DNA of 36,000 nucleotides, taken from Patescibacteria group bacterium. GTDB taxonomy: Bacteria; Patescibacteriota; Patescibacteriia; Veblenbacterales; UBA10138. The translations under genes were made by a program, and so were the position numbers. Numbering within the stretch: position 1 is the first letter of the stretch; each line of letters opens with the position of its first letter. Shown piece after piece: positions 1 to 36,000 of this stretch. The stretch lies in contig JAHITT010000005.1 in NCBI GenBank assembly GCA_018817715.1, positions 1 to 36,000 of the forward strand. Reading direction: 5' to 3'. The notes beneath the pieces were generated by a model that made no database searches, was not told the origin of the DNA, and saw only the letters and a list, made by a program, of their open reading frames with translations.

Positions 1-2779
1 ACCCAGAAAAAGTAATGGTGCCGGAAGATGTTAGGCCAGTAGCAGCTGATATAGCGCCAGCATCGGTTACTTGAAAAGCGCCAGTGGAACCAACAGTTAA
101 TCTAGCTGGTACGGTGGTGGTACCAATGCCAACGTTGCCAGCGCCATCGGGCATCAAAAAAATATCTCCATTCTGCCCTGTTCTAGTTTTTATTGTTAAA
201 CCTAAAGAGCCACCCAAAGAAATTGTACCGGCATTTATAAAATACGTAGTCGGTGCTCCAGCTAAAGCAAAAGTATTAGCGTTGATAGTATTATATCTAT
301 ATTGGTCTCCAATATCTCTAGTACCAATTGCGTCAGGATTAATATTACCAGCAACTTGTAAAGCACTTACTGGATTATTAGTTCCTATACCCACATTACC
401 AGTTTGCCTGCTTAAAGCTAAAACATTATTCCAAGTGGTTCCATTATAACCGTCAATAAATAATCCCTCATCCAAAGTGCCTAAAGGTGAACTTTCTCTA
501 ATATTCCATTTATCAAGCTTTAAATCAGCATTATTAACACCAGATGTATCAAAACCATTATTAAAAATATAAGCTGTACCATTAACCTGCAATTTTTGAC
601 TGGGATTAGTAGTACCTATACCAACATCACCGGTACTGGTCCAAACGCTTGAGCCAGGAAAATTAGTGTCAGCTGTAAAAGTTTGAATGCCACTCCAACT
701 ATTAGCATTACCAAGATTTAATCCTAAAGTATAAGGTCCGGTACCACTGCGGGTTAAAGTAGTATCCGTAGCATTATTAACAAAAGGTAAAGAAGCTAAA
801 GTATAACCACCGATAGATGAGGCGTTAATAGTACCGGTACCAGTGTAATCTAAAGATGAACCGTTCCCTACTACTAAAGCCTCGCCCGTATTAGTGCTAC
901 CTAAAACTCCGGAAAAAGGTACGCTAGTGGCTGGTATAGCATTAGACCAAACTGGCGCGTTAACTCCATCAGAAACAAGTATTTGTCCGGCCGTACCAGT
1001 GGCAGTAAATTGATAAGCTGCTCCATCGCCATAAGCCACACCACCAGATGTTGGAACAGCTATGGAATTAGTACCACCCTTACTGATAGGTAAAATTCCA
1101 CTGACTGCCCCAGAAGTTAAATCCAAATTAAAACCCGAACCTAAATTAACCGGCCCATTAAAAGTAGTAGTGGCATTAACCGTTAAACTATCACCAGCAT
1201 CTGTACCTAAAACCGTATCTTGGCTGACTGATAAATATTGTGAGGAAAGATTATTAGCTCCCAAAGAACCCGACACACCTAAACCACCAAATATCCCAGT
1301 ACCACTAACTTGCAAAGAACCGTTAACACGAGTTTGGCTTAAATTAGTCGGACCATTGACTGTTAAAGAATTAAGATTGCCTAATTCCAAAGGACCCAAA
1401 AAACTGGCCCGACCATAAGTTGTTAAATCCCCCCTAACTTCCGTATTGTTAAGAGTAGTTAAGCCAGACACATTGACTGAACCAGCTTGCAAGCTACCCA
1501 CCCCCACATTGCCCGCTGTTATGTTGCCAACTGTAATATCATTATTAGTAATATTTCCTTGGCTGGTAACAAAATCCAAAGTAAAATCCGCTGGTTTTTT
1601 ACCTTGTAAATATTCGGCATTAAAGTTCTTAACTAAACTTTTATTATTGGTAACTATGGTACCGCCACCTAATTGTAAATTAGCGCCCCCAGTATTAAGC
1701 CCTCCCTTAACTTCCAATTGACCACCAACTGTTAAATCCTGCTTAACTGCCAAAGAACCGTCTACTGTAACATCGTTATGGAAAAAAGCTTCACCCCAAA
1801 CACCTAAACCTCCTGATACCAAAAGCTCGTCCAATAATTTAGTCGCCCCCTTAACCTGTAAAATACCACCTACCTCTACATTTCCCTTTAACTCCACATT
1901 ATCCGTAGCTACAGCTCCGTTTTTGGTAATAAAAGCCAAAGTAAACTGCTCAGCTGAAAAGCCATCTACTGTATCAGCGTTCAAATTTTCCACTTTAGTG
2001 GTGGAATCCACTATAATCGGTGCCACCCCATCCCTAGCATAAGACCTTAACTGACCTTGAGTTTCAATATGGCCTTTAATGGAAATATTACCCGCCTCAT
2101 TAAGCAATAAAACTTCATTAGCCGCCGTACCAGGTTTATGACCGTCTAAAGTCCAAGCATTTTTAAGAGAACTCATTAACTTAGCTGGACCGTCATTAGC
2201 AAAACCGGTTGATAAAGCAAACAAAGCTGGTAGCAATATTAAAACTAATAAAGCATATTTAAACCTAAACCAAGGACTTTGCTTAAAAGGTTTTTTAAGA
2301 TCCGCTCTAAAATCCTGATAATAATCTGTTTCCTTGGGTTGCAAGGCTGAAGTAGCTACTTGCGCTATAACAGGTTCAATCTTCTCTTCCTTGACTTCTT
2401 TTTGTAAAAGTGGTCTAAGTGATTGCTCTAGATTATCTAATTTAGAAACAAGTTTTTCCACAGCTTCGCTTGGCAAAACTTTAGAAAAACCAACTTCTTC
2501 ATTATTAGGGTTATATTGAACCTTTTTTTCATAAGACTCTTTAGCCTCATTAGTCTGTTCTTGCACATACTCACCTATAGCCTGAGCAGTTGTATACCAG
2601 TTTCTACCCTTTTTCCAAGCTTTAATTCTGCCTTTTCTAGCCAAAAGAGAAATATATTCCTGACTATACGGAGACAACAAAGCGGCTTCTGACAAAGGAA
2701 TTAGTTCAGAGCCACTGCTTTGGCCAATCTTTTCATTAATTGGCTTATTTATTTTTTTATTTTCTTGCGCAGAGTTCAT
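1..2779 (-). CDS. giant surface protein, HTH-TM-fibre repeats (partial)
   Basis: The reading frame is open from an ATG at 2779 to the left edge, about 926 codons, with its C-terminus outside the window. I checked the frame at several points (codons at 1576, 625 and 64 are all in phase). Residues about 20-70 look like an excisionase/MerR-like helix-turn-helix (LSEAALLSPYSQEYISLL, then RKGRIKAWKKGRNWYTT). A charged linker follows, then one membrane helix near residue 175 (YALLVLILLPALFALS). The rest is Gly/Thr/Asn-rich extracellular sequence. It includes a duplicated block of about 50 residues (around 1571-1640 and 1932-2000) and phage-tail-fibre-like motifs: VGIGTTNPSQKLQV, VGIGTNNPVSALQV and VGIGTTTVPARLTV. 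Proteins with such motifs often end in an S74/endosialidase-type chaperone, which cannot be seen here. A role in adhesion to a host cell is inference. There is no Shine-Dalgarno before the start. Confidence 0.85.
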   Translation of the reverse strand, partial: MNSAQENKKINKPINEKIGQSSGSELIPLSEAALLSPYSQEYISLLARKGRIKAWKKGRNWYTTAQAIGEYVQEQTNEAKESYEKKVQYNPNNEEVGFSKVLPSEAVEKLVSKLDNLEQSLRPLLQKEVKEEKIEPVIAQVATSALQPKETDYYQDFRADLKKPFKQSPWFRFKYALLVLILLPALFALSTGFANDGPAKLMSSLKNAWTLDGHKPGTAANEVLLLNEAGNISIKGHIETQGQLRSYARDGVAPIIVDSTTKVENLNADTVDGFSAEQFTLAFITKNGAVATDNVELKGNVEVGGILQVKGATKLLDELLVSGGLGVWGEAFFHNDVTVDGSLAVKQDLTVGGQLEVKGGLNTGGANLQLGGGTIVTNNKSLVKNFNAEYLQGKKPADFTLDFVTSQGNITNNDITVGNITAGNVGVGSLQAGSVNVSGLTTLNNTEVRGDLTTYGRASFLGPLELGNLNSLTVNGPTNLSQTRVNGSLQVSGTGIFGGLGVSGSLGANNLSSQYLSVSQDTVLGTDAGDSLTVNATTTFNGPVNLGSGFNLDLTSGAVSGILPISKGGTNSIAVPTSGGVAYGDGAAYQFTATGTAGQILVSDGVNAPVWSNAIPATSVPFSGVLGSTNTGEALVVGNGSSLDYTGTGTINASSIGGYTLASLPFVNNATDTTLTRSGTGPYTLGLNLGNANSWSGIQTFTADTNFPGSSVWTSTGDVGIGTTNPSQKLQVNGTAYIFNNGFDTSGVNNADLKLDKWNIRESSPLGTLDEGLFIDGYNGTTWNNVLALSRQTGNVGIGTNNPVSALQVAGNINPDAIGTRDIGDQYRYNTINANTFALAGAPTTYFINAGTISLGGSLGLTIKTRTGQNGDIFLMPDGAGNVGIGTTTVPARLTVGSTGAFQVTDAGAISAATGLTSSGTITFSG

Positions 2780-2812
2780 CTGCTTATTTATTATTTAATT
2801 TTAATTTCTTTT

Positions 2813-2899
2813 ATAATTTGACAAAATTATGTCAAATTATTATATTTTTTTATCCGATATGGATTATTATTATCCGATATCTATCCGATATTTTATCGG
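2813..2899. promoter_or_regulatory. operator-like repeat cluster upstream of the surface-protein gene
   Basis: Reading from the gene outward there is an 11-bp perfect inverted repeat (2813-2823 and 2830-2840, core TTTGACA/TGTCAAA, 6-nt spacer). Next are three copies of TATCCGATAT at 2851-2860, 2871-2880 and 2882-2891. The last copy runs into the hairpin CCGATA-TTT-TATCGG at 2885-2899. The inverted repeat contains TTGACA on the minus strand, which could serve as a -35, although the nearest -10 (TATAAA) would be only 14 nt away. The spacing and repetition look like a multi-site repressor or activator region. Which protein binds is unknown. Confidence 0.6.
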
Positions 2900-3507
2900 T
2901 ATTACTATGATAACACAAAAAAAGGCTTAAGTCAATACTAAATTTAAAATATATTTCTATTCTTTAGGGCCAACTTAATAAAAAATAATTAACCTTTAAT
3001 CGTAAAACCCTAACTCATTAATAATTAATCATTTTATACTTAAAAATATTTAATTAATGTGCTATTTAAGTAAGATTTAATAAAAAATAATTAATTTATG
3101 ACTATTTTAATTAAAATTAAACCATATTTAAAGATTAAATAGCTATTCTTTATTAAACTAGCAAAAAAGCATTAAAATTACCCCTTAAGTATAAATAGTA
3201 CTAAATATATAAAATAAGTAATTAATTCCTCTTATTTTAAACATAATCACTAATTTACAATGATTAACTAGTGCTTATTTATAAACTAAGCCCTTAAATA
3301 GGCTTTATAAGTGCTATTAACGCTATTTAATTAAGCAATAATCTAATCTTAATTAGTTGCTACCTACAAACTCTTTCTATAAAAAGCTTATAATAACAAA
3401 AAGTAAATAAATACCTCAAATTTAATAAGCTAAAAACTGTTTTAACCTAGTTATTTATAAATTACCTTAAACACTATAAAACTCGCTAACTATTCTCAAG
3501 AACTAAA
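2900..3507. other. gene-free, very AT-rich intergenic stretch
   Basis: No coding frame of any length, tRNA or structured RNA could be supported. The sequence is dominated by TTAATTAA-like words and is noticeably richer in A+T than the neighbouring genes. An 18-bp direct repeat (TTAATAAAAAATAATTAA) occurs at 2975-2992 and 3077-3094. Short variants of 'gtgctatttaa' or 'agtgcttatttata' recur between 3060 and 3330. No DnaA-box cluster was recognised, so I do not call it an origin. Confidence 0.5.
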
Positions 3508-3547
3508 ATCAAATACCCCCCAGCCTTATGGCCGAGGGGTATTTGAT
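3508..3547 (-). terminator. terminator of the O-antigen-ligase/TPR gene
   Basis: An inverted repeat (ATCAAATACCCC pairing with GGGGTATTTGAT) has an 11-17 nt loop region and is followed on the minus strand by TTTTAG. It lies 37 nt beyond the stop codon at 3585. Confidence 0.85.
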
Positions 3548-3584
3548 TAAATTTCTTTAATTTAAGGCTTTTTGTTGAGTAGTT

Positions 3585-5960
3585 TTATTTAACAACTGGT
3601 TCTAGTGTCGGATTCATTAAACTATCCAACTGCTTTTGCACCTCAACATTACCCGGATTAAGCTCTAAAACCTTTTCTAATTGGCTAATAGCCTTATCTG
3701 TTTCCTGCTTTTTTTGATATACCAAAGATAAACCATAATGGGCATTAGCATGATTAGGCACTAAAGAAGTGATTAATTTAAAGCTTTCTTCAGATTTATC
3801 ATATTGTTCCTTTAAGTAATATAAACTAGCTAATTCATACAAAACATCAATATCTTGAGGATTATAATCCTTCATACTCTTAAGCTTATCAATAGCTTCA
3901 TCCATTTTACCCTGCTGTTCTAAAGCTAAAGCTATATTAAAATGAGCTGGTGTGTAATTATTCTTTAACTTTACAGCTTTATCTAAGTTTTCCACAGCTT
4001 TACTTATACTTTGAGCAGCTTCGGCCTCTAATTTTAGCTTATTAGCCTCGTCGGCCTCGTTAGCAGCTTCTTGCCTATTACGGTTAGCCGATAATAAATA
4101 AGCTTTGGCTAATTCTGTATATAAAGCCGGGTTAGAAGGTTCTAAAGATACAGCTTTTTCAAAAGAATCAATAATCCAGCCTTCAGCATCTCGAGCAAAT
4201 AACACGGTTCCGCGATAAATAGAGCCTAAAGCCTCCCAGTTAGCCACATTAGATTTGGAAAGCTCGGTAGCTGAACGAGCCGCGGCTATAGATGAAGCAA
4301 TGTAAGACTGTATTTTTTGTAATTGGGCCTGCTTACCTTCGTCCGAGACTGCTGGAGTTTGCGAAGCTTCTTTATTAGCTAAAGTTAGCAAAACTTGAGC
4401 TAAACCAATACGATAAGTATCACGCCAAGGATTTAAAGTAACAGCTTTTACTAATTCATTATAAGACTGATCTAGGGTTTCTACCTGACCGGCAGCAGTT
4501 TGCGCTTTAGCATAAGCCGCATCCGCCAACCAAAAACGAACTCCGCCAAACCAAGCCCCAGCCGCTGCCAAAACAACCACCGCTAAACCAAAGGAAAACA
4601 TAAACGAAGCCCGAGGTGAGGTTTTTAAAGACAAATCCCGACTTTGATTGCTAGATAAACCAGCTAAAATGGCTAATATTAACCACAAATTAAAAGAAAG
4701 GACTGTATTAGAAAAGTAAAAAACATTACCAACTATAATAACTATCAAAGTCGTAACACTAGCGGCACGTAAATACCAATTATCACCAGTTTTGTTTTTA
4801 AGAATTTTCCAGCTTAAATATAAAGCCATTAATAAAACTGCTAAATAAGCTAATAAACCCAAATACCCAGTAGTAGCTAATAATTGAGCAAATTCCGAAG
4901 AAGCTTTATCAAACCTAAAAGCCCAGAAATTAGAATCATTAAAGTTATCAGGCTTGAATTTAGAAAAGCCATAGATAAAAGTTTCCGGCCCTGTTCCTAA
5001 AATTGGGCTAATCTTAGCGTTTTGTAAAGCAACTTTCCAACTCGTAGCCATAGAAAGATTCACTTCTACCGGCACTGCTACCTGGGTTAAGGCTGGCGTA
5101 GCCACTGGCCAAGCAATAACCGACAACAAAAGCGCTAAAGCTGGCAATAAAGTCCAATTAAAATTAACCGGTTCGTTTTTCCAAAAAACAAAGCCCAACC
5201 ACAAGACAGTAGCTACAATTAAACTTATCCAGCCCAATTGATAATCAACCAAAAATAAGACTATTAATGCTAAAACAGTAAAAACAAGGGATAAAACCCG
5301 GCCAACTTTATTACCAGCTGCCCGGCTCATATATAAAGCCAAGGGTAAACTGGCCACTAAAACAACTGCTACAGCGTTTAAAGAACCGCCTAAGGGTGTA
5401 AAACTGGAAAGACTGGCAGCAGCAAAAGGCAACCAACGTAAACCAACCAATTGCAATAATAATAACAAAGCTCCCAAACCAATACCGCTTAACCAAGAGC
5501 CTAATAACCATTGGGGTTCTTTATTTTTATTAATTGACTGTAAAATCAAGAAATAAACTATTAAATAAGCCACTAAACTTAATAAACCGCCATTAAAACG
5601 TCCGTAAAACCCCAAAATAGAAGTTACTGGATCTATGGAAAATACTGTGGCTAAAATAACTACTAAAAATAAACCTAAAACCGCTAAGTTAAGCGGAGAT
5701 TTAACCAAAGAGGCTTTTTTAGTTACCACAGCCTTAACCAACCAAACTACTAATAAAACTAAAGACAAACCTAACAATAAAAGTTGTTTGTTAAACTCAA
5801 AAATTTCAAAAGTCCAAGGTAAAAATGTTACCGGCACCAAAAACAAAACCAGACGCAAGCCCCAACTTAACACCAAATCAAAATAACGAGCCGACTCTCC
5901 ATTATTATTAGAAACGACTGGCGCAGCCTGGGGGTTGGCCATAGATTGTGAAAAATCCAT
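3585..5960 (-). CDS. O-antigen ligase (Wzy/WaaL-like) membrane protein with C-terminal TPRs
   Basis: This 791-residue protein has about 10-12 membrane segments in residues 25-480. They include the FYGRFNGG loop (117-125) and the GTGPETFIYGFSKF loop (about 322-335), which resemble the Wzy_C/O-antigen-ligase family. From about residue 485 to 780 it is a soluble tail with tetratricopeptide repeats, for example a repeat unit beginning near PAHFNIALALEQQGK. Family members polymerise or ligate surface glycans outside the membrane, and the fused TPR tail may hold partners. The start has no Shine-Dalgarno; a second Met at residue 7 is an alternative. The gene stands alone, with its own promoter and terminator. 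The exact substrate cannot be told from sequence. Confidence 0.85.
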   Translation of the reverse strand: MDFSQSMANPQAAPVVSNNNGESARYFDLVLSWGLRLVLFLVPVTFLPWTFEIFEFNKQLLLLGLSLVLLVVWLVKAVVTKKASLVKSPLNLAVLGLFLVVILATVFSIDPVTSILGFYGRFNGGLLSLVAYLIVYFLILQSINKNKEPQWLLGSWLSGIGLGALLLLLQLVGLRWLPFAAASLSSFTPLGGSLNAVAVVLVASLPLALYMSRAAGNKVGRVLSLVFTVLALIVLFLVDYQLGWISLIVATVLWLGFVFWKNEPVNFNWTLLPALALLLSVIAWPVATPALTQVAVPVEVNLSMATSWKVALQNAKISPILGTGPETFIYGFSKFKPDNFNDSNFWAFRFDKASSEFAQLLATTGYLGLLAYLAVLLMALYLSWKILKNKTGDNWYLRAASVTTLIVIIVGNVFYFSNTVLSFNLWLILAILAGLSSNQSRDLSLKTSPRASFMFSFGLAVVVLAAAGAWFGGVRFWLADAAYAKAQTAAGQVETLDQSYNELVKAVTLNPWRDTYRIGLAQVLLTLANKEASQTPAVSDEGKQAQLQKIQSYIASSIAAARSATELSKSNVANWEALGSIYRGTVLFARDAEGWIIDSFEKAVSLEPSNPALYTELAKAYLLSANRNRQEAANEADEANKLKLEAEAAQSISKAVENLDKAVKLKNNYTPAHFNIALALEQQGKMDEAIDKLKSMKDYNPQDIDVLYELASLYYLKEQYDKSEESFKLITSLVPNHANAHYGLSLVYQKKQETDKAISQLEKVLELNPGNVEVQKQLDSLMNPTLEPVVK

Positions 5961-5990
5961 AGGTCAATATTACTAATTAGTTATAAATGT

Positions 5991-6033
5991 TCATCGTATA
6001 ATTACGATGAGCTTAGTGAATCTAAGTATAGCA
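5991..6033 (-). promoter_or_regulatory. extended -10 promoter plus palindrome upstream of the Wzy/TPR gene
   Basis: On the minus strand TGC-TATACT occupies 6033-6025, an extended -10. Just downstream, inside the roughly 60-nt leader, is the dyad TCATCGTA-TAAT-TACGATGA at 5991-6010 (8-bp arms). It could act as an operator or as an RNA hairpin. Confidence 0.6.
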
Positions 6034-6206
6034 AATTTTTTAAAAAAACTAAACAACTATTTTTTACTTAAAAAATTAACCATTGCCTAACAAAACAAAA
6101 AATTAAAAATCACCTCCAACCCACAAGAATTTCTTTAATAATAAAAAATATTCAGTTTTTATTCTGAAATTATAACCGCATCAAAACAAACTAACTCCCA
6201 AACCCT

Positions 6207-6278
6207 TGCTCCTGCTAGGAATCGAACCTAGATCTGAGGTTCCGGAAACCCCCATTCTATCCATTGAACTACAGGAGC
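6207..6278 (-). tRNA. tRNA-Arg (anticodon CCG)
   Basis: The cloverleaf has acceptor GCTCCTG/CAGGAGC, a D arm, anticodon loop TTCCGGA (CCG, reads CGG) and T arm CTAGG-TTCGATT-CCTAG. The 3' CCA is not encoded: AGG follows the discriminator A. Confidence 0.95.
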
Positions 6279-6352
6279 AGGGGTTTAAGAGTTAAAAATT
6301 TTAAATTAACAAGCTAAGCTATGGGTTTAGAATAATAAACCGTCAACAGATT

Positions 6353-7099
6353 TTAATTGCTCGGACCTATATCTTTTTCCTGATTTTTAACAAACTCAGC
6401 AAAAGCCGTCACATCAGCTGGTCGACCAAAATCCATCCAATCAGACTGATTAAGGACAATAACTTCCATTGGTTCTTTTTTAGCTAAAAGCTTAACCGCT
6501 TCGGTTATTTCATATTCTCCGCGAACCGAAATTTTTACCTGAGAAATTATTGGCCAAATGGCCGAGCTAAATTTATAAAGACCAGAATTTATAAAACGAG
6601 ATGGCGGTTCATTTGATTTTTCAGCAATAGTCACTAAATGATTAGCCTGATTAGGCACTAATACTCCATAAATTTCTGGATTATCATGGTCTACCCCAGC
6701 AATAGCCGAAGCTTGTTCACAATTTTGTAACCTTAACAAATCCTTTACCGTATAATAATTATCACCATTAAGTACCATAACTGGCTGTCCGACTAATTCC
6801 TTAGCCACGGCTTGGAGTGGTAATAAAGTACCATATTTATCTTCACCCAGCCGATCAAACTGATTTATTATTTTAAGTGAATATTTATGATTATTTTGCT
6901 TAAACCAATCATAAACTGTTTGATATTTATAACCAATAACCAAATAAACATCAGTAAAACCAGCGGTTTTTACATTATCTAACAAATAAGCCAAAAAAGG
7001 CCGTCCAGAAACTTCTATTAAGTGTTTAGGCTTAGTCTGGCCTAACTCTTTCATTCTCGTGCCACGACCAGCCGCCATAATAACTAAGGGTAAGGACAT
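6353..7099 (-). CDS. sugar-phosphate nucleotidyltransferase family protein
   Basis: This 248-residue protein has the Rossmann-like NTP_transferase fold. The nucleotide-binding signature MAAGRGTRM lies at residues 8-16, followed by KPKHLIEVSGRPFL with the catalytic-type Lys. The Mg/sugar region reads LNGDNYY near residue 117. Relatives (RmlA, GlmU N-domain, GalU or MurNAc-1-P uridylyltransferase types) transfer a nucleotide onto a sugar-1-phosphate. The short length, with no hexapeptide-repeat C-domain, fits a single-domain activating enzyme for surface-glycan precursors. The base is unknown. The ATG at 7099 gives the expected start just before the glycine-rich loop. No Shine-Dalgarno is visible. 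Confidence 0.88.
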   Translation of the reverse strand: MSLPLVIMAAGRGTRMKELGQTKPKHLIEVSGRPFLAYLLDNVKTAGFTDVYLVIGYKYQTVYDWFKQNNHKYSLKIINQFDRLGEDKYGTLLPLQAVAKELVGQPVMVLNGDNYYTVKDLLRLQNCEQASAIAGVDHDNPEIYGVLVPNQANHLVTIAEKSNEPPSRFINSGLYKFSSAIWPIISQVKISVRGEYEITEAVKLLAKKEPMEVIVLNQSDWMDFGRPADVTAFAEFVKNQEKDIGPSN

Positions 7100-7250
7100 A
7101 ATATTTTAAAAATTAAACTCTAAAATAGTGATTTAAATCCTAAAATCTAATACTTAAATCTTAAATAAATCCCCGCAACAAAACTTAATAAAAAACCAAA
7201 CTTTATTGTTATTTGAGTTAATCACAACCCACAAGACTATAACACTTGCC

Positions 7251-8207
7251 CTATATTTTTGCCAAACGCTGTCTAAACGCTTTGGCTAGATTAGGCCGAG
7301 CATCACTCTCATGAAATTTAAGCACTTGGTCATTTACTACTACTGCGCTGGAACCATCACCTCGCCGACTAAAACGTCCTCGACCAAACTTAGCCATATA
7401 AAAAACCTGAACGGTTTTAAAAAAATACTCCAACCAATCACCCAGCACTCCTGTAAATAAACTTTCCCAAAGTTGTTTAGAAAAACTTATAACCCGGCTA
7501 GAGTAAATAATTGAACTAGGCTCGTTAATAATCCAATCATAATTAGGAAAATCCTTTTTTAACCAACTATTCTCCTTAATAAAATCAACATAAGTTAATT
7601 TATCTACATAAAGGGGTTTTAAAGCCAATAACCAAAAACGTAAATAAGGATCATCGGGATAAGCTAATGGCGATAAATTCTGCCCCATCTGCGACACATA
7701 AAAACTTAAACAAAGACGATTATTAATTTTTCGGCCATGACGTCGCCAACCCACAAACTGGGTTAAAGCGGAAACTAACAAACGTCCAGTAAAAATACGT
7801 TTAGTTGAAGTAATAATAAAAAAATCCACATCACTGTCTTTTTGCGGAGCTGCCCAAGACATAGTGTTCACCAAAGCCACCAACTTAATAAATGGCAAAC
7901 GGGCCAATAATTTAGCCCCTTTCAAAGCTTTTTCGTATTTAATAATCGCCCAACGATTCTTACGCAAACGATCGGTTACTAAGCTTGCTCGACCATTTAA
8001 AGACCAAAAACCCCCAAAAGTAGCCAATTGGCCCGTTGTTTTAAAATTAATTAACACAGCCCTAACTTCACTTAAGCTAACCTGGTTTAAAGACGGCTGA
8101 CCTGCTTCCGCCCATAAATAATACCAACACTCCCATAAAGTTAAGGGGTGGCCTATTTGATCAAACCAGACAATAGTTTTATAGATAGCCAACTGTAAAG
8201 GAGTCAT
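7251..8207 (-). CDS. nucleotidyltransferase-like protein with N-terminal winged-helix-like region
   Basis: This protein of about 318 residues is most likely read from the ATG at 8207, 8 nt after the stop of the FemAB gene. An in-frame ATG at 8237 would add 10 residues and overlap that gene by 23 nt. Residues up to about 100 look like a winged helix (YKTIVWFDQIGHPLTLWE and following). The stretch NTMSWAAPQKDSDVDFFIIT resembles the Pol-beta-type nucleotidyltransferase motif with DxD (SDVDFF), but the usual G-S ahead of it is poorly kept. The C-terminal part has aromatic-rich segments and ends KFHESDARPNLAKAFRQRL. Its substrate is unknown. It is probably co-transcribed with ruvA and the FemAB gene. 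Confidence 0.7.
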   Translation of the reverse strand: MTPLQLAIYKTIVWFDQIGHPLTLWECWYYLWAEAGQPSLNQVSLSEVRAVLINFKTTGQLATFGGFWSLNGRASLVTDRLRKNRWAIIKYEKALKGAKLLARLPFIKLVALVNTMSWAAPQKDSDVDFFIITSTKRIFTGRLLVSALTQFVGWRRHGRKINNRLCLSFYVSQMGQNLSPLAYPDDPYLRFWLLALKPLYVDKLTYVDFIKENSWLKKDFPNYDWIINEPSSIIYSSRVISFSKQLWESLFTGVLGDWLEYFFKTVQVFYMAKFGRGRFSRRGDGSSAVVVNDQVLKFHESDARPNLAKAFRQRLAKI

Positions 8208-8214
8208 AAAATAA

Positions 8215-9273
8215 CTAAATCCTATTTTTCTTACCAAAAATCAATCCGCCTTTAATAAAAAATAAGAATCTTAACTTTCTTATTAACCTATTAATTTTTC
8301 TTAAAACATCATAAAACCAATAACCAAAATTACTAAGCGGATAATCAAAAGTACCTGGATACTCTATAGTTTGCCCATCCCAACCCGTTTTAAAACGAGT
8401 AATACCCTGCCAAGTCGATTGCTTGGGCCCAGACAAAGCAATACCCCACCAATCATAAAACAAACAACCTTGTTGCCTGGCCTCTTGAAGTGTGCGCCAA
8501 TGCAATAAATAAGGTGCCATTAATTTACGATAAGAATAATCTGAAGCACCATGCAAATAAGTCGCGGTCCTTTTATAAAAAAGTATTAAACTGGCGGCTA
8601 ATAACTTATTATTCTGCCTTACTTCAAAAATTTTTACCTCTGGCTGATCAACTGACAAAATTTGATTAGACTGAACTACTAATAAGTTAGCGTAATGCTT
8701 AAACTCATGTAACCCAAATTTATCACGCTGGCTAGTTAACTTAAGAAGCTGCCAAAAATCCTCCAATCCGGCCAAGCCAACCTGAGAGAAAATTAAATTA
8801 TTCTTTTCGGCCAAACGGATATTATAGCGGGTTTTGCTGTGCATTTTCGCCAGTATAACCGCTTCCGAATTGGTTAAATCCGTTAACCAACTAACAGCCG
8901 GATTCAAAGCAGATACTTTAACCGCTGGTTTAAAATCTTGTAACCGATCGCCTAAAGGTTCAAAACGAATAAACAAAACTTCCTTTTTAAAATACTCAGC
9001 CAATAAAGCCAAGCCAGTTGGCAGTAACTTGGGGGCTAATAAAGGACCGCGCGGTAACCATAAATATTTATAAGAACCAAATAAAGATCGGTAAGACCCT
9101 AAGGCCAAACCTACCAATTTAGTTTGTTCAAAAAAACCTAATTGAACCGTGGCCTGGCCATTCATTTTTTCCACTTGCAACCACCAAGGATGCTGCAAAA
9201 ACAAACCAGCCGACGGTCGCTGACTAACCAAATAATCAATGGCCAGCTGTTCTGATATTTCTTTAATCACCAT
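8215..9273 (-). CDS. FemAB/GNAT-type peptidoglycan interpeptide-bridge aminoacyltransferase
   Basis: This 352-residue protein has two GNAT-like halves. The FemAB signature is KMHSKTRYNIRLAEKNNL near residues 142-159. The C-terminal half carries LHGASDYSYRKLMAPYLLHW, followed by YDWWGI and FKTGWDG, typical of lipid-II aminoacyltransferases. Family members move amino acids from aminoacyl-tRNA to the stem peptide of lipid II at the inner membrane face. The amino acid used here cannot be told. A basic C-terminal tail (about 325-352) could touch the membrane. It begins 3 nt after the ruvA stop, so it belongs to the ruvA transcript. Confidence 0.88.
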   Translation of the reverse strand: MVIKEISEQLAIDYLVSQRPSAGLFLQHPWWLQVEKMNGQATVQLGFFEQTKLVGLALGSYRSLFGSYKYLWLPRGPLLAPKLLPTGLALLAEYFKKEVLFIRFEPLGDRLQDFKPAVKVSALNPAVSWLTDLTNSEAVILAKMHSKTRYNIRLAEKNNLIFSQVGLAGLEDFWQLLKLTSQRDKFGLHEFKHYANLLVVQSNQILSVDQPEVKIFEVRQNNKLLAASLILFYKRTATYLHGASDYSYRKLMAPYLLHWRTLQEARQQGCLFYDWWGIALSGPKQSTWQGITRFKTGWDGQTIEYPGTFDYPLSNFGYWFYDVLRKINRLIRKLRFLFFIKGGLIFGKKNRI

Positions 9274-9276
9274 AAA

Positions 9277-9843
9277 CTACTTACGACCCAATAAACGTAA
9301 AGTTGCTTTTATTTTTTCCTCTAAAGTCCCCTCTTGCCCCCGGGTGGATTGCACAACTATCCTGGCTTCAGCTGGTGAATAACCCAAACTGACTATAGCC
9401 TGCAAAATTGCCGACTCGTCATCACTAACATCATCAGTTGGTAAATAAACCAACTTATCCTTTAAATCATTAACTATTTTTTCCGCTGTTTTTTTACCCA
9501 AACCTTGAACGGACTGTAATAAACCAGGTTCTTGGCGACTAACTGCTCTTTTAATATCTTTAGGTTTGGCCATAGCCAAAACATTCAAAGCTGATTTGGG
9601 ACCAATACCCGAAACCGTTAACAATAATTTAAAAAAATTCAATTCTTCTAAATCTAAAAAACCATACAAGTCTAAAGCATCCTCCCGAACAGCTAAATAA
9701 GTAAAAAGTTTTATGGTTTGACCCTCGGTAAGAGACAATAACACCTCTTTATTGCAACTAACTTCATAACCAACGCCATTAACATCAATTACCAAGGTTT
9801 TTTCGGTTTTATTGGCCAATTGGCCTATTAATTGAGCTATCAT
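9277..9843 (-). CDS. ruvA: Holliday junction branch-migration protein RuvA
   Basis: This 188-residue protein reads MIAQLIGQLANKTEKTLVID, the OB-fold start of RuvA. It contains the helix-hairpin-helix pair (LLTVSGIGPKSALNVLA and SVQGLGKKTAEKIVNDL) and the C-terminal UBA-like domain III (AILQAIVSLGYSPAEARIVV). RuvA binds four-way junctions and recruits RuvB, which is encoded about 9 kb away in this window. The frame extends upstream to 9879. I choose 9843 because it matches family starts and because a consensus promoter lies at 9851-9879, so upstream codons would not be transcribed. The predicted mRNA is leaderless. No ruvC is seen in the window. Confidence 0.95.
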   Translation of the reverse strand: MIAQLIGQLANKTEKTLVIDVNGVGYEVSCNKEVLLSLTEGQTIKLFTYLAVREDALDLYGFLDLEELNFFKLLLTVSGIGPKSALNVLAMAKPKDIKRAVSRQEPGLLQSVQGLGKKTAEKIVNDLKDKLVYLPTDDVSDDESAILQAIVSLGYSPAEARIVVQSTRGQEGTLEEKIKATLRLLGRK

Positions 9844-9850
9844 AATAATA

Positions 9851-9879
9851 ATTATACCCTGATAAAACAAGGTTGACAA
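9851..9879 (-). promoter_or_regulatory. ruvA promoter (leaderless)
   Basis: On the minus strand TTGTCA (9879-9874), a 17-nt spacer and TATAAT (9856-9851) are followed 7 nt later by the ruvA ATG. Transcription would start at or next to the start codon. The same -35 bases read TTGACA on the plus strand (9873-9878), facing uvrB. Confidence 0.8.
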
Positions 9880-10078
9880 AGAACCATAAAATTATTAATC
9901 CAGAACAAATCTTCAATTTACCCAAACTGTCTCTAAAAAAGAAAAAATTACCAAAAATTATAAATACCTACCAATTTTCCACTAGACACCAGGTAAGTGG
10001 CTGCCACCCAAAAGACCAACCCAAACTCTTACTCTATCCTAATTTATCTGTTATTTTTAAATAACACCTATTAAATCT

Positions 10079-12094
10079 ATGATTAAAAAAGAATTTCAAC
10101 TCCAAGCACCTTTTAAACCGACTGGTGATCAACCTCAAGCCATTAAAAAACTAGTGGCCGGCCTAAAAAAAAATTATCGCCAACAAACTCTAGTCGGCGT
10201 GACCGGCTCGGGTAAAACTTTTACCATGGCCCAAATAATTCAGCAAACCCAAAGGCCAGCCCTGATTATTTCTCATAATAAAACTTTAGCCGCCCAATTA
10301 AGCAATGAATTCCAACAATTTTTTCCTAAAAACGCTGTTAGCTATTTTGTTTCTTACTACGATTATTACCAACCAGAAGCTTATATTCCCTCCTCTGATA
10401 CTTATATAGAAAAAGAAAGTCAGCTAAACGAAGAAATAGACCGGCTGCGCCATGCCGCCACGCAAAATTTATTAAGCCGATCCGACACCATTGTGGTAGC
10501 TTCGGTTTCTTGTATTTACGGGTTAGGCAGTCCTAAAGAATACGATCAAGTAAAAATTTCCCTGGCTGTAAATAAAACACTGTCCCGGCAAACTTTGCTT
10601 AAAAAATTGACTGAACTAAGATATAGCCGCAACGATTTGGATTTTAAAAGAGGCACTTTTCGGCTTAAAGGAGAAATTGTGGAAATATTTCCCGCTTTTT
10701 CTTTTGATAGCTTTTATCGATTACGCTATAACCAAGATACTATAGAAACTATCCAAGAAATAACCCTACTGACTCAAGAAACTCTTAATCATTTGCCAGC
10801 CGCCGATATTTATCCAGCCAGTCATTATGTAGCACCCCAAAATAATTTTACCAGCGCCTTAAAAAAAATCGCGGCTGACGCTACTAAAGAAGTTATCAGT
10901 CTAAAAAAAAGAAAAAAGCTCCTAGAAGCTCAACGTTTAAAAGAAAGAACCACTTTTGATTTAGAAATGCTCCGAGCCACCGGCTACTGTAATGGCATAG
11001 AAAATTATTCAAGATATTTTGACGGGCGAGCTATTGGTCGACCACCTTACACTTTAATGGATTATTTGCCAGCCAACGCTTTAATATTCGTGGATGAATC
11101 TCATATGACCCTGCCCCAAATAAAAGCCATGTCCAAAGGCGATCAAGCGCGTAAACAAAACTTAATTAACTATGGTTTTCGGCTTAAAGCCGCTGCTGAT
11201 AATCGTCCTTTAACTTTTGCTGAATTCACAACCCGAGCTAAAACCATAATTTTTGTTTCCGCCACCCCACAACCTTATGAACTTGAAATTTCACAAAACG
11301 TAGCCGAACAATTAATTAGGCCCACCGGTTTATTGGACCCCACCATAGAAATAAAACCCACCAAACATCAAGTAGACGATTTATTACAACAAATTAAAAA
11401 TCGTTTAAAGAAAAAACAACGAGTACTAGTAACCACTTTAACCAAAAAAATGTCCGAGGAACTAACCGATTACTTGCAAGACGAGGGTATAAAAGTACAA
11501 TATCTCCACTCTGATGTGGAAACCTTGGATCGATTGGCTATTTTACGTGATTTACGCCTAGGTGTTTACGATGTCATCGTGGGTATAAACTTGTTACGCG
11601 AAGGCTTAGACTTACCCGAAGTCTCTTTAATAGCTATCCTAGACGCTGACCAGGAAGGTTATTTAAGATCAGCCACGGCCCTTATTCAAACAATTGGCCG
11701 AGCAGCCAGACACCAAGAAGGCCACATAATTATGTACGCCGATAGGTTAACTAAAGCTATGCGCCAAGCTATACAAGAAACTTCCAGACGACGAAAAAAA
11801 CAACAAGCTTATAACCAACAACACGGCATTACCCCCCAATCAATTATTAAAAATATCAGCGATAGCCGATTAGCCGGCGGTCAAAATAAAATGGAAGGCT
11901 TAGTCACCATGGATAAATCTGTCTTTGCTAAATTTAGTTCCACAGAATTAGCTCATTTGTTAAAAGATTTTCAAAATCAAATGGAATTAGCTTCACAGAA
12001 CCTAGAATTTGAAAAAGCCGCCGCTTTACGAGACCAGGCTAAAGAAATAGAGCGGTTAATTAAGAAAAATAATAAAAAATTTAAAAGCAACTAA
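10079..12094 (+). CDS. uvrB: excinuclease ABC subunit UvrB
   Basis: This is a 671-residue full-length UvrB, the DNA-damage-verifying helicase-like subunit of UvrABC nucleotide excision repair. Walker A is GVTGSGKTFT (40-49). The beta-hairpin and substrate region is YYDYYQPEAYIP (about 93-104). The DESH motif II is at about 341. Helicase motifs V and VI appear in GINLLREGLDLPE and QTIGRAARH. The C-terminal UVR/UvrC-binding coiled coil is at about 630-662 (FQNQMELASQNLEFEKAAAL). There is no Shine-Dalgarno. The 235-nt gap to ruvA holds divergent promoters and a short palindrome (GTTATTT-TTAAATAAC) at 10049-10064. uvrA and uvrC are not in the window. Confidence 0.97.
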   Translation: MIKKEFQLQAPFKPTGDQPQAIKKLVAGLKKNYRQQTLVGVTGSGKTFTMAQIIQQTQRPALIISHNKTLAAQLSNEFQQFFPKNAVSYFVSYYDYYQPEAYIPSSDTYIEKESQLNEEIDRLRHAATQNLLSRSDTIVVASVSCIYGLGSPKEYDQVKISLAVNKTLSRQTLLKKLTELRYSRNDLDFKRGTFRLKGEIVEIFPAFSFDSFYRLRYNQDTIETIQEITLLTQETLNHLPAADIYPASHYVAPQNNFTSALKKIAADATKEVISLKKRKKLLEAQRLKERTTFDLEMLRATGYCNGIENYSRYFDGRAIGRPPYTLMDYLPANALIFVDESHMTLPQIKAMSKGDQARKQNLINYGFRLKAAADNRPLTFAEFTTRAKTIIFVSATPQPYELEISQNVAEQLIRPTGLLDPTIEIKPTKHQVDDLLQQIKNRLKKKQRVLVTTLTKKMSEELTDYLQDEGIKVQYLHSDVETLDRLAILRDLRLGVYDVIVGINLLREGLDLPEVSLIAILDADQEGYLRSATALIQTIGRAARHQEGHIIMYADRLTKAMRQAIQETSRRRKKQQAYNQQHGITPQSIIKNISDSRLAGGQNKMEGLVTMDKSVFAKFSSTELAHLLKDFQNQMELASQNLEFEKAAALRDQAKEIERLIKKNNKKFKSN

Positions 12095-12108
12095 TTAACT
12101 TTATCTCT

Positions 12109-12546
12109 ATGTCCCCTACTACTGTTCTGGTTTTTGGCGTTTTTGACTTGCTACATGCCGGGCATCTTTATTTTTTACGCCAAGCTAAAAAATTCGGTTC
12201 CAAATTATACGTGGTAGTAACGCGCGATAATTTAACAAAACAACTAAAAAACCAATCTACTTGGCAAAACCAAACCAAACGCCTAGCCAACTTAAATAAA
12301 CTCCCCTTTGTCAGCCAAGCTGTCTTAGGCAATAAAACTGTGCGACATAATTACCAAATGATTAAATTAATAAAACCGACTGTTGTCTGTCTAGGTTATG
12401 ACCAAAAAATACCTATTAACCTGTTAAAAAAACAATTGGCTGTTTTGGGCTTAAACCCAAAAATAATCCGCTTAAAACCCTACCAACCCAAAAAATATAA
12501 AAGTAGCCTACTAAAAAAGAATTCTAAATTATCAGCTATAAAATAA
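12109..12546 (+). CDS. cytidylyltransferase-like (TagD/RibL-type) nucleotidyltransferase
   Basis: This 145-residue single-domain protein has the HxGH nucleotidyltransferase fold. GVFDLLHAGHLYFLRQAKKF includes the catalytic H16-A-G-H19. VVVTRD follows, then LGYDQ near residue 103 and a late KYKSSLLKK in place of the usual ISTS-like motif. The size and sequence are closest to glycerol-3-phosphate cytidylyltransferase/archaeal-type FAD synthetase (RibL). Either nucleotidyl transfer onto glycerol phosphate or FAD synthesis is possible. It starts 14 nt after uvrB and is probably co-transcribed with it. There is no Shine-Dalgarno. Confidence 0.82.
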   Translation: MSPTTVLVFGVFDLLHAGHLYFLRQAKKFGSKLYVVVTRDNLTKQLKNQSTWQNQTKRLANLNKLPFVSQAVLGNKTVRHNYQMIKLIKPTVVCLGYDQKIPINLLKKQLAVLGLNPKIIRLKPYQPKKYKSSLLKKNSKLSAIK

Positions 12547-12616
12547 TAATAATTTATTAATAGAAATTTTATTAATTACTTTAATTCTTAATTCGAACTT
12601 TTTAATTCCATTAATC

Positions 12617-12645
12617 TTGACATTTCTCTTTTTTAATACTATCTT
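12617..12645 (+). promoter_or_regulatory. rpsT promoter
   Basis: TTGACA (12617-12622), a 17-nt spacer and TATCTT (12640-12645) lie about 40 nt before the S20 start. They overlap the upstream extension of the open frame, which supports the downstream start. Confidence 0.65.
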
Positions 12646-12691
12646 TCCTGAGCGCTCACTTTTAAATTATTACTCTTACTTAATATTCTTT

Positions 12692-12961
12692 ATGCCAATT
12701 AAACAAGCGGCTTTTAAAGCCTTAAGGCAAACCAAACGCCGAACAGCTCGCAATAAAAAAATTAAAGCTGGTCTAGAAATATCCTTGCGTCAGGCTCGCC
12801 AAGCTTTAAACGAACCGGCCAAAGCAGTTGACCAAATTAAGTTAGCTATTCAAGCTATTGATAGAGCTGCTCAGAAAAAAACACTCAAAGCTAACACAGC
12901 TGCCCGAAAAAAATCACGCTTAATGAAAGCTTATAACAAAGCTAAACAAATCAAAAAATAA
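12692..12961 (+). CDS. rpsT: 30S ribosomal protein S20
   Basis: This 89-residue, strongly basic protein begins MPIKQAAFKALRQTKRRTAR and ends in the S20-like SRLMKAYNKAKQIKK. It binds 16S rRNA early in 30S assembly. The open frame extends 25 codons upstream to 12617, but those residues (hydrophobic, TFLFFNTIF) do not belong to S20, and the promoter lies in that stretch. A strong terminator follows directly. There is no Shine-Dalgarno. Confidence 0.93.
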   Translation: MPIKQAAFKALRQTKRRTARNKKIKAGLEISLRQARQALNEPAKAVDQIKLAIQAIDRAAQKKTLKANTAARKKSRLMKAYNKAKQIKK

Positions 12962-12970
12962 TTGTTTTTT

Positions 12971-13001
12971 AAAAAATCCCAGTCATCAACTGGGATTTTT
13001 T
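12971..13001 (+). terminator. rpsT terminator (likely bidirectional with holA)
   Basis: AAAAAATCCCAG, a 7-nt loop and CTGGGATTTTTT form a stem with U runs on both strands, between the convergent rpsT and holA. Confidence 0.9.
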
Positions 13002-13009
13002 AATTTTTC

Positions 13010-14050
13010 TTAAACATTCAATTTAGACATGGTCACAAAAAATACACTTAAAACCGTGGCTGGCGGCAAAGAGGTGGTTTTTAATTTAAGATCCGCTATT
13101 GTTAAAGCTTGCCATAAATCTTTAATTCTCTCTGCCGAATAATAAGGCATTTGTTGCAGAGCTTTGTTCACCACAAAAGGATGTAATTTAAGATCCACGG
13201 CTAACTGACGAGCATTTAAGTTAGCCGGCTCTTTATCCAAAGCCTGACGTACACCGGTTAAAACTCTTAGATGCCAAGCTAACATACCAATTAAAGACTG
13301 CGGACTATCACCGGATTTAAATTGCCGATCCATTATAGCTACAGCCTGATTAATATCCCGTTTGGCTAAAGCTTCTAAAAGAGCAAAAGAACTGTCCATA
13401 AAAACCGGCTCCACTAGCAAATCTATATCAGCCAAACTAACGGGCCGACCTTGGGTATAAGCAGCTAATTTATTTAATTCCTGACTTAAACGCCAGCAAT
13501 CATTGCCGCAGCGACCAAGTAAACCATTAGCCGATTGGACCGATAGATCAACTGATAAATTTTTAGCCTGATTGTTCAACCACTTAAGACGGCCCGAAGT
13601 ACTAACAACTGAAAAATCACGCTGTTTAACTTTATTTAAAGCACTTAAAGCTTTTATTTTTTTAGGTAAGACCTTGGACCAAGCCACCTTACCTTCTTCC
13701 AATAAAAGTAAAAACAAATTTTGTGGCGGGTTATTTATAATTTCTAACAATAATTCAGCTAAAGGTGTTTTAGACGATGTTTGTAAAAAACCAGTCAATT
13801 CCAAATAAACAGCGGCTGACCAAAGATTGCCTCCGCGAGCTGTTTGTTGTAACTGAAGTAATAAATCCTGCTCTAAGGAAGTTTGATAAGACAATCTTTT
13901 AACCAAACCATCAGGTTGCCTTTTTTTAAATTCGTTTCGCCACCACTGAGCTTCCCACGACAATAAAGACTGGTCCTCACCGAACCAAAGTTGAATTGAT
14001 TTATTAACTATTGATTTTTCCTTGGGCACAACTGATTTTTTGACTGACAT
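13010..14050 (-). CDS. holA: DNA polymerase III delta subunit
   Basis: This 346-residue protein matches HolA in its C-terminal two thirds: GRCGNDCWRLSQELNKLAAY, then the segment starting SLADIDLLVEP and DSSFALLEALAKRDINQAV, and the collar-domain stretch SLIGMLAWHLRVLTGVRQAL. Delta opens the beta clamp as part of the clamp loader. The N-terminal AAA+ part is divergent and has no working Walker A, as is normal for delta. The gene starts 6 nt after polA ends and is co-transcribed with it. Confidence 0.92.
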   Translation of the reverse strand: MSVKKSVVPKEKSIVNKSIQLWFGEDQSLLSWEAQWWRNEFKKRQPDGLVKRLSYQTSLEQDLLLQLQQTARGGNLWSAAVYLELTGFLQTSSKTPLAELLLEIINNPPQNLFLLLLEEGKVAWSKVLPKKIKALSALNKVKQRDFSVVSTSGRLKWLNNQAKNLSVDLSVQSANGLLGRCGNDCWRLSQELNKLAAYTQGRPVSLADIDLLVEPVFMDSSFALLEALAKRDINQAVAIMDRQFKSGDSPQSLIGMLAWHLRVLTGVRQALDKEPANLNARQLAVDLKLHPFVVNKALQQMPYYSAERIKDLWQALTIADLKLKTTSLPPATVLSVFFVTMSKLNV

Positions 14051-14056
14051 AATAAA

Positions 14057-16822
14057 TTAAATATCTATTTTTTCCATAGTAGACCAATTAAGACCCGACT
14101 TTACTTCCGCCACAATTGGTACTTCTAGCTGCCAAGCTTGCTCCATGGTTTTTTTAACAAAAGCACCTACTACTAATACCTCGCTTACCGGCACCTCAAA
14201 AACCAATTCATCGTGCACTTGTAAAATCATTCGGCTAGTCGGGCTGATGTGTTTAAGTTTTTGATCTATTTTAACCATGGCCATCTTCATTAAATCAGCC
14301 GCCGTACCTTGAACTGGTAAATTTATGGCCATTCTTTCAGCTTGGGCGCGCATTTGGCCAACAGTAGAATTTATTTCTGGTAAATAACGCCGCCGACCCA
14401 GCAAGGTTCTAACATAACCTTGAGACTTGGCTGTTTGTTTGGTCTCTTCAATCCAATTAGCCAAAGCCGGAAAGGCCTTAAAATATCGTTTTATAAAATC
14501 ATTGGCTGTGGAACGATCCAACCCGGTTCGTACCGACAAACCCCAAGCACCCATACCATAAAGAATACCAAAATTAACTTCTTTAGCGCCCCGACGTTGT
14601 TCGCTAGTCACGTCGGCCAATTTTACCCCATAAACATAAGCGGCTGTTGAAGTATGGAAATCCTGGCCTTTGGCAAAAACTTCTATCATTTTCTTATCTT
14701 TGGCCAAGTGAGCCGCTATTCTAAGTTCAATTTGTGAATAATCAGCTGATAATAAAACATAACCAGCTTCGGCCACAAAGGCTTGACGGACTTTAGCTGC
14801 CCAATCTCCCTTAATCGGAATATTTTGCAAATTAGGATCAGACGAAGACAAACGTCCAGTGGCCGTAACCGTCTGATTAAAACTAGTATGAACACGCTGG
14901 GTTAACGGGTTGATTAATTTAGGCAAAGCTTCCACATAAGTAGATAATAATTTACTTAATTCCCTCTGTTCCAATATTTCTTTAATAATCGGATGCCAAG
15001 ACATCATTTTAGTAAGTTCGGTGGCCGCCGTAGAAATACCTGTTTTAGTTTTTTTAAGGCCTTGGCTACTAATTTTTAATTCATCAAACAAAACCTCCTT
15101 TAATTGTTTGGGCGAATTAACATTAAAGGTACGACCGGCTAGATGACAAATCTTAACTTCTTTTTTCTTAAGCTCTTTGTTTAAAACTTTAGCTAAGGAC
15201 TGTAAATAATCTCCGTCTATTTTTACACCGGCTTTTTCCATATTAACCAACACTTTAACTAAAGGCGTTTCCACTTCTTGAAAAAGCTTAATCAAGCCTT
15301 CTTCAACTAAACGCTGATTAAGCAATTCAGTTAAACGCCAAGTAAAATCCGCATCAGCGGCTGCATAATTCCCCATTTTATCAACCGCCACGGCCAACAA
15401 AGATTTTTGTTCTTTGCCTTTGGGTCCGATTAATTCTTCTATGGCTTGCATTTTATGGCCAAATTCTTGAAAAACCAAAGACTTTAAATCCAATACCCTA
15501 TCGCCCTTTTGTAAAAGATGGGCTGCTATTAAAGTATCAAAACTAACTCCAACAACCTGCCAACCAACGGTGGATAAAACTTCAATATCAAATTTAAGAT
15601 TATGGCCAGATTTTAAAATAGCCTCATCAGCCATAATATTTTTTAAAGCTAACCAAGCAGTCCCAGCTTGCAAACTGTCCGACACCACCACTGTATAAGC
15701 TTGGCCACCAGACCAACTAAAACTTATGGCCAAAAGCTTTACCTGCCAAACATTTAAAGAATCAGTTTCTGTATCAAAAGCAAAAAATTTCTGCTTCTTA
15801 AGTTTACCGACTAATTTTTGCAAACCCGACTCATCGGTTATTATTTCATAACGAGCACCTTGAGGAACAGCTGTTGTTGGTAAATCATTTCCTGTAACTG
15901 AAGCTAACTCTACGCCTAAAACAGCCGCTAATTCCGGCAAACGAGCCAATAAAGATTTAAAACCTAAAGTTTGCAACAAACTAACTAACAAATCTGAATT
16001 AAAACTCTTTAAAAAACAATCAACCAATTTAAACTTAAGCGGCACATCACAAACGATAGTCGACAAATCCTTGGATAAATAAGCATTTGTTTGGCCCTGC
16101 TGTAAAAGCTCACGTTGTCTTAAAGTTAAACCTTTTGTTTCCGAAGCTGTAGCCAAGGATTGATAAATATTGTCCAAACTACCAAAATTCTTAATAAGCT
16201 CTTGAGCAGTTTTTTCACCAATACCTTTAACACCGGGAATATTATCCGACGGATCACCACGTAAAGCTTTATAATCAATCAATTGTTCGGGCGTTAAATT
16301 ATAACGCTCCTGAACAGCTACTGGGTCGTAAATAACCGGATCGCTTAAACCTTTACGCGGAACATAAACTTTAACCTTGGCTGTTACCAACTGCAAAGCA
16401 TCCATATCACCAGTCACAATAATAACTTCCACCGCTGGCTGTTGTTTACCAACTAAAGTAGCTAGTGTGCCAATGATATCGTCCGCCTCATAACCTGGCT
16501 GATCAAAAACCGTTACATTAAAACCTTGCAGTACTTCCTTGACTAAGGGCAATTGATCATAAAACTCCTGCGGTTGTTTAATCCGCTGCGCTTTATACTC
16601 GGCAAAAGCTTTATGCCTAAAAGTTGGTTCGCGCCTATCAAAAGTCACGGCCAAATAATCAGGCTTTAATTCCTTAAGCACTTTTAAAAACATATTGGTG
16701 AAGCCGTAAACAGCGTTCACCAATTGACCTTGAGGACTGGTTAAAGGCGGCAAAGCATGCCAAGCCCGATGCAAAATGGCATTACCGTCAAAAATGACAA
16801 AACGTTCAGATGAAGCAACCAT
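14057..16822 (-). CDS. polA: DNA polymerase I, with 5' nuclease and proofreading domains
   Basis: This 921-residue protein is complete. The 5'-nuclease (1 to about 290) has FDGNAILHRAWHAL, EADDIIGTLA, VTGDMDALQLV and GDPSDNIPGVKGIGEKTA. The 3'-5' exonuclease (about 330-505) keeps all acidic motifs: FDTETDSL, GHNLKFDIEVL and YAAADADFTW. The polymerase domain has GRLSSSDPNLQNIP, LLSADYSQIELRIAAHL, RRGAKEVNFGILYGM and LQVHDELVFEV. It would fill repair gaps and remove RNA primers. An intact proofreading site is worth noting, because many bacterial Pol I proteins lose it. tRNA-Cys lies just upstream on the same strand and probably shares the transcript. Confidence 0.97.
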   Translation of the reverse strand: MVASSERFVIFDGNAILHRAWHALPPLTSPQGQLVNAVYGFTNMFLKVLKELKPDYLAVTFDRREPTFRHKAFAEYKAQRIKQPQEFYDQLPLVKEVLQGFNVTVFDQPGYEADDIIGTLATLVGKQQPAVEVIIVTGDMDALQLVTAKVKVYVPRKGLSDPVIYDPVAVQERYNLTPEQLIDYKALRGDPSDNIPGVKGIGEKTAQELIKNFGSLDNIYQSLATASETKGLTLRQRELLQQGQTNAYLSKDLSTIVCDVPLKFKLVDCFLKSFNSDLLVSLLQTLGFKSLLARLPELAAVLGVELASVTGNDLPTTAVPQGARYEIITDESGLQKLVGKLKKQKFFAFDTETDSLNVWQVKLLAISFSWSGGQAYTVVVSDSLQAGTAWLALKNIMADEAILKSGHNLKFDIEVLSTVGWQVVGVSFDTLIAAHLLQKGDRVLDLKSLVFQEFGHKMQAIEELIGPKGKEQKSLLAVAVDKMGNYAAADADFTWRLTELLNQRLVEEGLIKLFQEVETPLVKVLVNMEKAGVKIDGDYLQSLAKVLNKELKKKEVKICHLAGRTFNVNSPKQLKEVLFDELKISSQGLKKTKTGISTAATELTKMMSWHPIIKEILEQRELSKLLSTYVEALPKLINPLTQRVHTSFNQTVTATGRLSSSDPNLQNIPIKGDWAAKVRQAFVAEAGYVLLSADYSQIELRIAAHLAKDKKMIEVFAKGQDFHTSTAAYVYGVKLADVTSEQRRGAKEVNFGILYGMGAWGLSVRTGLDRSTANDFIKRYFKAFPALANWIEETKQTAKSQGYVRTLLGRRRYLPEINSTVGQMRAQAERMAINLPVQGTAADLMKMAMVKIDQKLKHISPTSRMILQVHDELVFEVPVSEVLVVGAFVKKTMEQAWQLEVPIVAEVKSGLNWSTMEKIDI

Positions 16823-16856
16823 AAAAAGCAGAGACGTTAAACACTTTGATTAATTT

Positions 16857-16931
<75 letters not shown>

Positions 16932-17073
16932 TTAAAATAAGGCTTATTTTAAATAAAAATACGCCAGCTTAAGCTATCACACTTTATCAAAAAAACAAGC
17001 TAAAATCAATCCAGCCACCAAAAAAATTAATCGCAATTTTTTTAATAAAAATATTATTAAAGATATCAAATTA

Positions 17074-17433
17074 TTAAACAGACAACCGAGGATAATTAGT
17101 TTTATAGCCAGTCAAAAAACTAACCTGGCAGCCCTTTAACCAGTTAACTGGGCGTTCATTTAAAACCCGGCCCAAAACTAAGATCTTAATCGGTAAATAG
17201 TTTAAAATGACAAAATTTAAGTTAAGTGGTTCTAGATCGATTTCTGGCTCAATAAATTCTTGAGGTAAATCATTAAAAATAATTGGCAGTAAAACCATCA
17301 TAGCTGTTTCCACTGGCCAGGTAGGTAAGGGCTGCCAAGTTTTTTGCCAACGAGCCACTTCACTTTCAGCCGCTTTTAAACAATTCAAGCCTAACAACAG
17401 GATAATCAATTTTCGGTGGAGAATTTTGGCCAT
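17074..17433 (-). CDS. small unknown protein with hydrophobic N-terminus
   Basis: I do not recognise this gene. From the ATG at 17433, which has an AGGGGG ribosome binding site at 17443-17448, it encodes 119 residues. It starts MAKILHRKLIILLLGLNCLK, a signal-peptide- or anchor-like segment, followed by a mixed soluble part with an acidic stretch (EFIEPEIDLEPLNLNF). The open frame extends to 17481, but that start abuts the upstream terminator and lacks a ribosome binding site. LGLNC is not a good lipobox. It could still be non-functional or spurious. Confidence 0.5.
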   Translation of the reverse strand: MAKILHRKLIILLLGLNCLKAAESEVARWQKTWQPLPTWPVETAMMVLLPIIFNDLPQEFIEPEIDLEPLNLNFVILNYLPIKILVLGRVLNERPVNWLKGCQVSFLTGYKTNYPRLSV

Positions 17434-17487
17434 AAATATTTTCCCCCTAGCTTTAATAAGACGATTTTTTATGGCTACCATTACATT

Positions 17488-17522
17488 AAAAAAGCCCCTT
17501 AATAAATTTTAGGAGCTTTTTT
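17488..17522 (-). terminator. terminator of the 3D-domain gene
   Basis: AAAAAAGC and CCT pair with AGG and GCTTTTTT across a loop of about 11 nt with one internal mismatch. On the minus strand it ends in a T run, 18 nt after the stop at 17540. Confidence 0.8.
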
Positions 17523-17539
17523 AATAAAAATCTTTTAAC

Positions 17540-18064
17540 TTACAAAACCTCAATGGCCACGTGTCGCAGTCCCCATTGTTTAGCTTGCTGTCGGGATTCC
17601 ATCCAAATATCTACTCTTTTATCATAACGAGTGTTCATCCTATCTTCTACCACAAACACTTGGTTACCAAAATGTGACGGCATACGAATCATAGCACCAA
17701 AGGGTAAAAAATTAGCCGCTACAATACCCGGACGAACAGTTGTCCCACGAGCTGTTATAAAGGGTGTATCATCGGTTTGATCAGGCGTGGAAGAATAAGC
17801 CGTTACTGGCACCCTAACTACATACTTGGCTGGTTTTTCATTAGCTTGAGGCAAACGAACATTAACCAAGTTAACAGAATTATTAAGCACCAACTCTCTT
17901 TGCTCTACCAAAAAAATCAATGACCGCTTGTCCGGCGTTTCAGTTTGTGAACTGGTGGCCAAAGCATGTTGTGGTAATCCCCACTCCAAAACTAATAACA
18001 AAACCACCAAACCAATAGGCCAGCGCGATTTAATTAATCTCTTTAAATATCTGTGAAAAATCAT
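17540..18064 (-). CDS. secreted 3D-domain (RlpA/MltA-like barrel) cell-wall protein
   Basis: This 174-residue protein has an N-terminal membrane anchor or signal (PIGLVVLLLVLEWGLPQHALA, about 16-36). Its C-terminal 3D domain runs from about 80 to 174: VPVTAYSSTPDQTDDTPF, TARGTTVRPGIVAANF, FVVEDRMNTRYDKRVDIWM and WGLRHVAIEVL. The acidic residues of the domain (in TDDTP, VEDRM, KRVDIW) are all kept. Related proteins cleave or remodel peptidoglycan, with lytic transglycosylase-like activity. It has its own promoter (18126-18154), but a hairpin and a terminator lie between that promoter and the start codon. Confidence 0.85.
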   Translation of the reverse strand: MIFHRYLKRLIKSRWPIGLVVLLLVLEWGLPQHALATSSQTETPDKRSLIFLVEQRELVLNNSVNLVNVRLPQANEKPAKYVVRVPVTAYSSTPDQTDDTPFITARGTTVRPGIVAANFLPFGAMIRMPSHFGNQVFVVEDRMNTRYDKRVDIWMESRQQAKQWGLRHVAIEVL

Positions 18065-18078
18065 ATTTTATGTATTAT

Positions 18079-18101
18079 AAAAACCCTCTGGATTAGAGGG
18101 T
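18079..18101 (-). terminator. terminator in the leader of the 3D-domain gene
   Basis: On the minus strand ACCCTCT-aatcc-AGAGGGT is followed by TTTTTATA. It sits downstream of the 3D gene's promoter and upstream of its ATG, so it may be an attenuator as well as the terminator for the PH-domain gene upstream. A smaller hairpin (GTTACT-cct-AGTAAC as read on the plus strand, 18105-18119) precedes it at the predicted transcript 5' end. Confidence 0.75.
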
Positions 18102-18125
18102 CTAGTTACTCCTAGTAACAATTAT

Positions 18126-18154
18126 ATATTAGCACTATCCTCAGTTTTTGTCAA
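18126..18154 (-). promoter_or_regulatory. promoter of the 3D-domain gene
   Basis: On the minus strand TTGACA (18154-18149), a 17-nt spacer and TAATAT (18131-18126). The start would fall near 18119, giving a leader of about 55 nt. Confidence 0.8.
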
Positions 18155-18168
18155 TAGCAAAAATTTTT

Positions 18169-18729
18169 CTAAATCGAACCTATAGGATGACTATCCCGCC
18201 AATGATTAGCCGATTGAATTATCTTTTCCGACACTTTATAAGGTTGCGGCACATCTTTAAAAATAAATTTTCCCTCAGCACCAGCGGTTTGAATATTAAC
18301 TTCACCATAATTAAGAATTGTTCCCATAAAACCTTGAACCCGAACACTAACATCCTGCACCCGAGACATTCTTAATTCAGCCACCGCTCTATTAAACAAG
18401 CCTTTTTGTTCAAAAGATAAAATCCGTTCATTGGTTACCAGCCAAATATCCAAATAATAATCGGTCCAAGCATTCCAAAAGAAAAGCCAAACCGCCAAAT
18501 AATAAAAACTAACAACCAGTTTAGCCAAAGTACCAAAAAAAACACTGGTAAATACTTTATCCCAAATAAATGGATAATAAGCTAAAGAAAAAATGGCTAA
18601 GATAAAAGGAAAAAACAACAATAAGCTATACCACAAAAATTGTTTAAGAAACAACCACCAATGGCGCCGCATTTTTATTTCCACTGTTTCGCCAGGCAAA
18701 GGATGAGTTAATAATTTACCTAAAAACAT
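18169..18729 (-). CDS. PH-domain (bPH2/YdbS-like) membrane protein
   Basis: This 186-residue protein has two close membrane segments, about 28-50 (LFLKQFLWYSLLLFFPFILA) and about 65-90, followed by a bacterial pleckstrin-homology-like domain. The domain carries WLVTNERILSFEQKGLF, RMSRVQDVSVRVQGFMGTIL and NYGEVNIQTAG, typical of the bPH2 family. Its role in the cell is not established. It starts 1 nt after the preceding small membrane gene stops, so the two form an operon read from a promoter at the ruvB stop. Confidence 0.85.
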   Translation of the reverse strand: MFLGKLLTHPLPGETVEIKMRRHWWLFLKQFLWYSLLLFFPFILAIFSLAYYPFIWDKVFTSVFFGTLAKLVVSFYYLAVWLFFWNAWTDYYLDIWLVTNERILSFEQKGLFNRAVAELRMSRVQDVSVRVQGFMGTILNYGEVNIQTAGAEGKFIFKDVPQPYKVSEKIIQSANHWRDSHPIGSI

Positions 18730-18730
18730 T

Positions 18731-18988
18731 TTAAAAAGGGTTAAGAGCTTGTAAAACCAATCTTAAATCCAAAGATTGTTGCCAATCAATTACTATTAAT
18801 TGTTGGTAGGACAAAAAAATTATAATAGCCGTACCAGCCATCATGATAAAAGTCATAGTTACCGAGACTGGTGATAAAGCCGAGAATCTTAACAAATGAT
18901 ACAAGCTGGCCAAACCAAAAAACAACAAAATCACCACAGCCAACAAATAAAGTCCTAAGAAAAATAAATAAGGAATAGCTAAACTCAT
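18731..18988 (-). CDS. small two-helix membrane protein, unknown
   Basis: This 85-residue protein has two hydrophobic helices (about 8-33 and 45-62) and a short C-terminal tail. I do not recognise a family. It is placed between ruvB and the PH-domain gene and is probably a partner of the latter. An extended -10 promoter overlaps the ruvB stop codon and lies 10 nt before this ATG, so its mRNA would be almost leaderless. Confidence 0.7.
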   Translation of the reverse strand: MSLAIPYLFFLGLYLLAVVILLFFGLASLYHLLRFSALSPVSVTMTFIMMAGTAIIIFLSYQQLIVIDWQQSLDLRLVLQALNPF

Positions 18989-18998
18989 ATCAATGCTT

Positions 18999-19007
18999 AT
19001 TATAGCA
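18999..19007 (-). promoter_or_regulatory. extended -10 promoter overlapping the ruvB stop
   Basis: On the minus strand TGC-TATAAT (19007-18999). The TAA inside TATAAT is the ruvB stop codon. It lies 10 nt before the next ATG at 18988. Confidence 0.65.
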
Positions 19008-20034
19008 AGCCTGGGGGCTGACTAGCTGGCGGTTTAAGATTTAAATGCTCATAAGCCGCTTCGGTAACCACTCGACCCCGTGGCGTCCGAGCCAAAAAAC
19101 CAAGCTGCATAAGAAAAGGTTCATAAATTTCCTCAATTGTACCCATTTCTTCGCTTAAAGCCGCAGCAATGGAACTAAGACCAACCGGACCGCCTTTGAA
19201 TTTTTCTATGATAATTCGTAATATTTGCCTGTCTAAATCATCCAAACCCAAAGGATCCACAGCCATTTGATCCAAGGCTTGTTTAGCCAATTCTTTAGTT
19301 ACTAAGCCATCGGCTTTGACCTGGGCAAAATCACGCACTCTTTTTAATAAACGGTTGGCTATTCTGGGCGTGGCCCGGGAACGTAAGCCAATAATTTCAT
19401 CAGCCCCGGGTTTTAAAACCAAATTAAGCAAGCGAGCAGCCCGATCCACTATTTGGACAATCTCCTTAGGCTCATAAAAATTCAGCCGATAAGTCGCCCC
19501 AAATCGATTGCGCAAAGGCCCGGAAATAAGATGGTACTGGGTAGTGGCGCCGATTAAAGTAAATTTAGGCAAATCCAAACGTAAAGTCCTAGCTGACGGC
19601 CCCTTGCCAATTACCAAATCCAAAGCCGATTCTTCCATGGCCGGATACAAAACTTCTTCTATCACCTTATTCAAACGATGTATTTCATCAATAAATAAAA
19701 CATCACCAGCTTCTAAATTGGTTAAAATGGCTGCTAAATCACCGGCCCGTTCAATAGCCGGTCCCGAAGTTACTCTAATGCCGGCCGACATTTCGCGAGC
19801 AATAATATGAGCTAAGGTAGTTTTACCTAAGCCTGGCGGACCATATAACAATACGTGCTCTATCGGTTCTTTGCGCCTTCTGGCCGCTTCTAAAAAAATA
19901 TGTAAATTAGCCTTAACTTGTTCCTGGCCAATATACTCGCTTAAGGTCTTGGGTCTTAATTGGGTGTCTAATTGCTTATCCTCGGTCTGTTCGCTAGCGG
20001 CAATAACGCGAGCCTTAGTATTATCAAGTTTCAT
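19000..20034 (-). CDS. ruvB: Holliday junction branch-migration ATPase RuvB
   Basis: This 344-residue AAA+ motor of RuvAB is complete. It has [18 protein letters not shown], Walker [13 protein letters not shown] (65-76), Walker B and the following motif in [20 protein letters not shown], sensor 1 in TLIGATTQ, and the arginine-finger region [13 protein letters not shown]. The C-terminal winged helix is at about 265-335 ([20 protein letters not shown], then [18 protein letters not shown]). It hexamerises on DNA and is driven onto junctions by RuvA. Its 5' side is divergent from the structured RNA at 20100, with the two promoters sharing the CTTGACAAG segment. Confidence 0.97.
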
Positions 20035-20064
20035 AATATTAAGACTACCATTGTCTATTACCCC

Positions 20065-20093
20065 TTGACAAGAATTGAATAGTATGCTAGTAT
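20065..20093 (+). promoter_or_regulatory. consensus promoter of the structured RNA
   Basis: TTGACA (20065-20070), a 17-nt spacer and TAGTAT (20088-20093). The predicted transcript start is near 20100. It is one of the strongest promoter matches in the window. Confidence 0.85.
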
Positions 20094-20099
20094 CATCTG

Positions 20100-20280
20100 T
20101 TAACCTGATTTGTGGTTAACTTAAAGCCTTTATTCAAATTGGCTTAAATCAACAAACAAAACACCTTTGGGAGCGGTGGCACGACAAGCATAGGGAATCA
20201 TATTATACGGTTGACTCGGGCTTTCAGCTCGGTCTCACCTATATAGATTTTCTTGCCACCACTTCTCAAGGTGTTTTTTT
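20100..20280 (+). ncRNA. unrecognised structured RNA with its own promoter and terminator
   Basis: The transcript would be about 180 nt. Its 5' part has a 7-bp hairpin (GTTAACC, 20099-20105, with GGTTAAC, 20114-20120) and a smaller AAGCC/GGCTT hairpin. Then 20158-20181 pairs with 20257-20280 in a helix of about 24 bp with two mismatches (AAAACACC...GGTGGCA against TGCCACC...GGTGTTTT). The helix encloses CAAG/CTTG and AATC/GATT steps and an apical hairpin GAC-t-CGGGC-tttca-GCTCG-GTC. It ends in a T7 run, so the outer stem doubles as terminator. It lacks the SRP apical motif, RNase P core and tmRNA tag or T arm. 6S RNA is not excluded but its ends pair differently. No open frame covers it. Function unknown. 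Confidence 0.7.
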
Positions 20281-20328
20281 AATGACTTATTTTTACCTTA
20301 AGTTATTAAAACCGTCAAGTATAAAACA

Positions 20329-20358
20329 TTGACTACATGGCCAAAAAAGGCTTAAGAT
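20329..20358 (+). promoter_or_regulatory. possible promoter for the orphan gene pair
   Basis: TTGACT (20329-20334), an 18-nt spacer and TAAGAT (20353-20358), about 40 nt before the first start. It lies after the terminator of the structured RNA, so the pair can be transcribed independently. Confidence 0.45.
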
Positions 20359-20402
20359 AAGGCCACAAAAAATAATTCTTTAAAAATTAAAGAGGTAGCC
20401 CC

Positions 20403-20792
20403 ATGGAAACTGAAATTATTAATCAAATAATAGGCTTAGGCTTGTGGGATGCTGATTTAAAAAAGATTATTCCCACCAATTGGCAGACTAAGGATTATAT
20501 AATCTTATTTAAAAAAAATACTCGGGCCGACATTGCCTGCCGACTTAAAAGAGGCGCTAAAAAGCTCTTTTTCCAACTACCGGATAAAACATTCACTGAT
20601 GAAATTATTTTTTCTAGCCAAGCCAACGACGAAATCAGACCAACCGCTTACAAAATTGTAAAAAAAATAATCAACAATCAACCGATCAGCAACTTATCTT
20701 ACCCTTGTGGCAAATTGTTGCCAATTGGTGAAGAAATAATATTGCAAATCGGCATAATAAATAACGGAGGGGAAAATGCAATTAAGGGTTAA
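20403..20792 (+). CDS. orphan protein A of the plus-strand cassette
   Basis: I do not recognise this 129-residue protein. It is soluble, Ile/Lys-rich and basic, with no signal or membrane helix. A segment near 40-50 (RADIACRLKR) is rich in arginine, and a stretch near 97-112 reads NLSYPCGKLLPIGEEI. The two cysteines are at 46 and 102. It has an AGAGGT ribosome binding site 8 nt before the ATG, better than most genes here. Its end overlaps the next gene by 17 nt, which suggests translational coupling. It sits just after the structured RNA, between leftward ruvB and vanW. No function is proposed. Confidence 0.72.
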   Translation: METEIINQIIGLGLWDADLKKIIPTNWQTKDYIILFKKNTRADIACRLKRGAKKLFFQLPDKTFTDEIIFSSQANDEIRPTAYKIVKKIINNQPISNLSYPCGKLLPIGEEIILQIGIINNGGENAIKG

Positions 20793-21168
20793 CTTAAACT
20801 TGCATATTACTGTTATCGGACTTTACCAAAAAAACGGCCGGGTTAAAAAATTTATTAATTCCCTGCCAGAATCAGGCGATACAATGACCATAGAAAGAAA
20901 AAACAGTTCGTCGTTGAGCAAATTATGGTTTAAAAAAAACAATGGCGAACTGCTATACTTTAAATTAATAAATCAAGAACCCGACGCCGCTATTAACGAT
21001 GAATTCTATTATCCAATTATCGAAATACCGATTAACCCCAATCTCTCTTGCAAAAACGAAATCAAAAAAAACTTAGATAATCTCTTCCCAATATCTCCAA
21101 TCCTTTACGATAATTCTACTATTCCCCAATTTTTCTCGCGGGGTAAAATAGAAATAACAATATTATAA
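20776..21168 (+). CDS. orphan protein B of the plus-strand cassette
   Basis: I do not recognise this 130-residue protein. It looks beta-rich and soluble (VNLNLHITVIGLYQKNGRV at the start, GKIEITIL at the end), with no membrane segment. A strong GGAGG ribosome binding site ends 7 nt before the ATG at 20776, inside the last codons of protein A. It shows no clear similarity to protein A by eye. It is followed 6 nt later by a long hairpin terminator. The coupling suggests that A and B act together, which is inference. Confidence 0.72.
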   Translation: MQLRVNLNLHITVIGLYQKNGRVKKFINSLPESGDTMTIERKNSSSLSKLWFKKNNGELLYFKLINQEPDAAINDEFYYPIIEIPINPNLSCKNEIKKNLDNLFPISPILYDNSTIPQFFSRGKIEITIL

Positions 21169-21174
21169 AGCTCA

Positions 21175-21206
21175 AATCCCAAAGAAAATTTATTTTCTTT
21201 GGGATT
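21175..21206. terminator. terminator between the orphan pair and vanW
   Basis: A perfect 14-bp stem (AATCCCAAAGAAAA / TTTTCTTTGGGATT) with a 4-nt loop lies between convergent genes. T-rich sequence follows on the plus side; on the minus side it is weaker. Confidence 0.85.
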
Positions 21207-21209
21207 ATT

Positions 21210-23096
21210 TTAATTACTAATAGTAGCCGGGTTGTCAGTCACTGAACTATCGGGCAAAACTGATTCATTATCTAATTTTGTGTCTGTTGATAAGGTTCCT
21301 TTGGCCACACCCACCAAACAAACTTCCTGCCAAGGCACATAATGACTTTTAAAAACTTCTTCCTTTACCTGCCCATCGGGATAAGTAACTGTGTAAGTAA
21401 ACTCAGCATCAGCACCATTATGAGCGCTTTCGGTGCATTTTTTTTGGCCAACTGGTAAATCCTCGGTTGAAATAATTTTAGTTGGTGGCGGTTTAACTAT
21501 ATTATAAATTCTAGGATCGGTAGTTATGGTCTGACGACCATCTTTGGTACCCCAAAATTCAAAAATTAAATCATCACCTTGAATTTTAGTTTGTATCAAA
21601 ACAGCTTGGCTACTATCATTAGTAAATCTAAAATCCGGCTTAGGCTCATAAATCGTGGCATCGGTACCGGCCGGTTCATAATAACTCACCCGATAAGAAT
21701 GGTTGCGCCTTTCCACAATTGGTAAACCCGAAGCTAAAGCGGTTCGAAAAGTGGTAGTACCTATTTGACATAAGCCACCACCGTACTCGGGTATGGTTTT
21801 ATTACCTTTAATAACCAACTCCTGTAAGTAACCATTGTCGCCATCTATACTACCCAAGGCCGAAATAAGCGAAAATTCTTCACCTGATTTTATTAAAATA
21901 CCATTTAAACTGTCGGCGCCAACTTTTATATTGTGCCGACGATTTTTTGGACTACCGGCAAAATTGGAACGCCCGACACCTATTAATTCAGCTATACCTA
22001 AATCATTAGTGGCGGCCGTTACTACTTTGGGTTGAGTAACTTTAACCGCCAAAGCTAGTGGTAATAATTGTTTATTTAATAAAGCTGTACTAGCCAATTG
22101 CCAAGTTTTAACCATATCTAATTCTTGGCCGGTTTGAGCAGCCTGAAAGGCTCTAACTCGATTATCCACTATTTCAAATTTGGCGTCCTGGGCTGGTTGG
22201 TTAATTTTCTTGGCTAATCTAAGCCAAAATTCATCATCAATTTGAGGTAATAAACTAATAATCAAATCCTCCTCTTGCTTAACACCCAACCATTTATGCC
22301 ACAGTGTTGGCGGTACAACAAACTCCTCAGTCTTAAAAGAAAAAGTAAGTGGCTGATCAATTAAAAATTCCTTGGCCTTCGGCAACAAAGCTATTAAATC
22401 TTGTTCTATTATGTCAGGTTGGCTCGGTTTAAGATTAAGCAGCACTTCTCTAGATGATAAACTAAGAAAAGCTTGGCTTAAATCTTTTTCTAATTTAACA
22501 GCTTCTATTTGCCAACCGCTTTGCTCGGGCAAAATTGTAATCTTGTCAGCTTCATCTACCAAAAAACTGGCTGGCTTGGTATCTTTTTCTAAATCCGATA
22601 AATTACTACGTAAAAATTCCAAAACTCGATCAATTTTTACTTCCACTAAGCTACTGCTTGATAAATCAAATGTTCGCCAACCAACAATGGCCGGTTCCAC
22701 CATTTTTTTAAACCAATTACCTTGCCGGCCAACCTGCCAGGCTAAAGCTGCTGCGACCTGAGGTTTAAAACTAACTAACTCGTAAGTTAAATCCGGGTCC
22801 GTCGGTGAACTGACCAAAGAGGTTACTACTACTTTTTTTTCTCCATAACCAACAGTTACACCTTGTTTAGCTATTTTATCCCAAGCTTTATTTAAAGACT
22901 CCTCGGCTTCAGTTTGGCTCAAACCGCCCAAATTAACCGAACCAAACATTACATGGGGAAAAATCGTGTTAATTGAAGCTTGCCGATAAACGAATAAACC
23001 AACTATCAAAACCAAAAACAAGCCAATCAGACCATAAAAAATCAACCAATTTAATTTAAAAAACCTAACTTGATTGGTTTTATCCGGTTGAGTCAT
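21210..23096 (-). CDS. VanW family protein with membrane anchor
   Basis: This 628-residue protein has one N-terminal membrane helix (about 15-37). Residues 40-360 form an extracellular region with two peptidoglycan-binding-like (YoaR type) halves. The VanW domain is at about 370-520, containing LNGILIKSGEEFSLISALG, YGGGLCQIGTTTFRTALAS and RRNHSYRVSYYEPAGTDATI. The C-terminal tail is loose and acidic or Ser/Asp-rich. VanW proteins occur beside glycopeptide-resistance genes and as wall-associated proteins elsewhere; their reaction is not known. It overlaps the DUF3006-like gene by 17 nt, the third gene of an hsp20-led operon. Confidence 0.9.
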   Translation of the reverse strand: MTQPDKTNQVRFFKLNWLIFYGLIGLFLVLIVGLFVYRQASINTIFPHVMFGSVNLGGLSQTEAEESLNKAWDKIAKQGVTVGYGEKKVVVTSLVSSPTDPDLTYELVSFKPQVAAALAWQVGRQGNWFKKMVEPAIVGWRTFDLSSSSLVEVKIDRVLEFLRSNLSDLEKDTKPASFLVDEADKITILPEQSGWQIEAVKLEKDLSQAFLSLSSREVLLNLKPSQPDIIEQDLIALLPKAKEFLIDQPLTFSFKTEEFVVPPTLWHKWLGVKQEEDLIISLLPQIDDEFWLRLAKKINQPAQDAKFEIVDNRVRAFQAAQTGQELDMVKTWQLASTALLNKQLLPLALAVKVTQPKVVTAATNDLGIAELIGVGRSNFAGSPKNRRHNIKVGADSLNGILIKSGEEFSLISALGSIDGDNGYLQELVIKGNKTIPEYGGGLCQIGTTTFRTALASGLPIVERRNHSYRVSYYEPAGTDATIYEPKPDFRFTNDSSQAVLIQTKIQGDDLIFEFWGTKDGRQTITTDPRIYNIVKPPPTKIISTEDLPVGQKKCTESAHNGADAEFTYTVTYPDGQVKEEVFKSHYVPWQEVCLVGVAKGTLSTDTKLDNESVLPDSSVTDNPATISN

Positions 23097-23316
23097 TTTG
23101 ATCAGTCTTTAAAATTTCGTTAAGTAAAGCTTTAGCCTGCTCCTGGCGTTCTATGGCTAAAGTTGCTTCATTACCAAAACTTAAACTAATAACACTACCT
23201 TCCCGGCTGTGCGCTGGTAATAATTTAAGAGGTAATTGCAATTCCTGCCCGTCGCTAAAACGCAAAACCGCTATTTCATTCTCTACTCGATCAATAGTCG
23301 TTTTTATTACTGACAT
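23080..23316 (-). CDS. DUF3006-like small protein
   Basis: This 78-residue protein has a small beta-rich module: TTIDRVENEIAVLRFSDGQE, then LPLKLLPAHSREGSVISL. It fits the DUF3006 pattern (IDR, acidic residue, LP, G-D/S-V). The function of that family is unknown. It begins 1 nt after the Hsp20 stop and overlaps vanW, so it is translated from the same operon. Confidence 0.72.
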   Translation of the reverse strand: MSVIKTTIDRVENEIAVLRFSDGQELQLPLKLLPAHSREGSVISLSFGNEATLAIERQEQAKALLNEILKTDQNDSTG

Positions 23317-23317
23317 A

Positions 23318-23773
23318 TTATTTTTCCTCTACTTTTATAGAAACTTCTTTGGTCTTACTCTTAGGTAAAATTATAGTTAAAACGCCGTTTTCCAAATTAG
23401 CTTTAACTCCTTCTGGGTTAACTTCCACGGGCAAAACAATGGATCTAGAAAAACCACCCCAATAACATTCCTGATAAAAATAATCATCCGGCTCTACCTT
23501 GTCCGCTTGATAACGTTTACCCCGAATAGTAATGACATCGTTATTCAATGTAATTTCTAAATCTTCCATTTTTACTCCAGCAATAGTAGAACGAACAATT
23601 AAAGAATCTTTGGTCTGATAAACATCCACCGACAACTGACCTTCATATTCATCAGCATACCATTCCATACTATTCTCTGTGGATTGCTCCGCCACCAAAT
23701 TAGCGGCCTCGGTGGGCACCTCTTGAATAGTTCCTTTGGTAGTACTCTTAACGAAAAAAGAAAATACTGACAT
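23318..23773 (-). CDS. Hsp20/alpha-crystallin small heat-shock protein
   Basis: This protein of 151 residues has an alpha-crystallin domain in about 45-145: LSVDVYQTKDSLIVRSTIAG, MEDLEITLNNDVITIRGKR, a YFYQECYWGGFSRSIVLP core and the signature ENGVLTIILPK. It would hold unfolding proteins as an ATP-independent chaperone. The open frame reaches 23809, but the -10 TATACT lies inside that extension (23787-23782), 8 nt before the ATG at 23773, so the shorter start is right and the mRNA would be leaderless. It heads the hsp20-DUF3006-vanW operon. Confidence 0.9.
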   Translation of the reverse strand: MSVFSFFVKSTTKGTIQEVPTEAANLVAEQSTENSMEWYADEYEGQLSVDVYQTKDSLIVRSTIAGVKMEDLEITLNNDVITIRGKRYQADKVEPDDYFYQECYWGGFSRSIVLPVEVNPEGVKANLENGVLTIILPKSKTKEVSIKVEEK

Positions 23774-23781
23774 ACTGTATA

Positions 23782-23809
23782 AGTATAGCAAGAGCTTTAA
23801 CTTGAGCAA
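23782..23809 (-). promoter_or_regulatory. hsp20 operon promoter (leaderless)
   Basis: On the minus strand TTGCTC (23809-23804), a 16-nt spacer and TATACT (23787-23782) with TGC just upstream. The start codon is 8 nt after the -10. Confidence 0.7.
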
Positions 23810-23899
23810 AATAACTCTTTTTAGCTTGACCTAAAATCAATTTTTCGTTACTGTTATTTCGCCATAAGTTATTAGTTATTAACTAAATTAGCCAAACTA

Positions 23900-23974
23900 G
23901 CCGCTATCGTCTAATGGTTAGGACACCACGCTTTCAATGTGGTAATCCGGGTTCGATTCCCGGTAGCGGTACCA
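23900..23974 (+). tRNA. tRNA-Glu (anticodon TTC)
   Basis: Acceptor GCCGCTA/TAGCGGT, anticodon loop CTTTCAA, T arm TCCGG-GTTCGATT-CCCGG, encoded CCA. A possible promoter (TTGACC, 17 nt, TACTGT) is at 23826-23854. Confidence 0.97.
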
Positions 23975-23984
23975 AAAGCAAAGT

Positions 23985-24015
23985 ACCTCATACTAAATTG
24001 TATGGGGTGTTTTGT
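23985..24015 (+). terminator. tRNA-Glu terminator
   Basis: ACCTCATAC, a 6-nt loop and GTATGGGGT, followed by GTTTTGTTTTTA. Confidence 0.85.
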
Positions 24016-24054
24016 TTTTATCCTTTAAAAGAATTAAAAGATACAAATAAATCC

Positions 24055-24285
24055 CTAATGATAATCCTGCTTAGCCTCCAAAATTAACCTGGCTTCGCTT
24101 ATTGCTTCAGCGCCAGAAATCTTTTTGTTTTTATAGCGCCCTAAAATATCTTCTATGGCCGAATGTTCATAATCATTAGCGCCACGTGAACAAATTTCAT
24201 TATATATACCCATAACAACAACCTCCGGATCCTGCCATTCAGGATTAATTTCGATTTCCTGATTTAATTTAAATTCTTTAAGCAT
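24055..24285 (-). CDS. small acidic unknown protein
   Basis: I do not recognise this 76-residue soluble, acidic protein. It has an early EIEINPEWQDPEVVVMGIYN and a helical C-terminal half with SAIEDILGRYKNKKISGAEA and ARLILEAKQDYH. No catalytic motif is visible. A TATAAT on the minus strand (24338-24333) with a leader of about 40 nt could drive it. It stands alone between tRNA-Glu and yhhQ. Confidence 0.65.
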   Translation of the reverse strand: MLKEFKLNQEIEINPEWQDPEVVVMGIYNEICSRGANDYEHSAIEDILGRYKNKKISGAEAISEARLILEAKQDYH

Positions 24286-24353
24286 AAAATTTATTAATAT
24301 CCATACAATAAAAATAATTTCACTATGATTTTATTATAGATAACAAATTTTAA

Positions 24354-25028
24354 TTAAGCACGCCATTTAAAAAGACTATAATTAATTCCCTTATCATAAA
24401 CATCCAACCCCTCTTCTTTCTTAAGCCAGGCTATCACCTTATAAGTCAGCGGTGTACAAATTATCTCTAAGCCGACTTTCATTAGATAAATAGTAATTGA
24501 TAAATTAAGCAAGGCGGCTAAAGGTAATAATCCAGCAAAGGCAACTACAGCAAAAATTGTCGTATCCACAGCTTGACCAAAAACAGTGGAACTAATGGTT
24601 CTGAGCCATAAATATTTACCTTGGGTTTTTATTTTTAATTTGGATAAAATATAAGAATTTACAAATTCACCGGCTAAGTAAGCTATTAAGCTAGCCAAGG
24701 CCAAACGTGGCACAAAACCTAAAATAGTTTCGAAAGCCGTCTGATTAGGCCAGTCTGAGGCTGGTGGCAAATATTGAACAATCAACAAAGTTACTGACAT
24801 TAAAGCTAAACTGAAAAACCCCAACCAAATTACCAATCTGGCCCTAGCATAACCGTAAACCTCGGTCAGGACATCACCAAAAATATAAGCTAAGGGAAAT
24901 AAAATAGTCCCGCCATCAAATAACCAACCGTTTAACTGCACTACTTTAGTAGAGGCTAAATTAGAAACCAATAAAACCGCTACGAATAAACCTACAATAA
25001 CTGAAAATATTTGCTTATTTTGGATCAT
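24354..25028 (-). CDS. yhhQ: queuosine-precursor (preQ0/preQ1) transporter, YhhQ/VUT family
   Basis: This 224-residue protein has about six membrane helices. Family hallmarks are LVSNLASTKVVQLNG, GGTILFPLAYIFGDVLTEVY with the TEVYG segment (55-60), then SSTVFGQAVDTTIFAVVAF and LEIICTPLTYKVIAWLK. It is a uridine/queuosine-precursor importer at the inner membrane. Such importers fit an organism that salvages tRNA-modification precursors rather than making them; no queuosine-synthesis gene is in the window. It is transcribed away from YceI. Confidence 0.88.
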   Translation of the reverse strand: MIQNKQIFSVIVGLFVAVLLVSNLASTKVVQLNGWLFDGGTILFPLAYIFGDVLTEVYGYARARLVIWLGFFSLALMSVTLLIVQYLPPASDWPNQTAFETILGFVPRLALASLIAYLAGEFVNSYILSKLKIKTQGKYLWLRTISSTVFGQAVDTTIFAVVAFAGLLPLAALLNLSITIYLMKVGLEIICTPLTYKVIAWLKKEEGLDVYDKGINYSLFKWRA

Positions 25029-25077
25029 ACTTTACTAAGCTTAACTAAAATAAAAAACTTTAGCCAGTAGTTAAAGG

Positions 25078-25106
25078 TTGCAATTCCTACTAATTTAGTA
25101 TATAAT
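25078..25106 (+). promoter_or_regulatory. promoter of the YceI gene
   Basis: TTGCAA (25078-25083), a 17-nt spacer and TATAAT (25101-25106), 30 nt before the ATG at 25137. Confidence 0.8.
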
Positions 25107-25136
25107 AACCTTACTTAAAAAGTAATCTTTAATTTT

Positions 25137-25844
25137 ATGAATTCTAAAACTTATTTACTGCTCGGGCTACTGCTTATAGTAATTTTAGCCTATATTTGGT
25201 TTAAACAAAAGAACACTCAAACTAAAACCAATACCTACAGCAATCAACCATCTAATAATTCACAATCAACTTCTATGACAGAAAATAATCAACCGTTTAA
25301 CGACGGTCTTTATCAAATTTCCTCTGATAATCAAATAAACTGGCAAGGTAGCAAAACCTTGATTGCCAACTATAAAGATACTGGCACTTTAAACCTTAAA
25401 AACGGACAACTAACCATACAAGACGGCCAAATTACCGCTAGCTCTTTTGTTTTTAATATGGCTAGCCTAAAAGCCAACTCTACCGGCCGGGGCGAAGGTG
25501 CCAGTGGCTTGGAAAAACATTTAAAATCAGCTGATTTTTTTGATGTGGAACAGTACCCCGAGGCCATATTCAACTTAAAATCTGCCACTGTTGATAAAGA
25601 ATCGGCTAATAACTCTTACCAAATTAACGGTGATTTAACTATAAAAAATATTACTAAACCAATAAGCTTTTCGGCTGAGGTAGTAAATCAGTCTGAAGAA
25701 TTAAAATTAACAGCTGAAATCAAACTAGACCGTACTTTGTGGGATATCCGCTACGGCTCGGACAAATTCTTTGACAATCTGGCCAATAATGTCATCGATG
25801 ACATTATTACTGTGACTTTGAATCTAACGGCTACTAAACAATAA
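25137..25844 (+). CDS. YceI-family protein, membrane anchored
   Basis: This 235-residue protein has an N-terminal hydrophobic anchor (YLLLGLLLIVILAYIWF, about 5-22), then a low-complexity Asn/Gln/Ser/Thr linker to about residue 55. The YceI lipocalin-like barrel follows (about 60-233), with LEKHLKSADFFDVEQYPEAI, YQINGDLTIKNITKPISF and the end TVTLNLTATKQ. The family binds lipophilic molecules such as polyprenoids; the ligand here is unknown. The linker and anchor place it outside the membrane. It is monocistronic, ending in a long perfect palindrome. Confidence 0.9.
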   Translation: MNSKTYLLLGLLLIVILAYIWFKQKNTQTKTNTYSNQPSNNSQSTSMTENNQPFNDGLYQISSDNQINWQGSKTLIANYKDTGTLNLKNGQLTIQDGQITASSFVFNMASLKANSTGRGEGASGLEKHLKSADFFDVEQYPEAIFNLKSATVDKESANNSYQINGDLTIKNITKPISFSAEVVNQSEELKLTAEIKLDRTLWDIRYGSDKFFDNLANNVIDDIITVTLNLTATKQ

Positions 25845-25874
25845 ATTACTAACTAGCTACCTTGATTAGCCCCC

Positions 25875-25912
25875 TGCGGGTAAAAATCTCCACGTGGAGA
25901 TTTTTACCCGCA
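25875..25912 (+). terminator. 38-bp perfect palindrome, likely YceI terminator
   Basis: Both halves match exactly, with no separate loop: arm TGCGGGTAAAAATCTCCAC, centre CAC/GTG. ATTTATTTTTA follows on the plus strand, so an RNA hairpin could terminate. As DNA it is a perfect dyad. Confidence 0.75.
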
Positions 25913-25943
25913 TTTATTTTTACCATCAAACAAAGCGAATTAA

Positions 25944-25952
25944 TGTTATAAT
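25944..25952 (+). promoter_or_regulatory. NUDIX gene extended -10 (leaderless)
   Basis: TGT-TATAAT at 25944-25952, followed by 6 nt and then the ATG at 25959. Confidence 0.75.
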
Positions 25953-25958
25953 TATTTT

Positions 25959-26471
25959 ATGGAATTACTGGCTACTCTAAATTTAGATAATGCGACTAGC
26001 CAACAAATTGCTGGGCTTAAACCCAGGCAAGCCGCTCGGGCTGTAATTTTTAACAACCACAAACAAGTAGCTATTGTTAAAGTTAACAAAGAAAATTATT
26101 ACAAAATACCCGGCGGCGGACTAGAACCAAACGAAACAATAGAACAAGCCTTGCTAAGGGAATGCCAAGAAGAAGCCGGCTACTCTGTTAAAATAGACCA
26201 ACCGCTAGGACGAATAATTGAATACCGAACCCAGCACGGAATAAACCAAGAATCTTACGGCTTTATTGCCCAAACAAACGGTCCGCTAAAGGAGCAGCAT
26301 CTGACAGAAGAAGAAGCCAGTCGTGACTTTAGGCTTATCTGGTTAAATTTGTCTGAAGCTATAAGCCTGCTAGAAAACAATCGTCCGACTAACTACTCAG
26401 GTACTTATATGCAGACTCGAGATTTATTATTCTTAAAACAAGCTTTTAAAATTAAAAACTCCCTAATATGA
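25959..26471 (+). CDS. NUDIX hydrolase
   Basis: This 170-residue protein has a full Nudix box at 53-75: a G, then E59, R67-E68, E71-E72 and G74 in GGGLEPNETIEQALLRECQE and EAGY. It would hydrolyse a nucleoside-diphosphate-linked substrate, which cannot be named from sequence. The N-terminal 20 residues resemble a short lead-in before the beta strand with QAARAVIFNNHKQVAIV. The stop overlaps the next start (ATGA), so it is coupled to a small membrane protein. Confidence 0.92.
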   Translation: MELLATLNLDNATSQQIAGLKPRQAARAVIFNNHKQVAIVKVNKENYYKIPGGGLEPNETIEQALLRECQEEAGYSVKIDQPLGRIIEYRTQHGINQESYGFIAQTNGPLKEQHLTEEEASRDFRLIWLNLSEAISLLENNRPTNYSGTYMQTRDLLFLKQAFKIKNSLI

Positions 26472-26773
26472 AACAAATAAAAATACCCATCCTTTGGCAA
26501 AGCTTAATTCAAGCAACCGGTTTGATAGTTTACATTGTTGGCGTTAGCTGGCTGTTACAAAATGGGCAAAGACTTTTTGGCGATGATAAAAATCTTATCG
26601 GCCCGATTGCCCTTTTACTGCTGCTGGTAATTTCGGCTTCCCTTAGTGGACTACTAGTTTTAGGTCGGCCTATAACCCTATATTTAAACAACTTCAAAAA
26701 AACAGCCTGGCAATCACTTGCTTACACTATTAGTTGGTTAATACTGGGACTAATTATCCTCCTATTGATTTAA
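26468..26773 (+). CDS. small three-helix membrane protein, unknown
   Basis: This 101-residue protein has hydrophobic helices at about 10-30, 44-64 and 77-101. The loop after helix 2 reads LGRPITLYLNNFKKTAW. I do not recognise a family. It overlaps the NUDIX stop by 4 nt, so it is translated in a coupled way. Confidence 0.72.
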   Translation: MKQIKIPILWQSLIQATGLIVYIVGVSWLLQNGQRLFGDDKNLIGPIALLLLLVISASLSGLLVLGRPITLYLNNFKKTAWQSLAYTISWLILGLIILLLI

Positions 26774-26850
26774 CCAACCAGCTTTCTACAACAACTTTCA
26801 CCTAAATGAAAGTTATTGTTTATTTTAAAGTAGTTTATTAACTTTTTTTT

Positions 26851-26859
26851 TGTTATAAT
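26851..26859 (+). promoter_or_regulatory. extended -10 of the GT-B-like gene (leaderless)
   Basis: TGT-TATAAT at 26851-26859, with 9 nt to the ATG at 26869. Confidence 0.75.
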
Positions 26860-26868
26860 TATCTTATT

Positions 26869-28203
26869 ATGACTAATAAAAAACCAACCAAATCTTATAT
26901 CATCGCTGTAGATATGGGCTATGGCCACGAAAGAGCGGCTTACGCCCTTAAAGACTTAAGTTATGGTCCCTTACAAATCGCTAATAATTACAAAGGTATA
27001 CCGCGGGAAGAAAGGAACCGTTGGAAAAACCAACGCGAAGGCTACGAAGCTGTTTCCCGCCTTAAAGCTTTGCCTGTGGTAGGTGATTTAATTTTTGAGG
27101 TCATGGACCAATTTCAAGAAATTGATCCTTTTTATCCTAGACGTGATTTATCCAAACCCAGCCTCCAATTAAAACAAACTTACAAAGCCATTCATAGCGG
27201 CCTGGGTCGGCATTTAATAGAAAAACTAGCCAAACATCCCCTGCCTTTAATAGCCACCTTTTTTCAGGCCGCTTTTACGGCTGAAGAAAACGATTACCCG
27301 GGTGATATTTACTGCGTTATTTGCGACGCTGATTGTTCTAGAGCTTGGGCACCGCTGGACCCCAAACGCAGCCGCATAAAATATTTAGCACCTAATGGCC
27401 GCGTAGTAGAAAGGTTAAAGTTATACGGTGTGCGGGAAGCCAATATTTTTTTAACTGGTTTTCCTTTGCCCAAAGAATTAGTGGGCGGCACTAGGGAAAC
27501 AGTCATTAAAACCGACTTAAGCCGACGTATCCAAAATTTGGATCCTAATAATATCTTTATTGCTAAATATAATCGAGCCTTAGTAAGGCGCTTAGGTCGC
27601 AGTTGGCAAAAAAGAAACCACCAGCATCCTCTCACCTTAACTTTTGCCATGGGTGGCGCTGGGGCCCAACGCAATATCGGCGCCCAAATACTGCAAAGCC
27701 TGCGAGAAAAAATCCAACAGGAGAAAATCCGGCTTAATTTGGTGGTGGGTACCCATCATTCCGGTTTAAAATATTACCGAGAAATAGTTAAAGATCTTAA
27801 ATTAAATCAACAACTAAACAAATACGTTAACATAGTCCATACGGAAAATCGGCATGATTATTTTAAAAAATTTAATAATCTACTCCATACCACCGACATT
27901 TTATGGACCAAACCCTCGGAATTATCTTTTTATACTGGTTTAGGTTTACCGATTATTATTGCCCCACCCATCGGCTCACAAGAACAATTTAACCGCCTGT
28001 GGCTAAAAACAGTGGGTGGTGGTATTACTCAAAATGATCCTAAATATACTAATGAATGGCTGTTTGACTGGGTGTATTCTGGTGGTTTGGCTCGTACTGC
28101 TTGGAACGGCTATATTGAAGCACCGACTCATGGTACTTACCGGATTGAATCGGTGGTTACCGGACAAAAAGTCGATTTACCGAAAATACCAATGATTGTT
28201 TAA
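26869..28203 (+). CDS. GT-B-fold glycosyltransferase-like protein (MurG/MGDG-synthase-like)
   Basis: This 444-residue protein starts with SYIIAVDMGYGHERAAYAL, similar to the nucleotide-sugar glycosyltransferase N-domain (GxGHxxAA). The C-terminal half has LTFAMGGAGAQRNIGAQIL (about 256-274) and VVGTHHSG. It also has TKPSELSFYTGLGLPIII and GSQEQFNRLWL (about 345-380), equivalent to the MurG-type KPGxxT and PxxxxQxxN loops. It has no membrane segment. The donor and acceptor are unknown; a role in envelope glycan or glycolipid synthesis is inference. It is followed by a perfect palindrome, so it is monocistronic. Confidence 0.72.
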   Translation: MTNKKPTKSYIIAVDMGYGHERAAYALKDLSYGPLQIANNYKGIPREERNRWKNQREGYEAVSRLKALPVVGDLIFEVMDQFQEIDPFYPRRDLSKPSLQLKQTYKAIHSGLGRHLIEKLAKHPLPLIATFFQAAFTAEENDYPGDIYCVICDADCSRAWAPLDPKRSRIKYLAPNGRVVERLKLYGVREANIFLTGFPLPKELVGGTRETVIKTDLSRRIQNLDPNNIFIAKYNRALVRRLGRSWQKRNHQHPLTLTFAMGGAGAQRNIGAQILQSLREKIQQEKIRLNLVVGTHHSGLKYYREIVKDLKLNQQLNKYVNIVHTENRHDYFKKFNNLLHTTDILWTKPSELSFYTGLGLPIIIAPPIGSQEQFNRLWLKTVGGGITQNDPKYTNEWLFDWVYSGGLARTAWNGYIEAPTHGTYRIESVVTGQKVDLPKIPMIV

Positions 28204-28217
28204 AAAACAAACAACCT

Positions 28218-28247
28218 ACCACCAGTTCAAAATTTTGAACTGGTGGT
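28218..28247 (+). terminator. 30-bp perfect palindrome after the GT-B-like gene
   Basis: ACCACCAGTTCAAAA joins directly to its exact complement, with no separate loop. TTGATATTT follows. It is probably a terminator, with a weak T run. Confidence 0.65.
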
Positions 28248-28304
28248 TTGATATTTATCCTTAGTAATATATTCACGCCAACAATTGGCCTACTTTTAAT
28301 TGAT

Positions 28305-28313
28305 TGTTATAAT
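28305..28313 (+). promoter_or_regulatory. HtrA gene extended -10
   Basis: TGT-TATAAT at 28305-28313, 34 nt before the ATG at 28347. Confidence 0.6.
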
Positions 28314-28346
28314 GTCAACACTATAAATAATTAACTCTAATAGTCT

Positions 28347-29411
28347 ATGTTCAAAAAAATCTTCAATACTTTATTTATTTTAACTTTATTATTAACCCCT
28401 TTTTACCCACACCAAACCTTAGCCGCTAACCTTATCGTACCAGAAGAAGAAGCGGTTATTAACGCCTATCAAAAAATCCTACCGTCAGTCGTTAGTATTA
28501 TTATTTCTGAACCAGCTACCAACTTACTAGGTGATATTTCCCTGCAAGATACCGGCGGCGGCACTGGCTTTATAGTAAGCAACGACGGCTATATTATAAC
28601 CAATAAACACGTGGTCCTACGTAATAATGTTGATTACACGGTAATTACCAGCACCGGTAAAGAATACGTGGCCTCGGTTTTGGCCCGTGATTCTTTATAC
28701 GACATTGCCATTGTAAAAATAGAAGGCAAAGGTTTTACGCCAGCCTACTTAGGCGATTCTGATAAAATAAGGATTGGTCAAACCGCTTTAGCCGTTGGTA
28801 ATGTCTTAACAGAATTCCAAAACACCTTAACCCGGGGCATAATTTCTGGCATTGGCCGGACCATTACCGCCTCCGGCAATGGCTTAACCGAAACTATTGA
28901 AGGAGCCATTCAAACTGATGCCTCCATTAACCCAGGTAATTCTGGTGGCCCTTTAATTAACTTAAAAGGCGAAGTGGTTGGCGTTAACACCGCAGTTAAC
29001 CGCTCGGGTGAAGCTTTGGGTTTTGCTATACCAATTAACCGCGGTCGGGAGGCTTTGGCCAATTTTAGAAAAAATGGTCGAATTGTTCGAGTTTTTTTGG
29101 GTGTACGCTACTTAATGCTTAATCGCAGTATCGCTCGCGCCTATAAAATACCTTATGACCAAGGCGCTTATATTATGATAAAAAATAATGTCGGCGAACC
29201 GGGTATTGTTCCTGGTTTGGCGGCTGATCAAGCTGGACTTAAATCTGGCGACATTATATTAACTATCAACGGCCAAAAATTATCCCTACAAAAAACTTTA
29301 GCCTCAATAATCGCTCAATACCAACCTGGGAATATCATAACCGCTAAAATACTACGGGCCGGGCGGGAATTAAACATAAAAATCAAACTGCAAGAACGCC
29401 TGCCGGAATAA
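28347..29411 (+). CDS. HtrA/DegP-like serine protease with PDZ domain
   Basis: This 354-residue protein has a signal peptide (KKIFNTLFILTLLLTPFY, cleavage likely after TLAA). The trypsin-like domain has its triad at H88 (IITNKHVV), D119 (LYDIAIV) and S199 (NPGNSGGPLIN). One C-terminal PDZ domain is at about 250-350, with AADQAGLKSGDIILTINGQ. It would degrade or refold misfolded proteins outside the membrane. In this genome it may process the large surface proteins, which is inference. It has its own promoter, no Shine-Dalgarno and an ordinary family length. Confidence 0.94.
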   Translation: MFKKIFNTLFILTLLLTPFYPHQTLAANLIVPEEEAVINAYQKILPSVVSIIISEPATNLLGDISLQDTGGGTGFIVSNDGYIITNKHVVLRNNVDYTVITSTGKEYVASVLARDSLYDIAIVKIEGKGFTPAYLGDSDKIRIGQTALAVGNVLTEFQNTLTRGIISGIGRTITASGNGLTETIEGAIQTDASINPGNSGGPLINLKGEVVGVNTAVNRSGEALGFAIPINRGREALANFRKNGRIVRVFLGVRYLMLNRSIARAYKIPYDQGAYIMIKNNVGEPGIVPGLAADQAGLKSGDIILTINGQKLSLQKTLASIIAQYQPGNIITAKILRAGRELNIKIKLQERLPE

Positions 29412-29470
29412 AAAGAACCTGCTAGCACAAACCAATAATAAAATTCTCTAATAATTCTTGACCAAAAACA

Positions 29471-29510
29471 ACTGAACCGCTCAACAGAAACTCCTGTTGA
29501 GCGGTTCAGT
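29471..29510. terminator. convergent terminator hairpin
   Basis: A perfect 17-bp stem (ACTGAACCGCTCAACAG and its complement) with a 6-nt loop lies between the HtrA gene and the FN3 gene. A T-rich stretch follows on the minus strand only. Confidence 0.75.
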
Positions 29511-29530
29511 ATACTACCCTAATAAGACTA

Positions 29531-30823
29531 TTACCGATTAATATAATCTTTATAATCAGCTGTTTCTTTCCAGGCACTCCAAGGAATAACTGGGTGTACG
29601 GTTTTACCACCCCATTTAACCGCCTGAGTTAAGGCCTGTAAGGGATAGCCGCCATAAACATAAGCCTTAACCAAAATAAACCAATTCCTTAAGGCCGAAG
29701 CTGGAATACGACCGTTAAACACGTCATCCAAATGACCTTTTAAATCCTGGGCTTGATTTTGTTCTGCACCTAAATCCCGACAATAACCGCCATAAATATT
29801 ATCTTTGGCACAACGTTCCTTATCAAAAGAAGGGTTAGGTAAACCACCTTCGGGCAAAGTACGAATAGTTAGATCCTTAGCTGTTACTGATTTACCAAAA
29901 ACATCTTTAACTTGGATACGCATGGTATAAGTAGTGCCGGGCGCAAGTTCATAAACAGTCAATTGATGATCTGTTTGATAATAATCATCCTCCACAGCTT
30001 TACGGGTTTTTTGTTTTTTGGCGCTCAACTGAACACTACCTTTACTAGGACGGTTAGTGTGCCACTTCACTGTTACCGTATTCTGGGTTATCAAAGGATC
30101 GGGCGCGGCCAAAGGCGAAACCCTATCTATAACCAAACTAGCCTTATCATTAGTATCATCCTGAGCAGTGGTGAATTGCCTAATAGCGCTTAAGCCTTGA
30201 TTTTTATCCTTATCTTTGGACAAAACTTTATAAAAATATTTAGTATTCTTTTTTAGATTTTTTATAACAACTTCGTGCTCAGTCACATTGCTTTTACCGC
30301 TGGATTTTTTGGGTTTCGCCAAATCGTCAGTTAAAGAATATTCCACTATAGAATCAGCTGGTTCATTAGTTTCCCAAATTATAACCGCCCAAGTTGCTCC
30401 CCAATGCAAAGCCCGCACCTTATCCACTTCGGGAATTTTGGTGTCTTTTAATTTTCCGGTTTTAAAAGTCTGGTTAAAAGACTCTATATAAGAACCCTCT
30501 GGTGTAGAAGCGCTAACTCTAAAATGATAAGTTGTCTCACTTTTCATGTTAGGTAATACGATTTCATGATAAAGCCTGGGTGATAAAGAAGAACCTATAT
30601 AATAGCCATAAGAATCCGTTAAACCATAATCCACCCGCCCGCGAGCCGGCAAATTAGTATACCAGCTAATAACAGCCATATTGTCTTCCTGATTGTTGGC
30701 TTTTATTTCTACACTGACCTGGCTTAAATAAACCGGCTGAGCAGCCTGAGCTGATACCAAGCCAAGGGGATAAAATAAATTCAAGACTAAAACCGTTAAA
30801 AGTAATCTGATAAAAATTTTCAT
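29531..30823 (-). CDS. secreted fibronectin type III-repeat surface protein
   Basis: This 430-residue protein has a signal peptide (LLLTVLVLNLFYPLGLVSAQ, about 6-25) and three FN3-like domains. The first is at about 29-127 (AVISWYTNLPARGRVDYGL), the second at about 135-218 (WAVIIWETNEPADSIVEYSL) and the third at about 228-323 (TVKWHTNRPSKGSVQL). Each keeps the W-x-T and YxFxV/YxYKV strand pattern. The last hundred residues are different: an Arg/Cys segment (RCAKDNIYGGYCRDL), then RNWFILVKAYVYGGYPLQAL and PVIPWSAW. I do not recognise that terminal domain. It is probably a cell-surface or wall protein. Two promoters can be seen upstream. Confidence 0.85.
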   Translation of the reverse strand: MKIFIRLLLTVLVLNLFYPLGLVSAQAAQPVYLSQVSVEIKANNQEDNMAVISWYTNLPARGRVDYGLTDSYGYYIGSSLSPRLYHEIVLPNMKSETTYHFRVSASTPEGSYIESFNQTFKTGKLKDTKIPEVDKVRALHWGATWAVIIWETNEPADSIVEYSLTDDLAKPKKSSGKSNVTEHEVVIKNLKKNTKYFYKVLSKDKDKNQGLSAIRQFTTAQDDTNDKASLVIDRVSPLAAPDPLITQNTVTVKWHTNRPSKGSVQLSAKKQKTRKAVEDDYYQTDHQLTVYELAPGTTYTMRIQVKDVFGKSVTAKDLTIRTLPEGGLPNPSFDKERCAKDNIYGGYCRDLGAEQNQAQDLKGHLDDVFNGRIPASALRNWFILVKAYVYGGYPLQALTQAVKWGGKTVHPVIPWSAWKETADYKDYINR

Positions 30824-30857
30824 AAAATTCCTAACTAACTATTATTTATAACCATAT

Positions 30858-30886
30858 ATAATATAGCTTTTTTAAGCGATTGTCAA
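30858..30886 (-). promoter_or_regulatory. promoter of the FN3 gene
   Basis: On the minus strand TTGACA (30886-30881), a 17-nt spacer and TATTAT (30863-30858). Further upstream an extended -10 (TGC-TATACT, around 30897-30905) may be a second start. Confidence 0.8.
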
Positions 30887-30968
30887 TACCTTAATTAGTA
30901 TAGCAAGCCCGGCCATAAGCTGATAGACTACAACATAGACTAATTGATTTTTAAATTATCAATAAAAT

Positions 30969-32027
30969 ATGATTGTCTTAGGTTTAGAAACATCTTGCGA
31001 CGAAACTTCTTGGGCACTACTTAAAGTAACTAAAAAAAAACTGGAGCAACTTAGCCTAACTATTTCCTCACAAACCAAATTACATGCCCGTTGGGGAGGC
31101 GTAGTGCCGGAGTTAGCCGCCAGGCGCCACAACCAAACTATTCTACCTTTATTGCAAACTACTCTCCAACAAGCTGGCTTAAAACCTCAGCAAATAAATC
31201 TAGTGGCGGTTACCCAAGGGCCAGGTTTAATAACCGCCTTAACTGTCGGCACCCAAACAGCTAAAGCTTTAAGTTTTGTTTGGCAAAAACCCTTACTTGG
31301 TATTAACCATATTGCCGGCCATTTAATCAGCCCTTTTCTAAACCCGAAGGTCTGGCCAACAGCTTTTACCAAAACTACCTGGCCGGCGGTGGCCTTGGTT
31401 GTTTCTGGTGGGCATACTGAACTTTATTTGATGTCGAGCTTAACCAAATATAAACTACTAGGCAAAACTTTAGACGATGCCAGCGGTGAAGCTTTTGATA
31501 AAACAGCCAAAATGTTGAATTTAGCTTACCCGGGCGGTCCTAAAGTTTCTAAGCTCGCCCAAACCGGTAATCCGACTACTTATAATTTTCCTCGGCCCAT
31601 GCTCCAACACGCTGGTTATAATTTTAGTTTTGCTGGATTAAAAACGGCCGTACTTTATTCTTTAAAAAAAATAAAAAAACCTTTAAATCTAAAAACCAAA
31701 GCCGATATTTGCTCTTCTTTTGAACAAGCGGTTATTGATGTTTTGGTAAACAAATCCCTCAAAGCCATAAAACAATACTCGGCCCGCAGTTTATTGGTCT
31801 CGGGCGGTGTGTCAGCTAATCAGAAATTACGCCAAGCTTTAGCTAATAGCTTACAAAAAAACCAGCTACCGGTTAAACTACTATTACCTGAATTAAATTT
31901 TACTGGCGATAACGCTTCTATGATTGCCTTAGCTGGCGCAGTGGCGACTGATTTTAAACCTGCCCAAAAACTAAAAAATAATTGGCAAAAGCTTCAAGCC
32001 AACGCTAATTGGGAATTATGGAATTAA
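30969..32027 (+). CDS. tsaD: tRNA t6A threonylcarbamoyltransferase TsaD
   Basis: This 352-residue Kae1/TsaD enzyme places the threonylcarbamoyl group on A37 of ANN-decoding tRNAs. It has LGLETSCDETSWALL (4-18), WGGVVPELAARRH, the metal-binding histidines H114 and H118 in NHIAGHLI, VSGGHTELYL, and late DNASM with LVSGGVSANQKLR. It works with TsaB, TsaC and TsaE; of these only tsaE is in the window, 1.9 kb away. The start is the ATG directly before IVLGLETS. There is no Shine-Dalgarno. Confidence 0.97.
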   Translation: MIVLGLETSCDETSWALLKVTKKKLEQLSLTISSQTKLHARWGGVVPELAARRHNQTILPLLQTTLQQAGLKPQQINLVAVTQGPGLITALTVGTQTAKALSFVWQKPLLGINHIAGHLISPFLNPKVWPTAFTKTTWPAVALVVSGGHTELYLMSSLTKYKLLGKTLDDASGEAFDKTAKMLNLAYPGGPKVSKLAQTGNPTTYNFPRPMLQHAGYNFSFAGLKTAVLYSLKKIKKPLNLKTKADICSSFEQAVIDVLVNKSLKAIKQYSARSLLVSGGVSANQKLRQALANSLQKNQLPVKLLLPELNFTGDNASMIALAGAVATDFKPAQKLKNNWQKLQANANWELWN

Positions 32028-32070
32028 TTATTATCTGAACTAATTTCACTTAATCTAAATTTAATTAGGA

Positions 32071-32099
32071 TTGACAATAAGTCAACTTATCTTTATAGT
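32071..32099 (+). promoter_or_regulatory. promoter of the cation/proton antiporter gene
   Basis: TTGACA (32071-32076), a 17-nt spacer and TATAGT (32094-32099). It leaves a leader of about 155 nt before the ATG at 32262. Confidence 0.8.
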
Positions 32100-32261
32100 G
32101 CCGTTTACAAAAAATAAGATCTACCTTAAAAATAATTCACAAAAAATGGCTATTAAATAATCCTGAACCTCAGGTTTAATTTTGCCTAGCCTTGACTTTA
32201 AGCAACAATATGCTTCACTTATATAGTCATTTTTAAATTAATCACTAAATAAGGAGTACTT

Positions 32262-33662
32262 ATGTTATCCCACTTCTCTAAACTGCTCAATAAACGCTGG
32301 CTGATTATGGCGCTTATTTTAAGCTTTGCTTTTGGCTCTCAAACCCTAGCTTCTTCTGGTGAAGTCCATCAGGTTGGCCTGACTTTCTTGGGTATTGCTA
32401 TTATTTTAATAGCGGCTAAAATTTCCGGTCTGGTAGAAAAAATCGGCCAACCAGCTGTTTTAGGTGAGTTGGTTATTGGTGTTATTTTAGGTAATCTAAT
32501 TTTAGTAGGCTTGCATTGGCTAGAACCAATTAAACAAGATCCTATCATCGCTTTTTTAGCTGAATTAGGCGTAGTTATATTACTGTTGCAGATAGGTTTA
32601 GAAAGTAATATACAAAAAATGCGCGAGGTTGGCTTAAAAGCTTTTTTGGTGGCCATAATCGGAGTAGTTGTGCCTTTTGTTTTAGGTACTTATTTAGTGG
32701 GACCTTGGATCTTACCCGGTCTTAGCACTAATGCTTATCTTTTCTTAGGTGCCACCCTAACCGCCACTTCCGTCGGTATAACAGCCCGAGTCTTTAAAGA
32801 TTTGGGGGCTCTTAAAACCGCTGAAGCTCAAATTGTTCTGGGCGCGGCCGTAATTGATGATGTTTTAGGTTTAATTATTTTGGCTGTCGTATCAGCTATT
32901 GTTACTTTAGGCGCCGTTAGTTTGGGTACCATTACCTGGATAACAGCTAAAGCTGTACTGTTCCTAGTGGGCGCTATTGTCATTGGTCAATTGCTGGCAC
33001 CGGCTTTGGGAAAATTGTTTTCCAAAATTAATACCGGCCACGGTACAAAATTTACCTTAGTCATTGCTTTTGGTTTAATCTTTGCTTATTTGGCACAAGT
33101 TATTGGCTTGGCACCAATTGTCGGCGCTTTTGCTGCTGGACTAGTGCTGGATCCTGTTCACTTCAAATATTTTAAAGACCACAAGGTAGTAGATGACGTT
33201 AAAGAACAAATTAATACCCTAGACGACAACTCCAAGAATAAAATATTGTCGGCCTTAGAACACCATTCCCATAGGCATATTGAAGACTTAATTGAGCCCT
33301 TAGCTTTCTTTTTAGTGCCAATTTTCTTTGTGGTAACTGGTATGCAAGTAAAACTAGAAACCCTGTTCAATCTGCCTGTCCTCTTAATAGCTTTGGTTAT
33401 TACCATTGTCGCTTTTATTGGTAAGTTGGTATCGGCCCTACCCGCTGGCAAAGTTAATAAATGGATTATCGGTTGGGGTATGGTACCTAGAGGCGAAGTC
33501 GGCTTAATATTTGCCACCATTGGTAAAACATTAGGCGTAGTTAATGATGAAATTTTCTCGATTATAGTTATTATGGTTATTTTAACCACTCTCTTAACTC
33601 CGCCAATTCTAACCTACGTACTTAAAAAAAATACTCTCAAACAAACGGAACTACCTGCCTAA
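32262..33662 (+). CDS. CPA2-type cation:proton antiporter
   Basis: This 466-residue protein has an N-terminal hydrophobic segment that may be a signal (WLIMALILSFAFGSQTLA). The Kef/NhaP-like transporter follows with about 12 helices, LGELVIGVILGNL, then VVILLLQIGLESN. The ion-binding helix has the two-Asp motif VIDDVLGLIILAV (about 196-208). A loop near 300-340 is soluble and acidic, with His-rich LEHHSHRHIEDL. The family exchanges Na+ or K+ for H+ and helps pH and sodium balance. It has a good ribosome binding site (AAGGAG, 6 nt before the ATG), uncommon in this window. No TrkA-N domain is attached. Confidence 0.9.
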   Translation: MLSHFSKLLNKRWLIMALILSFAFGSQTLASSGEVHQVGLTFLGIAIILIAAKISGLVEKIGQPAVLGELVIGVILGNLILVGLHWLEPIKQDPIIAFLAELGVVILLLQIGLESNIQKMREVGLKAFLVAIIGVVVPFVLGTYLVGPWILPGLSTNAYLFLGATLTATSVGITARVFKDLGALKTAEAQIVLGAAVIDDVLGLIILAVVSAIVTLGAVSLGTITWITAKAVLFLVGAIVIGQLLAPALGKLFSKINTGHGTKFTLVIAFGLIFAYLAQVIGLAPIVGAFAAGLVLDPVHFKYFKDHKVVDDVKEQINTLDDNSKNKILSALEHHSHRHIEDLIEPLAFFLVPIFFVVTGMQVKLETLFNLPVLLIALVITIVAFIGKLVSALPAGKVNKWIIGWGMVPRGEVGLIFATIGKTLGVVNDEIFSIIVIMVILTTLLTPPILTYVLKKNTLKQTELPA

Positions 33663-33682
33663 AATTAATAAACAATTCTTCA

Positions 33683-33715
33683 AAACTCCTCTTTAAATTA
33701 AAGAGGAGTTTTTTT
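33683..33715 (+). terminator. antiporter terminator
   Basis: A 14-bp arm AAACTCCTCTTTAA and its exact complement are separated by one base. A run of seven T's closes it (33709-33715). Confidence 0.9.
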
Positions 33716-33850
33716 ATTCTATATCTCTTAATTCCCTGGCTAAACTATCGTCAGCCAGAACAGTAAAAAACAAAAAGACTGATTATTTAAATTTATATAA
33801 TCACCAAATTAAATTTAATCTATATAGAACTACCAATCATTTATCTCCAA

Positions 33851-33882
33851 TAGTGAAATTCCGCGGCCGCGGAATTTCACTA
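33851..33882. repeat. 32-bp perfect palindrome, GC-rich core
   Basis: It reads the same on both strands from TAGTGAAATTCC outward, with core CCGCGGCCGCGG containing a NotI site. There is no T run on either side. It lies 49 nt before tsaE. Its GC-only 12-bp core contrasts with the AT-rich surroundings. Confidence 0.8.
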
Positions 33883-33931
33883 GAAGAAAATATTGGCTTA
33901 TCTACTATTTACCTTTATACTAAAAATATTT

Positions 33932-34366
33932 ATGGCTACTCACTTAACCAAAACAGCTACTCAAACTAGGGCTTTAGGAAAACAATTGGCCAAACAATTA
34001 ACTGGTGGGCAAATACTGGGCCTAAAAGGTGATTTAGGTAGCGGTAAAACAACTTTTGTTAAAGGCCTAGCTAAAGGCTTAAATATTAAAAATACTATTA
34101 CCAGCCCAACTTTTGTTTTGTTTAAAATTTATCCAATTAAACATCGAACAATTAAGAGACTAGTTCATGTTGATTGCTACCGAGTATCAGGTAAGGAACT
34201 TAGCCTGGTCGGACTAGATGAATATTTAAACGATCCACAAACCATTGTAGCCATAGAATGGCCTAATAAAATAAAAAACCAGCCTAATTGGCTGACTATA
34301 AAATTTACAGCTGTTAAAAATAGTAACCACCGAAAAATTCAACTGCCTAAAAAACTTGCTATCTAA
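33932..34366 (+). CDS. tsaE: tRNA t6A biosynthesis ATPase TsaE
   Basis: This 144-residue protein has Walker A GDLGSGKTTF (33-42), then TSPTFVLFKIY, VHVDCYRVSG with the invariant HxD/YR, and a late VAIEWPNKI. TsaE powers the TsaBD complex in t6A synthesis. The frame extends 13 codons upstream to 33893, but family alignment favours MATHLTKTATQTRALG at 33932. No Shine-Dalgarno is seen. tsaB is not in the window. Confidence 0.92.
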   Translation: MATHLTKTATQTRALGKQLAKQLTGGQILGLKGDLGSGKTTFVKGLAKGLNIKNTITSPTFVLFKIYPIKHRTIKRLVHVDCYRVSGKELSLVGLDEYLNDPQTIVAIEWPNKIKNQPNWLTIKFTAVKNSNHRKIQLPKKLAI

Positions 34367-34482
34367 TTAACAAACCATTTCGGCTTAAGCCAACCGTAGC
34401 TTACTTAATAGAGGATAAAACTTTCTTCACCCTCCTTGGCCAAGGCTCTTAAGGACACCCTTCTCTTTTACCAAGCGAAGGG

Positions 34483-34559
34483 TGGTGGGTGTGGATGGAC
34501 TCGAACCATCGACCTCTTCATTATCAGTGAAGTGCTCTAACCAGCTGAGCTACACACCC
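34483..34559 (-). tRNA. tRNA-Ile (anticodon GAT)
   Basis: Acceptor GGGTGTG/CACACCC, D arm AGCTCAGCTGGTTAGAGC, anticodon loop CTGATAA, T arm GATGG-TTCGAGT-CCATC, encoded CCA. Two hairpin-forming palindromes follow on the minus strand (ACCCTTC/GAAGGGT at about 34457-34483; CCTTGGCCAAGG at about 34437-34448), likely ending the transcript. Confidence 0.96.
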
Positions 34560-34650
34560 TCAAGTTATTAATACGAAACACCAGCTAATACAGCGTTCGT
34601 ATATTAACAAAATTCCTAACCATAATCAAGCCTTAAATAGTCGCTTCCCA

Positions 34651-34689
34651 TAAATAAATCCCAGAACATTCGGTTCTGGGATTTATTTA
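34651..34689 (-). terminator. terminator after the DUF378 gene
   Basis: AAATAAATCCCAGAAC, a 5-nt loop and its complement, followed by T-rich sequence on the minus strand. It lies 15 nt beyond the stop at 34704. Confidence 0.88.
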
Positions 34690-34703
34690 TAAACATTCGT
34701 AAT

Positions 34704-34946
34704 TTACATACCCATCGGTTGACTCGGCATAACTGGTTTCTCGTGTTCACACTTTTTACCACCCATCACCGCTACATATACAGCTGACAAACCTACCAAG
34801 ATGTAAATAACGCGGGACAACCAACTCATATCACCAAAAATCGTGGCTACTAAATCAAACTCGAATAATCCCACTAAACCCCAATTCAAGCCGCCGATTA
34901 TCAACAAAACTAAAGCTATCCAATCTAAAGCGTTCATTTTTTTCAT
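34704..34946 (-). CDS. DUF378 small membrane protein
   Basis: This 80-residue protein has two membrane helices (about 9-31 and 43-63) with IGGLNWGLVGLFEFDLVATI, the hallmark of DUF378. The C-terminal tail is short and hydrophilic (GGKKCEHEKPVMPSQPMGM). Its function is unknown. It has one of the strongest ribosome binding sites in the window (AAAGGAGGTGA, about 6 nt before the ATG). It lies between the 16S rRNA and tRNA-Ile, but with its own promoter and terminator. Confidence 0.9.
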   Translation of the reverse strand: MKKMNALDWIALVLLIIGGLNWGLVGLFEFDLVATIFGDMSWLSRVIYILVGLSAVYVAVMGGKKCEHEKPVMPSQPMGM

Positions 34947-35007
34947 CTATCTCACCTCCTTTCTGAAATTACAAGAGGTAGAATTGGCTAACCAATTCAC
35001 TATAGTT

Positions 35008-35016
35008 AGTATAGCA
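35008..35016 (-). promoter_or_regulatory. promoter of the DUF378 gene
   Basis: On the minus strand TGC-TATACT (35016-35008), an extended -10. Just downstream the dyad GAATTGG-ctaa-CCAATTC (34981-34998) lies in the leader. The preceding 16S-side terminator ends less than 20 nt upstream. Confidence 0.7.
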
Positions 35017-35032
35017 AAAAAACCCAATAAAA

Positions 35033-35065
35033 TAAAAAATATCCCAATAAATAGGATATTTTTTA
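35033..35065 (-). terminator. terminator of the 16S rRNA transcript
   Basis: AAAATATCC, a loop and GGGATATTTT, with a long T-rich tail on the minus strand. It falls about 145 nt past the 16S 3' end. Hairpins in between (CCTTAAGCC/GGCTTAAGG at 35148-35174 and TTCC-TTAC/GTAA-GGAA near 35098-35121) may be processing signals. Confidence 0.8.
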
Positions 35066-35206
35066 TTTTATTCTTTGATAAAGTGATAGGAAAGCCTTTC
35101 CGTTACTGTTAGGTAATGGAATTCGACCTATTATGAGTAATACGACGCCTTAAGCCAGCTAAATCGGCTTAAGGTAGTGTACTACCCACTCTAGAGAAAC
35201 TCCCTA

Positions 35207-36000
<794 letters not shown>

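Follow-up and report, generated by a model that had tools for sequence, protein, structure and literature searches.

Only a few stand-alone RNAs are near-universal, namely 6S RNA, signal recognition particle (SRP) RNA, tmRNA and RNase P RNA. 6S RNA (RF00013) is a long rod of ~185 nucleotides (nts) with an unpaired stretch part-way, widespread in single copy and transcribed from a sigma70 promoter, and bacterial SRP RNA (RF00169, RF01854) is likewise a rod-shaped housekeeping RNA. OLE, GOLLD, ROOL and raiA are widely conserved, strongly structured and independently transcribed, and some of these families are found in phages.

The RNA analyzed here belongs mainly to ABY1, a large class of tiny, mostly uncultured Patescibacteria. 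It shares with 6S RNA the stand-alone rod, the unpaired stretch, the widespread single copy and the sigma70-type promoter, but it has no covariance-model match to 6S, its rod is only ~125 nts, and its nearly invariant loop opens on the 5′ strand alone. It shares conservation, strong structure, independent transcription and a phage copy with OLE, GOLLD, ROOL and raiA, but it is shorter, matches no Rfam family and is so far found only in Patescibacteria and one phage. No description of it was found in the open-licence literature, a coverage that leaves out subscription journals and preprints. We class it as a new family within a known kind of RNA, the stand-alone structured bacterial RNA.

The RNA gene and its transcription unit

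All positions refer to the window, that is, the whole stretch of 36,000 nts that was analyzed. Judged from its sequence elements, 20158-20280 of the window is an independent RNA gene with its own promoter, a rod-like hairpin and a U7 tail (Table 1). The promoter is, by the same kind of evidence, a strong sigma70-type promoter with an extended -10: the 872-kb genome of this organism holds just 15 sites that match the pattern TTGACA-N14-TGNTANNNT (0.7 expected from shuffles), one of which is the promoter of this RNA. The predicted fold of 20095-20290 reaches -68.1 kcal/mol against -37.5 ± 3.7 kcal/mol for shuffled sequences (z = -8.2), and none of 200 shuffles equalled it. The leader (20098-20157) forms a weak hairpin only and is not conserved.

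A preliminary description of this DNA had proposed a stand-alone structured RNA, and its own promoter, terminator and covarying fold bear this out. The promoter TTGACA-17-TAGTAT is present at 20065-20093, the RNA is strongly structured, the T7 terminator corresponds to the U7 at 20274-20280, and the apical hairpin is real, with 20213-20222 pairing with 20226-20234. The long helix was correct in its 5′ arm (20158-20181), while its 3′ arm, given as 20257-20280, was 3 nts off and actually lies at 20254-20277.

Table 1. Features of the RNA gene and its neighbours in the window
Feature	Position	Strand	Remarks
Promoter	20065-20093	+	TTGACA 20065-20070; 17-nt spacer ending in extended -10 TGC 20085-20087; TAGTAT 20088-20093
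5′ leader of the transcript, inferred, not conserved	20098-20157	+	Start site inferred
P1, 5′ arm (closing helix)	20158-20181	+	Ends in invariant C20180 A20181; folds and covariation
Near-invariant 10-nt one-sided loop CGACAAGCAU, presumed binding site	20182-20191	+	Alignments
P2 and upper helix, 5′ side	20192-20212	+	Conserved R-G-G-R start; fold and covariation
Apical hairpin, conserved GG/CU pairs (near-invariant G.U)	20213-20234	+	Covariation
Upper helix and P2, 3′ side	20235-20253	+	Ends in UUUUCU; with U20254 G20255 makes the conserved UCUUG
P1, 3′ arm (closing helix)	20254-20277	+	Fold and covariation
U7 tail of the intrinsic terminator, whose hairpin is P1	20274-20280	+	Sequence; most copies have T-runs of ≥4 close to the 3′ end
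ruvB, divergent neighbour, outside the RNA	19000-20034	-	Same order in ABY1 and a related class
vanW, convergent neighbour (Pfam PG_binding_4, VanW, G5)	21210-23096	-	Linkage with the RNA at most loci

Promoter and terminator are conserved among the copies in other genomes, according to the 3′ T-runs and a scan upstream of 132 distinct copies. A perfect TTGACA was found within 160 nts upstream in 102 of the 132, the best promoter site had a 17-nt spacer in 115 and the TG extension of an extended -10 in 94, and a high promoter score was reached by 86 copies versus only 8 shuffled upstream regions. The -10 lay anywhere from 3 to 130 nts ahead of the core, so the conserved RNA does not include the leader.

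Covariation and the conserved internal loop

Relatives were found by BLASTN, using a 201-base query against related genomes. Clear matches came from the same family and short ones from elsewhere, and the convincing ones were all centred on GGCACGACAAGCATRGGR. The first alignment, of 14 BLASTN relatives by MAFFT with no structure supplied, contained two-sided compensatory changes in 28 of the 38 consensus pairs, so that the compensatory change named as a check in the preliminary description proved extensive. When 103 sequences were used, standard pairs filled 88.8% of the pair cells (62.6% when shuffled), two-sided changes numbered 1010 (337 when shuffled) and the covariation score was 0.650 (0.201 when shuffled). 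Sliding the partner by 1-3 columns destroyed the covariation, all such registers scoring far lower. The 103-sequence alignment was itself fitted to the covariance model, and the structure-blind MAFFT result is the cleaner proof.

The alignments show the RNA as a rod consisting of a covarying P1, a one-sided loop, an upper helix, a covarying apical hairpin and an intrinsic terminator. The closing helix and the apical hairpin covary extensively, and between them lies the near-invariant loop. P1 varies freely apart from the C-G and A-U pairs at its upper end, which are invariant. Above it come the 10 nts CGACAAGCAU and then G-G-R, with UCUUG on the other strand, so the core motif of the internal loop reads C-ACGACAAGCAU-GG opposite UCUUG; next come the upper helix and the apical hairpin, whose G.U and G-C pairs are nearly invariant. 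Purines (A/G) alternate at positions facing U, which shows that the plus strand is the RNA, and the nearly invariant G.U pairs also fit this assignment.

The invariance of the loop is partly a matter of ascertainment, with 114 named loci fetched by the loop motif and the model built on motif-bearing copies. It holds also in the loci collected by the covariance model, where the exceptions are L032, L071 and the copies L079 and L080 from another class. The letters of every core allow an alternative pairing of CAAG with CUUG, which is usually less stable (median +1.9 kcal/mol). The conformer in which UUUCUUG on the 3′ strand is paired was favoured in 124 of 130, but its G.U pairs are weak enough that it may open. 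Judging by these letters, a two-state switch via CAAG-CUUG pairing is possible. We also considered an ORF starting at the AUG in the loop, and rejected it since the frames, compared by eye, differ in length and sequence.

The near-invariant 10-nt single strand has the look of a multi-target seed, as would be expected if the RNA were a base-pairing sRNA whose exposed CGACAAGCAUGG strand recognizes rRNA or at least one conserved mRNA, and the 16S rRNA holds an imperfect complement, CAUGGCUGUCGU (window 35657-35668, minus strand), to 10 of the 12 bases of the loop ACGACAAGCAUG, which could be chance. However, no exact 11-nt target recurred in 57 genomes, k-mers complementary to the loop were not enriched at the start sites of the own genome, and the opposite strand UCUUG, which a seed does not need, is equally invariant. 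We consider such a role distinctly unlikely. The loci examined among the 11-nt loop-complement matches were the RNA gene itself or unrelated ORFs.

Distribution, gene order and a phage copy

A covariance model built from the 14 MAFFT-aligned BLASTN relatives matched 336 of the 381 sampled genomes of the same class, nearly always in one copy, and 293 of the 319 that were well assembled (≥90% completeness). In a phylum-wide sample, 37 of 380 genomes were positive, and 31 of these were ABY1. The earlier suggestion of a lineage-specific RNA thus holds at the level of the whole class. Named genomes detected by a scan with the core motif were mostly Falkow-, Magasanik-, Uhr-, Kerfeld-, Buchanan-, Komeili- and Jacksonbacteria, records that we take to be class ABY1; scattered matches in other phyla had no support from the covariance model.

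The RNA was not found near vanW in the well-assembled ABY1 genomes G037, G065, G094, G120, G140, G177 and G192, and it is therefore not strictly essential. Some absences are assembly gaps, because the six RNA-negative genomes that also have no vanW are all fragmentary, and one genome (G068) carries a copy missed by the class-wide search. Outside ABY1, five of the seven genomes of a small related class gave a match, with a short loop that does not contain CGACAAGCAU; since the exact loop is missing there, the contact with its partner is not ancient in that form. Two loci of other lineages are tentative, L278 with a weak model match beside ruvB, and L277 with the same promoter type and a rod.

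Two further observations were made on the side. Family f32 loci (L014, L025 and others) carry two tandem copies ~215-240 nts apart, apparently with one shared promoter and with the second copy apparently within a further outer helix. Two short contigs of G002 (L349 and L350) carry a different repeat with GGTGGCACGACAAGCAATG, followed by a common downstream sequence, and gave no model match.

A VanW-domain protein stays closely linked to the RNA, in no fixed orientation. Its gene is no more than 3.5 kb away in 120 of 146 loci and is unlinked in 26; it is convergent in 89, downstream on the same strand in 12 and upstream on the same strand in 20, and in the convergent loci (n = 89) the median distance between the ends of RNA and vanW is 66 nts. 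ruvB is the divergent upstream neighbour in 19 loci, and the order ruvB, RNA, vanW recurs in ABY1. In the related class the copies sit next to ruvB, vanW or both, arranged as in ABY1, and one copy shows the full order; because the order is shared with that class and L278 also lies beside ruvB, it looks ancestral.

This close linkage, with convergence in the related class too, would fit a cis-acting partner of vanW, either an antisense or 3′-end regulator of the convergent gene or a terminator shared in both directions. Against it, the orientation is not fixed and 26 loci are unlinked, vanW is kept in genomes that do not have the RNA (VanW was present in 33 of 33 well-assembled ABY1 genomes tested, RNA-negative ones included), and G090 retains the RNA with vanW ~24 kb apart. 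A-runs that could terminate vanW were not enriched either, being found in 31 of 88 convergent loci versus 14 of 26 unlinked ones. We therefore regard a cis role as very improbable. A riboswitch or leader of downstream genes is highly implausible. The RNA does lie 5′ of two same-strand ORFs in the window, but these were not found at related loci, so it is not their conserved leader; downstream genes vary, the element is closed by an intrinsic terminator, and where a leader would have a conserved same-strand gene downstream, the usual neighbour is vanW, convergent in most loci. Since neighbours, orientation and the linkage and distance of vanW all vary, we infer that the RNA acts in trans.

A member of the family with the invariant loop is also carried by two IMG/VR contigs, L204 and L205, which are the same phage region from two samples; the copy at L204:4195-4323 is complete, and that at L205:1-115 is cut by the contig end. 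Its neighbours are genes for an Erf-like annealing protein, a ParB-like protein, a PAPS reductase and an exonuclease. A phage copy points to some importance of the RNA, or of its partner, for the phages that these bacteria host. Other viral candidates were rejected: at L336 and L337 the motif lies inside an ORF and has no fold, and the motif matches in L201-L203 are likewise chance.

Relation to known RNAs and the candidate partner

No Rfam 15 family reaches its gathering score at the locus, in agreement with the unknown class assigned by the preliminary description; the five matches with E ≤ 10 inside 19900-20450 all score far under their gathering thresholds and seem to be chance matches. 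On both counts that could have overturned that description, a known Rfam class and a lack of covariation, the outcome was favourable to it. Its exclusion of SRP RNA, RNase P RNA and tmRNA was confirmed by model searches and ARAGORN. The RNase P RNA of the own genome lies elsewhere (236.7 bits), and ARAGORN found no tmRNA in the six contigs of this genome (completeness 99.9%), hence none at the locus; the tmRNA of the organism may be absent, split or diverged.

SRP RNA (RF00169, RF01854) was found in 0 of 19 relatives, and the two weak matches in other genomes (E 0.5-0.9) were both under the cut-off. The ABY1 RNA has neither a match to these models nor the domain IV motif, and the tested genomes have no Ffh M domain to bind such an RNA (PF02978 in 0 of 19, the own genome and 18 ABY1 relatives, versus 14 of 14 controls). 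A crude motif scan found no SRP-type GTPase in the own genome. ABY1 may thus be without a signal recognition particle.

The Ro-binding helix of Y RNA is GGUC-C-GA/UUGACC, and the helix at the loop base of some ABY1 members (GGUC-ACGA/UUGACC, e.g. L023) resembles it, which is a lead only. We give next to no credence to a Y RNA bound by Ro/Rsr, because the protein (TROVE, PF05731) is encoded in only 2 of 38 relatives and not in the own genome, and no tRNA-like module is seen.

The preliminary description had also offered a divergent 6S RNA, which was not supported as a matter of membership. RF00013 gave no match in 19 relatives, a weak negative given that the same search recovered 6S from no more than 5 of 14 control genomes known to have it, and none against the RNA loci even at E ≤ 10. 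Moreover, the conserved loop of 10 nts is open on the 5′ strand and its 3′ strand pairs in the favoured conformer, whereas the 6S bubble is open on both strands. A genuine 6S RNA, related by descent and in function yet highly diverged, would imitate an open promoter with its rod and so bind RNA polymerase, and product RNAs may start in the loop. The rod architecture, the strong promoter, the single copy and the lack of a recognised 6S RNA in the 19 relatives speak for it; in view of the unmatched model and the one-sided loop, we hold it to be unlikely.

The RNA is most likely a trans-acting, protein-binding housekeeping RNA, as far as comparative sequence data can tell. It would be abundant, and the rod would present the loop and UCUUG for docking by a conserved partner in the cell. 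A protein is the likelier partner, rather than an antisense target, since the loop is conserved on both strands and no recurrent target complementary to it was found. The leading specific guess, by analogy, is RNA polymerase, which would make the RNA a 6S-like regulator; we name it because the long rod, the conserved unpaired strand part-way, the strong promoter and the single copy are closest to 6S, and because 6S RNA itself went undetected in the genomes tested. On the whole we lean slightly towards an undescribed, ABY1-wide family of stand-alone RNA that acts in trans through a loop docking a conserved partner, RNA polymerase being the most plausible one. We are evenly divided on a broader proposal, a new class of core RNA in ABY1 and, by synteny, at least one related class, with a partner bound at the loop and phage copies that exploit or decoy it. 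The RNA stands a fair chance of being a core RNA in its own right.

About nine-tenths of the sampled ABY1 genomes thus carry a usually single, strongly promoted and strongly structured RNA that is missing from Rfam 15, while 6S and SRP RNA are undetected in the ABY1 relatives tested and tmRNA in the own genome. It has the appearance of a housekeeping RNA that had been overlooked. With the covariance model, metatranscriptomes can be searched for it directly, and a class-wide RNA with a near-invariant loop offers a handle on transcription, translation or secretion in these reduced cells.
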